DNA of 47,002 nucleotides from an uncultured Pelagibacteraceae bacterium (GTDB lineage: Bacteria > Pseudomonadota > Alphaproteobacteria > Pelagibacterales > Pelagibacteraceae). This document shows, one piece after another, positions 1 to 47,002 of this stretch (the stretch's first letter is position 1; each line of letters begins with the position of its first letter). Made by a program: the position numbers and the translations under genes. The notes beneath the pieces are model-generated. The model was not told the DNA's origin and did no database searches. It was given only the letters and a program-made list of their open reading frames with translations. The stretch spans positions 1 through 47,002 of the forward strand of contig CACHKE010000009.1 in assembly GCA_902580335.1 (NCBI GenBank), in the 5' to 3' direction.

Positions 1-555
1 GATGAGGAATTAGAACAGGCTAAAAAAACACCTGAACAAATTAAAAAAGAGGAAAGCGAGAGATTAAAACAAGAAAAATTAGCTGCTAAAAAAAAAGCTA
101 AAGAAGAAAGAGAGAGATTAAAACAAGAAAAATTAACTGCTAAGAAAAAAGCTAAGGAAGAAAGAGAGAGATTAAAACAAGAAAAATTAGCTGCTCAAAA
201 AAAAGCTAAAGAGGAAAAAAGAATACAAGAAATGAGAAACCGTGATGATACATCAAATTCAAGATTAGCAAAAAAATTACTTGAATATCAAAATCCCGGA
301 TGTGCTAATTATAAATTTGTAGATATATTTGGAGATATACTTGTGAACAGAAAATGGACAGATGTTCAACACAAAAACTATATGAACAAAAAACTTGTTA
401 AACTTGATGCTTTATATACTGAGACTAATCAAAAAATTACAACAGTATTTGAGTTATTACCAGGTGGTCAATTTGAACAATTTGTTTCAACTGGAATTGG
501 TTTCGATGAGTTTACTACGATTGCATTTTCAGTAATGATGGAAAAATGCCTCTGA
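1..555 (+). CDS. Partial hypothetical protein with charged coiled-coil repeats (5' end outside window)
   Basis: The frame is open from base 1, so the start lies outside the window; 184 residues are visible before TGA at 553-555. The first 77 residues are almost all Lys, Glu, Arg, Ala, Leu and Gln and contain three 18-residue repeats beginning ERLKQEKL, which predicts a long charged coiled coil. The last ~105 residues look globular (GCANYKFVDIFGD, then WTDVQHKNYMNKK and FELLPGGQFEQF). I do not recognise the family. The gene sits inside the segment that ends at the half-tRNA at 818-862, so I infer it is cargo of an integrated element. The ATG at 232 is internal, not the real start. Confidence 0.75.
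   Translation, partial: DEELEQAKKTPEQIKKEESERLKQEKLAAKKKAKEERERLKQEKLTAKKKAKEERERLKQEKLAAQKKAKEEKRIQEMRNRDDTSNSRLAKKLLEYQNPGCANYKFVDIFGDILVNRKWTDVQHKNYMNKKLVKLDALYTETNQKITTVFELLPGGQFEQFVSTGIGFDEFTTIAFSVMMEKCL
58..219 (+). repeat. Three in-frame 54-bp tandem repeats
   Basis: Units at 58-111, 112-165 and 166-219 each encode 18 residues of the form ERLKQEKLxAxKKAKEEx. They differ by only a few bases, including A/T at the ninth residue and K/Q at the eleventh. This is an intragenic coding repeat that could change copy number by slippage or recombination; it extends the coiled coil of the partial gene. Confidence 0.85.
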
Positions 556-652
556 AATGTTTAAATTTAAATTAATTATAACATAGGTTAATTTTATATA
601 ATAAGTAAATCCTTCACTCCGTCTTAACTTATAAAAAAAACAACATAGACTT

Positions 653-772
653 TTGCACAATAACAATTTTTCAATAAATTTCATAAGTGTGCACAGAGTG
701 TGTAAAAAATTTTTTAAACTTTTAAAAAGACTCCATTAAAATAACCAGATTTTTGTGCACATTTTTTGCACA
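653..772. repeat. Cluster of four TGCACA motifs beside the half-tRNA
   Basis: TGCACA occurs at 654-659, 690-695, 756-761 and 767-772, two of them as the longer palindrome TGTGCACA (688-695 and 754-761). Four copies in 120 bp of otherwise AT-rich DNA are far above chance. They lie 45-165 bp from the tRNA fragment at 818-862, where arm-type integrase or excisionase sites would be expected next to an attachment site. That role is an inference. The rest of the 556-817 gap shows no gene. Confidence 0.55.
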
Positions 773-817
773 CCATAAAAAATTCCATAAATAGGGAGCT
801 TCACTTCGTTTATAGTG

Positions 818-862
818 CTTTTAAGGAATGGGTCGATGGTTCGAGTCCATCACGGCTCACCA
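818..862 (+). pseudogene. 3' half of a tRNA, probably tRNA-Lys(TTT): attachment-site remnant
   Basis: The sequence starts with an anticodon-loop-like CTTTTAA (818-824). It then has a variable region, a perfect T arm (GATGG-TTCGAGT-CCATC) and a 3' acceptor strand ACGGCTC-A-CCA ending at 862. The matching 5' acceptor strand GAGCCGT and the D arm are missing upstream, so this is not a complete tRNA. The T arm and acceptor match the alphaproteobacterial tRNA-Lys(TTT) pattern as I remember it. Similarity begins at the anticodon loop, a common crossover point for tyrosine integrases, so I read this as an att scar. The M48 gene ends only 4 nt beyond it. Confidence 0.65.
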
Positions 863-866
863 TATC

Positions 867-1700
867 TTATGCAATAGGTGGGTATTTAATAATTATTTCG
901 TTTAACCAAGTTTGTATATTTCTGATTCTGCTGTCAGATGAAGGATGAGTGCTCATAAATTGAGGAGGTTCTTTCCCTTTATTCGCCTCTTTCATTCTCT
1001 CCCATATTTTTTCAGTTTCTCTAATATCATAACCAGATAAAGAAGAAAAAATCATACCTAGATAATCAGCTTCACTTTCTTGTTTTCTATTAAAAGGATT
1101 CATTATACCAATTGAAGATATAAGACCGACAGTATCCATACCAGTTGACCTATTAATTTGACTTAAAGCTCCTCCACTAAAAATATCAATTAGTGTAGTA
1201 CCCGTTTGCACTAGAACTCCACGGCTTGCTCTTTCAACAGAGTGTTTTGCAACAGCATGAGCAATCTCATGACCCATAACAGCCGCCAAACCATTTGTAT
1301 TTTTGGTAATTTTAAGCATACCACTATAAACAGCAATTTTACCTCCTGGCATACACCAAGCATTTTTGACTTTATCATTATCAATTAAAATATATTCCCA
1401 ATTAAAACTTGAGGTTGGATCTGGAAGATTTGATTTATCAAAATAAATTGATATTGCATCTTCCATTTTTTTTCCAATTTCTTTTATTTCATTAATGGAT
1501 TTTGTATCTTTGATCAATTTTTCTTTTTCTTTTACCTTTTCATAAATTTGAGCAGCCTGAGCATTTAATTTTGCCTCTGGAATCAGCTTTAATTGTTTTC
1601 TATCTGTAATGGGAGCGGTTGTACAAGAATTAATTACAAATCCACAACAACCACAACCTACATAAGTTAAAAATTTTCTTCTATTCATTTTGTAAGACAT
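867..1700 (-). CDS. M48 family metalloprotease, predicted lipoprotein
   Basis: A 277-aa protein with zinc-protease motif HEIAH at residues 144-148 and the downstream ESEAD glutamate/aspartate motif at 208-212, as in M48/Ste24-like periplasmic proteases (LoiP and BepA relatives). These take part in outer-membrane protein quality control. The N-terminus has a Tat-like RRKFLT followed by a Cys-rich hydrophobic stretch and a lipobox-like INSC (Cys26), which suggests a membrane-anchored periplasmic lipoprotein. Translation could start at Met1 or Met5 (MNRRKF); Met5 gives a more typical signal peptide. The gene is transcribed towards the tRNA scar and away from the DUF502 gene. Confidence 0.85.
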   Translation of the reverse strand: MSYKMNRRKFLTYVGCGCCGFVINSCTTAPITDRKQLKLIPEAKLNAQAAQIYEKVKEKEKLIKDTKSINEIKEIGKKMEDAISIYFDKSNLPDPTSSFNWEYILIDNDKVKNAWCMPGGKIAVYSGMLKITKNTNGLAAVMGHEIAHAVAKHSVERASRGVLVQTGTTLIDIFSGGALSQINRSTGMDTVGLISSIGIMNPFNRKQESEADYLGMIFSSLSGYDIRETEKIWERMKEANKGKEPPQFMSTHPSSDSRIRNIQTWLNEIIIKYPPIA

Positions 1701-1717
1701 TGATATTATATATAATA

Positions 1718-1795
1718 ATGAATCTAAATAATAAAATATTATTAATATTATTCATAATAGCAATAGCTTTTGTGATATTTTCGAGTTTTAGATAA
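1718..1795 (+). CDS. Possible 25-aa single-span membrane peptide
   Basis: ATG at 1718 opens a 25-codon frame encoding MNLNNK followed by about 15 strongly hydrophobic residues and ending SSFR. Its TAA stop overlaps the ATG of the DUF502 gene by one base (TAATG), the arrangement expected for translational coupling in this compact genome. A peptide this short can arise by chance in AT-rich DNA, because Ile/Leu/Phe codons dominate. I cannot confirm that it is expressed; conservation in relatives would decide. Confidence 0.3.
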   Translation: MNLNNKILLILFIIAIAFVIFSSFR

Positions 1796-2415
1796 TGGCT
1801 AAACAAAAGAAAAAAAAATCAATTAGTTTAATTCTTAGAAATTATTTTATTACCGGTGTAGTAGTTTTAATACCTATTGGTTTCACCTTATATCTAAGTA
1901 AAATATTAATTGGAATTTCATCTAATGTGATTCCACAAAATATAAATCCAAATAACTATCTACCATTTGAAATTCCTGGATTAGAAATAATACTTTCAGT
2001 AATTTTTATTACCATCGTTGGAGGTTTATCTTTATCTTTTTTGGGTAAAAGAATTCTTAAACTTATTGATGACCTATTCAAAAGAATTCCAGTTCTTAGA
2101 ACAATTTATTCTGCAATAGTTCAAATGACAGAAACTTTCTCTAATAAAGATCAGAACGATAAAAAAAGTGTTGTTTTGGTTGAGTATCCTAGAAAAGGTG
2201 TTTGGGCGGTTGGTTTCGCAACAAAAGAAAACAAAGGTGAGATGGCTGAAAAAACTAACAAGAAATTGATAAACGTTTTTGTTCCAACAACACCAAACCC
2301 AACTAGTGGTTTCCTACTTATGTTCCCAATCGATGAGGTTATATATCTGAACATGACTTTTGAAGAAGCTTCTAAATTTATTGTATCTGCCGGAACATCC
2401 ACGGGTAAGAGTTAA
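1795..2415 (+). CDS. DUF502 family membrane protein
   Basis: 206 aa. After a basic N-terminus (KQKKKK) come two hydrophobic segments, roughly residues 17-38 and 62-85. These are followed by RIPVLRTIYSAIVQMTET and a C-terminal domain with VFVPTTPNPTSGF and MTFEEASKFIVSAG, the DUF502 pattern. The biochemical role is unknown; it is an inner-membrane protein often found beside recG and sdhE in alphaproteobacteria, as here. The stop overlaps the end of convergent recG by 4 bp. Confidence 0.88.
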   Translation: MAKQKKKKSISLILRNYFITGVVVLIPIGFTLYLSKILIGISSNVIPQNINPNNYLPFEIPGLEIILSVIFITIVGGLSLSFLGKRILKLIDDLFKRIPVLRTIYSAIVQMTETFSNKDQNDKKSVVLVEYPRKGVWAVGFATKENKGEMAEKTNKKLINVFVPTTPNPTSGFLLMFPIDEVIYLNMTFEEASKFIVSAGTSTGKS

Positions 2416-4457
2416 GCAATATCATTAATAATATCGGCTCTATCATATAATTTAATTAATGGTTTGAATTTACTTATATCTTCATTATTATTTTCAATTC
2501 TTTTAATTTCTTTTTCAGCTAAAATAAAAAGATCATGATTATGAATTGGGTCAGCTAACTTAAAGTTTTTTATTCCACTTTGTTTAAAACCTAAAATATC
2601 TCCAAAACCTCTTAATTTCATATCTTCCTCAGATATTTTAAAACCATCATTAGTGTCTTTAAGTATATTAATTCTTTTTTTTGCATTATCACTTAAATTT
2701 GACTTAAACATTAAAATGCATGAAGACTCTTTACTACCTCTTCCAACTCTACCTCTCAGTTGATGAAGTTGAGATAAACCAAATTTATTAGCATTTTCAA
2801 TAATTATTACATTTGCGTTTGGAAAATCTATACCAACCTCAATTATAGTAGTCGAAACCAAAATCTTAAATTTATTTTTTAAAAATTTATTTAAGATTAT
2901 TTCTTTTTCTTCAGCTGTTGTTTTACCGTGAAGAAGAAAAACTTGTTTAGGAAATAATCTATTTAAGTATTCTGATTTTTTAACTGCAGAAGAATGCTCA
3001 AGTTTTTTGGACTCTTCAATTAAAGGGCAAACCCAAAATATTTGATTACCTTGTTTGATTTCTTTCTTTATAAATTCTATTACATCATCAATTTTATTTT
3101 CAGGTTTGCTATAGGTTCTTACAGGTTTACGAATATTCGGTTTTTCGCGAATAATTGAAAGATCCATATCACCATAAATTGTCATTGTTAAAGTACGTGG
3201 GATTGGTGTAGCAGTCATCAAAAGAACATCACAATCTTTTCCAGCTTTATCGGACAACCTTTTCCTTTGATTTACTCCAAATTTATGTTGTTCATCTATT
3301 ATTATTAATCCAAGTTTTTTAAATTCCACTTTTTTTTGGAAAAGTGCATGTGTTCCAAAAATTATATCAATTTGTTTGTTAGACAATTTATTGAGTATTA
3401 CTTTCTTATCTTTATAAGAAGATTTTCCTGAAATTAATTCAATCTTAATATTTTTGGAAAATAGTTTTTTAGCTAAAAGAAAATGCTGTCTAGCTAATAT
3501 TTCAGTTGGTGCCATTACTGCTACTTGAAAGCCTGAATTAATAGTGTTAAATGCAGAAAGTAAAGATACAATTGTTTTTCCACTTCCTACATCACCCTGA
3601 AGCAATCTAAACATTTTATTTTCAGAACATAAATCTTTATTTATTTCACTTAATGTTTTATTTTGGTCTTTTGTTAATGAGAAATGAAGCTTAGATATAA
3701 TTTCATTTTGTTTATTAATATTAAAATTTTTTTTTGTTTTTTTTATTCTTTTTATTTTTTTTCTTATTTCTGAGTTTACCAAAAATGTGGAGAAAATTTC
3801 ATCATAAGCTAGTCTTTGGTAAAAATTTTCTTTAAATTTACCAATATTTTCTGGTTCATGTAATTTTTTGATAGAGTCATTCCAACCTATATTGTTGAAT
3901 TTTTTCAATATATCTTTTGAATGCCATTCTTCAATTTCAGGTAAATTATTTATTATTTGTAAAATTATCTTATTATAAACTTTTTCACTGATACCCTCAG
4001 TCAATGAATAACTATTGTGCTTTTGTTTAATTATTGAAGAGTCCTCTGAAATATATTTTGGATTTGTTAATTGATATTTATTTCTAAAATATTTAATTTT
4101 TCCACTAATCGTAACCTCTTTGCCAATAGGTAATATTTTTTTGATATAACCCTCATAACTGTTAAAAAAAACGCAATCTATCTCACCAGTATTATCTTTG
4201 CACAAGACTCTATTCGGTAGGTTTCTAACTCTTGGGAATGAATATTTGAGAGGAATTATGGTTATGGTCTGTATTTCATCTATTTTTAAATCTTTTATTT
4301 TAGATGATAAACTCCTATCAGTGTAAGATTTTGGTAGTTTCCATAATAAATCAAAAATAGTATTTACCTTTTTTTTCTTTAATAAATTTGAAGTTTTGAT
4401 TCCTACACCTTTTAGTAGACTGAGATCAGACAATAAGTATTCATAATTTCTTTTCAT
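2412..4457 (-). CDS. recG: ATP-dependent DNA helicase RecG
   Basis: 681 aa, the normal RecG length. The N-terminal half contains the wedge/OB-fold region (~60-140). Walker A GDVGSGKT is at 288-295, the DEQH box at 388-391, motif III is LLMTATPIPRT, and motifs V-VI include RGRVGRGSKESS and the C-terminal LRGFGDILG. RecG remodels stalled replication forks and branched DNA intermediates in the cytoplasm. It is divergent from sdhE with only 28 bp between the start codons, so the two promoters must overlap. Confidence 0.97.
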   Translation of the reverse strand: MKRNYEYLLSDLSLLKGVGIKTSNLLKKKKVNTIFDLLWKLPKSYTDRSLSSKIKDLKIDEIQTITIIPLKYSFPRVRNLPNRVLCKDNTGEIDCVFFNSYEGYIKKILPIGKEVTISGKIKYFRNKYQLTNPKYISEDSSIIKQKHNSYSLTEGISEKVYNKIILQIINNLPEIEEWHSKDILKKFNNIGWNDSIKKLHEPENIGKFKENFYQRLAYDEIFSTFLVNSEIRKKIKRIKKTKKNFNINKQNEIISKLHFSLTKDQNKTLSEINKDLCSENKMFRLLQGDVGSGKTIVSLLSAFNTINSGFQVAVMAPTEILARQHFLLAKKLFSKNIKIELISGKSSYKDKKVILNKLSNKQIDIIFGTHALFQKKVEFKKLGLIIIDEQHKFGVNQRKRLSDKAGKDCDVLLMTATPIPRTLTMTIYGDMDLSIIREKPNIRKPVRTYSKPENKIDDVIEFIKKEIKQGNQIFWVCPLIEESKKLEHSSAVKKSEYLNRLFPKQVFLLHGKTTAEEKEIILNKFLKNKFKILVSTTIIEVGIDFPNANVIIIENANKFGLSQLHQLRGRVGRGSKESSCILMFKSNLSDNAKKRINILKDTNDGFKISEEDMKLRGFGDILGFKQSGIKNFKLADPIHNHDLFILAEKEIKRIENNNEDISKFKPLIKLYDRADIINDIA

Positions 4458-4485
4458 ATCTATAAACTGATATTATATTCTTATT

Positions 4486-4743
4486 ATGACTACTGATATA
4501 GAACAAATTAAAAAAAAAATTATTTACAGATCAAATTATCGTGGCACAAAAGAAATGGATAAACTTTTAGGTGCATTCACAAGAAAATATTTAGACCAAT
4601 TAAATGGGGAAGATTTAAATCAATTAATAAAACTTTTAGAGATTGATGACAATAATCTTTATAATTTCTACAATGGTTTAGATACTGATATACAATTTGA
4701 AGATAATAAGATTAATAATTTATTTAAAAAGTTTAAATATTGA
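4486..4743 (+). CDS. sdhE: FAD assembly factor SdhE (DUF339/CptB family)
   Basis: 85 aa, typical of the family. The diagnostic motif is present as YRGTKEMD (canonical RRGxxE-x-D), followed by a five-helix body with GAFTRKYLDQLNGEDL. SdhE promotes covalent flavinylation of the succinate dehydrogenase flavoprotein subunit. Adjacency to recG is a conserved alphaproteobacterial arrangement. It is followed by the convergent tRNA-Ser gene. Confidence 0.9.
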   Translation: MTTDIEQIKKKIIYRSNYRGTKEMDKLLGAFTRKYLDQLNGEDLNQLIKLLEIDDNNLYNFYNGLDTDIQFEDNKINNLFKKFKY

Positions 4744-4752
4744 GTCTCTAGA

Positions 4753-4842
4753 TGGCGGAGAGACTGGGATTCGAACCCAGGAAAGAGTTGCCCCTTTGCC
4801 GGTTTTCAAGACCGGTGCTTTCAACCGCTCAGCCATCTCTCC
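4753..4842 (-). tRNA. tRNA-Ser(TGA)
   Basis: Read on the minus strand it starts GGAGAGATGGCTGAGCGG, pairs GGAGAGA with TCTCTCC and carries an encoded CCA. The anticodon stem CCGGT/ACCGG encloses loop CTTGAAA, giving anticodon TGA. The long variable arm (about residues 45-62) is typical of serine tRNA, and the T arm is CTGGG-TTCGAAT-CCCAG. Its 5' half and promoter region (4804-4880 on the plus strand) are duplicated at 6473-6549, which makes this the attachment site of a small insertion. Confidence 0.96.
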
Positions 4843-4917
4843 GTGAGCAAGGTTTTATTAGTATAATATTAAAATTCAACAAAAAAACAGGCAATTTTAT
4901 TTAATGAATTTTATGCT

Positions 4918-4939
4918 TGTCTCAAGTTTGTCTCAAGTT
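4918..4939 (+). repeat. Left copy of GTCTCAAG tandem repeat
   Basis: The core GTCTCAAGTTTGTCTCAAG, two GTCTCAAG units 11 bp apart, lies between the tRNA-Ser 5' end and the protease start. The same 22-bp block is at 6335-6356 in the same orientation. Proposed arm-type recombinase binding sites (inference). Confidence 0.7.
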
Positions 4940-4968
4940 ATCCTATAAAATCCTAAATTTTAGATTAT

Positions 4969-6327
4969 ATGGCTTTAAAAAAAAAATTTTCATTATTTGG
5001 AATCGATCTTGATTATAAAGATTATAAAAAAAGATATTTAGAAGAAAATGTACCTTTTATTAGAAACCATTACAAAAAATTAAAAATTCCATATGACTTC
5101 AAAGTTACTTCAGATGAAAAAGGAAATAACTGGGATACAAGAAAACTTTATCCTCAAACACCTGCTGAATTTAAACAAAAATTTTTTAATAAAAAAAAAC
5201 CTGTAGATTTTGAGGGGATATGGCAATTACCAGGATTTGCTAAGATTGGTCTTGTAAAAGAGGGAAATTATTATCAGTCATATATAATTACATTTAATAA
5301 AAGATTTAAAGTCTCTCAAATGTCTTATGGAAAATTTTTTTCTAGTTTATTTACAGATCATGGAATTTTAGATTTTAGTATAATGAATGGTACAAAAAAT
5401 GCTCGTTATTACAAAACTCAAAATAATAATCTTTTAAAATATTCAGGCATTATGACAAACATATCTTGGAAAGATTCATCTGAAAAACTTCCAATAAATT
5501 TTTTGGTAGATTATAGTGTAAGAATAGTTAATAGCAGAGAATTAAAAGGTTCCATACCTGGGATGTCTAGATATGAAGATTTTCAGCCTATATCATTATT
5601 AAAAGTTTGGCCTGAAATTGAACATACTTTTAAAAAAGTTAGAAAAGATCATCCAGGTTTTACTATAGATTCAGACAAAATAGACTCTGACAAAAAAAGG
5701 AATGATACTAAAAAAGAAGAAAGTCCCGGTGTTGGCTCTGGTTTTTTTATTTCAGATACAGGTCATATAGTAACTAATTTTCACGTTATTGGAGATTCTG
5801 AAAATATTAAAGTTCAATATGAGGGAGATGAGATTAAAGCAAAAGTTTTAGCTACGGATCAAAGATTAGATTTAGCTTTAATAAAGATTGATAAGAAAAA
5901 TAAAAACTTTATAAAATTTTCTAGTAAATCGCCTTTTAAATCACAAGAAATATTAGTGGCTGGATTTCCTTTTGGTAAAGCAATAAGCGATGATTTAAAA
6001 ATTACTGGTGGAATTATAAATTCTCTTAAAGGTGCGGGTAATGACACAACAAGAATGCAAATTGATGCAACAATTAATCCTGGAAATAGTGGTGGACCGA
6101 TAGTAGATAAATCCTCAAAGAGTTTAATTGGTGTAGCTGTTGCTTCTTTAAATAAGGATTTTACAAAAGCTGCTTTTGGAGTAGCTAGTGAAAATACTAA
6201 TTATGCTATTAAAGCCAGTCAGGTTAGAGACTTTTTAGAATCCAATAACGTTGAGGTTAGTAATTCTAAATCTAAAGATAAAATTGGTAATATTGAGAGT
6301 TCAACTGTTTTTATTATTAGACATTAA
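4969..6327 (+). CDS. Trypsin-like serine protease with an uncharacterised N-terminal domain
   Basis: 452 aa. The C-terminal ~200 residues are a trypsin/HtrA-type peptidase with the complete triad: His272 (TNFHVI), Asp301 (LDLALIKID) and Ser374 in NPGNSGGPIVD. No PDZ domain follows. Residues 1-250 are a separate domain I cannot assign, with FEGIWQLPGFAKIGLVK near 81-97 and a beta-rich look, linked by a charged segment (~232-252). There is no signal peptide or membrane span, so a cytoplasmic location is likely, unlike periplasmic DegP/HtrA. It is the only gene of the tRNA-Ser insertion. A host-takeover or defence effector role is possible but speculative. Confidence 0.85.
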   Translation: MALKKKFSLFGIDLDYKDYKKRYLEENVPFIRNHYKKLKIPYDFKVTSDEKGNNWDTRKLYPQTPAEFKQKFFNKKKPVDFEGIWQLPGFAKIGLVKEGNYYQSYIITFNKRFKVSQMSYGKFFSSLFTDHGILDFSIMNGTKNARYYKTQNNNLLKYSGIMTNISWKDSSEKLPINFLVDYSVRIVNSRELKGSIPGMSRYEDFQPISLLKVWPEIEHTFKKVRKDHPGFTIDSDKIDSDKKRNDTKKEESPGVGSGFFISDTGHIVTNFHVIGDSENIKVQYEGDEIKAKVLATDQRLDLALIKIDKKNKNFIKFSSKSPFKSQEILVAGFPFGKAISDDLKITGGIINSLKGAGNDTTRMQIDATINPGNSGGPIVDKSSKSLIGVAVASLNKDFTKAAFGVASENTNYAIKASQVRDFLESNNVEVSNSKSKDKIGNIESSTVFIIRH

Positions 6328-6334
6328 TTTCTTC

Positions 6335-6356
6335 TGTCTCAAGTTTGTCTCAAGTT
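6335..6356 (+). repeat. Right copy of GTCTCAAG tandem repeat
   Basis: An exact direct copy of the 22-bp block at 4918-4939, starting 8 bp after the protease stop codon. The DNA from 6357 to 6472 holds no gene. It is GC-richer than its surroundings and ends with CTTGGAATTTCAAG, an imperfect inverted repeat (CTTG/CAAG) across the right junction that could be part of a recombinase core site. Confidence 0.7.
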
Positions 6357-6472
6357 TCGTAGCATAGGCAAGCCAATAATGATGCGTTTTTCGTAAAAGC
6401 TAAATTTCAAAAAGTAAGCAATGACTTGATAAGTATGTGAATCGTCGTAAAGGGTGTAGGGGTTGCTTGGAA

Positions 6473-6527
6473 TTTCAAGACCGGTGCTTTCAACCGCTCA
6501 GCGATCTCTCCGTGAGCAAGGTTTTAT
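6473..6527 (-). pseudogene. Orphan 5' half of tRNA-Ser (duplicated att copy)
   Basis: On the minus strand this reproduces the tRNA-Ser 5' end up to and including the anticodon loop, then stops. There is no 3' anticodon strand, variable arm, T arm or acceptor 3' strand. One substitution (G9 to C in tRNA numbering) suggests relaxed selection. The upstream promoter-like sequence is also partly conserved (to 6549), so a short dead-end transcript could still be made. Confidence 0.8.
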
Positions 6528-6593
6528 AATTATAATTATTTAATTCAACCATAAAATAGTCTATTAAACCTTTATTATCTATTTCATTATTTT

Positions 6594-7472
6594 ATGAACC
6601 AGCATTTTAATAAAGGATTAATACTTACATCTTTAGGATCCTTTTGGTGGGGTTTTATTGGCGTTATATATTTTGAATATGTTGCCTTTATAGGACATGT
6701 CGAGTTAGTTGTTCACAGATGTTTATGGACAGCTGTTATGTTAATTTTGACAACACTTTTTTTAAAAAAATGGAAACTTTTTTTAAAAAGTATTTCAAAC
6801 AAAAGGAATCTTTTTTATCTTTTTATATCAGGTTCTTTAATATTCATTAATTGGGCTATTTGGATTTACGCTGTAGCTACGGAAAGAATAATAGATGCTA
6901 GTTTTGGATATTTTATCATGCCAATTATTAGTGTTTTATTGGGATATATATTTTTTAAAGAAAAATTAAATAAAAAAAGAATTTTTTCAATTTTATTAGT
7001 GATCATATCTATATTGATTATGATTTTTCTAAATATAAAAACACTTCCATGGGTTGGTATAATCGTAGCTTTGAGTTGGGCATTTTATAATCTAGTGAGA
7101 AAAAAAATTGATATAGAAACTGATATAGGACTTTTAATAGAGAGTTTATATATTTTTCCTTTTGCTCTTATTGTCTTTTACTTTATCTTTGACAAGGGAT
7201 TAAATGACTTTAGTTTGTCTAACCCTGGTCTTAGCTTGTTTCTATTATTAGCGGGACCCATGACTGTGATTCCTTTATTTTTATATGTAAGAGGTGTTGA
7301 ATTAATTGGTCTTGGAGCTACAGGAATGATTTTTTATATTACACCTACGTTACAGTTTATTTTAGGCTACTTTTATTACAATGAGGATTTTTCGCTTATT
7401 AAATTAGTGAGTTTTATTATTATCTGGATTGCTGTAATTATATATCTTAAAGATCTTTATGAAACTAATTAG
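6594..7472 (+). CDS. rarD: EamA-family permease, RarD-like
   Basis: 292 aa with about ten hydrophobic spans and the RarD hallmarks SFWWGFIGVIYFEYV near the N-terminus, ELVVHRCLW at ~36-44, and LLAGPMTVIPLFLYVRGVE in the second half. RarD proteins are inner-membrane drug/metabolite superfamily transporters; the substrate is unknown (chloramphenicol resistance has been associated with some). It is the first gene of a nine-gene overlapping run, and its end overlaps the lytic transglycosylase by 14 nt. Confidence 0.85.
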   Translation: MNQHFNKGLILTSLGSFWWGFIGVIYFEYVAFIGHVELVVHRCLWTAVMLILTTLFLKKWKLFLKSISNKRNLFYLFISGSLIFINWAIWIYAVATERIIDASFGYFIMPIISVLLGYIFFKEKLNKKRIFSILLVIISILIMIFLNIKTLPWVGIIVALSWAFYNLVRKKIDIETDIGLLIESLYIFPFALIVFYFIFDKGLNDFSLSNPGLSLFLLLAGPMTVIPLFLYVRGVELIGLGATGMIFYITPTLQFILGYFYYNEDFSLIKLVSFIIIWIAVIIYLKDLYETN

Positions 7473-8460
7473 TCAAATATTTTTTTTACTCTTGCTAACA
7501 ATATTGAATTGTTATTCTAGTGAAAATATCAATTTTAATGAATGGAAAAAGAATTTCAAAAAAGTGGCATTAGCAAATGATATTTCAGAAAAGACTTTTG
7601 ATGCAGCAATGCAAAATGCAAGATTTTTACCTAAAGTTATTGAATACGATAGATTTCAACCAGAGTTTTATGAAGACACAAAAACATATATAGGCAAACG
7701 TACCTCAATAAAAAAATTAAAAAAGGGTGTTGATTTTTATAAAGATAATTCAAATCTTATACATTTAGTTGAAAAAAAATTTGGAGTAGAAAAAGAATTA
7801 CTTTTATCTTTAATGGGTATCGAGACTAACTTTGGTACTTATGTTGGAAAAATGGATATAATATCATCATTAGCAACATTAAGTTATGATAAAAGAAGAT
7901 CAGAGTTTTTTTCAAATGAACTCTTAACTTTATTGAGATTAATTGATGATAATCAAATAGATTATAAAACATTGTATGGTTCATGGGCAGGTGCATTTGG
8001 TTTTTTTCAATTTATGCCATCAACAATAAAGAATTATGCTTTTGACTACAATAAAGATGATTTTATTGATTTGAAAAATTCAGAAGATGCATATGCATCT
8101 GCTGCTAATTATTTAAATAAGATTGGGTGGAAAAAAAATGATCTTTGTTTTAAGAAAATTGAATTAGATGAAAATATTCCAATTAAATTTTTGAACGTAT
8201 CAGCTAGAAAATTGCATAGTAAAAAGAAAATTAAATCTTTTAAAAAATATATTAAAAATTATTCTGAATTAAATATAAAAAATGAAAACCAGAAAATAGC
8301 AATTATAACACCAGATAAAGATATTATACCGGATGCACAAACTTTAAATCCTGCTTATATAGTTTTTGAAAATTATGAAATAATTTTACAATGGAATAGA
8401 TCTTTAAGATTTGCACTTGCTGTGTGCACTTTAAAGGATAAATTTAAAAATGAAATTTAA
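7459..8460 (+). CDS. mltB: Lytic murein transglycosylase, MltB family
   Basis: 333 aa. The N-terminal hydrophobic stretch (~1-20, ending NCYS) is a signal peptide, with Cys18 as a possible but not ideal lipobox. The catalytic domain has LLSLMGIETNFG with Glu122 as the predicted acid and YGSWAGAFGFFQFMPST, both MltB signatures. The enzyme cleaves peptidoglycan between MurNAc and GlcNAc in the periplasm. It overlaps rarD upstream (14 nt) and the next lipoprotein gene (11 nt). The neighbours RlpA-like and DacA are also peptidoglycan-related. Confidence 0.92.
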   Translation: MKLISQIFFLLLLTILNCYSSENINFNEWKKNFKKVALANDISEKTFDAAMQNARFLPKVIEYDRFQPEFYEDTKTYIGKRTSIKKLKKGVDFYKDNSNLIHLVEKKFGVEKELLLSLMGIETNFGTYVGKMDIISSLATLSYDKRRSEFFSNELLTLLRLIDDNQIDYKTLYGSWAGAFGFFQFMPSTIKNYAFDYNKDDFIDLKNSEDAYASAANYLNKIGWKKNDLCFKKIELDENIPIKFLNVSARKLHSKKKIKSFKKYIKNYSELNIKNENQKIAIITPDKDIIPDAQTLNPAYIVFENYEIILQWNRSLRFALAVCTLKDKFKNEI

Positions 8461-9202
8461 TATTTTAATTATTTTAAGTACCTTATTTTTGTTATTAAGT
8501 TGTGATCAAACTACTGTTAAACAAAGTAAGAAATTAGATATTACATTTGACAAAAAATATAAAAATAGTGGATTTTCTCTTATTTATAATGACGATTTAA
8601 AAATTAAAAAAATTGATCAAAGATCATTAACAATATTTCATAAAAATCTAAAAAGAAAATCTAATGTAAAAATTACTAATCCTTTAAATGGAAAATCACT
8701 TATCGCAGAAGTAAAATCAAACAGAGTAAAATTTTCACCATTTTACAATTCAATTATCACTCAAAGAATTGCTGAGGAGTTAGAACTTGATTTAAACGAA
8801 CCTTATATAGATATAGTTTTGATTTCAAAAAGTTCTACATATATTGCCAAAAAAACTAAAACTTTTGAGGAAGAAAAAACAGTTGCTGAAAAGGCTCCTA
8901 TAGATGGTATTAAAATTAGTGATCTAAACTCATCCAATAAAACAAAAAAAAAATTGCAGAAAAATAATAAATTTTCTTATTATATTAAGGTAGCTGATTT
9001 TTATTATAAAAAATCCGCTAAAAATATGAGTAACAAAATTAAAAGTGAAGTTAAATTGAAAAATATTAAAATCATTGAACTTACTAAAACTAATTATAGG
9101 TTATTATTGGGACCATTTAATGATATACAGTCACTTAAAGACTCATTTGAAAAAATGAATTCTTTATATTTTGAAAATCTAGAAATAATTAAAGATGCTT
9201 AA
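8450..9202 (+). CDS. RlpA/SPOR-like lipoprotein (divergent)
   Basis: 250 aa with signal peptide and lipobox LLLSC (Cys18). The middle (~55-125) resembles a degraded RlpA double-psi beta-barrel: LTIFHKNLKRKSNVKITNPLNGKS and AEELELDLNEPYIDI. The C-terminal ~75 residues (YYIKVADFYYKKSAKNM to LLLGPFNDIQSLKD) fit a SPOR peptidoglycan-binding domain. Its place between mltB and dacA is where rlpA sits in many alphaproteobacteria. I cannot identify an intact RlpA catalytic Asp/His pair, so it may be structural only. Confidence 0.65.
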   Translation: MKFNILIILSTLFLLLSCDQTTVKQSKKLDITFDKKYKNSGFSLIYNDDLKIKKIDQRSLTIFHKNLKRKSNVKITNPLNGKSLIAEVKSNRVKFSPFYNSIITQRIAEELELDLNEPYIDIVLISKSSTYIAKKTKTFEEEKTVAEKAPIDGIKISDLNSSNKTKKKLQKNNKFSYYIKVADFYYKKSAKNMSNKIKSEVKLKNIKIIELTKTNYRLLLGPFNDIQSLKDSFEKMNSLYFENLEIIKDA

Positions 9203-10346
9203 AAAAATTTTTATCATTATCTCATTATATTTATCTCTAATTTTTTCTGTTAATGCAAATATTGACATAAAAGCTAGAACTGCAATATTACAAGATTTCT
9301 TATCTGGAGAAATTTTATATGAAAAAGATCCAGATAGATCAATTTATCCAGCTTCTATGACTAAGATAATGACATCAATAATTGCTTTTGATTTAATAAA
9401 ATCAGGTGATCTATCTTTAGATGATAAATTTATAATTTCTGAAAAAGCTTGGAGATTATCAACCGCAGGTTATTCATCTATGTTTATAATGGTTGGTGAT
9501 GAAGTTTCTGTAGAGGATTTACTATTAGGTATAATTATTGCATCTGGTAATGACGCATGTATTGCGCTGGCTGAAGGAATAGCTGGTACTGAGGAAGAAT
9601 TTGCAATCTTAATGACAGCTAAAGCAAAAGAATTAGGTATGGAAAATACAAATTTTGCTAATTCATCTGGCATTAATGATCCAGACAATTATTCAACCGT
9701 TAGAGATATTTTGATTATGTCTACTTATTTAATTAAAGAACATCCAAAATATTATGAATGGTTTGCTGAAAAAGAATTTACATGGAATAGAACTGGAGGT
9801 GATCCAATCACACAAGGCAACAGAAATCCTCTTCTTTATAAAAATATTGGTGCCGATGGTATAAAAACGGGTTATTTAGCTGTTGAAAAATATTCATTAG
9901 CATCATCAATTAATAGAAAGGGGAGAAGATTAATAGCTGTTGGTAGCGGATTTGAAACCAAAGGTTCAAGATCAAAAGAAAGTTCAAGATTATTAACTTA
10001 TGGATTAACAAATTTTGATCTTGTTGAAATTAATAAAGCTTATAAACCTATTGATAAAATAGATGTTTGGCTTGGTAAACAAGATCAGGTAGATGTTCAT
10101 GTTGATACAGATATTTATAAAACAATTAAAAAAGCAAAAAAAAGATTATTAAAGGTATCCATGAAATATGATGGACCAGTAGAAGCACCTATTAAAAAAA
10201 ATCAAAAAATTGGAACTTACAGAGTAGTATACGATCAGGAATTAATAGGTGAATATGATCTATTAGCGTCTAATGATGTTCAAAAAGTAAATATTTTTAC
10301 TAGATTAATTAAATCATTGAATTATTTAATCTGGGGCGATGTCTAG
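9195..10346 (+). CDS. dacA: D-alanyl-D-alanine carboxypeptidase (DacA/PBP5 family)
   Basis: 383 aa. A signal peptide (~1-21) precedes the penicillin-binding motifs: SxxK as SMTK (Ser54, Lys57), SGN at 117-119 and KTG at 224-226. The C-terminal domain (~265-360) matches the PBP5 C-terminal beta domain. It trims the terminal D-Ala from peptidoglycan stem peptides in the periplasm. It overlaps both neighbours by 8 nt. Confidence 0.95.
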   Translation: MLKKIFIIISLYLSLIFSVNANIDIKARTAILQDFLSGEILYEKDPDRSIYPASMTKIMTSIIAFDLIKSGDLSLDDKFIISEKAWRLSTAGYSSMFIMVGDEVSVEDLLLGIIIASGNDACIALAEGIAGTEEEFAILMTAKAKELGMENTNFANSSGINDPDNYSTVRDILIMSTYLIKEHPKYYEWFAEKEFTWNRTGGDPITQGNRNPLLYKNIGADGIKTGYLAVEKYSLASSINRKGRRLIAVGSGFETKGSRSKESSRLLTYGLTNFDLVEINKAYKPIDKIDVWLGKQDQVDVHVDTDIYKTIKKAKKRLLKVSMKYDGPVEAPIKKNQKIGTYRVVYDQELIGEYDLLASNDVQKVNIFTRLIKSLNYLIWGDV

Positions 10347-10953
10347 AAAACCTGTTATTGTTTTCGAGGGAATTGAAGGAAGTGGGAAGACTCATCATTT
10401 AAATAAAATTTCAAAATATCTTAAAAAAAGAAAACTTTCTTTTATCAAGATCAGAGAACCAGGAGGAAGTTTAAATTCAGAAAAAATAAGAAAATTGATA
10501 CTTAATAAAAAATCCAATTTAAATAAAAATACAGATTTGCTGCTTTATTTAGCTTCTAGAAGTGAAAATATCAATCTACTAAGAAAATATTACAAAAAAA
10601 AAATTATATTAATTGATAGATTTGTCGATTCAACTATTGCGTATCAACACTATGGTATGGGTGTAAATTTAGATTTAATAAATAGTATTAACAAACATAT
10701 TTTATCAAATTTTAAAGTCTCTTTTACTTTTTTAAACCTAGTAAATCATAAAAATATGGTAAAGCGACTTAGATTAAGAAAGTCTACTAACAGGTATGAT
10801 AATTTTAAAAAAAATTTTTACAATAAAGTTCAAAAAGGTTTTGTAAAACTATCAAATAAGAATAAAGAAAGATACCAAATAATTGACTCAAATTTAGATA
10901 TTAAGTTGAATGAAAAATACGTTTTAAAGAAAATTGAAAAATTGATAAAATGA
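10339..10953 (+). CDS. tmk: Thymidylate kinase
   Basis: 204 aa with P-loop GIEGSGKT at 11-18, the DR(F/Y) motif in DRFVDSTIAYQHYG and LIKIREPGG. It phosphorylates dTMP to dTDP in the cytoplasm. The lid region is basic and short. It overlaps dacA by 8 nt and holB by 4 nt; tmk-holB adjacency is widely conserved. Confidence 0.95.
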   Translation: MSRKPVIVFEGIEGSGKTHHLNKISKYLKKRKLSFIKIREPGGSLNSEKIRKLILNKKSNLNKNTDLLLYLASRSENINLLRKYYKKKIILIDRFVDSTIAYQHYGMGVNLDLINSINKHILSNFKVSFTFLNLVNHKNMVKRLRLRKSTNRYDNFKKNFYNKVQKGFVKLSNKNKERYQIIDSNLDIKLNEKYVLKKIEKLIK

Positions 10954-11879
10954 GCCTAAGTCCAATAAATCAAACTAATTTGTATTCACTCGATAATTAT
11001 CTGTTAGAATTTATAGAACTTTATAAGAAAAAAAGATTACCTACAAAAATTTTACTTAGTGGTGACAAAGGTTTAGGTAAGTCAACCTTAGCATTTCATT
11101 TAGTAAACTATATATTATCAATTAATGAAGAACATCCTTACATTATTAAAGATTTTAAGATTAATCCTAATAATAAGTCTTATAAACTTACAATAAATGG
11201 TTCAAATCCAAACTTATTTTTAGTTGATACCTTAAGTGAAAAAAAAAATATTGATATTAATCAAATTAGAGAATTAATTATAAATTTAAACAAATCATCT
11301 TTTAATAACAAGGAAAGATTTATAATTATAGATAATATCGAAACATTAAATATTTCCTCTATTAATGCACTTTTAAAAGTTTTAGAGGAACCACCATCAA
11401 ACACTTATTTTATATTGATAAATAACGATAGATTTATTTTACCTACTTTAAAATCAAGATGTATCAATTTTAAAATATCTTTGGATCACAAAACTTCGAT
11501 CTCGGTTATTAATAAGATTTTAGATAATGATATAATGAAATTTATTAATAAAGATTTGATAAACTACTATTTAACACCTGGACAAATATATCATTTAATT
11601 GAATTTTTTAAAATACAGAAACATGATTTAAAGGATTATGATTTAAAAAGTTTTCTAAAACTTGTTATTAAAGATAATTTGTATAAAAAAGATGCTTTTA
11701 TTAAAGATATAATATTTCAATATTTTGAGTTTTATTTTTTAACAAAAGTAAAATTAGCAAAATCAAGAACTTTTGAATATTATGATCATTTTTTAAAGAG
11801 AATAAATGAAACTAAAAAATTTAATTTAGATGAAGAGTCTTTATTTATGGAATTTGAATATAAAATTTTAAATGGATAA
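10950..11879 (+). CDS. holB: DNA polymerase III delta' subunit
   Basis: 309 aa of the AAA+ clamp-loader family, with GDKGLGKS at 38-45, the conserved NALLKVLEEPPSNTYFIL and sensor/arginine-finger-type LKSRC. The four-Cys zinc module found in many clamp-loader subunits is absent. It works with the gamma/tau complex to load the beta clamp. Overlaps: tmk 4 nt (ATGA) and metG 8 nt. Confidence 0.9.
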   Translation: MSLSPINQTNLYSLDNYLLEFIELYKKKRLPTKILLSGDKGLGKSTLAFHLVNYILSINEEHPYIIKDFKINPNNKSYKLTINGSNPNLFLVDTLSEKKNIDINQIRELIINLNKSSFNNKERFIIIDNIETLNISSINALLKVLEEPPSNTYFILINNDRFILPTLKSRCINFKISLDHKTSISVINKILDNDIMKFINKDLINYYLTPGQIYHLIEFFKIQKHDLKDYDLKSFLKLVIKDNLYKKDAFIKDIIFQYFEFYFLTKVKLAKSRTFEYYDHFLKRINETKKFNLDEESLFMEFEYKILNG

Positions 11880-13413
11880 AAATTTTTATATTACAACTCC
11901 GATATATTACCCATCTGGAAAACCTCATATGGGGCATGCATATTCAAGTATTATAGCTGACTTTTTTGCGCGATTTAAATCAATTGATGATTATAACGTT
12001 CATTTTTTAACTGGTACAGATGAGCATGGTTTGAAGATACAAAGATCAGCTGAAAAGGCGGGTAAGAAGCCTAAGGAATTCTGCGATCAAATTAGTCAAA
12101 CATTTAAAGATCTCTCAAAAACATTAAATTTATCTAATACGGATTTTATCAGAACTACTGAGGATAGACATAAAAAAACAGTTCAGCATCTCTGGTCTCT
12201 TCTTGAAAAAAATGATGACATTTATTTATCAAATTATTCTGGATGGTATTCAGTTTCAGATGAGGCTTTTTACAATGAAGATGAAATAGAGGAAATTGAA
12301 GGAAAAAAAATTGTGAAATCATCAAAATCTACTGTTGAATGGATAGAGGAGGAGTCTTATTTTTTTCGACTTTCTAAATGGCAGAAACCCTTATTAGAAT
12401 TTTATGAAAATAATCCAGATTTTATATTACCTGAGTCTAGGAAAAACGAGGTAATTAGTTTTGTTAAAAGTGGTCTTAAAGATCTTTCGGTAAGTCGTAA
12501 AACTTTTACATGGGGAATTCCAGTTCCTAATAATGATAAACATATTATTTATGTATGGCTTGACGCATTAACAAATTATTTAAGTGCTTTAAATTATCCA
12601 GATATAAATAATGAACTCTTTAAAAAATTTTGGCCAGCATCTATCCATTTAATTGGTAAAGATATCTTAAGATTTCATGCAGTTTATTGGCCTGCTTTCC
12701 TTTTAGCTGCTAAAATTGAATTACCAAAAAAAGTTTATGGTCATGGTTGGATATTATCTGGTGAAGAAAAAATGTCAAAATCTAAGGGAAACATTTTAGA
12801 TCCATTAAAAATTATTGAAGAATACGGTTTAGACCCTTTAAGATATTATTTAGTTAAGGAAGTTTCATTTGGAAACGATGGTAATATTTCTCAAGATAGA
12901 CTTGAAGATTGTATAAATAGCGATTTAGCAAATAATTATGGTAATTTATGTCAAAGGGTTACTGCTTTTGCGATGAAAAATTGTGATGGAAAAATTCCTG
13001 CAAAAATTGATTTTCAACCAGATGATTTAAAGATATTAAACAAATTTAAAGAAAATTTAAATACAATAAGATCTAAAATAAATGAACAAAATATAAATTT
13101 TTATATAGATTTCATTGTTAATTCACTATTTGACGCAAACAAATACTTTAATGATCAAGAGCCATGGAAAAAAAAGGATAATTTAATTAGGTTAAATACT
13201 ATAGTTTATACAACATTAGAAATAGTTAGGAAAATTAGTTTTTTACTTTATCCAATTATTCCTGAAACATCATTGAAAGCATTAAAAATATTTAATTTAT
13301 CAGAAAAAGATATCAAATTAGAAACTATTTCTAATAATGAATTTATTATTAAAGGTAATATGATAAATAAGATAGATATATTAATTAAGAAAATAGAAAA
13401 AGAAGATGATTGA
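11872..13413 (+). CDS. metG: Methionyl-tRNA synthetase
   Basis: 513 aa. The class I signatures are HMGH (residues 19-22, in YPSGKPHMGHAYS) and KMSKSKGN near residue 300. The length fits the shorter MetRS form without the C-terminal EMAP-II-like tRNA-binding domain, and I see no four-Cys zinc knuckle in the connective insertion. It charges tRNA-Met in the cytoplasm. It overlaps holB and tatD by 8 nt each. Confidence 0.97.
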   Translation: MDKNFYITTPIYYPSGKPHMGHAYSSIIADFFARFKSIDDYNVHFLTGTDEHGLKIQRSAEKAGKKPKEFCDQISQTFKDLSKTLNLSNTDFIRTTEDRHKKTVQHLWSLLEKNDDIYLSNYSGWYSVSDEAFYNEDEIEEIEGKKIVKSSKSTVEWIEEESYFFRLSKWQKPLLEFYENNPDFILPESRKNEVISFVKSGLKDLSVSRKTFTWGIPVPNNDKHIIYVWLDALTNYLSALNYPDINNELFKKFWPASIHLIGKDILRFHAVYWPAFLLAAKIELPKKVYGHGWILSGEEKMSKSKGNILDPLKIIEEYGLDPLRYYLVKEVSFGNDGNISQDRLEDCINSDLANNYGNLCQRVTAFAMKNCDGKIPAKIDFQPDDLKILNKFKENLNTIRSKINEQNINFYIDFIVNSLFDANKYFNDQEPWKKKDNLIRLNTIVYTTLEIVRKISFLLYPIIPETSLKALKIFNLSEKDIKLETISNNEFIIKGNMINKIDILIKKIEKEDD

Positions 13414-14167
13414 CTCACATTGCCATCTTGATCATGAACCATTACTTAGTGATCTTTCAAATGTGCTTAAAAGATCCAAGGATGTTGGTATTAAAAAGTT
13501 ACTAACTATATCTACATCTTTTGAGAGTTTTTCTAGAATTAAAGATATAGTTAATAAAGATGAGATCATATATGGAACAGTAGGCATACATCCACATGAA
13601 AGTGATACTAATACAATAACTAAGGATGAAATAGTTAAAAGTTTTAAAGAAAACCCTAAAATAATTGGAATAGGAGAAACAGGACTAGATTATTACTACA
13701 ATAATAGTGATAAACAGAAACAATTAACAAGTTTTAAAACACATATTGAAGCAGCAATAGAGTGTAATGTTCCTATTATTGTGCATTCAAGAAATGCTGA
13801 GGACGATACTTTCAAAATACTTAATGAATATAAAGAACATAATCCCAAAATTTTAATGCATTGTTTTACTGGATCAAAAAAATTTTCAGAGAAACTTCTA
13901 ACATTGAACTCTTATTTTTCTGCTAGTGGAATTATTACTTTTAAGAATTCAGTTGATCTTCAAAAAACCTTTAGATCTTTACCAATAGATAAAATTTTAA
14001 TAGAGACAGATAGTCCATATTTGGCACCAGTTCCAAATAGAGGAAAAAAAAATGAGCCTTCTTTTATTGATTTTACTGCTAATAAACTCTCTGAGATAAA
14101 AGAAATTTCCAAGTTAGAACTAGTAGATAAAACAACAAATAATTTTAATAGATTATTTTTTCAATAA
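13406..14167 (+). CDS. tatD: TatD family metal-dependent hydrolase
   Basis: 253 aa TIM-barrel amidohydrolase-type protein with the metal motifs HCHLD (N-terminal HxH), GETGLDYYY, IVHSRNAEDD, MHCFTGS and ETDSPYLAP. TatD proteins are Mg-dependent DNases/hydrolases; the metG-tatD-MBL-hydrolase order is conserved in alphaproteobacteria. It overlaps metG by 8 nt and is followed 6 nt later by the hydrolase gene. Confidence 0.92.
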   Translation: MIDSHCHLDHEPLLSDLSNVLKRSKDVGIKKLLTISTSFESFSRIKDIVNKDEIIYGTVGIHPHESDTNTITKDEIVKSFKENPKIIGIGETGLDYYYNNSDKQKQLTSFKTHIEAAIECNVPIIVHSRNAEDDTFKILNEYKEHNPKILMHCFTGSKKFSEKLLTLNSYFSASGIITFKNSVDLQKTFRSLPIDKILIETDSPYLAPVPNRGKKNEPSFIDFTANKLSEIKEISKLELVDKTTNNFNRLFFQ

Positions 14168-14173
14168 TATATT

Positions 14174-14944
14174 ATGAAATTTATAATTCTTGGCTGCGGT
14201 AGTTCAATGGGTGTTCCAAGAGCAGACGGTTTTTTTGGTAATTGTGATCCAAAGAATAAAAAAAACTATAGAACTAGGTGCTCAGCTTTATTAAAAACTT
14301 CAGATGAGAATGTTTTAATAGATACATCTCCAGACTTGAGGCAACAATTATTACGTCATAAAATATCGAAAATTGATAAAGTTTTTTATTCGCATATTCA
14401 TAGTGATCAAACACATGGAATAAATGATCTTAGAATCTTTTATATTAAAAACAAAAAACCGATAAATGTTTATGCAGATTTAAATACATCTAACTATTTA
14501 AAAAAAAGTTTTTCATATTGTTTTAATAGTTATTCTAAAGAATACCCTGCAACTTTAAAGTTGAATAGATTAAAAAATAATCATTCAATTTTAAATCGAA
14601 AGAGCAAAATAGATGTAAAATCTATTAAAGTTAAACATGGTAAAGTAAAATCAAACTGTTTTGTAATTAATAAAAAGTTAGCCTATATAAGTGATGTTAA
14701 TAAAATTTATAATAAAGATTATAGATACTTTAAAAATTTAAAATATCTAATTATTGATTGTTTAAGATATGATTTCCATCCATCTCATTTTAACTTAGAG
14801 TCAACGTTAAATTTAATCAAATTATTCAAACCAAAAAAATCGATATTAACAAATTTACATACCGATTTAGATTATAATATTCTTAAAAATAGATTACCTA
14901 AAAATGTAGAGCCTGCTTATGACGGTCTCTCAATAAACTTTTAA
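14174..14944 (+). CDS. MBL-fold metallo-hydrolase, PhnP-like
   Basis: 256 aa. Family motifs are GCGSSMGVPRADG at the N-terminus, RCSALL, DTSPDLRQQLL and the metal site SHIHSDQTHGINDLR (His74, His76, Asp78, His81). The usual HxHxDH has Gln79 where the last His is expected. From memory this substitution also occurs in other alphaproteobacterial members, so it need not mean loss of activity. Relatives act as cyclic phosphodiesterases; the substrate here is unknown. Its 3' end overlaps the convergent peroxidase gene by 15 bp. Confidence 0.85.
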   Translation: MKFIILGCGSSMGVPRADGFFGNCDPKNKKNYRTRCSALLKTSDENVLIDTSPDLRQQLLRHKISKIDKVFYSHIHSDQTHGINDLRIFYIKNKKPINVYADLNTSNYLKKSFSYCFNSYSKEYPATLKLNRLKNNHSILNRKSKIDVKSIKVKHGKVKSNCFVINKKLAYISDVNKIYNKDYRYFKNLKYLIIDCLRYDFHPSHFNLESTLNLIKLFKPKKSILTNLHTDLDYNILKNRLPKNVEPAYDGLSINF

Positions 14945-15484
14945 AGTTTCCTCTATTTTTTGTATTATCTTTTGTGACATAGGTTTAGTTAATGATGAAA
15001 ATGTATCTTCAACTTTTCCTTCTGTATTAATCAAAATCTTATAAAAATTCCATTTTGGTACTGCAGATTTTCCATGGTTTTCTTTAGCCCATTTAAAAAT
15101 TTCATGTGCATTTTCACCCTTTACATCAGTAATAGTGGTAAGTGGAAAACTAATATCAAAGTTTACCTCGCAAAATTCTTTAACCTCTTTACTTGATTTT
15201 TTTTCTTGATTAAATGAATTTGAAGGAACTCCAAGTACGATTAATCCTTTTGACTCATATTTTTCCCATAATTTTTGTAAGCCTTCATATTGTTTTGTAA
15301 AACCACAATAACTTGCTGTATTAACTATCAAAACAGCTTTATTTTTATACTTTTTAAAGTCTATTAGATCTCCTGTAATACTATTAATTTGCAAATCATA
15401 AAAAACCTTATTGTAGTTAGCCGATGCAAAATTTTTAAAAAAAAACATAAGAAATACCAAAATTATAAAAACTAATTTTTTCAT
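14930..15484 (-). CDS. Glutathione peroxidase family protein
   Basis: 184 aa. A signal peptide (~1-22, MKKLVFIILVFLMFFF then ASA) suggests export. The peroxidase motifs are NTASYCGFTKQYEGLQ with a peroxidatic Cys in place of selenocysteine, VLGVPSNSFNQE with Gln, and KWNFYKILI with Trp/Asn of the catalytic tetrad. Cys-type homologues often use thioredoxin rather than glutathione. It is last in a three-gene minus-strand group with nhaA and the zinc-ribbon gene. Confidence 0.93.
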   Translation of the reverse strand: MKKLVFIILVFLMFFFKNFASANYNKVFYDLQINSITGDLIDFKKYKNKAVLIVNTASYCGFTKQYEGLQKLWEKYESKGLIVLGVPSNSFNQEKKSSKEVKEFCEVNFDISFPLTTITDVKGENAHEIFKWAKENHGKSAVPKWNFYKILINTEGKVEDTFSSLTKPMSQKIIQKIEETLKVY

Positions 15485-15491
15485 TTATAAA

Positions 15492-16664
15492 TTACTTATT
15501 GGGAGTAAGTAATATCAAAAAGTAGCCAAATAAGGTGGATAATAGTGACCCGGTCAAAACACCTATTTTTACACCATCCATATACTGCATGTTTTCAACA
15601 AAAGCTAAATTTCCAACAAAAAGACTCATTGTGAAACCAATACCAGTTAATACACCTACGCCATAAAAATTATACCAACTTGTGTTATTTGGCATCTGCG
15701 CTATTTTTGTTTTTATAGCAACATATGAAAAAACAAATACACCTAATTGCTTACCTAAAAATAACCCTAAAACTATTCCTAATGGTACTTTATCTAACAA
15801 AGAACCAAGAGATAAACCCTCTAATGAAACACCAGCATTTGCAAAAGCAAATAAAGGCATAATACCAAAAGCAACATAAGGGCTTATTGAGTGTTCAATT
15901 TTGATTAATAAAGAAAAATCTTTTTCTTTTTTACGATGAGGTATTGTCATTGCCATGAGAACACCTGCAATTGTTGCATGTATTCCAGAATTATGAGTAA
16001 AATCCCAAAGGAAAATACCAATAATTAAATATGGTAAGAATTTTTTAATGTTAAATTTATTTAGAACTAGCAATATTAAAAATGCTAACAACATTAAACT
16101 TAAATATTTAACACTAAGGTCCCCAGAATAAAATAGTGCTATTATTACAATTGCACCCAAATCATCGATGATAGCAAGAGCAGTTAAAAACACTTTTAAT
16201 GATAATGGTACTCTTTTTCCTAACAAAGATAATACTCCAAGCGAAAAAGCGATATCCGTAGCAGATGGTATTGCCCAACCATTCATAGTTTCATTATCTC
16301 CAAAATTTATTAGTACATAAAATAAAGCTGGTATTAACATTCCACCAACGGCTGCAATTATTGGGAGTAACGCTTGTTTTATATTGGAAAGCTCACCCTG
16401 TAAAAATTCTCTTTTAATTTCTAAAGTAACGAAAAAAAAGAATATTGCCATTAAAGCATCATTAATCCAATGAAGAACTGATAACTTTAATCCAAAGTCA
16501 TTTATACCAATGAATAAATATTGATCTAAGGTTGAAAAATATATTTCTGATAAAGCTGAATTACTAATTATTAACGCAATAATTGCCGCAAATAATAAAA
16601 CCAATCCACTTGCAGCTTCAAGTTTAAAAAACCAAATAAAGGGTTTCGATAAATAATTAATCAT
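15492..16664 (-). CDS. nhaA: Na+/H+ antiporter NhaA
   Basis: 390 aa, the normal NhaA length, with about 12 membrane spans. The ion-binding aspartate pair is in TALAIIDDLGAIVIIALFY, and WAIPSATDIAFSLG and GVLTGIGFTMSLFVG are also family-typical. It exports Na+ in exchange for H+ across the inner membrane, sensible for a marine cell. The upstream zinc-ribbon gene ends at the adjacent base. Confidence 0.97.
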   Translation of the reverse strand: MINYLSKPFIWFFKLEAASGLVLLFAAIIALIISNSALSEIYFSTLDQYLFIGINDFGLKLSVLHWINDALMAIFFFFVTLEIKREFLQGELSNIKQALLPIIAAVGGMLIPALFYVLINFGDNETMNGWAIPSATDIAFSLGVLSLLGKRVPLSLKVFLTALAIIDDLGAIVIIALFYSGDLSVKYLSLMLLAFLILLVLNKFNIKKFLPYLIIGIFLWDFTHNSGIHATIAGVLMAMTIPHRKKEKDFSLLIKIEHSISPYVAFGIMPLFAFANAGVSLEGLSLGSLLDKVPLGIVLGLFLGKQLGVFVFSYVAIKTKIAQMPNNTSWYNFYGVGVLTGIGFTMSLFVGNLAFVENMQYMDGVKIGVLTGSLLSTLFGYFLILLTPNK

Positions 16665-17117
16665 TTAATTCAGATCTTTAGCAAAAAGTATCAAATCTCT
16701 CAAGGTCTCAAAAAGATTATATAATAAAAGTTCTAAATTAGGGAAAATATTACTTAATGGGTTCTTAAAAGTGTCTAATACAATTATAATCGTTACAAAA
16801 GTTATTATAGAAACTATTATATAGTTTAAAAATTTTCCAACTGTAAAATTATATTTTGGTTGATATTTTACTAATTCTGATCCTTTTTTAATATTAGTTG
16901 AAAAATTCAATTCAGGTTTTTTAATTTTCTTTTCTTTGATATTAGGTTTTTCTACTTCAAAAACTTCATTTGATGATGTCTTAATTTCTACATTTTCATT
17001 TCTATTAAAGAACCATGTTTGATCACAAGAGCCACATTTCAGCAATCTACCTTTATCTGGAATTAAGTTTTCATTCACGTCAAAATTTTTTCCACACGAT
17101 GGACATACAATTATCAT
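16665..17117 (-). CDS. Zinc-ribbon (MJ0042-type) domain membrane protein
   Basis: 150 aa. The N-terminal zinc ribbon is VCPSCGKNFDVNENLIPDKG followed by LKCGSCDQTWFF (two CxxC pairs). A Lys-rich linker leads to one transmembrane helix near residues 94-116 (NYIIVSIITFVTIIIVL) and a short C-terminal helix. Function is unknown; this architecture is common in alphaproteobacteria. It is the first gene of the unit with nhaA. Confidence 0.85.
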   Translation of the reverse strand: MIIVCPSCGKNFDVNENLIPDKGRLLKCGSCDQTWFFNRNENVEIKTSSNEVFEVEKPNIKEKKIKKPELNFSTNIKKGSELVKYQPKYNFTVGKFLNYIIVSIITFVTIIIVLDTFKNPLSNIFPNLELLLYNLFETLRDLILFAKDLN

Positions 17118-17210
17118 ATCGTTTTTATAACAGATTCTGTTTAAAAATCCTTTGTTTTACTCATCTTTATACATTGAAAAAATAAATAAGTGCTGTATTA
17201 GTACTTGTTC

Positions 17211-17287
<77 letters not shown>

Positions 17288-17293
17288 TTTGTT

Positions 17294-17575
17294 ATGAAAA
17301 AAGCAAAAATATTTAAACCTAAAAAAACTGCTACCCAATCAGGCCTTGGTAAAACAGATAAATGGATTTTAGAATTTCAAACTAATGATCCAACTAAAAA
17401 TCCACTAATGGGTTGGGAAAGTTCATCGGACACTTATACTGAGTTGAGGTTGGAATTTTCAAGTAAAGAATTAGCAATAAACTATGCTAAAAAAAAAAAA
17501 ATTGATTTTGAGTTGATAGAAACAAAAAAAAGAAAAATTGTTAAAAAATCATATGCAGACAATTTTTTAAGTTAA
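17294..17575 (+). CDS. NADH dehydrogenase accessory subunit, NDUFS4-like (ETC complex I subunit)
   Basis: 93 aa. The pattern W-x-L-x-F to NPLMGWESSSDTYTELRLEFSSKELAINYAKKK matches the ETC complex I subunit family (mitochondrial 18-kDa NDUFS4 and its alphaproteobacterial homologue). It is an accessory subunit at the peripheral arm of complex I. It lies between tRNA-Pro and the SbmA-like gene, 4 nt upstream of the latter. Confidence 0.9.
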   Translation: MKKAKIFKPKKTATQSGLGKTDKWILEFQTNDPTKNPLMGWESSSDTYTELRLEFSSKELAINYAKKKKIDFELIETKKRKIVKKSYADNFLS

Positions 17576-17579
17576 AATT

Positions 17580-18578
17580 ATGTTTAAGTTTTTTACTGAT
17601 AAAAGATGGCACTTTTGGAGTATTGGAGGTACTATACTAATTCTTGCTGCTACTTGGTATCAAGTTCAATTAGACGTAAGAATAAATGAATGGTTTGGTG
17701 AATTTTATGACACATTACAAAAAGCTTTAGCCGAGCCTGGCGCCGTTACAGAAAAAGAATTTATTGCCTACCTTTTTACTTTTGCCAAAATAGCTGCGGT
17801 TTATATATTGGTAGTTATATTTAGCGATTATTTTACAAGTCATTGGACCTTTAGATGGAGAACCGCCATGGCTGACTTTTACCATGATAAATGGAATTTT
17901 GCCTCATCCATCGAGGGTGCATCTCAAAGAGTACAAGAAGATACACTTAAATTTGCCAGAATTATGGAAGGTTTGGGGGCTGAATTATTGAGGAGTATAA
18001 TGACATTAATTGCATTTACTCCAATTTTATGGGGGTTGTCTAAAAGTATAACTGTTCTACCATGGATAGGTGAGGTTAACCATGCATTAGTTTGGGTTGC
18101 TATTATTTCAGCTTTGGGGGGAACATTTATACTTGCTGCTGTTGGAATAAAATTACCTGGCATCGAATATGATATTCAAAAAGAAGAGGCAGCATACAGA
18201 AAAGAATTAGTTCTTGGTGAAGAATTTAAAGAAAATGCTCAACCAGTAAGAATTGATTCTTTATATGGTGGTGTAAGAAAAATTCATTATAAGATGTATT
18301 TTCATTATCTTTATTTTAATGCTGTTAAATGGAGCTACCTGCAAGGAATGGTAATTGTTCCTTATCTTGCATTAGCACCAACAATTGTAACTGGTGCAAT
18401 TACTTTAGGTTTTGTTCAACAAATTATCAGAGCCTTTGGAAGAGTAGAAACATCTCTTCAATATTTAGTAAGAAGTTGGCCTATAATTGTTGAGTTAATT
18501 TCAGTTTGGAAAAGATTAAATGAATTTGAAAATAAACTGACAGTTAACACAGAAAAAATCTCAAGAGAAAAAATTTAG
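17580..18578 (+). CDS. SbmA/BacA-like peptide transporter family protein
   Basis: 332 aa membrane protein with several spans and an SbmA/BacA-type core: WTFRWRTAMADFYHDKW, EGASQRVQEDTLKFARIMEGLG, LPGIEYDIQKEEAAYRKELV and GFVQQIIRAFGRVETSLQYLVRSW. SbmA and BacA import antimicrobial peptides using the proton gradient. This version is shorter than SbmA (~400 aa). It overlaps glpX by one base (TAGTG). Confidence 0.9.
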   Translation: MFKFFTDKRWHFWSIGGTILILAATWYQVQLDVRINEWFGEFYDTLQKALAEPGAVTEKEFIAYLFTFAKIAAVYILVVIFSDYFTSHWTFRWRTAMADFYHDKWNFASSIEGASQRVQEDTLKFARIMEGLGAELLRSIMTLIAFTPILWGLSKSITVLPWIGEVNHALVWVAIISALGGTFILAAVGIKLPGIEYDIQKEEAAYRKELVLGEEFKENAQPVRIDSLYGGVRKIHYKMYFHYLYFNAVKWSYLQGMVIVPYLALAPTIVTGAITLGFVQQIIRAFGRVETSLQYLVRSWPIIVELISVWKRLNEFENKLTVNTEKISREKI

Positions 18579-19522
18579 TGACTTTAAATAAAGAATTAAT
18601 TAATAAAATCATCACTGTAACTTCAAAAGCGGCTATTTCTTGTCACAAATTTATTGGTAAAAATAAAAAAAATGATACTGATAAAGCAGCTACAGACACA
18701 ATGAGAAATGAGCTAAACAAGATACCTGTTAATGCTGAGATTGTTATAGGTGAAGGTGAACTGGATGAAGCACCTATGTTATATATAGGTGAAAAGTTAG
18801 GTTATGGTGGAAACTTAGATCTAGATATAGCAGTAGATCCGGTAGAGGGAACAAATTTTGTTGCAAAAAATCTTCCTGGAGCATTATCAGTGATATCTGT
18901 TGCAGAAAAAGGTAATCTCTTCAATGCACCTGAAACTTACATGGATAAAATTGCAGTTTCAAATAAAATTCCTTATGAAGCAACTGATTTAGATTTTTCA
19001 TTAGAAAAAAACATAAAAAACATAGCTGATTCATTAAATAAAGATTTTAAAGATATTACTGCTTGTGTATTAGATCGACCTCGACATAAGAAAATAATTA
19101 ATAAATTAAAAGAAATGAATGTAAAAATGAAATTGATTTCAGACGGTGATGTATCTGGAGCATTAATGGTAACTGACGATAAATATAATGTTGATATTTT
19201 TTTAGGTATTGGAGGTGGACCTGAAGGAGTTTTAGCTGCATCAGCCATTGACGCATATAAATGCAAATTTCAGGGGAGATTTATTTTTGATAATGATAAA
19301 GATATAGCAAGAGCTAAGCGGATGGGTATAAAAGATTTAAACAAAAAATATGATTTAAAAGAAATTATTAAAGGTGATTCAATTTTCTGTGCTACAGGTA
19401 TTACTTCTGGGGATTTAGTGAAAGGTGTAGATCTTAAAGATAATAATTATATAACTGAAACCTTAGTTACACATAAAAGCTCAAATACATGCGAAATTGT
19501 TAGAATAGAAGACACTATATAA
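18578..19522 (+). CDS. glpX: Class II fructose-1,6-bisphosphatase
   Basis: 314 aa starting at GTG, whose G is the last base of the upstream stop codon. Motifs are DKAATDTMR, VIGEGELDEAPMLYIGE, DPVEGTNFVAKNLPGA (Asp87 in the metal site) and LGIGGGPEGVLAA. It hydrolyses fructose-1,6-bisphosphate, a gluconeogenic step. The GTG start and one-base overlap imply translational coupling to the transporter. Confidence 0.95.
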   Translation: MTLNKELINKIITVTSKAAISCHKFIGKNKKNDTDKAATDTMRNELNKIPVNAEIVIGEGELDEAPMLYIGEKLGYGGNLDLDIAVDPVEGTNFVAKNLPGALSVISVAEKGNLFNAPETYMDKIAVSNKIPYEATDLDFSLEKNIKNIADSLNKDFKDITACVLDRPRHKKIINKLKEMNVKMKLISDGDVSGALMVTDDKYNVDIFLGIGGGPEGVLAASAIDAYKCKFQGRFIFDNDKDIARAKRMGIKDLNKKYDLKEIIKGDSIFCATGITSGDLVKGVDLKDNNYITETLVTHKSSNTCEIVRIEDTI

Positions 19523-19563
19523 ACTTGATAAATATTATTTTTTACAATAAAAGATCCAAACTT

Positions 19564-19638
19564 GGTCCCTTCGTCTATCGGTTAGGACACGTGGTTTTCA
19601 TCCTCGAAAGAGGGGTTCGATTCCCCTAGGGACCGCCA
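19564..19638 (+). tRNA. tRNA-Glu(TTC)
   Basis: Acceptor GGTCCCT pairs with AGGGACC, followed by G and CCA. The D arm is TCTATCGGTTAGGA, the anticodon loop TTTTCAT contains TTC, and the T arm is GGGG-TTCGATT-CCCC. The anticodon stem CGTGG/CCTCG has one U-U mismatch at its centre. The GIY-YIG gene starts 3 nt downstream. Confidence 0.95.
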
Positions 19639-19641
19639 ATA

Positions 19642-19893
19642 ATGTCATATTTTGTTTACTTAATAGTTACAAATCTCAAAAAAAACAAAAAAATCTCATA
19701 TGTTGGTTATACAAATAACCTAAAGAAAAGGCTAAGTTTACATAACTCAGGAAAAGGAGCAAAATTTACTAGGGGTAAAAAATGGAAGCTAGTTTACTAT
19801 AAGAAATATGATTCGAGAGCAATTGCTATGAGAAATGAATTTCTGCTAAAAAAAAATTATAGACTTAGAAAAAAACTTAAAACAAATACATGA
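19642..19893 (+). CDS. GIY-YIG nuclease superfamily protein (UPF0213-like)
   Basis: 83 aa single-domain GIY-YIG protein. FVYLIV and SYVGYTNNLKKRLSLHN form the two GIY-YIG strands and the conserved Arg helix, and RNEFLLKK carries the metal-binding Glu. These small proteins (YhbQ-like) have poorly known nuclease roles. The gene is squeezed between tRNA-Glu and the glycosyltransferase, overlapping the latter by 4 nt (ATGA). Neighbouring mobile-type genes make an accessory origin possible. Confidence 0.88.
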   Translation: MSYFVYLIVTNLKKNKKISYVGYTNNLKKRLSLHNSGKGAKFTRGKKWKLVYYKKYDSRAIAMRNEFLLKKNYRLRKKLKTNT

Positions 19894-22019
19894 AAATATC
19901 AATTTTACTGCCATTAAAAGAGAATTTTTCACCTTCTTATGCTGGCGCTGTATCTTTATTTATAAATGACACATTAAAATTAAGCAAATTTAGAAAAGAT
20001 ATAACTGTTTATGGTTATACAGAATATAAAAAAAAATTTGATCAAAAATATTTTAATATACAAATTAAAAAAAATTTTTTTTCAAGTCAAAATAAAGAAT
20101 ATGTAAAAAAATTTATTGAAATCGAAAAAAAAAATAATTCTCAAATTATAGAACTACACAATAGACCAATTTATTTAAAATATCTCGTCAACGATTTGAA
20201 AGAAAAAGATTATATATTATATTTTCATAATGACCCTTTGACAATGTCTGGTTCTAAAAGCATCAAAGAAAGATCATTTTTATTAGATAATTGTTACAGA
20301 ATAGTTTTTAATAGTAACTGGTCAAAAAAAAGATTTTTACAAAAAATGAAGTCTGATGCAATTAATAGTGAAAAATTAATCGTAATCAATCAGTCAGCCT
20401 CAAAAAACAGAATTAATTTTAAAAATAAAAAAAAATTAATTACTTTTGTTGGAAAACTTAATAGATCCAAAGGTTATGATCTTTTTGGTAATGCGGTAAT
20501 AAAAATTCTAAGAAAGTATAAAGATTGGTCTGCATATGTTGTTGGGGATGAACCAAGAGATAAACTTAATTTTAAACATAGTCGACTTAAAAATTTTGGG
20601 TTTAAAGAACATAAAGAAGTTATAAAGATTTATAAAAAAACCAGTATAGCAGTTGTTTGCTCTAGGTGGGATGAACCTTTCGGTAGAACAAGTTTAGAAG
20701 CGGCAGCAAACGGGTGTGCGGTTATTATAAGTAATAGGGGAGGTTTGCCTGAAACAATTACCAATGGTCGAATACTAAAAAACTTAACTGTTAATGACAT
20801 TTATAAAAATATTGAAGATTTAATTAAAAATTCATTTATTAGAAAAAAATATCAAAAATTGTCTTATAAAAATTTTTATTTATCTCATGAATATGTATCT
20901 GATGAAATAGATAAAGTTAGAAATAATCTAATTAAGATAAGCAAACCTTTTTTATCTAATTCACAATCAAATTTAAGAATATTACACATTACTAATTTTA
21001 ATGAGAGACATAATGGTAGACTTTTCTTTAATACTGGGAGAAGATTGAATAACGGTTTTATTAGACTTGGACATAGCGTTTTAGAATTTAGTGACAGAGA
21101 TATTGTAAGTAGAGGAAAATCCTTAAAAGATTTTTATGGATCTGATACATTAAATGATAAATTAATTAAAACTTGTTACCACTTTAAACCAGATCTAATT
21201 GTTTTGGGGCATGCAGATATGATATCGAAAGATATTTTATATAAACTTAAGAAGGATTATTCTAATTTAAAAATAGCTCAATGGTTTCTTGATCCTTTAA
21301 ACAAAAATGGTCCTGATTTTCAGAAAAACAAAAAAAGAATTCTAGATAAATCTGATGTAATAGACTCAAATTTTTTAACTACATCTCCTGATGCATTGAG
21401 TTTTTTATCTAAAAATAAATCAAATTATTTTATCCCAAATCCGTCTGATCAATCAATGGAAACACTTAATAATTTCAGAAAAGATTGCTCGAATGATGTT
21501 TTTTTTGCTTTAAGTCATGGAGTACACAGAGGTCAATTAAAAAGCCGATCAACTGATGATAGAGAAAAGTTTATAAAATCTCTAATCAATAAATGTAAAA
21601 ATATTAGATTTGACATTTTCGGTATGGATAATATTCAGCCAATTTGGGCTGATCAATATTTTAAGAATATATCTAATTCAAAAATGGGTCTTAATTTAAG
21701 TAGGGGAACACCAATAAAATATTATAGTAGTGATAGAATTACTCAAATTATAGGTAATGGTTTGGTTACTTTGATTGATGAAAAAACTTGTTATGGTGAT
21801 TTTTTTGATGATACAGAGATGGTCTTTTATAAGAATATAACTGATTTATCTGAAAAAATTGAAAAGATTTCAGAAAATGAAAAATTGCGAAAGACAATTG
21901 GAAAAAAAGGTAAAGCTAAGTACATGAAATATTTTAATTCAACACTTGTGGCTGATTTTATCATTAATAAGACATATGAAATGAATGGCACAAAAAAGTA
22001 TTTGTGGCATAAAGCATAA
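19890..22019 (+). CDS. Two-domain glycosyltransferase (GT4-like plus CgeB/DUF3880-like)
   Basis: 709 aa. Residues ~1-345 form a GT-B family 4/1 enzyme, with ITFVGKLNRSKGYDLF and the nucleotide-sugar-binding motif SRWDEPFGRTSLEAAANG. Residues ~360-705 are a second GT-B-like domain (LRILHITNFNERHNGRLFFN, later GLNLSRGTPIKYYSSDRITQIIGNG, close to the CgeB-type C-terminal motif). A fused pair suggests two successive sugar transfers onto one cell-surface glycan. There is no signal or membrane helix. It is followed 1 nt later by a GT2 gene, in a region with a recombinase. Confidence 0.85.
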   Translation: MKISILLPLKENFSPSYAGAVSLFINDTLKLSKFRKDITVYGYTEYKKKFDQKYFNIQIKKNFFSSQNKEYVKKFIEIEKKNNSQIIELHNRPIYLKYLVNDLKEKDYILYFHNDPLTMSGSKSIKERSFLLDNCYRIVFNSNWSKKRFLQKMKSDAINSEKLIVINQSASKNRINFKNKKKLITFVGKLNRSKGYDLFGNAVIKILRKYKDWSAYVVGDEPRDKLNFKHSRLKNFGFKEHKEVIKIYKKTSIAVVCSRWDEPFGRTSLEAAANGCAVIISNRGGLPETITNGRILKNLTVNDIYKNIEDLIKNSFIRKKYQKLSYKNFYLSHEYVSDEIDKVRNNLIKISKPFLSNSQSNLRILHITNFNERHNGRLFFNTGRRLNNGFIRLGHSVLEFSDRDIVSRGKSLKDFYGSDTLNDKLIKTCYHFKPDLIVLGHADMISKDILYKLKKDYSNLKIAQWFLDPLNKNGPDFQKNKKRILDKSDVIDSNFLTTSPDALSFLSKNKSNYFIPNPSDQSMETLNNFRKDCSNDVFFALSHGVHRGQLKSRSTDDREKFIKSLINKCKNIRFDIFGMDNIQPIWADQYFKNISNSKMGLNLSRGTPIKYYSSDRITQIIGNGLVTLIDEKTCYGDFFDDTEMVFYKNITDLSEKIEKISENEKLRKTIGKKGKAKYMKYFNSTLVADFIINKTYEMNGTKKYLWHKA

Positions 22020-22020
22020 G

Positions 22021-22860
22021 ATGATTTCCATAGTAATCCCAACTTATAATAATTTAGATTATTTAAAACTTTGTTTAAAAAGTTTAAAGAAAAACTCTTC
22101 TTTTAATCATGAAATTATAATTCATATTAATGAAGGTTCAGATGGTACATTAGATTTTATTAAAAATAACAATTACAAATACACGAGCTCAGAAGATAAT
22201 ATTGGTCTTTGTTCATCAATCAATAAAGCTGCAAAATTAGTGTCAAATCAATATATTCTTTATAGTCATGATGATATGTATTTTTGTCCTAATTGGGATA
22301 AAATTTTACTAGATGAAGTAAAAAATTTAAATCATGATTATTTCTATCTATCTGGCACAATGATTGAACCTAACTCCGGTCATATAGCTTTTGATTTTGG
22401 AATTGATCTAGATTCTTTTAAAGAGGACGAACTATTATCTAAATATAAAAATATTAATTTTTATGATCATCAAGGCACTCATTTTGCTCCACATTTAGTC
22501 TCAAAAAAAATGTGGGATAAGGTTGGTGGTTTTAGTGAAGAATTTAACCCTGGTATAGGTTCTGATCCAGATTTTAATATGAAATTATGGAAAGAGGGTG
22601 TGAGGATATTTAAGGGTCTAAATGATTTTAAAGTCTATCATTTTGGTTCTTTAACAACCAGGAAAAAAGAGAATTTTATTCAAAATAGAGGGGATAAAAC
22701 ATTTTTAAAAAAATGGGGAATCACAACAAAGTTTTTTAAAAAACATTATTTGAAATCAAAAACTAAATATAATGGACCTTTGAAAGAACCTAATATAACT
22801 TTTGGGTATATATTTGGTTTTTTATCTTGTAAAATACAATCTATATTTTTACTTTATTAA
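22021..22860 (+). CDS. Family 2 glycosyltransferase
   Basis: 279 aa from ATG 22021 (MISIVIPTYNNLDYL), the classical GT2 start. The upstream in-frame ATG at 21985 lies inside the previous gene and is less likely. Motifs: YSHDDMYF (the DxD-like donor/metal site) and GIGSDPDFNMKLWKEG. It ends in a hydrophobic tail (YIFGFLSCKIQSIFLLY). It probably acts with the preceding double glycosyltransferase on surface polysaccharide. The last 20 bp overlap the convergent recombinase gene. Confidence 0.88.
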   Translation: MISIVIPTYNNLDYLKLCLKSLKKNSSFNHEIIIHINEGSDGTLDFIKNNNYKYTSSEDNIGLCSSINKAAKLVSNQYILYSHDDMYFCPNWDKILLDEVKNLNHDYFYLSGTMIEPNSGHIAFDFGIDLDSFKEDELLSKYKNINFYDHQGTHFAPHLVSKKMWDKVGGFSEEFNPGIGSDPDFNMKLWKEGVRIFKGLNDFKVYHFGSLTTRKKENFIQNRGDKTFLKKWGITTKFFKKHYLKSKTKYNGPLKEPNITFGYIFGFLSCKIQSIFLLY

Positions 22861-23794
22861 GTGCATTATTTTTAAATATATTAGCTTCTTTGATATATCT
22901 TCTAACCATTTGTGTTGTTTTATGACCCGTCATAGCCATTATACTTCGTTCATCTGCACCAGACTCAGCTGCCACTGTTGCAAAACCTGACCTTAAACTA
23001 TGACCAGCAAAATTTTTATTTTCTATGCCTGCTAAATTTAGATATTCTTTTATTAATAAAACTACAGATTGATCGGTTAATCTTTTATCCGTTAATGACA
23101 AACCTTTAGAAAATCGTCTAAAAATAGCTCCAGACTTAATTTGAGAAGCCTCTAACCATTTTTTTAAATTCATGACTGGACAGTAAATTTCATTGCTGAA
23201 GTAGGGTAATCCCTTGATCATACCTTCGCCAAACTGATCAGTTTTAGATCTTTTAATGGAGATTTTCAGGCCCTCCTGTACAAACTCTAAATCCTCATAA
23301 TCTATAGAAATTAGTTCTGTTCTTCTAAATCCACCTCCAAAACCAATTAGAATTATTGATTTGTCCCTAAGTTTTTTAATTTCATCAACTTTTTGTTCAT
23401 TTATTACATTAATAATTAATTTTAAATGATTGATTAATAATGGTTTTTTACCTTTCTGAATACTTCCTTTCACCCTTCTTATGCCCATTAAATTTTCAAC
23501 TATAATCGGATGTTTAGTATCTAGATAATGCCCCTTTAGTTTATGTAACATGCTTATTGATACTAATCTCCGTCTTAAAGTGCTTATTTTTGAGTTTTTA
23601 GATAGATGAGTTAGATACAAGGATACTATTTTTGGTTCAGTTGGTAATGAATTTAAGCCATGCTTTGCACAAAAAGCACCAAAGTCTTTAAAATCAGATT
23701 TATAAGCTCTAAAAGTATTATTTGCTTTTGAGCTTTTGAGGTTATTTAAAGTTGCCTCATGTAGTGATTTTAGATCTGTAGTTAACTCACTCAT
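22841..23794 (-). CDS. Tyrosine recombinase/integrase
   Basis: 317 aa. An N-terminal SAM-like core-binding domain (~15-95) is followed by the catalytic domain with the full set: Arg158 (GFRRTEL), Lys184 (RSKTDQ), His265/Arg268 (HSLRSGFAT), His291 (TGHKT) and Tyr300 (RRYIKEA). It resembles phage/plasmid integrases rather than XerC/D. It is not adjacent to a tRNA gene and no tRNA fragment was seen near it, so its attachment site is unknown. It could mobilise the glycosyltransferase region or act in trans elsewhere. Confidence 0.93.
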   Translation of the reverse strand: MSELTTDLKSLHEATLNNLKSSKANNTFRAYKSDFKDFGAFCAKHGLNSLPTEPKIVSLYLTHLSKNSKISTLRRRLVSISMLHKLKGHYLDTKHPIIVENLMGIRRVKGSIQKGKKPLLINHLKLIINVINEQKVDEIKKLRDKSIILIGFGGGFRRTELISIDYEDLEFVQEGLKISIKRSKTDQFGEGMIKGLPYFSNEIYCPVMNLKKWLEASQIKSGAIFRRFSKGLSLTDKRLTDQSVVLLIKEYLNLAGIENKNFAGHSLRSGFATVAAESGADERSIMAMTGHKTTQMVRRYIKEANIFKNNALNKVKI

Positions 23795-23875
23795 ATTATT
23801 ACTATTGATAACAATTAATTATCGTTAGTAATATATCAAGTGATTTATAATGTCAATAGTTTAAATTATAAATTT

Positions 23876-24052
23876 ATGGGTTCAATTGATGGTGAAATTC
23901 CAGCTGTTTGGTTTTTGATAAGCTCAATAGGTTTTATTATTTTAAGTTTCATTCAATATAGAAATACTGGTAAAAGTATTAATACATTTTTTTTAAGCAT
24001 AATGGCCATTTTGTTTTTGTGCAGCTATTTTATATTACTTTTTAAAACTTGA
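23876..24052 (+). CDS. Small hypothetical membrane protein
   Basis: About 58 aa from ATG 23876 (MGSIDGEIPAVWF); an upstream GTG at 23840 would give 70 aa. Two hydrophobic segments (AVWFLISSIGFIILSFI and FFLSIMAILFLCSYFILL) joined by QYRNTGKSIN predict a two-helix membrane hairpin. No family recognised. It stands between the recombinase and the structured RNA region. Confidence 0.5.
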   Translation: MGSIDGEIPAVWFLISSIGFIILSFIQYRNTGKSINTFFLSIMAILFLCSYFILLFKT

Positions 24053-24147
24053 ATTATCCCCACTATTCACAGAGAAATGAGAAAAATAATAGAATCACCT
24101 AAAAAGTGATACATTTTAAAATCAGTATTTGTTAAGTTAAATATGAA

Positions 24148-24331
24148 TTAAGAGGCAACTCTTAACTGGCCAATTGGAGAAAAGCCGAGAGGTACAATTC
24201 CAGGGGGCAGAAAGCTTCACAAAGCATCGCTGAACATGTGGAGCGGGAGGCATGGCGGTAGCGCATCAACGACGTGCCAAAACAACTGTTCTTTGCACCC
24301 TTAAAAGTGCAAGGAAACAGGGGTTTTTTCT
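24148..24331 (+). ncRNA. Structured RNA / leader candidate upstream of the alkyltransferase gene
   Basis: The region is clearly GC-richer than its surroundings and folds by eye into five hairpins. H1: TTAAGAG-GCAA-CTCTTAA (24148-24165), perfect with a GNRA loop. H2: CTGG/CCAG plus AATTG/CAATT (24166-24203). H3: GCTTCACA/TGTGGAGC (24214-24244). H4: GGCATG/CGTGCC (24249-24278). H5: the terminator described separately. GTGC at 24274-24277 could alternatively pair with GCAC at 24295-24298, breaking H4 and H5, which would suit a switch. It matches no RNA class I recognise. It may be a cis-regulatory leader for the gene at 24333 or an independent small RNA. Confidence 0.6.
24286..24329 (+). terminator. 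Intrinsic terminator immediately before the alkyltransferase start
   Basis: CTGTTCTTTGCAC (24286-24298) pairs with GTGCAAGG-A-AACAG (24307-24320), giving 13 pairs with one bulged A and an 8-nt loop. GGG and six T residues (24324-24329) follow. The ATG at 24333 is 3 nt further on, so termination here would prevent expression of that gene. Confidence 0.6.
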
Positions 24332-24332
24332 A

Positions 24333-24608
24333 ATGATACTCAAAGGAACTAAATTTCAATTAAAAGTTTGGAAATATCTAAGAACCATACCTAAAGGTAA
24401 GGTAAAAACCTACAAACAAGTAGCTATTAGCATAAAAAGCCCTAAATCAGCTCGAGCTGTCGCTAACGCTTGCGCTAAAAACCCATATGCCCCCAAAATA
24501 CCCTGTCATAGAGTGATTAGATCAGATGGAGCTCTTGGAGGATACTCTGGAAGAGGTGGAATAAAGCAAAAGCTTAAATTACTTAGAGCTGAAAAAGTTG
24601 CGATTTAG
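24333..24608 (+). CDS. O6-alkylguanine-DNA alkyltransferase domain protein (short form)
   Basis: 91 aa from ATG 24333 (MILKGTKFQLKVWKYL). It contains the complete DNA-binding and active-site domain of MGMT/Ogt: GKVKTYKQVA, the ANACAKNPYAPKIPCHRVIRSDG acceptor-Cys region (PCHRV) and GGYSGRGGIKQKL. The N-terminal domain of full-length MGMT (~160-180 aa) is missing, the size of alkyltransferase-like proteins, but the acceptor Cys is kept where those proteins have Trp. A longer frame from ATG 24252 would add 27 residues with codons (GCG, CGA, CGT) unlike the neighbours; that stretch is the RNA structure. Confidence 0.85.
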   Translation: MILKGTKFQLKVWKYLRTIPKGKVKTYKQVAISIKSPKSARAVANACAKNPYAPKIPCHRVIRSDGALGGYSGRGGIKQKLKLLRAEKVAI

Positions 24609-25069
24609 CCTTATTTTAGTTATTTTTTATGTTTAAAAACCCAATAAAATCAACATTTTTTGATCTTTTTTCTTGATTTTCTCTTAAATATCACAATTCA
24701 CCCTTTAGTTGTACCATGGATAAGCCTACGCTCAAAATAGACCCCTATTTGGCCGTTTAAATGCTATATTCAATTAGTGCATCGCTCTACTATCCAACTA
24801 TATCAACGCTTTTAGAACAACCCATTTTTTAAGATTTCCTTTTTTCTTATGTTCAAAAAGCCCCTATTTTTATGGATAATCTAATATTCTTAAGATTTAG
24901 CTGAAAATTTAAGTACTGAAATTGAAGTCAACCATGTTTTACATTTTTTAATATCTATTTATATCAAATTCTTATTAAATTTTAAATTTTAAAAAAATAT
25001 AATAATTACAATAGTTTACAATTTATAATTAATGTAATACTTTATATATTAGTAAATAAATAATACCTA
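24609..25069. other. 461-bp gene-free region
   Basis: I find no credible gene, RNA or strong hairpin here. The longest frames are about 20 codons. The sequence contains several pyrimidine-rich stretches and two similar CCCCTATTT-containing segments (near 24743 and 24867), then becomes almost pure A/T towards 25069. Such an empty gap is unusual for this compact window and could be decayed coding sequence. Confidence 0.4.
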
Positions 25070-25921
25070 TTATTTAATTTTTTTAACTATATTCTCTCTC
25101 CTAGAGATATAGATACCGCTTAATACAATAATAAATAATCCTAAAAAAGTCCAATTATCTGGGAAATCACTAAAGAAATAATAACCTATAATTATGTTAG
25201 TAATGATCTCAAAATAGCTAAATGGAGCTAATTTGGATGCATCAGCGTATTTAAGAGATAAAATTAAAAATAGATGTCCAATACATGCAAAAATCCCTAT
25301 GGCAGCCATCATACACCACTCATTTAAAGAAGGCGCAACCCATACAAATGGCATTGCTGTAGAAACTATTATGGCCCCTACTACACCAGTTAATAACAGA
25401 GTTAATAAAGGATTATCTGAAGTACTTAATTTACGAGTAATAATTAAATAAAATCCGTACATTATTCCAGTTCCAAGCGCTGCTACACTTGCTAAGTTTA
25501 TTTCTACAAACCCAGGTCTTATAACCACTAATGAACCTATAAATCCAATAATTACAGCAGACCATCTTCTAAAACCAACCTTTTCTCTTAAAAAAATTGG
25601 AGAAAAAGCTGTAACAATTAAAGGTGCAACAAAAGCTAAAGTTAATGCTTTTGCTAATGAAATTACTGAGATTGCATAAAAAAAACAGATATTAGCTGTT
25701 AAAAGAATTAGACCTCTAATAAATTGTAATTTTGGTTTATCTGTCCAAACAAGATTTTCTCTAAAAAAGAAAAACATAATTGGAAGAGTAAATGCAACTG
25801 TAAAAAAATACCTTGCCCATGTAATTTGTAAAACAGGAAGTTCCGCACTTAAATACTTAGCAAATCCGTCCATAATTGGAAGCATTACCCATGCTAAAAG
25901 ATTGAAAGTTATAGCCTTCAT
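25070..25921 (-). CDS. DMT (EamA) family transporter
   Basis: 283 aa with about ten hydrophobic spans in two EamA repeats; FYAISVISLAKALTLAFVAPLIVTAFSPIFLREKV ends the first repeat and LILSLKYADASKLAPFSYFEIITNIIIGY the second. An inner-membrane metabolite exporter or importer; the substrate is unknown. It is the last gene of the minus-strand run from rplM, 18 nt after the AEC transporter gene. Confidence 0.88.
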   Translation of the reverse strand: MKAITFNLLAWVMLPIMDGFAKYLSAELPVLQITWARYFFTVAFTLPIMFFFFRENLVWTDKPKLQFIRGLILLTANICFFYAISVISLAKALTLAFVAPLIVTAFSPIFLREKVGFRRWSAVIIGFIGSLVVIRPGFVEINLASVAALGTGIMYGFYLIITRKLSTSDNPLLTLLLTGVVGAIIVSTAMPFVWVAPSLNEWCMMAAIGIFACIGHLFLILSLKYADASKLAPFSYFEIITNIIIGYYFFSDFPDNWTFLGLFIIVLSGIYISRRENIVKKIK

Positions 25922-25939
25922 GAACTTAAAGGATATAGA

Positions 25940-26842
25940 TTAATTAAAGTATTTTAAAGCAAAGAATACAACAATTGGAATAGTTATAAAAGACATCAAA
26001 GTTGAAACAACTATTGTACTAGCAACGCTATCAACTATCTTTTTTGGTGAATATATTGATGCAACAAGATAATTAAGGACTGCGCTAGGCATTGAACATT
26101 GTATTAATAAAACTCCAGCAGCAAATCCTTCTAAATTAAAATATAGAATTAATAAATATCCAATAATAGGTCCCACAATTACGCGTCCTATCGAAGAAAA
26201 TATAGCTTTATTCAATGAAAATACCTTCAATCTTGTTAATGCAATTCCTAATGACATTAAGATCAAAAAAATCGTTGCATACATTAAAAGAAAGGTAGTA
26301 TTTTCAACAAAACCAGGAAGTTCTAAATCATAATAGAGTAAAAAAACAGCAACAATGATTGCATAAAATGGTGGGCTTTTAATTATAACTTGTAGACTAA
26401 ATTTTCTATCGGCCAAAAAAACACCTAGTGTAAAGTGACATAAAATTATTAATGCAGAAATTGCTGCAGACACTCCAAGTCCTTGTGAACCATAAGCAAA
26501 TAAACAAATCGGCAATCCCATATTACCAGTATTGGGCATTGTTAGTGGTGGAAGCTCTCTAATAATATCTTTAGTTTTTAAAAGATATAATATTATTGTT
26601 CCAACAATCATGAATCCTAAAATAGCTATTGCGTAATACCAAAAATAATTGATGAAAATATTAAATGAAATATTTACCGGGTTTAAAGCATAAATTATCA
26701 TTGCCGGGGTACCTACATTGGCTGCAAAATTTGTGATAAACGTAGTATCTATTTTAGGATTTTTTTTACCTAAATAATAACCGATCCCAACAACAAAAAA
26801 AACAGGAAACAAAACCTCAAAAAGTTTTATATAAATTTCCAT
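25940..26842 (-). CDS. AEC family transporter (auxin efflux carrier superfamily)
   Basis: 300 aa with ten predicted spans. Typical AEC elements are the N-terminal FFVVGIGYYLGKKN, NTGNMGLPICLFAYGSQGLG and a C-terminal segment LLIQCSMPSAVLNYLVASIY. Bacterial members export organic acids or amino acid derivatives. Its start codon overlaps the stop of hom by one base, which hints at export of a homoserine-pathway or related metabolite (inference). Confidence 0.9.
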   Translation of the reverse strand: MEIYIKLFEVLFPVFFVVGIGYYLGKKNPKIDTTFITNFAANVGTPAMIIYALNPVNISFNIFINYFWYYAIAILGFMIVGTIILYLLKTKDIIRELPPLTMPNTGNMGLPICLFAYGSQGLGVSAAISALIILCHFTLGVFLADRKFSLQVIIKSPPFYAIIVAVFLLYYDLELPGFVENTTFLLMYATIFLILMSLGIALTRLKVFSLNKAIFSSIGRVIVGPIIGYLLILYFNLEGFAAGVLLIQCSMPSAVLNYLVASIYSPKKIVDSVASTIVVSTLMSFITIPIVVFFALKYFN

Positions 26843-28134
26843 TAACTATACAGTCTGATTAATGTTGGAAATCTTAAAATATTTCTATTCTTTCTAAATA
26901 TCGATAAACAATTTCTTGCATTTTTTTCAGATGTTTTATGGGTAATTATGACAATAGTAGCTGAATTTCTTTTTTTATCAGGTGTTTGTATAATTCTTTT
27001 TACAGACATTTTATATTTAGCCAACCGGTTAGTTATAGAAGATAAAACACCTTGTTTATCTTTAACTTCAAATCTTAAATATAGAGAATTTGAGTAGTCA
27101 TCATTATTAAAAGCCTTTACAGCTTTTCTTTTGTTTGAGGAAATTCCAAAAGGATATTTTATATTTCCTCTAAGAATAGACAATAAATCAGATAATAAAG
27201 AGGATGAAGTAGGTCCTGGTCCTGCACCCTCCCCTTGAAGTATGCTCTCACCAACAGGCTTTCCCTCCGTAATAACAGCGTTCATAACACCATTTACATT
27301 ACCTATGTATGTGTCTTTACCAACTAAACACGGATGAACAGTTTCAAACAAACGATTATTTATCATTTCACAGATACCGAGTAACTTAATTCTAAGATTT
27401 AATTGATTTGCAATTTTGATGTCTTTTAAATCAATATTTTCTATACCTTCCATAATACATTTGTGATGAGAAATTTGATTATTGAATGCAAGAGCTGATA
27501 AAATCCTAACTTTTGCAAAAGCATCAAAACCATTCAAATCTAATTTAGGATTACCTGGTTCAGCATAACCAAGTTCTTGAGCTTTTTTTAAGACTTTATC
27601 AAAAGTCTCATTTGAATTTTCCATCTCTGTTAGAATATAATTAGTTGTCCCATTTAAAATTCCATAGACTTTCTTTATCTTATTTGTAGCTAAACCCTCT
27701 TTAATCGTTCTAAGTATTGGAATTCCTCCAGCAACAGAGGCTTCAAATTCTAAATTAACATTATTCTTCTCAGCTAATTTAGCTAATTCATTACCGTGTT
27801 TTGAAATTAAAGCTTTATTTGGTGTAATAACATTAATCTTATTTTTTAACGCCAACACAACAATTTTTTTTGAAATTCCATCAGATTGACCAATAGACTC
27901 AAATAAAATATCTATCTTTTTTTCTTTTAAAATTTTGAGAGGATTAGTATAGAAGATTTTCTTATTAATATTGTACTTTCTTTTTTTATTTTTATTTTTT
28001 GCAGAAATTGCAACGATATTTATCTTTTTTCCTGTTTTTATTTCTATTTCTTTTTTTTTTAACCTTAATTCGTTGTAAAGATAAATGCCTACTTGACCCA
28101 AACCAACAATTGCAATGTTAACTATTTTATTCAT
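26842..28134 (-). CDS. hom: Homoserine dehydrogenase
   Basis: 430 aa. NAD(P)-binding GLGQVG is at the N-terminus; catalytic-domain motifs include FEASVAGGIPILRTIKEGL, GILNGTTNYILTEM and GAGPGPTSSSLLSDLL. A C-terminal ACT domain (LYLRFEVKDKQGVLSSIT onward) is expected for threonine feedback control. It reduces aspartate semialdehyde to homoserine, which feeds threonine and, through metY, methionine. It overlaps the small lipoprotein gene by 8 nt. Confidence 0.97.
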   Translation of the reverse strand: MNKIVNIAIVGLGQVGIYLYNELRLKKKEIEIKTGKKINIVAISAKNKNKKRKYNINKKIFYTNPLKILKEKKIDILFESIGQSDGISKKIVVLALKNKINVITPNKALISKHGNELAKLAEKNNVNLEFEASVAGGIPILRTIKEGLATNKIKKVYGILNGTTNYILTEMENSNETFDKVLKKAQELGYAEPGNPKLDLNGFDAFAKVRILSALAFNNQISHHKCIMEGIENIDLKDIKIANQLNLRIKLLGICEMINNRLFETVHPCLVGKDTYIGNVNGVMNAVITEGKPVGESILQGEGAGPGPTSSSLLSDLLSILRGNIKYPFGISSNKRKAVKAFNNDDYSNSLYLRFEVKDKQGVLSSITNRLAKYKMSVKRIIQTPDKKRNSATIVIITHKTSEKNARNCLSIFRKNRNILRFPTLIRLYS

Positions 28135-28288
28135 CTATATTAGGATAATCACTGTTATCTACATAAACTTTTAGATTTGATTTAAATTCTTCAAAAGTTA
28201 AATCTTTTGAAAAGTTTATCTTTTTCTCTGTTTGAACAGGGGCACAAGAAATAACTATAAATAAAATCAATAATGGCAATTTTTTCAT
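28127..28288 (-). CDS. Small (53-aa) predicted lipoprotein between argC and hom
   Basis: ATG at 28288 (minus strand) encodes MKKLPLLILFIVISC, a compact signal peptide with a lipobox Cys at residue 15. About 38 polar residues follow (LTFEEFKSNLKVYVDNSDYP), ending at 28127. The start overlaps the argC stop by 4 nt (ATGA) and the stop overlaps the hom start by 8 nt. This arrangement and the clear lipoprotein signal make it a convincing gene despite its size. It may resemble the very small alphaproteobacterial lipoproteins seen in such operons. Function unknown. Confidence 0.75.
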   Translation of the reverse strand: MKKLPLLILFIVISCAPVQTEKKINFSKDLTFEEFKSNLKVYVDNSDYPNIDE

Positions 28289-29307
28289 AATAATCCCTCA
28301 CTGATTTTATAACCAAATTTCAAATTCATATTTTGAACTGCTTGACCTGCACCTCCCTTGATAAGATTGTCAATAACTGATAAAATTATTATCTTGTCTT
28401 TAAATTTAGTTTTGCAGACAGAAATAAAGCAATAATTAGTATTCATAACATCATTTGTGCTCAAAAAAGAGTTAACATTCTTTATCTTTACAAATTTATT
28501 CTTTTTATGAAATATTTTCAAAATATTTTGTACTTTATTTAAAGTAGTGCCCGGTTTTAAATCCAAATAGATTGTGCTTAATATACCTCTAAACATTGGA
28601 ATAATGTGGGGTGTAAAAGTAAAATTGATTTTTGAAGAAGTGTTATTTTTTAATTCTTGATCAATTTCCGAATTATGTCTATGAAAACCTACACCATATG
28701 CACTAAGAGATTCGTGTAAATTTGTGTTTTTAAATTTTTTATGTACCCCTCTACCCGCTCCAGAATATCCAGATTTTGAGTCTATAATAATATTCTTAAG
28801 GTTAATTGATTTTTTTTTAACTAATGGAATAAGTGGTAAAAGTATTGATGTCGGGTAACAACCTGGACACCCAATAATGCTAAATTTTTTAACTAATTTT
28901 CCTGTTATCTCAGGTAAAGCGTAAATGCTATTTTTAATATTACTTAACGCATTATGTTTTTGTTTATACCATTTTAGATAATCAGAGCCTTTTTTTAGTC
29001 TAAAATCTGCAGCTAAATCAATCAAAGTATTTTTTTTTAATAAATCTTTTGAAATTAATTGAGCTTCACCATTTGGCAGTGCGGTAAATACAATATCAAC
29101 ATTGTTTAAGTATTTTTTATTGTATTTTGTAATTTTTGGTAATTTTTTTGACTTTAAAGAAGTATCATAAAATGAGATTTTTTTCCCGACAGATGAATTA
29201 CCACATAGATATTTAATCTTAACATTCTTGTGTTTAATTAATAATTTAATTAATTGAACACCAATATATCCAGTTGATCCAGCAATTAGTACATTAAGCT
29301 TAGGCAT
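28285..29307 (-). CDS. argC: N-acetyl-gamma-glutamyl-phosphate reductase
   Basis: 340 aa, type 1 ArgC. GSTGYIGVQLIKLL is the NADP-binding loop, GCPGCYPTSILLPL holds the catalytic Cys, and SGYSGAGRGVHKKF and GVGFHRHNSEIDQEL carry active-site residues. It catalyses the third step of arginine biosynthesis. The rplM-rpsI-argC order is common in alphaproteobacteria; 33 nt separate it from rpsI. Confidence 0.96.
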   Translation of the reverse strand: MPKLNVLIAGSTGYIGVQLIKLLIKHKNVKIKYLCGNSSVGKKISFYDTSLKSKKLPKITKYNKKYLNNVDIVFTALPNGEAQLISKDLLKKNTLIDLAADFRLKKGSDYLKWYKQKHNALSNIKNSIYALPEITGKLVKKFSIIGCPGCYPTSILLPLIPLVKKKSINLKNIIIDSKSGYSGAGRGVHKKFKNTNLHESLSAYGVGFHRHNSEIDQELKNNTSSKINFTFTPHIIPMFRGILSTIYLDLKPGTTLNKVQNILKIFHKKNKFVKIKNVNSFLSTNDVMNTNYCFISVCKTKFKDKIIILSVIDNLIKGGAGQAVQNMNLKFGYKISEGLL

Positions 29308-29340
29308 TTTATATTATAACAGTTAAAAGTTAAAAAAGAA

Positions 29341-29778
29341 TTATCTTTTAGAAAATTGAAAGCTTCTTCTAGCTTTTTTACGTCCAGGTTTTTTTCTTTC
29401 AACTGATCTGGAGTCTCGAGTGGTCAATTTTTCTGTTTTAAGTGCAGATTTCAATTTTTCATCAAACATAACCAGAGCTTTAGAGATGCCGTGTACCATT
29501 GCTCCTGCTTGTCCTGTTGGACCTCCACCTTTTACACTGCATTTTACGTCATATTCTGTTGCTTGATTTATAATTTCAAAAGGTCTTACTATTTGCATTT
29601 TATGATTATCACTTGAAAAATAATCACTAAAAAGTTTACCATTTACATAAATTTTACCTGAACCCTTTTTTAACCAAACTTTAGCTATTGATGTTTTTCG
29701 TCTTCCAGTAGCATACTTACTGTCTTTAAAGTCAAGTTTCATCTTTGGGGCTTTAGCTGATGTTTGAGTATTTTCCAT
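29341..29778 (-). CDS. rpsI: 30S ribosomal protein S9
   Basis: 145 aa with YATGRRKTSIAKVWLKKGSG, GGGPTGQAGAMVHGISKAL and the invariant C-terminal KKARRSFQFSKR, whose tail contacts P-site tRNA. It starts one base after the rplM stop, the standard L13-S9 pair. Confidence 0.98.
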   Translation of the reverse strand: MENTQTSAKAPKMKLDFKDSKYATGRRKTSIAKVWLKKGSGKIYVNGKLFSDYFSSDNHKMQIVRPFEIINQATEYDVKCSVKGGGPTGQAGAMVHGISKALVMFDEKLKSALKTEKLTTRDSRSVERKKPGRKKARRSFQFSKR

Positions 29779-29779
29779 T

Positions 29780-30238
29780 TTAGTTTCTTGCTATATTTTT
29801 AGAATTTAATTTATCCAAATGTATAACTTGAGGATTTTGGGCTGAATGAGGATGGTCATTTCCGACATATATTTTCAATTTAGTAAGTTGTTTTTTACCC
29901 AACACTCCCCCTGGAAGCATTCTTTTAACTGCAAGTTTAAGAGCTTCACCTGGTTTTTTTTCAAATAGTTTCTCTGGAGTAGTTTCTTTAATTCCGCCAG
30001 GATGACCAGTGTGCCTGTAGTATTTTTTATTTTGAAATTTATTTCCGGTGAATTTGATTTGTTCGATATTTTTAACAACTACAAAATCTCCATCGTCCAT
30101 ATGTGGTGTGAAGGTTGTTTTGTTTTTACCTCTAATAATTTTTGATATAACAGTTGCTAGTCTGCCTACTACAGCATTTTTAGCATCTATTTCATACCAT
30201 TTAGACGATAATTGATCTTTTTTAAGGAATTTTGTCAT
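29780..30238 (-). CDS. rplM: 50S ribosomal protein L13
   Basis: 152 aa with WYEIDAKNAVVGRLATVIS, YYRHTGHPGGIKETTPEKL and AVKRMLPGGVLGKKQLTKLKIYVG, all canonical L13 segments. It is the first gene of the minus-strand rplM-rpsI-argC unit, with its promoter in the 30239-30311 region shared with divergent metY. Confidence 0.98.
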   Translation of the reverse strand: MTKFLKKDQLSSKWYEIDAKNAVVGRLATVISKIIRGKNKTTFTPHMDDGDFVVVKNIEQIKFTGNKFQNKKYYRHTGHPGGIKETTPEKLFEKKPGEALKLAVKRMLPGGVLGKKQLTKLKIYVGNDHPHSAQNPQVIHLDKLNSKNIARN

Positions 30239-30289
30239 TGTGCGAGGATTAATACTATTAATAAGATCAAAGTCAAATTGATATTTATA

Positions 30290-30317
30290 TTGTTTTAAGG
30301 GCTTTTTTTGTTATATT
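30290..30317 (+). promoter_or_regulatory. Predicted sigma-70-type promoter of the metY leader
   Basis: TTGTTT (30290-30295) and TATATT (30312-30317) are separated by 16 bp. The predicted transcription start, about 6-7 nt downstream, coincides with the first paired bases of the SAM-II element at ~30322-30324, which supports the assignment. Confidence 0.5.
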
Positions 30318-30321
30318 AATA

Positions 30322-30363
30322 CTGCCGATTTGTTCCTATTGCGGGCTAACAGCTAAAGAGGAA
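30322..30363 (+). promoter_or_regulatory. SAM-II riboswitch aptamer (first of a tandem pair)
   Basis: The order GATTT (30327-30331), TTCCT (30333-30337), ATTGC (30338-30342), GCTAAA (30352-30357) and AGGAA (30359-30363) follows the SAM-II pseudoknot pattern: TTCCT/AGGAA forms P2 around a GCC/GGC P1 (30324-30326 with 30344-30346). P1 is short, which lowers confidence. CTGCCGA (30322-30328) can also pair with TCGGTAG (30378-30384), which overlaps the SAM-V P1 strand. Confidence 0.65.
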
Positions 30364-30382
30364 ATTTTCATACAAACTCGGT

Positions 30383-30427
30383 AGGCATTTGAACTATATT
30401 GTGCGCCTTGCATAAAGCTAAAGCACT
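30383..30427 (+). promoter_or_regulatory. SAM-V riboswitch aptamer adjacent to the metY ribosome binding site
   Basis: AGGC (30383-30386) pairs with GCCT (30405-30408) as P1. GTGC (30401-30404) pairs with GCAC (30423-30426) as the pseudoknot P2, and ATAAAGCTAAA forms the conserved 3' loop. The AAAGGAG ribosome binding site (30431-30437) starts 5 nt after P2, so ligand-stabilised folding could block translation. SAM-V behind SAM-II in front of a methionine gene is an established arrangement in SAR11. Confidence 0.8.
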
Positions 30428-30441
30428 AAAAAAGGAGTAAA

Positions 30442-31770
30442 ATGAGTAAAAGAAGAAATAATCCTGAAACCATTGCCATACATGGTGGTGATTACAGAAG
30501 TGACCCAGCAACTAATGCTGTTGCTGTGCCAATATACAGAACAACATCTTATCAATTTCAAAGCACTGAGCATGCAGCAAATTTATTTGCATTAAAGGAG
30601 TTTGGAAATATCTACACTAGAATAATGAATCCTACGAATGATGTTTTAGAAAAAAGGATTGCTGCATTAGAAGGTGGATTATCTTGTGTAACAGTTTCAT
30701 CTGGACAAACAGCTTCAAGTTTTGCAGTTCTAAATGTTGCACAATCAGGTGATAATATTGTTAGTTCCACAGATCTTTACGGTGGTACAGTTTCATTATT
30801 TACACACACGTTGAGTAAGCTGGGAATAGAAATAAGATATGCCGATCCAAGTGATCCTAAAAACTTTGAAAAAGCAATAGATAATAAGACCAGAGCTTTT
30901 TATGGTGAAACATTACCAAATCCGTATTTAAGAGTGTTCCCTATCAAAGAAGTTTCAGATATTGGAAGAAAATATAATATTCCGCTAATAATGGATAATA
31001 CTGCTGCTCCAATAATATGTAAACCCATAGAACATGGTGCGGCTGTTGTTATACATTCATTAACAAAATATATTGGTGGACATGGAACCGCTGTCGCTGG
31101 AAGTATAGTTGATAGTGGTAATTTTGATTGGACGGCAGATCCTAAAAGACAACCTTTATTTAATGAACCTGATGCTAGTTATGGAGGTGTAGTTTGGGGA
31201 AAAGCTGTACCAGAATTAACAGGAGCAAACGTTCCTTTTGCAGTAAGAGCGAGAGTTTGTTTGCTTAGAGATTTAGGTTCTGCTTTAGCACCAGATAATG
31301 CTTTTGCAATAATTCAAGGTCTTGAAACAGTAGCTTTAAGAATGAAACAACATTGTGGAAATGCTGAAAAAGTAGTTAATTTCTTAAAAAAACATAAAGA
31401 AGTTACTAAAGTCATATATTCAACAGAACACGAAAAGAAAATTTCTGATAGAGCTAAACAATATTTAAAAGGTGGAAATGGACCAATGGTTGGTATTGAA
31501 CTTAAAGGTGGCATTGAAGCTGGTAAAAAATTTATTGAGTCTTTAAAAATGTTCTACCATGTAGCAAACATTGGTGATGCAAGAAGTTTAGCTATACACC
31601 CTGCTAGTACTACTCATAGTCAATTAAATGAAAAAGAGTTAGCAGCATCAGGTGTGACACAAAGTTATGTTAGACTTTGCATAGGTATTGAACACATTGA
31701 TGATATTATCGATGATTTGGATCAAGCTTTGAACAAATCATCGAAAGGAAGTCTGAAAGCAGTTAGTTAA
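30442..31770 (+). CDS. metY: O-acetylhomoserine sulfhydrylase (MetY-type)
   Basis: 442 aa Cys/Met-metabolism PLP enzyme. PETIAIHGGDYRSDPATNAVAVPIY at the start, ALEGGLSCVTVSSGQTA, and the PLP lysine Lys209 in HSLTKYIGGHGT place it in the MetY group, whose usual length it matches. It makes homocysteine from an acylhomoserine and sulfide, linking hom upstream in the pathway to methionine. The leader carries SAM riboswitches, so expression should fall when SAM is abundant. Its end overlaps convergent ctaA by 8 bp. Confidence 0.93.
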   Translation: MSKRRNNPETIAIHGGDYRSDPATNAVAVPIYRTTSYQFQSTEHAANLFALKEFGNIYTRIMNPTNDVLEKRIAALEGGLSCVTVSSGQTASSFAVLNVAQSGDNIVSSTDLYGGTVSLFTHTLSKLGIEIRYADPSDPKNFEKAIDNKTRAFYGETLPNPYLRVFPIKEVSDIGRKYNIPLIMDNTAAPIICKPIEHGAAVVIHSLTKYIGGHGTAVAGSIVDSGNFDWTADPKRQPLFNEPDASYGGVVWGKAVPELTGANVPFAVRARVCLLRDLGSALAPDNAFAIIQGLETVALRMKQHCGNAEKVVNFLKKHKEVTKVIYSTEHEKKISDRAKQYLKGGNGPMVGIELKGGIEAGKKFIESLKMFYHVANIGDARSLAIHPASTTHSQLNEKELAASGVTQSYVRLCIGIEHIDDIIDDLDQALNKSSKGSLKAVS

Positions 31771-32779
31771 ATTTTGTATTTAAATAAAAAAAATAGATAC
31801 TTGAGCTAACCAAAAAAATTGAACTTATTTGGTGCATAGATGCAATATAAATCTGTGCACCATATAATACTGTGAAAATACCTAATATAATTTGAAGAAT
31901 TATAAATATTCCTAAATAGTTAATAGATTTATATAAATCATACATCTTGTTTTTATAAATCTTGTAGAAAATTAAAATGTAAAAAATTCCTATTAAATAA
32001 GCTAAATTACGATGAATAAATTGCACTAAAGAAGGATCACTTAGAGCTGCAAATTCAAATAGGTTATTGATATTATTATCATTAGGAAAATAAGAATCAC
32101 CCATTAGTGGCCATGAATTATAGATTTTACCAGCATCCATACCAGAAACAAAAGCGCCAATCGAAATTTGTAAAAAAACTAAAATTAAAAAGAATAAAGG
32201 AATGAATACGTTTAGTTTGTTTGTTATTTTTCTTGATATTTTAATTTTTAAATAGCTCCAATAAATTAAAGATAAAATCAAAAAAGCCACAAATAAATGT
32301 AAGGATAATCTAAAGTGACTTACATCAACTCTATCAACTAATCCGCTGCTAACCATATACCAGCCGATGAAACCCTGAAAACATATGAGAAAAAAAATGA
32401 AATATAGATTAAATAATTTAGTGATTTTTATTTTAAAAGAAAAATAAATTAGTGGTATCAAATATCCAAGACCAATCAATCTTCCAAGAAATCTATGAGC
32501 CCATTCCCACCAAAAGATAACCTTAAATTCACTTAAAGTCATATTATAGTTTTGTAATTTAAATTCAGGAATTTGTTTATAAAGATTAAAATAAACAATC
32601 CAATCATTCTGGTTAAGAGGTGGAAAAAATCCAGAAAATAATTCCCACTCTGTTATTGAGAGACCTGAATCGGTAAGTCTTGTTAAGCCACCAACTATTA
32701 TCATAAAAGATATAATCCAAAACATAACAATTAACCAAATTGATAGCTGATTATTTATTTCTGTATTAGTTGTGTACAT
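31763..32779 (-). CDS. ctaA: Heme A synthase (COX15/CtaA)
   Basis: 338 aa with about eight membrane spans. Characteristic segments are IVGGLTRLTDSGLSITEWELFSG, WWEWAHRFLGRLIGLGYLIP, HFRLSLHLFVAF and QFIHRNLAYLIG, which supply the heme-ligating His residues. It oxidises heme O to heme A for cytochrome c oxidase in the inner membrane. It is transcribed away from the chorismate mutase gene across a 43-bp divergent gap. Confidence 0.95.
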   Translation of the reverse strand: MYTTNTEINNQLSIWLIVMFWIISFMIIVGGLTRLTDSGLSITEWELFSGFFPPLNQNDWIVYFNLYKQIPEFKLQNYNMTLSEFKVIFWWEWAHRFLGRLIGLGYLIPLIYFSFKIKITKLFNLYFIFFLICFQGFIGWYMVSSGLVDRVDVSHFRLSLHLFVAFLILSLIYWSYLKIKISRKITNKLNVFIPLFFLILVFLQISIGAFVSGMDAGKIYNSWPLMGDSYFPNDNNINNLFEFAALSDPSLVQFIHRNLAYLIGIFYILIFYKIYKNKMYDLYKSINYLGIFIILQIILGIFTVLYGAQIYIASMHQISSIFLVSSSIYFFYLNTKFN

Positions 32780-32822
32780 GTGGGGATAAATATAATAATT
32801 TTCCTATTATCCAAATATATAA

Positions 32823-33113
32823 ATGTCGCCTTTAAAAATAAAAAAACTTAATAAGATAAGATTAAAGCTAGATAAATTAGATAATTCATTAATTAAACTA
32901 ATAAAACAAAGAACTAATCTTGTAAATCAAGTTTTAAAACTTAAGGATAAAAAAAAAGAAATAGTTGACAATAAAAGAATTAAAATAATTTTGACAAATA
33001 TAAGAAAAAAATCTCTTAAAAATAAAATAGATCCTAAAATCACCAATCGTATCTGGAAAAATATGATTTGGTCATATATTGATTACGAAAAAAGAAATTT
33101 TAAAAAAAAATAA
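32823..33113 (+). CDS. Chorismate mutase (AroQ type)
   Basis: 96 aa all-helical protein. IRLKLDKLDNSLIKLIKQRTNLVNQVLKLK matches helix 1 of AroQ mutases (Arg, Asp, Leu-Leu-x-x-R). WKNMIWSYIDYEKR is the C-terminal helix. It is a monofunctional enzyme converting chorismate to prephenate for Phe/Tyr synthesis. The second catalytic Arg/Lys region (KRIKIILTNIRKKS) is less clear by eye. It converges on rpmG with zero spacing. Confidence 0.85.
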   Translation: MSPLKIKKLNKIRLKLDKLDNSLIKLIKQRTNLVNQVLKLKDKKKEIVDNKRIKIILTNIRKKSLKNKIDPKITNRIWKNMIWSYIDYEKRNFKKK

Positions 33114-33305
33114 CTACTTACTGTGAGGGGGAAGTTTTTTTTCGACAAAAACTTCGTGCTTCCTAGTGCTAGGGTTATATTTACGTGCTGAAAGTTTAAC
33201 TTTAGCTTTTTCACCACCTGCTGGTTTTTTTACATAATAAAAAAATGAACTGTCTGGTTTGCTTTCAGGAACTAATCTAACTTTTAAGTGTGTTTTTTTT
33301 GCCAT
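33114..33305 (-). CDS. rpmG: 50S ribosomal protein L33
   Basis: 63 aa with KVRLVPESKPDSSFFYYVKKPAG, KLSARKYNPSTRKHEVFVEKK; a zinc-free L33 with a few extra residues in the middle and a PPHSK tail compared with the usual ~55 aa. It is the last gene of the minus-strand plsX-ihfA-merR run, sharing one base with merR. Confidence 0.9.
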   Translation of the reverse strand: MAKKTHLKVRLVPESKPDSSFFYYVKKPAGGEKAKVKLSARKYNPSTRKHEVFVEKKLPPHSK

Positions 33306-33688
33306 TATTTATAATTTTTTAAATTTTTAACAATTTTAGAAATTTTTAAAATTTTATTTTTAAAATTGTTAGTCCTTATAGAATTATTTGAAATTTCGTC
33401 AAGATTTAAAGTATCGTTATTACTTGGATTATCCAAGATTTTTTTAACTCCATTAATTGTCATACCTTGGTCCTTAAGAAGAAATTTTATTTTTTTTAAT
33501 ATATTGATGGTTTTTTGATCATAATATCTTCTATTGGAATTTAGTAATTTTGGTTTAACTTGCTTAAATTGTGTTTCCCAAAATCTAATAGTGTGAGTTG
33601 AAAAAACTCCCTTATTTTTAGATTTTAATTCTAAAATTTCAGCTACTTCCCCTATTGATTTATAAGCTTTCTCAGATTTATCAGTCAT
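33305..33688 (-). CDS. MerR family transcriptional regulator
   Basis: 127 aa. The N-terminal winged helix YKSIGEVAEILELKS to HTIRFWETQFKQVKP and NRRYYDQKTINILKKIKFLLKDQGMTINGVKKIL is MerR-like; there are no Cys effector sites. This gene is conserved beside ihfA in alphaproteobacteria; its targets are unknown. It overlaps ihfA by 8 nt. Confidence 0.88.
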   Translation of the reverse strand: MTDKSEKAYKSIGEVAEILELKSKNKGVFSTHTIRFWETQFKQVKPKLLNSNRRYYDQKTINILKKIKFLLKDQGMTINGVKKILDNPSNNDTLNLDEISNNSIRTNNFKNKILKISKIVKNLKNYK

Positions 33689-33977
33689 TTATATTATTAA
33701 TAAATTCCTTAAATTCTTTTGAGGGTTTAAATAAAACAACATCTCTACTCGAAATAACTTTAGATTCCTTAGTTTTAGGATTTCTGCCGACTCTAGATTT
33801 TTTTCTTCTTATAGAAAAAGTTCCAAAGCCTGATAATTTGATTTTTTTTTCCTCTTTCAGATTAAGTATAACTGTTGAGAGAAAATCATTAATAAGATTT
33901 TCAGATACAAGTTTTGAAAAACCTAACTGCATATAAATTTGGTTGATTAAATCTTTTTTAGTTAAATTTATTCTCAT
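33681..33977 (-). CDS. ihfA: Integration host factor alpha subunit
   Basis: 98 aa HU/IHF fold: LTKKDLINQIYMQLGFSK, IKLSGFGTFSIRRKKSRVGRNPKT (beta-arm with the intercalating Pro) and VVLFKPSKEFKEFIN. IHF bends DNA and assists site-specific recombination and transcription. It overlaps the plsX stop by 4 nt (ATGA); fabH, usually between them, is absent. Confidence 0.93.
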   Translation of the reverse strand: MRINLTKKDLINQIYMQLGFSKLVSENLINDFLSTVILNLKEEKKIKLSGFGTFSIRRKKSRVGRNPKTKESKVISSRDVVLFKPSKEFKEFINNIND

Positions 33978-34981
33978 TTTTGAATATTAAACTTTATTTT
34001 TTCAATTAAATTTCCTTTAACAATCTTGTTGCAGACATCTAAGGAATTTGAAAATCCTATAAAATCTGTACCACCATGACTTTTCACAACTGGTGAGTCT
34101 AAACCCAAAAAAATTGCACCATTATATAGTCTTGGATCTAATCTTTTTTTAAATTTTTTCAAATTATTACGATTTAATAAAGAAGAAATTTTTCCTAAAA
34201 ACGAACCAGTCATTGCTTTTTTTAATTCTTTAAAAATAAAATTTGCAGTACCTTCTGCTGTTTTTAAAGCTATATTCCCAGTAAATCCGTCTGAAATTAT
34301 CACATTTATTTTTCCATCCATAATTTGATTACCTTCAATGTATCCAGCAAAATTATAATTTTCAGATTTTTTATTACTCAGTATTTTGAATGTTTCTTTG
34401 ATAGTTTCATTTCCTTTAAGTTCTTCTGAACCTATATTTAATAAACCAATATTTGGTTTTTTATCAGGGTATAAAGATGTATAAAGAGATGAACCCATAA
34501 TTGAAAAATCAAATAGATTTTTAGAGCTGCATTCAATATTTGCACCTAAATCTAAAACAACACTCATTCCATTCTTATTGGGCCATAAAGCTGATAATGC
34601 AGGCTTATCAATGTCTTGGATCATCTTAAGATTTAATTTTGCAATTACTAATAAGGCTCCAGTATTACCTGCAGAAATAACAACATCTGACTCTTTTTTT
34701 TTGACACTATCTATTGCTAACCACATACTTGTATCTTTGCCCTTTTTCGCAGCCTCTAAAGGACTATCTGTGCTCAAAACAAAATTTTCTGTGTGAATTA
34801 TTTCATAATATTGACTGTCAACTTTATCTTTTAGTAACGCAAAAATCTTGTTTTTATCACCAAAAATTTTAAAAAAATTTTCTTTATTATTTTCATGATT
34901 GTGAATAATGCCGTCAATAACCTTATTTGGAGAATTGTCTCCACCCATTGCATCAACTGCAATTTTAATCAAATCAGCCAT
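33974..34981 (-). CDS. plsX: Phosphate acyltransferase PlsX
   Basis: 335 aa, standard PlsX length, starting KIAVDAMGGDNSP. Also seen are LSTDSPLEAAKKGKDTSMW, VISAGNTGALL, ALWPNKNGMSVVLDLGANIEC and VVKSHGGTD. It converts acyl-ACP to acyl-phosphate for phospholipid synthesis. rpmF precedes it by 18 nt. Confidence 0.96.
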   Translation of the reverse strand: MADLIKIAVDAMGGDNSPNKVIDGIIHNHENNKENFFKIFGDKNKIFALLKDKVDSQYYEIIHTENFVLSTDSPLEAAKKGKDTSMWLAIDSVKKKESDVVISAGNTGALLVIAKLNLKMIQDIDKPALSALWPNKNGMSVVLDLGANIECSSKNLFDFSIMGSSLYTSLYPDKKPNIGLLNIGSEELKGNETIKETFKILSNKKSENYNFAGYIEGNQIMDGKINVIISDGFTGNIALKTAEGTANFIFKELKKAMTGSFLGKISSLLNRNNLKKFKKRLDPRLYNGAIFLGLDSPVVKSHGGTDFIGFSNSLDVCNKIVKGNLIEKIKFNIQK

Positions 34982-34999
34982 TACTTAATATTAAATTAT

Positions 35000-35182
35000 T
35001 TAATCTTTGGGGTCTATAACTTGACGACCTTTATACATACCAGTTTTTAAATCTAAATGGTGAGATAACCTGTATTCACCTGATTTTTTATCTTCGACAA
35101 CATTTTTAGCCGAGAATTTCATATTTTTAGCTCTTCTCATTCCAGTTCTTGAAGGAGTTTGTTTACGTTTTGGAACAGCCAT
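35000..35182 (-). CDS. rpmF: 50S ribosomal protein L32
   Basis: 60 aa beginning [20 protein letters not shown], with C-terminal [18 protein letters not shown]: a zinc-free L32. rpmF-plsX adjacency is widely conserved. Confidence 0.96.
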
Positions 35183-35184
35183 AA

Positions 35185-35646
35185 TTAGTCGTTAATTACA
35201 CTTTTTAAATAAGAATTCAAAGTTTTTTTTGACAAATTTTCCTTATATTCATCAAAATATTCGACTAAATCCTCTATATTATTAAAATTTTCAAGAAATT
35301 TAGAAATAATTTCTTTTTTCTTGATAACATCTAAATCATCCCAAAAATGAACATCTGACACAATTGCATGAAATATATTTATATAATCTTTCATTTTTTT
35401 ATTAATTGATTGATCACCATAGCCTATTTCTCTTATGCTTAATTCTAACTGTCTAAAATTAAAATCATAAATATTTTGCAAAATTTTTTCATTTTCAGAG
35501 TTTTTAAAAACTTTTAAAAAAAAACTAAAATGAAAAAGAAAAATTATTAAACGATCATTAAAAGTGTCTTGTTTACCAAGGTTTTTATAAAGTAATTTAT
35601 TGGTAGTTAATTTTATTAAATTGTTATAGAAGTTTATATAATTCAT
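35185..35646 (-). CDS. Ubiquinol-cytochrome c chaperone family protein
   Basis: 153 aa. [28 protein letters not shown] and [25 protein letters not shown] fit the CBP3/UPF0174 chaperone domain, though shorter and more divergent than usual. Family members assist cytochrome b assembly in complex III. In alphaproteobacteria the gene commonly lies between a BamE gene and a DUF177 gene ahead of rpmF-plsX; the first neighbour is present here, DUF177 is not. It starts 3 bp from divergent bamE. Confidence 0.75.
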
Positions 35647-35649
35647 TAA

Positions 35650-36117
35650 ATGAAAATAATATTAATTATTTTAACAATATTTATAACTAGTTGTAAATTA
35701 AATAAAATAGTTAATCATCATGGTGTTCATAATCTAGAAAGTAAAAGTAAAGAATTGCTATTAAATGAAACCAATATTAATCAAATTAGACAGTTACTTG
35801 GCCCACCCTCAACGACAAGTTACTTTGATAACGATGTTTTGATTTATTTAGAAAAAAAAACTTCTAATTCTAAATTATTTAAACTCGGCAAAAAAAAATT
35901 AATCACAAATAATGTCCTTTTTTTAGAAGTAAATACTAAAGGATTTTTAATTAATAAAAAATTCTTAAACAAAGAAGACCTTAAAAAATATGATTTTTCA
36001 AAAAAAGTATCTAATGAGACCTTGGGAAAACAATCATTTGTTTATAAGGCGTTATCAGGTATAAGATCTAAAATTAATGACCCTCTAGGAAAAAAAAGAG
36101 GATCATTAGGTAAGTAA
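35650..36117 (+). CDS. bamE: BamE (SmpA/OmlA)-like outer-membrane assembly lipoprotein
   Basis: 155 aa. Signal peptide MKIILIILTIFITSC places the lipid Cys at residue 15. The core NETNINQIRQLLGPPSTTSYFDNDVLIYLEKK matches the SmpA/OmlA repeat (I-x-x-L-x-G-x-P). BamE is an accessory subunit of the beta-barrel assembly machinery. The C-terminal ~60 residues (to RSKINDPLGKKRGSLGK) are longer than in E. coli BamE but usual for alphaproteobacteria. Confidence 0.82.
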   Translation: MKIILIILTIFITSCKLNKIVNHHGVHNLESKSKELLLNETNINQIRQLLGPPSTTSYFDNDVLIYLEKKTSNSKLFKLGKKKLITNNVLFLEVNTKGFLINKKFLNKEDLKKYDFSKKVSNETLGKQSFVYKALSGIRSKINDPLGKKRGSLGK

Positions 36118-36121
36118 AAAT

Positions 36122-38227
36122 TTATCCAGCAATAACAGCTAGTAATAATAATGCTACAATGTTTGTTATCTTAATCATTGGGTTTACTGCTGGCCCAGCA
36201 GTATCTTTGTAAGGATCTCCAACTGTATCACCGGTTACAGCAGCCTTGTGAGCTTCTGAGCCCTTGCCTCCATGATTACCATCTTCGATATATTTTTTTG
36301 CATTATCCCATGCACCTCCACCAGCTGTCATAGATACTGCAACAAAAAGTCCAGTTATAATAACTCCAAGTAGCATTGCTCCGACTGCTGCTAGAGCAGC
36401 AACTTGTCCTCCAATAGAAAGAATTATAAAATATAATACCACTGGTGAAAGAACAGGTAGTAAGGATGGTATAATCATTTCTTTTATTGCTGCAACTGTC
36501 AACAAATCTACTAATTTAGCATAGTCAGGTTTTTGTTTTCTTTTCATAATACCTGGATACTTTCGAAATTGTCTTCTAACTTCAACAACTACAGCACCAC
36601 CAGCTCTACCAACGGCTTGCATACCCATAGAACCAAACAAATAAGGTAACATCCCGCCAATAAGTAATCCAACAACTACATAAGGATTTGATAAATCAAA
36701 AGTTACCACAATACCTTCTAATGCAGATCCTGCCTCTTTTGAAAAGTGTTTTATGTCCTCTGTATAAGCCGCAAATAAAACTAATGCACCTAATCCTGCA
36801 GATCCAATTGCATATCCTTTTGTAACTGCTTTTGTTGTATTTCCAACAGCATCTAAAGCATCGGTGGTCTTTCTAACTTTTTTATCTAAATTAGACATTT
36901 CCGCAATTCCACCTGCGTTATCAGTTACAGGACCATAAGCATCTAATGCTACAACCATTCCAGCTAATGCTAACATTGTTGTAACAGCAATAGCAATTCC
37001 AAAAAGTCCAGCAATCATATTAGTTATTAAAATACCGGTGACAATAATTAAAGCGGGTATTGCAGTGGCCTCCATAGATACTGCTAATCCTTGAATTACA
37101 TTGGTTCCATGTCCTGTTGTAGATGATAAAGCTACAGATTTAACAGGCCTATATCCAGTTCCAGTATAATATTCGGTGATCCATATTAGTAAACCTGTAA
37201 TTACTAAACCAATTACACCACAATAATATAAGTCCTTACCATTAAAAGTTTTATCATTTATTGTGTATTCATTTGAAAAACCAATTACATTATCAGTAAC
37301 TGGCCAAAGGATTAACAATGACGCTACGGCAGATACTATAAAACCTTTGTATAAAGCATGCATTACGTTGTTATTTTTTCCAAGTTTCACAAAGAAGGTT
37401 CCAATAATTGATGTAATTAAACATGCTGCACCAATTGTTAAAGGGTAAACCATCATATTTAAGTCCCCCATAAAAAAAATAGATGAAAGAACCATTGTCG
37501 CAACAATAGTAACAGCATAAGTTTCAAATAAATCTGCAGCCATACCAGCACAATCTCCAACGTTATCTCCAACGTTGTCTGCAATTACAGCAGGATTTCT
37601 TGGATCATCTTCTGGTATTCCAGCTTCTACTTTACCAACTAGGTCAGCACCAACATCAGCACCCTTAGTGAAAATTCCACCACCTAATCTTGCAAAAATT
37701 GAAATTAAAGAAGCACCAAATCCTAATGCAACAAGTGCGTTAACTATCTCTCTCTCATCAATTTCAAATTTTAATAATAAAAAATAATATACTGCAATTG
37801 ATAATAGAGCTAAACCTGCGACTAACATGCCTGTAACAGCGCCAGATTTAAAAGCAACAGAAAGACCTTCGGCCAAACCTTTTCTAGATGCTTCTGCTGT
37901 TCTGACATTAGCCTCCACAGAAACAAGCATACCAACGTAACCAGCAATTCCAGATAAAGCTGCACCAATTAAATAACCAAGACCAACAAGTGGACTGAAA
38001 GCAATACTAACAATTACCAAAACAACAACCCCAACAATAGCTATAGTTTTATATTGTCTCGCTAGATATGCTTTTGCTCCGATCTGAATAGCTGATGCAA
38101 TATCTTGCATTTTTGAATTTCCTGCATTTGAATTAAGAATATTTTTGCCAGTTAAGAATCCATAAACAATAGATAATAAACCTGCTAAAATTGTATATAA
38201 TAAGATGTGTTCTGCTGTTGCGCTCAT
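36122..38227 (-). CDS. hppA: Membrane-bound H+-translocating pyrophosphatase (K+-independent type)
   Basis: 701 aa with about 16 spans. Catalytic motifs are [20 protein letters not shown], the Asp-rich [19 protein letters not shown] and the C-terminal [21 protein letters not shown]. Lys in [17 protein letters not shown] (Ala in K+-dependent enzymes) marks the K+-independent class. It pumps H+ using PPi hydrolysis, an energy-saving trait common in SAR11. It lies 78 bp after thiL and probably has its own promoter. Confidence 0.97.
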
Positions 38228-38305
38228 ATAAACCTTAAGTTGTTGGTTGTTAATTTTTTAAGCCCGGACAATACAAAAAAAGATGAAAAAGACAATGATT
38301 AACTT

Positions 38306-39265
38306 TCAGAATCGATGAATATAACCTTTATTTTTAGCCTCAATTTGCTTATTTTTTATACTGATAATCTTAGATCTATTTTTACCAGATATAATCTTAC
38401 CAATTTTTGTAATCTTAACACCTGTGTTTTTTGATATTTTTTTTATGATTCTTGATTTAATAGGACTGGCCGTAAAAAGTATCTGATAGTCATCACCTTT
38501 AGATATGATATTAATTTTTTTAAATTTTTTGATCTTAATTAATTGTTTCAAATTTTTTGATAGAGGTATTTTTTCTTCAAAAATATGAAATGAAAAATTT
38601 TGCCTATTTATCATTTTTTTTAAGTCATCAATCAGCCCATCTGAAATATCAATTGAGGTATTGGCTATTTTTAAAAGATTTTTTATGAATTTAAATTGAA
38701 TATCGGGTTCATAATATTTTTTAATAAAAAAATTGGACATCTTTTTATTAATTTTAATTTTACTTTTCAGTATTTGAAGCCCAATAAAGCTATCACCTAA
38801 ATTTCCAGTAACATAAATATCGTCGTTTAATCTAGATCTATTTCTGTAAACTATATCACTTGAATACCCTAATGAAGTAATTGTAAAACTTAACTTACTT
38901 GAAAAAGTTGTATCACCTCCACTTAAATTTATATCATATTTTTTTTGCTCTTTTTTAAGTGATTTTGAAATCTTTAATAAGTTTTTTTTTGTAAAATTCT
39001 TCTTATTACCAGATCCTGAAATGAAATAAAATTTTGGTTTAACACCCTTGCAAATTAAATCTGATATTGATGATCTTAAAATTTTTTTGATTACAAGATC
39101 AGGAGATTTAAAATTAACAAAATGAGTATTTATATTGTAAGTATCAACAGAAATTACAATTTTTCTTTTTTTATCAAAAAAGACGTCGTCGTTTAGACCA
39201 ATTGCAAATCTATTATACTTAGATAACTTGGAAAAAAAATTGTTTACTAACTCAAATTCATGCAT
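38306..39265 (-). CDS. thiL: Thiamine-monophosphate kinase
   Basis: 319 aa, divergent but recognisable. RFAIGLNDDVFF corresponds to the GxGDDAA loop, VISVDTYNINTHF to the stDtlvEgvHF motif, RSSISDLICKGVKPKFYF to nlSDiaAMGa-P, and NLSGGDTTFSS is the GGDT motif. It phosphorylates thiamine monophosphate to the diphosphate. It overlaps nusB by 8 nt. Confidence 0.88.
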   Translation of the reverse strand: MHEFELVNNFFSKLSKYNRFAIGLNDDVFFDKKRKIVISVDTYNINTHFVNFKSPDLVIKKILRSSISDLICKGVKPKFYFISGSGNKKNFTKKNLLKISKSLKKEQKKYDINLSGGDTTFSSKLSFTITSLGYSSDIVYRNRSRLNDDIYVTGNLGDSFIGLQILKSKIKINKKMSNFFIKKYYEPDIQFKFIKNLLKIANTSIDISDGLIDDLKKMINRQNFSFHIFEEKIPLSKNLKQLIKIKKFKKINIISKGDDYQILFTASPIKSRIIKKISKNTGVKITKIGKIISGKNRSKIISIKNKQIEAKNKGYIHRF

Positions 39266-39662
39266 TTTTAGATCTCAATTTTTTTCCTAAATCATCTAAT
39301 AAAGCATTTAGATATTTTGTTTGAGAATCCTCAAGAAAAAAATTAGAAGAATTTAGGTATTCCTTAATAATAATGTTTATTGATAAATTAGGTTTATACA
39401 TAAATTCATAAGTTGCAGCTTTAAGTATGGTTTGGAAAATTTTATCTAATTTCTTAAAAATAAACTGATCCCCAAGTTTGTTATCTAATTCCTCTAAAAT
39501 AAGATCATTTCTCTCAATAGTGCCTAAAACAATATCTTTTATAAATTTTTTAAACCTATGTTTTGGAAAATCTAGATCATTATCTTGATTATAAAACTTC
39601 CCATAAAGCTTTTGAATAATGATAACTCTGGGATTGTTTTTTGGCTTAAAGTGAGTCTTCAT
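39258..39662 (-). CDS. nusB: Transcription antitermination factor NusB
   Basis: 134 aa, all-helical. RVIIIQKLYGKFY (R-x-x-x-Q-x-LY), ILKAATYEFMY and the C-terminal KYLNALLDDLGKKLR match NusB. It acts in rRNA antitermination with NusE and box A RNA. Overlaps: ribH 4 nt, thiL 8 nt, a standard arrangement in alphaproteobacteria. Confidence 0.92.
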   Translation of the reverse strand: MKTHFKPKNNPRVIIIQKLYGKFYNQDNDLDFPKHRFKKFIKDIVLGTIERNDLILEELDNKLGDQFIFKKLDKIFQTILKAATYEFMYKPNLSINIIIKEYLNSSNFFLEDSQTKYLNALLDDLGKKLRSKNA

Positions 39663-40048
39663 TTCTGTGATAATATTGAAATCACTGCGTTAGCAGCCTC
39701 AGCACCTTTAATTTTTCTTGCTTTTGCTTGTTTCATATTTAAACAAGTAATAATACCATTGCCAATAGGTTTTTTTTTACTTACAGATATATCTATAATG
39801 GCATTGGTCGATGCTTGTGAAATAAAATCGAAATGAGGAGTTTGACCCTTAATTACGCAACCTAAGGCCAAAAATGCATCAAATCTTTTTAAATTTTTTG
39901 ATATTGTAACTGGAATTTCAAAAACACCAGGAACTCTAATAATCTTTACTTCACTTGATTTAGGAATATTCTCTAGAGCACTTTTTAATAATCCATCACT
40001 TATATCTTTATAATAATTAGCTAAAACAATTAGAATTTTTTTTTTCAT
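39659..40048 (-). CDS. ribH: 6,7-dimethyl-8-ribityllumazine synthase
   Basis: 129 aa. RVPGVFEIPVTISK and LGCVIKGQTPHFDFISQAS are the substrate-binding segments, and GNGIITCLNMKQAKAR corresponds to the usual GVLT-x-x-x-x-EQA region. It condenses the pyrimidine and the butanone phosphate made by RibB. Shorter than the typical ~150 aa. Confidence 0.94.
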   Translation of the reverse strand: MKKKILIVLANYYKDISDGLLKSALENIPKSSEVKIIRVPGVFEIPVTISKNLKRFDAFLALGCVIKGQTPHFDFISQASTNAIIDISVSKKKPIGNGIITCLNMKQAKARKIKGAEAANAVISILSQK

Positions 40049-41148
40049 TATATCAGTTCCTGTTTCTTAATTTTAATTCCATAACCATCGAGTCCAATAA
40101 CCTTTTTTAAAGATCTAGTTATTAATATCATATTTTTAATTTTTAGATCTTTAATTATTTGAGCTCCAATTCCATAATTTTTAATTGATTTATCATTTCC
40201 CTTTTTGATAAATTCTTTATTCTTATATTTTTTTAATGTCTGTGTGACTGACCTTAGATGTGAGTCTTTTATAAACACTAAAACACAATTTTGATATTTT
40301 TTAAAATAATTTAAAGTTTTATTAAATGAATTCGGTAACTTTTGATTTATTAAATAATTTTGAACAATATTAGATGAAATTACTCTTACTCTCGGAGTAA
40401 TACCACTTTTGATTTTGCCCTTTATAAGAGCGAAATGTTCAGCACCATCTAGTAAATTCTCATAAATTCTAATCTTATATTTTTGGTTTTTAACTCTGAT
40501 TTGACTTTGCTTTTTTAACTTTATAAGTTTTTCTTTTTTTAATCTGTAGGCAATTAAATCTTCTATTTTGCCAATTTTAAGTTTATGTTTTTTTGCAAAA
40601 TCAAATAGATCTTGACCTTTGGCCATTGTGCCATTTTCGTTCATAATTTCACAAATAACAGCTGAGTTATTTTTTCTTGCTAATTTAGATATATCAACAG
40701 AGGCCTCTGTATGACCTGCTCTAACTAAAACACCTCCATCTTTAGCAATAATTGGAAAAATGTGACCAGGAGATACTATATCCTTCTTATTCACATTTTT
40801 TTTTGATGCGATCTTAATTGTTCTAGCTCGATCTTTAGCCGATATACCTGTTGTAATCCCTTTCTTTGCTTCTATAGAAATTGTAAAAGCTGTTTTATTT
40901 CTCGATTGATTTACAGGAGACATTAAAGATAAATTTAATCTTTTAGCTTGTAAACTGTCCAGTGCTAAACAAATTAAACCACGACCATGCTTTGCCATGA
41001 AATTAATATTTTTTGCTGTTGAGTCGGATGATGATATTACTAAATCACCCTCGTTTTCTCTTTTTTCATCGTCGACTAATATGAACATGCCGCCTTTTTT
41101 AGCAACGTTTATAATTGTTTCAATTGATGCAAAATTATTTTTTTTCAT
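40048..41148 (-). CDS. ribB: 3,4-dihydroxy-2-butanone 4-phosphate synthase with degenerate GTP cyclohydrolase II domain
   Basis: 366 aa. Residues 1-205 are a complete RibB domain: DDEKRENEGD at 26-35, FMAKHGRGLICLAL, SPGHIFPI and AGHTEASVDISKLA. Residues ~215-366 follow the RibA layout but lack the three zinc Cys of the ECLTGDVFGSxRCDCG-type motif (NIVQNYLINQKLPNSF in that position), so cyclohydrolase activity is unlikely. Many alphaproteobacteria carry such inactive RibBA fusions and use another RibA. It overlaps ribE by 14 nt. Confidence 0.92.
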   Translation of the reverse strand: MKKNNFASIETIINVAKKGGMFILVDDEKRENEGDLVISSSDSTAKNINFMAKHGRGLICLALDSLQAKRLNLSLMSPVNQSRNKTAFTISIEAKKGITTGISAKDRARTIKIASKKNVNKKDIVSPGHIFPIIAKDGGVLVRAGHTEASVDISKLARKNNSAVICEIMNENGTMAKGQDLFDFAKKHKLKIGKIEDLIAYRLKKEKLIKLKKQSQIRVKNQKYKIRIYENLLDGAEHFALIKGKIKSGITPRVRVISSNIVQNYLINQKLPNSFNKTLNYFKKYQNCVLVFIKDSHLRSVTQTLKKYKNKEFIKKGNDKSIKNYGIGAQIIKDLKIKNMILITRSLKKVIGLDGYGIKIKKQELI

Positions 41149-41728
41149 GAAAATAATTTCTAACGTATTTAGACAAGATATCTATCTCAATATTTACTAA
41201 ACTATTTTTGTTGAGTTGAGATAAATTAGTTTCTTTATAGGTATGAGGAATTATCCAGATTTGAAAACCTTTTTTGGTTACTTTTGAAATTGTAAGTGAT
41301 ATTCCATTTACACAAATTGAAGCCTTTTCAATGAGGTGTTTTCTTTCTTTTTTAGGTATCTCAAAGTCAAAAATAAATGATTTATCAATTTTTTTTATAC
41401 TTAAAACTTTCGCAACTGTATCAACATGACCTTGGCAAATATGTCCTGAAATTTTTGTTCCATACTTTAGTGGTAACTCTAAATTAATTATATCTTTATT
41501 CTTTATATATTTAAATTTAGATCGGATTATCGTTTCTTTTGAAAGATAAAACTCCATCAATTGTAATTTATAAGAAATTAATGTTAAACATACACCATCA
41601 CAGGCTACCGATAATCCAATATCTTTTTTGGATACTTTAAGATTGCTTTTTACAAAAATATTAATGCCTTTGGGTCTTTTTACAATTTTCTTAATTATAC
41701 CCTGATTATAAATTATTCCATTAAACAT
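41135..41728 (-). CDS. ribE: Riboflavin synthase
   Basis: 197 aa made of two lumazine-binding repeats. Repeat 1 begins MFNGIIYNQGIIKKI with VACDGVCLTLISYK. Repeat 2 has GHICQGHVDTVAKVLSI and ICVNGISLTISKVTKKGF. It dismutates two lumazines to riboflavin. It lies one base downstream of the ribD stop. Confidence 0.94.
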   Translation of the reverse strand: MFNGIIYNQGIIKKIVKRPKGINIFVKSNLKVSKKDIGLSVACDGVCLTLISYKLQLMEFYLSKETIIRSKFKYIKNKDIINLELPLKYGTKISGHICQGHVDTVAKVLSIKKIDKSFIFDFEIPKKERKHLIEKASICVNGISLTISKVTKKGFQIWIIPHTYKETNLSQLNKNSLVNIEIDILSKYVRNYFHEKK

Positions 41729-41729
41729 A

Positions 41730-42836
41730 TTAAATTTTATATAATGTTATTTTATTTTTTCCTAAATTTAGTTTTAAGTCTATTTTCTTTTTATATTTTT
41801 GTTTCAACAAATTTAAACTATTAAAATTCAAATATTCTGTTTTTTTTGAGAGTTTTTTATCACTTTTGTATAAATAAAATCTATTGAAAATTTTGTTCCT
41901 TAAAAGATAATTAGTTAACTCATCGCCTCCTTCTACTAATAAATTTCTACATTCCAATTTATATAATTTTCTTAATATAGTTTTGATATCGAATCTTCCT
42001 CTGTTATCAATTTTAGATCTGATCAAATTTATTCCTTTTTTTTTAAAGCTTAAAATTTGTGAATTATCAGCTTTATTGTAAAAAATAATAGTATTAGACT
42101 TGTTTGCTGTTTTTATTATAAAGCTATTAATATTAGTATTAAGTTTACTATCTAATATGACTCTTTTTGGTGAATATTTCTTTAACCCATTTAATCTACA
42201 ATTTAATTTTGGATTATCATTATTCAATGTTTTGTATGAAATCATTAAAGAGTCATTTTTATATCTCAATAAATGAGTAAATTTGTCAGCCTTAGTGTTT
42301 GTAATCTTTTTATCTAATTTACTATAAATCAGATTATTTTTTGAAACAGCTATCTTACCAGTAACATATGGCAATTTTTTCTTTCTGTTAAAAAAATAAG
42401 TTGAATAAAAATTTTTAACTTTTTCCTCTAGAAGTCCCTTTTTAACTTTAATTTTTTTTGATCTTAAAATTTTAAAACTTTTATTCTTAACTCTAATATC
42501 TACATCCGGAACTGAATAAATTACTTCTGAAATTTTAGATTTTGTAATTAAATTTGTACAAGGTGGTGTCATACCATGATGACAACAAGGTTCTAAGGTC
42601 ACATACATTTTTGATCCATTCAAATTTTCAGTAGAGTTTTTGATTGCGTTAGACTCAGCGTGAGGTCTTCCATTTATTGATGTTTGACCAATAGAAATGA
42701 TCTTGTCGTTTTTGACAATCACACAACCAACAGAAGGATTTGATCCTGTATGGCCATAACGAGAATTAGCCAATTTTAAGGCTATCTCCATATATAATTT
42801 ATCTTTAGTTGAGAATTTATCTTTTTTTGTAGACAT
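41730..42836 (-). CDS. ribD: Bifunctional riboflavin deaminase/reductase RibD
   Basis: About 368 aa from ATG 42836; an open frame to 42914 overlaps nrdR and is probably not used. The N-terminal deaminase domain has [10 protein letters not shown] and [12 protein letters not shown] (zinc His and Cys); VGCVIVKND is also conserved. The C-terminal reductase domain (~150-368) includes [21 protein letters not shown] and [14 protein letters not shown]. It performs the second and third riboflavin steps. It overlaps nrdR by 20 nt, and an alternative start at 42791 would remove the overlap. Confidence 0.92.
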
Positions 42837-43275
42837 CAAGCTTGTCCACGAATTGTACAAAATCTTTTTCTTCTCTGAAATTTCTATAAACAGATGCAAA
42901 ACGAACATAGGCAACAGGATCTAATTCCTTTAAACCCTCCATAACCATAGTGCCAATAGTATTTGTTGATATCTCACTTTGACCAAGCTCCTCAAGAGTT
43001 CTTGAAATTTTACTTATGAATTTTTCCGCGGTTTCTGTATCGATTGGACGTTTCTTTAAAGCTATATAAATTGATTTTGATAATTTATCTCTATCGAAGG
43101 CAGATTTTCTACCATTCTTTTTAATTACCATAATTTCTCTAAATTGAACTCTCTCAAATGTTGTAAAACGTGCACCACAAACACAAAGTCTTCTTCTTCT
43201 TATTGCTGTGCCGTCTTCAGTAGGACGTGAGTCGACAACAGAGGTCTCCCCTTTTTTACATATTGAACAAATCAT
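42817..43275 (-). CDS. nrdR: Transcriptional repressor NrdR, altered zinc ribbon
   Basis: 152 aa. The N-terminal zinc ribbon [19 protein letters not shown] is followed by [18 protein letters not shown]; the ATP-cone starts [16 protein letters not shown]. NrdR represses ribonucleotide reductase genes in response to (d)ATP. The second Cys pair is CxC rather than the usual CxxC, one residue shorter than canonical RRRQCPACGARF; the DNA reads cleanly, so this is not a frameshift. It sits between glyA and ribD, the typical place. Confidence 0.94.
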
Positions 43276-43278
43276 TAA

Positions 43279-44586
43279 TTATAAGTTCTTATATATCGGA
43301 AACGATGAAGTTAAAGAAATAACTTCATTTTTTACTTCATTCTCTACTTTGCTGTTATCATTTGGATTTTCTGATAAACCTTTTAAAGTTTTTGTAATTA
43401 ATTCTCCAACAGTTTTAAATTCATTTAAACCAAAGCCACGTGTTGTAGCTGCTTGAGTTCCTAATCTTATACCTGAGGTAATCATTGGCTTTTCAGTATC
43501 AAAAGGAATTCCATTTTTGTTACAAGTAATGTTTGCTCTTGAAAGACTTTCAGCAGCAAGATTACCTTTAACATTGTAAGGTCTCAAATCTACCAACATT
43601 AAGTGTGTGTCAGTTCCGTTAGAATAAATTTTAAAACCATTATTTTTTAAAGTTTCAGCTAACATTTTTGCATTTGCTAGGACTGACTTTATGTAATCTT
43701 TAAATTCTGGTTGTAGAGCTTCTAGAAAACCTGCGGCTTTAGCTGCGATAACGTGCATTAAAGGACCACCTTGATATCCTGGAAAAACTGCAGTGTTAAA
43801 TTTTTTCGCAAGATCCTCATGATTAGTTAAAATTATTCCACCTCTTGCACTTCTAAAAACTTTATGTGTTGTTGATGTAACAACATGAGCATGATCACAT
43901 GGGTTTGGATATCCTTTTCCTGCAACTAAGCCAGAAAAATGTGCCATATCAACCATGAGATAAGCACCAACTTTATCAGCAATTTCTCTAAATCTTTTAA
44001 AATCTATTACTCTTGAGTAAGCACTTCCACCAGCTATAATTAATTTCGGTTTATGTTCTAAAGCAAGTTTTTCAACATTATCATAGTCTATCAGTTCAGA
44101 TTTTTTATCAACGTCATAACTAATTGCATTAAACCATTTACCTGACATTGAAATTTTTAAACCGTGAGTTATATGTCCACCAGAATTTAAACTCATTCCC
44201 ATAAATGTATCACCTGGACTTAATAGAGCTAAAAATACAGCTCCGTTAGCTTGTGCACCTGAGTGAGGTTGAGAATTTGCAAATTTACAATTGAATAATT
44301 TTTTTAGTCTTTCATTTGCAAGATTTTCTGCAACATCAACATGTTCACAGCCGTTGTAATAACGTTTACCTGGATAGCCTTCTGCATATTTATTTGTTAA
44401 TACTGAACCTTGGGCTTCCAAGACAGCTTGAGAAACTATATTTTCTGAAGCAATTAACTCAATATGTTGTTGCTGTCTTATTAGTTCATCTTTAATAGCT
44501 TTATATAACTCTGGATCTTTTACGGATAAACCATCCTCAAAAAAACTTTTATAGCTATCATTCAAATAACTCTTTTCACTAGACAT
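43279..44586 (-). CDS. glyA: Serine hydroxymethyltransferase
   Basis: 435 aa. [50 protein letters not shown] and the PLP-lysine motif [17 protein letters not shown] are all canonical. It interconverts serine and glycine with tetrahydrofolate, which matters in SAR11 because of its glycine/serine dependence (established for cultured members). Two bases separate it from rpiB. Confidence 0.98.
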
Positions 44587-44588
44587 AA

Positions 44589-45014
44589 TTAAATTTTTCT
44601 AACCCTTCTCAAGTGTCTGCCGCCATCAAATTTAGTATTTAAAAAAATTTTGATAAATTTGAAAGCATTTTTTTTACTAATTAATCTAGAGCCTAATGTA
44701 ATGATGTTTGCATCATTATGCAATCTGGATAATTTGGTAGATTTTGCGTTAAAACACTGAGCTGCACGTATATTTTTATGCTTATTTGCCGCAATATTCA
44801 TTCCTGTACCTGAGCCACATATCAAGATTCCAACATTATTTTTACCAATTTTGACTTTTTTTGCTAATTTATGTGCGTAATCAGGATAATCAACACTATT
44901 ATCATTTACAGGTCCAAGATCATTAAAATTTAATTTTAAACTTTTAAGGTGTTTTTTTATGTCTTCTTTTAATTTAAATCCGGCGTGATCTGAGGAAATA
45001 AAAATTTTTTTCAA
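44589..45014 (-). CDS. rpiB: Ribose-5-phosphate isomerase B
   Basis: 141 aa. [51 protein letters not shown] (catalytic Cys) and [17 protein letters not shown] match RpiB. It interconverts ribose-5- and ribulose-5-phosphate; the rpiB-glyA-nrdR order is common in alphaproteobacteria. It starts one base after the oxygenase gene stop. Confidence 0.95.
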
Positions 45015-45015
45015 A

Positions 45016-45654
45016 TTAGTTGAACTTGTAATCTAAAACACATGCAACAAGATGTATTCTATTTTCTTCACCACCATTAAAGGCGTTATGGTATTTTGTA
45101 TTATTTGTAATCCAAACCGATCCATCTGCTGGCATGTGTTTAGCAACATTATCTATAACCATAATACAACCAGGGTTCGTGATTATAGGTATATGCAATC
45201 TAGGCTCTGGGTCTCTATGCCAACTTAAAGTTGATCGAGGTTCCTTAAGTAAAATTCTCATCCTACCTAATTTATACTTTGAGGACAAAACATCATACAC
45301 ATGTTTGAAGTAAGTATTATCGTAATCTTTAACAAATTCACTATATGCAGATTCATTTATCGCACCTTCCCTCATTACTTCTTTGCCAGATCTGTCAGGT
45401 TTAGTCCAATAAAGACCTCTTGCTTTATTTCCTTTGATAGAATCTGGGTCACCAGGAATTTGCGTTAAAGATATGGCGCCAAAATGCGTAACACCTGCAT
45501 CTTCAAACTTTTTAGTCTGAATAATTTGATTATACGCTTCTTGAAGTTTTGAGATGTCAAATTTTATTTCTTGTTTTTGGAAGTCACTAAAATCTAAAAC
45601 CCGCTCTTCTTTTTTTACATTTAAATTTATTATCTTTGTGTTTTCGACTGTCAT
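45016..45654 (-). CDS. Fe(II)/2-oxoglutarate-type oxygenase (aspartyl/asparaginyl hydroxylase-like)
   Basis: 212 aa. A double-stranded beta-helix core is suggested by LSWHRDPEPRLHIPI (iron ligands His146, Asp148), the later KYHNAFNGGEENRIHLVACV (third ligand His189, 2OG-binding Arg199) and strands between. This resembles the Asp/Asn beta-hydroxylase superfamily. The substrate is unknown. It heads the minus-strand rpiB-glyA operon and is divergent from hemB. Confidence 0.75.
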   Translation of the reverse strand: MTVENTKIINLNVKKEERVLDFSDFQKQEIKFDISKLQEAYNQIIQTKKFEDAGVTHFGAISLTQIPGDPDSIKGNKARGLYWTKPDRSGKEVMREGAINESAYSEFVKDYDNTYFKHVYDVLSSKYKLGRMRILLKEPRSTLSWHRDPEPRLHIPIITNPGCIMVIDNVAKHMPADGSVWITNNTKYHNAFNGGEENRIHLVACVLDYKFN

Positions 45655-45727
45655 CGTGATTGCTTTGTACCTTTTTTACTATATATGTGTATATTACATT
45701 TGTCGCATTTTTAAAATAAAATTAAAT

Positions 45728-46717
45728 ATGATTACAGGTAAATATCCTAGTTTAAGACTAAGAAGAAATAGAAAAAACAGCTGGTCAAGAAGGCTTGTCT
45801 CAGAAAACAATTTATCACCTAATGACTTTATACTTCCAGTATTCTTGATTGAGGGTAAAAACAAGACTCAACCAATAAAATCTATGCCAGGTGTATATAG
45901 ATATTCAATTAATAGATTGGGAATAATCTTAGACCGGGCTATTAAAAATCAGATACCTATGGTTGCTTTGTTTCCTTATACATCATCTAAATTAAAAGAT
46001 GATTTAGGAAGTGAAGCTCTAAACGAAGATAATTTAGTATGTAAAGCTATAAAATATATTAAAAAAAGATACAAAAACAAAATAGGAATAATGTGTGATG
46101 TAGCTCTGGATCCTTACACAAAACATGGTCATGATGGAATTCTCAAATCAAACAATATAATGAATGACGAAACTATAGAAATCTTAATTCAGCAATCTTT
46201 ATTACAAGCTCAAATGGGGTGTGATGTGTTAGCACCATCAGATATGATGGATGGACGAATTGGTAAAATTAGAAAAGCTCTAGACAAAGGAAATTTCAAA
46301 AATACTCAAATTCTTTCTTACGCAGTTAAATATGCCTCTAACTTTTATGGGCCTTTTAGAGATGCTGTTGGATCTAAGGTTGCTTTAAAAGGAGATAAAA
46401 AAACTTATCAAATGGATTTCAGGAATTATGATGAAGCAATAAGAGAAGTGGCTTTAGATATAAAAGAAGGTGCAGATATGGTCATGGTAAAACCTGGGTT
46501 ACCCTATCTTGATATTATAAGATCAATAAAAAATAAATTTAAAATCCCAGTTTTTGCATACCAAGTTTCTGGTGAATATAGCATGTTATCCAATGCTGTA
46601 GAAAAAAAGATAATAAATAAAGACGCGATATTTGAAAATTTAATGAGTTTTAAAAGAGCTGGTGCGAACGCAATAGTTAGTTATTATGCAGATAGATTAA
46701 ATGAAATTTTACCTTAA
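45728..46717 (+). CDS. hemB: Delta-aminolevulinic acid dehydratase (porphobilinogen synthase)
   Basis: 329 aa from ATG 45728 (MITGKYPSLRLRRNRK). A longer in-frame extension to 45554 is hydrophobic, overlaps the oxygenase start and is rejected. IMCDVALDPYTKHGHDGIL is the non-zinc (Mg-type) version of the metal region, DVLAPSDMMDGRIGKIR is conserved, and the Schiff-base lysines lie in SKVALKGDKKTYQMD and MVMVKPGLPYLD. It joins two ALA into porphobilinogen. It converges on recO with zero spacing. Confidence 0.96.
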   Translation: MITGKYPSLRLRRNRKNSWSRRLVSENNLSPNDFILPVFLIEGKNKTQPIKSMPGVYRYSINRLGIILDRAIKNQIPMVALFPYTSSKLKDDLGSEALNEDNLVCKAIKYIKKRYKNKIGIMCDVALDPYTKHGHDGILKSNNIMNDETIEILIQQSLLQAQMGCDVLAPSDMMDGRIGKIRKALDKGNFKNTQILSYAVKYASNFYGPFRDAVGSKVALKGDKKTYQMDFRNYDEAIREVALDIKEGADMVMVKPGLPYLDIIRSIKNKFKIPVFAYQVSGEYSMLSNAVEKKIINKDAIFENLMSFKRAGANAIVSYYADRLNEILP

Positions 46718-47002
46718 TTATCTCAGTGAATTTATGAACTGAGTTCTGCTAATTGGATAGTTTAAGTTATTTGGTTTTAATACGGTTTTTTCTAAAAAAT
46801 CGCTTACTAATTTCAATCCATTTAAAAGTATATTTAGATCATTAACTACAATTTTTTTATCAATTAGAAAATTTGGTATTATCTTTTTTTCATTTTTGGA
46901 TTTAACTACATATATTATTTTGTCATCTAATAACTCTTTAGTTGCAAAATTACTTAATTCTAAATCAAAACCTATCGTCTTAAATAATTCTAATTCCCAA
47001 AA
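46718..47002 (-). CDS. recO: DNA repair protein RecO, C-terminal part (truncated by window edge)
   Basis: 94 residues are visible to the stop at 46718; the start lies beyond 47002. FWELELFKTIGFDLELSNFA followed by IIYVVKSKNEKKIIPNF resembles the RecO helical C-terminal domain (usual pattern FELxLLxxLGFGLDLxxCA), although the zinc-type Cys are absent. RecO loads RecA onto SSB-coated DNA. Confidence 0.8.
   Translation of the reverse strand, partial: FWELELFKTIGFDLELSNFATKELLDDKIIYVVKSKNEKKIIPNFLIDKKIVVNDLNILLNGLKLVSDFLEKTVLKPNNLNYPISRTQFINSLR

Follow-up and report, generated by a model that had tools for sequence, protein, structure and literature searches.

The window element and its parts

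The window, that is, the whole stretch of 47,002 bp that was analysed, comes from an uncultured Pelagibacteraceae bacterium (contig CACHKE010000009.1), whose assembly (G000) comprises 26 contigs and is ~85% complete. An entire, presumably functional tRNA-Ser(UGA) gene lies at 4753–4842 on the minus strand, as detected by ARAGORN and compared with empty sites. Its neighbours are recG/sdh5-like genes on one side and a rarD-like EamA gene on the other. A 55-bp direct repeat starts within the tRNA gene. The left copy (4804–4858) consists of the anticodon loop TTTCAAG (4804–4810), the 5′ half of the tRNA and the first upstream bases, and the right copy (6473–6527), which also starts with TTTCAAG and carries one substitution, appears to be an orphaned 5′ half of the host tRNA. 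The two copies are spaced by 1669 bp with one mismatch in 55 bp; among direct-repeat families of the region theirs ranks first, with 87% over 93 nt. The anticodon is at tRNA position 35. These data confirm the original prediction, made from the letters of the window, that the repeat begins at the anticodon loop and bounds 1669 bp.

A conserved left end (4843–4918) lies between the tRNA and a left paired repeat and would give the tRNA a new upstream region. The left pair, GTCTCAAG-TTT-GTCTCAAG with a period of 11 bp, occupies 4919–4937 (+), and the same sequence in the same orientation recurs as the right pair at 6336–6354 (+). A conserved right end (6355–6472), common to several elements with different cargo, connects the right pair to the core. 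Written as a single string, GTCTCAAGTTTGTCTCAAG is present at both positions on the plus strand, the shuffled expectation in the window being 0.03 with 3 mismatches allowed. The earlier suggestion to look for this repeat elsewhere in the genome led to the same place: within the ~85% complete assembly, pairs of GTCTCAAG with a gap of 1–6 nt are confined to the element.

One convincing ORF, at 4969–6327 (+), is contained in the 1669-bp unit, bearing out the predicted cargo of a trypsin-like protease gene with paired repeats. It encodes a 452-aa protein with a C-terminal Trypsin_2 domain (residues 256–389, E 1.3e-26) and an N-terminal region of ~240 residues without a named family. A full-length homologue with 47% identity is encoded in another SAR11 genome. 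In PADLOC, the protein matches RT-Protease_XI models best, in their protease part, and others such as Avs1b more weakly, which suggests a possible role of the protein in defence. Domain searches of the ORF revealed no integrase match in the unit. The single PF00589 recombinase of the assembly is an Xer-like protein at 22844–23794 (−), ~18 kb from the tRNA-Ser, in agreement with the earlier description of the element as integrase-less and non-autonomous.

The element is an exact insertion at the tRNA-Ser anticodon loop

When joined at 4803/6473, the flanks of the element align to three empty relatives over 1932 bp with 94.1–95.0% identity and 1–4 gap positions. The rarD genes of these three near relatives are 96.6–98.3% identical to that of the window. 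The 1669-bp unit has inserted precisely at the 7-nt loop that holds the anticodon of tRNA-Ser(UGA). The original prediction had named a gene fixed by vertical descent as a reading that could overturn it; close relatives show the exact empty site, which contradicts such fixation, and other relatives hold different genes between the same ends, as had been anticipated.

We then assessed occupancy of the site. Searching 151 genomes of the genus with the tRNA region gave matches in 140, and the neighbourhoods of full-length matches were read. A site was called empty when the tRNA-Ser runs straight into rarD (<250 bp). Among the 97 tRNA-Ser loci scored in this genus sample, 87 were empty, 6 occupied and 4 ambiguous. 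The window and the contig-split elements of G303, G314, G351 and G393 stand outside this count, the left contig of G314 being one of the 4 ambiguous loci. Two loci with extra genes at the site and no right end found (L042 and L046) were counted as occupied here and were excluded from the intervals described below. Hosts with rarD 95–99% identical to that of the window have either an empty tRNA-Ser site or different DNA there: G380 (99.3%, left end only), L203 (97.3%), L175 (96.9%), L176 (96.6%) and G351 (95.8%).

A family of cassettes with varied cargo

The window motif, with 2 mismatches, matched in 5 of 297 family genomes and the right-end DNA of the window in 7 of 397, its own genome included in both and the last of the seven being weak. 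One of the five genomes, G192, carries three different genes in this tRNA locus, and its motif at either end is the variant GTCTCTAG. Furthermore, a core pattern specific for attR retrieved 43 stretches from the GTDB genome collection, all assigned by title to Pelagibacteraceae or Pelagibacterales, bar one of the OCS116 cluster. Intervals with the core at both ends (n = 40) span 251–9006 bp in SAR11, with a median of 2149 bp and varied cargo; one cassette is represented three times and another twice, and L043 is two elements counted once. The window element belongs to a family of cassettes through which this tRNA-Ser site in SAR11 species receives different genes, often with a link to defence. 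No prior description of this family was found in the open-access literature, subscription papers being mostly outside the scope of that search.

The shortest interval, L045, has 251 bp, one arm pair and no cargo, and is probably the product of recombination between direct arm repeats. Tandem arrays were found in L043, L168 (two elements), L245 and L248; that of L245 (AG-453-P15) resides in one tRNA-Ser and consists of two complete elements plus a third left end, with differing arm types. The arrays indicate that accretion happens. Most of the occupied sites that were read hold a single cassette.

Two observations concern the borders of the family. In the OCS116 cluster genome AG-912-F21 (L252, G535), a fragment of tRNA-Ser, within a long repetitive ORF or next to it, has two tRNA-Ser genes nearby, and a SAR11-type arm pair was not found at this locus. 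Single copies of GTTTCAAGTTTGTTTCAAG are present in other SAR11 genera (L033, L034 and L035 in G038, G062 and G057, respectively), with no tRNA within ~1.5 kb of them.

Cargo was surveyed in 99 ORFs of at least 90 aa. Six of 105 ORFs were excluded: four run off the end of the locus, one lies in a flank, and L248:16687–19278 belongs to a second element whose right end is unseen. The set was built without the near-copies L181, L205 and L177 and without L165, L042 and L046. Among the best 25 of 59 families, caspase domains (6) and MORN repeats (5) were commonest, followed by restriction-type helicases (3 for each family); MmeI-like DNA methyltransferases, other DNA methyltransferases and NB-ARC were each seen twice, and further genes once. 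Many restriction-modification models were among the best 25 of 185 PADLOC matches to the cargo.

Paired repeats resemble integrase arm-type sites

Putative integrase arm-type sites are the best interpretation of the paired GTCTCAAG repeats, given their position, their pairing and their likeness to the known lambda-like pattern. Across the family, the units are 8 bp long with an 11-bp period. Within 60-nt search windows, left pairs are located 115–117 nt past the core reference (n = 48) and right pairs 133–136 nt ahead of it (n = 44). In L044 the left pair, and in L248 the right end, escaped the detection rule and were read by eye.

The arm sequences vary from element to element, with 30 distinct 19-mers in 33 elements, and the two ends of one element vary together. 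Over 12 variable positions in 38 elements, left and right arms are 94.3% identical, compared with a mean of 52.2% and a maximum of 66.2% when right arms were shuffled; 0 of 10,000 shuffles, which treat the elements as unrelated, reached the observed value. We also analysed a reduced set of 33 elements, from which the near-copies L181, L205 and L177, L045 (whose sole pair serves as left and right) and L043 (two elements) were dropped. The identity in this set was 94.9%, against 52.2% for the shuffled arms (maximum 69.7%, 0 of 10,000). From such covariation, mobile elements without an integrase can be detected by sequence alone and matched to helpers.

Similar pairs accompany integrase genes. 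Thirteen phage-type integrase loci of SAR11 were fetched from 12 of 397 genomes, and 12 were analysed, one being without an alignment. A pair is situated just upstream of the integrase in 10 of the 12, versus 23 of 723 control windows from the same loci. Two integrase-bearing elements at tRNA-Gly(gcc), L253 6259–12399 (G536) and L254 (G407), have pairs at both ends with a 12-bp period and at most one mismatch in 8, and in both the 5′ half of the tRNA is also duplicated. L253 also has a gene for a primase-like protein that matches DUF5906.

Two further loci deserve mention. In L255 (G063), inverted copies of one integrase end occur at 7030–7150 and 10080–10210, beside a half tRNA with a CAT anticodon; no complete tRNA was detected in this 19-kb stretch. 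In L274 (G017 C1:393259), a truncated integrase (142 aa of open frame, internal stop) has a tRNA 5′ half and an arm pair next to it, and this locus is possibly an autonomous element in the course of losing its integrase.

Cassettes in divergent hosts and the origin of the tRNA halves

As judged from sequence identity, cassettes move between divergent hosts, because near-identical cassettes are found in hosts whose flanks are 76–78% identical. The cargo of L038 and L181 is 99.6% identical over 2940 bp, with flanks at 78.3% (upstream) and 75.7% (rarD). Similar values were obtained for L181 and L205 (cargo 99.6%; flanks 77.4% and 74.5%), for L172 and L177 (99.4% over 3413 bp; flank 84.4%, upstream only), and for L209 and L249 (95.6% over 2040 bp; flanks 80.2% and 76.2%). 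The remaining shared segments are less alike, several at 73–90%. Cells could acquire cassettes through phage particles, vesicles or transformation, or in some other way.

The right copy of the repeat runs on into the upstream region of empty close relatives, and the left copy runs on into sequence common to other elements. From these continuations we infer that the host's own half was left behind as the far, right copy, and that the working tRNA owes its 5′ half and upstream region to the element. The upstream type of the left ends is also native in some more distant empty hosts. A D-arm variant is present in 12 of 44 left copies versus 10 of 87 empty sites (P 0.028), which is weak support for taking this variant to mark a tRNA half of element origin.

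In the cassette copies compared, identity climbs inside the tRNA on the left and drops near the core on the right. Between L038 and L181, the drop occurs ~40 bp inside the right core, and both copies of the tRNA half agree within each host at two variable places. Neither this agreement nor the right-end drop is predicted by crossover at the anticodon loop alone, suggesting that recombination or conversion at the element ends probably also acts.

Integrases and a candidate helper

With one exception, the cassettes gave no integrase match. Among the 99 ORFs, at most one belongs to phrog_1, because every family with at least two members is among the best 25 of 83 PHROG families and phrog_1 is not. 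Ten larger ORFs of L165, L042 and L046 and the excluded L248:16687–19278 likewise gave no integrase match.

An integrase is encoded in L248 (AG-439-C21), a 9006-bp element in the same tRNA-Ser, which carries a 558-aa integrase and a 751-aa primase-like protein. Residues 217–535 of the 558-aa protein match phrog_1 integrases (E 6.5e-15). The Pfam and solved-structure searches returned nothing for this protein, and our initial integrase profile also missed it; the conserved Arg, Lys, His and Tyr positions of tyrosine recombinases can tentatively be placed in it by eye. The left arm pair of L248 is GTCTCAAGTTTGTCTCAAG, identical to that of the window. On the right, two GTCTCAAG units flank the start codon of the integrase, 25 bp apart rather than 11, and the sequence type around the right core differs from that of the window. 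Directly after L248 comes another element's left end, which has a different arm pair. AlpA was not confirmed in L248, where a 119-aa ORF had no PHROG match. Taken together, the sequences make L248 a candidate helper type for the window element, observed a single time and in a different genome.

The integrase family of L248 is represented in 4 of 397 family genomes and is absent from the incomplete assembly of the window. No tRNA-Ser core was found near it in the stretches read at the five places listed. By eye, L292 and L293 start beside an apparent tRNA-Leu 5′ half and L295 beside another tRNA 5′ half, and L292, L294 and L295 have paired repeats with a 10-bp period ahead of the integrase. Against phage records, the L248 integrase gave no match at E 1e-3, and its primase-like protein gave weak matches, with 22–25% identity among the matches listed.

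The Xer-like recombinase was also considered as a mobiliser. The window's protein shares 89.6% identity with its G192 counterpart over 317 aa, and a region of the core-binding type is visible by eye at its start. PF00589 matches were obtained in 16 of 20 and 27 of 33 genomes in two samples, a few of them being other integrases. This recombinase (~317–325 aa) was set aside, as it is conserved while the arms vary. No PF00589 match fell inside an element interval among the matches listed; these searches are weak alone because they missed the L248 integrase too.

Viral contigs were scanned for the arm pair of the window, the right-end consensus, the attR-specific core and the left-end motif, with no match. 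The tRNA half occurred in 4 viral contigs, which were read as ordinary phage tRNA-Ser genes, and gave 765 and 573 matches in phage records, mostly annotated tRNA-Ser genes among the 40 and 60 matches listed. The arm patterns CGTACAAG, GTCTCTAG and CGTTNTAG occurred in 4, 1 and 1 viral contigs, respectively, which were read as unrelated or as iterons. In one IMG/VR contig (L269, 25,453 bp), a gene carries GTCTC.AGTTT repeats with an 11-bp period in its coding region, near ParA-like and integrase-like genes identified by eye.

Proposed mechanism and alternatives

We consider it likely that the element is a non-autonomous, site-specific integrative element that lacks a recombinase and is mobilised by a helper tyrosine integrase of the AG-439-C21 type. 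The cassettes would thus probably borrow the recombinase of a rarer element with the same recognition repeats. The excised circle would present an attP made up of the right arm pair, ~118 bp, the core, ~108 bp and the left arm pair, with the 7-nt anticodon loop TTTCAAG as the core overlap. Recombination between this attP and the attB in tRNA-Ser would be carried out by a helper tyrosine integrase specific for GTCTCAAG arms, and excision would be the reverse. Since a tRNA 5′ half and an upstream region would arrive with the element, the tRNA would stay intact and the host half would be stranded at the far end. The helper may act in trans on a separate cassette or in cis on an adjoining one. Binding of the integrase to the repeats, action of the helper in trans or cis, and the provenance of each tRNA half are parts of this model that we infer, and mobilisation in trans, which the original prediction took to be implied, is likewise a proposal. 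The core and arms of the window element match those of L248 by sequence, with a different spacing at the right end of L248.

A doubtful though possible alternative is CIME-like cis-mobilisation, by which a cassette leaves only jointly with an adjoining integrase-bearing element. The tandem arrays of L168, L245, L043 and L248 are in keeping with this, and the cargo-less L045 resembles microCIMEs, the gene-less units of 130–220 bp described in the part of PMC7563491 considered here; nevertheless, a single cassette sits at most occupied sites read, and both arm pairs are kept and matched, as a free attP would need and as accretion, presumably with a smaller requirement for intact sites, would not.

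It is unlikely that cassettes spread today without any integrase, through homologous recombination of incoming linear DNA that uses the tRNA and the conserved ends as anchors. Up to ~100 bp of shared sequence per side is on offer in the tRNA and the ends, and the right-end break in identity between L038 and L181 lies inside the element, but this route leaves unexplained both the covariation of four 8-mers per element and the exact insertion at a 7-nt loop.

Still less probable is a role of the paired repeats as operators or replication iterons unconnected with integration. Pairs lie at a fixed distance from the att core at both ends, and L045, without cargo, has one, as do integrase-bearing elements; this argues against such a role despite the location of the left pair just upstream of the first cargo gene and the similar repeats within a gene of the marine virus contig L269.

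That the tRNA half was simply duplicated locally around a gene of vertical descent, a possibility that the original prediction had raised against itself as a tandem duplication, has nothing in its favour but the repeat and is refuted by the empty-site alleles of close relatives and the alternative cargo elsewhere, leaving it with practically no probability.

Comparison with known systems

SAR11 bacteria are very abundant and have small, streamlined genomes with few recognised mobile elements. A dedicated cassette system at one site with swappable, partly defence-related cargo would help explain the flexible gene pool of such streamlined genomes. On the broader proposition given at the close of this section, the 30 distinct arm strings in 33 elements would point to many helper specificities.

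The nearest description of the window element is that of CIMEs and microCIMEs. In the portion of PMC7563491 considered, CIMEs of streptococci are att-flanked, integrase-less, cargo-bearing units of 1.2–13 kb in tandem with integrase-bearing elements. The window element is likewise att-flanked by sequence and lacks recombination genes. CIMEs are decayed conjugative elements according to the same portion, whereas the candidate helper here looks like a primase-bearing satellite; moreover, the SAR11 arm sites covary over many types, most cassettes read are not beside a helper, and no conjugation genes came to notice. L248 shares with PICMIs an integrase and a DUF5906 primase-like gene (excerpts of PMC10803314). 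PICMIs, as those excerpts describe them, encode their own integrase, unlike the window element, which holds the protease ORF alone, without integrase, AlpA or primase.

Tycheposons of Prochlorococcus and others, described second-hand in the sections of PMC10872708 used here, have a tyrosine recombinase and span 4–200 kb. They resemble the cassettes in being marine and tRNA-bordered with variable cargo; on this second-hand description, the window element differs in its size of 1.7 kb and in lacking a tyrosine recombinase. Among Pelagibacterales, tyrosine recombinases and tRNA genes have been reported beside a transferred operon at another site (PMC12416821, in the part considered). A lambda-like attP organisation is known from Subcluster K4 and Cluster L mycobacteriophages, in which putative arm-site pairs flank a core in a tRNA gene (PMC10865867, in part); the mycobacteriophage, by that account, encodes its own integrase, in contrast to the cassette.

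Like the SAR11 cassettes, MITEs and CALINs are non-autonomous and use the recombinase of another element, as set out in passages of PMC11389934. The enzymes and sites described there are different, the cassettes having a single tRNA target and arm-type sites for a tyrosine integrase. We are evenly divided on the broader proposition that the SAR11 cassettes represent the tyrosine-integrase counterpart of MITEs, each with a full attP keyed to a helper, and that these cassettes, rather than the rare satellite-like helpers, may be the common vehicle by which defence and other accessory genes pass through one tRNA-Ser site of these ocean bacteria.
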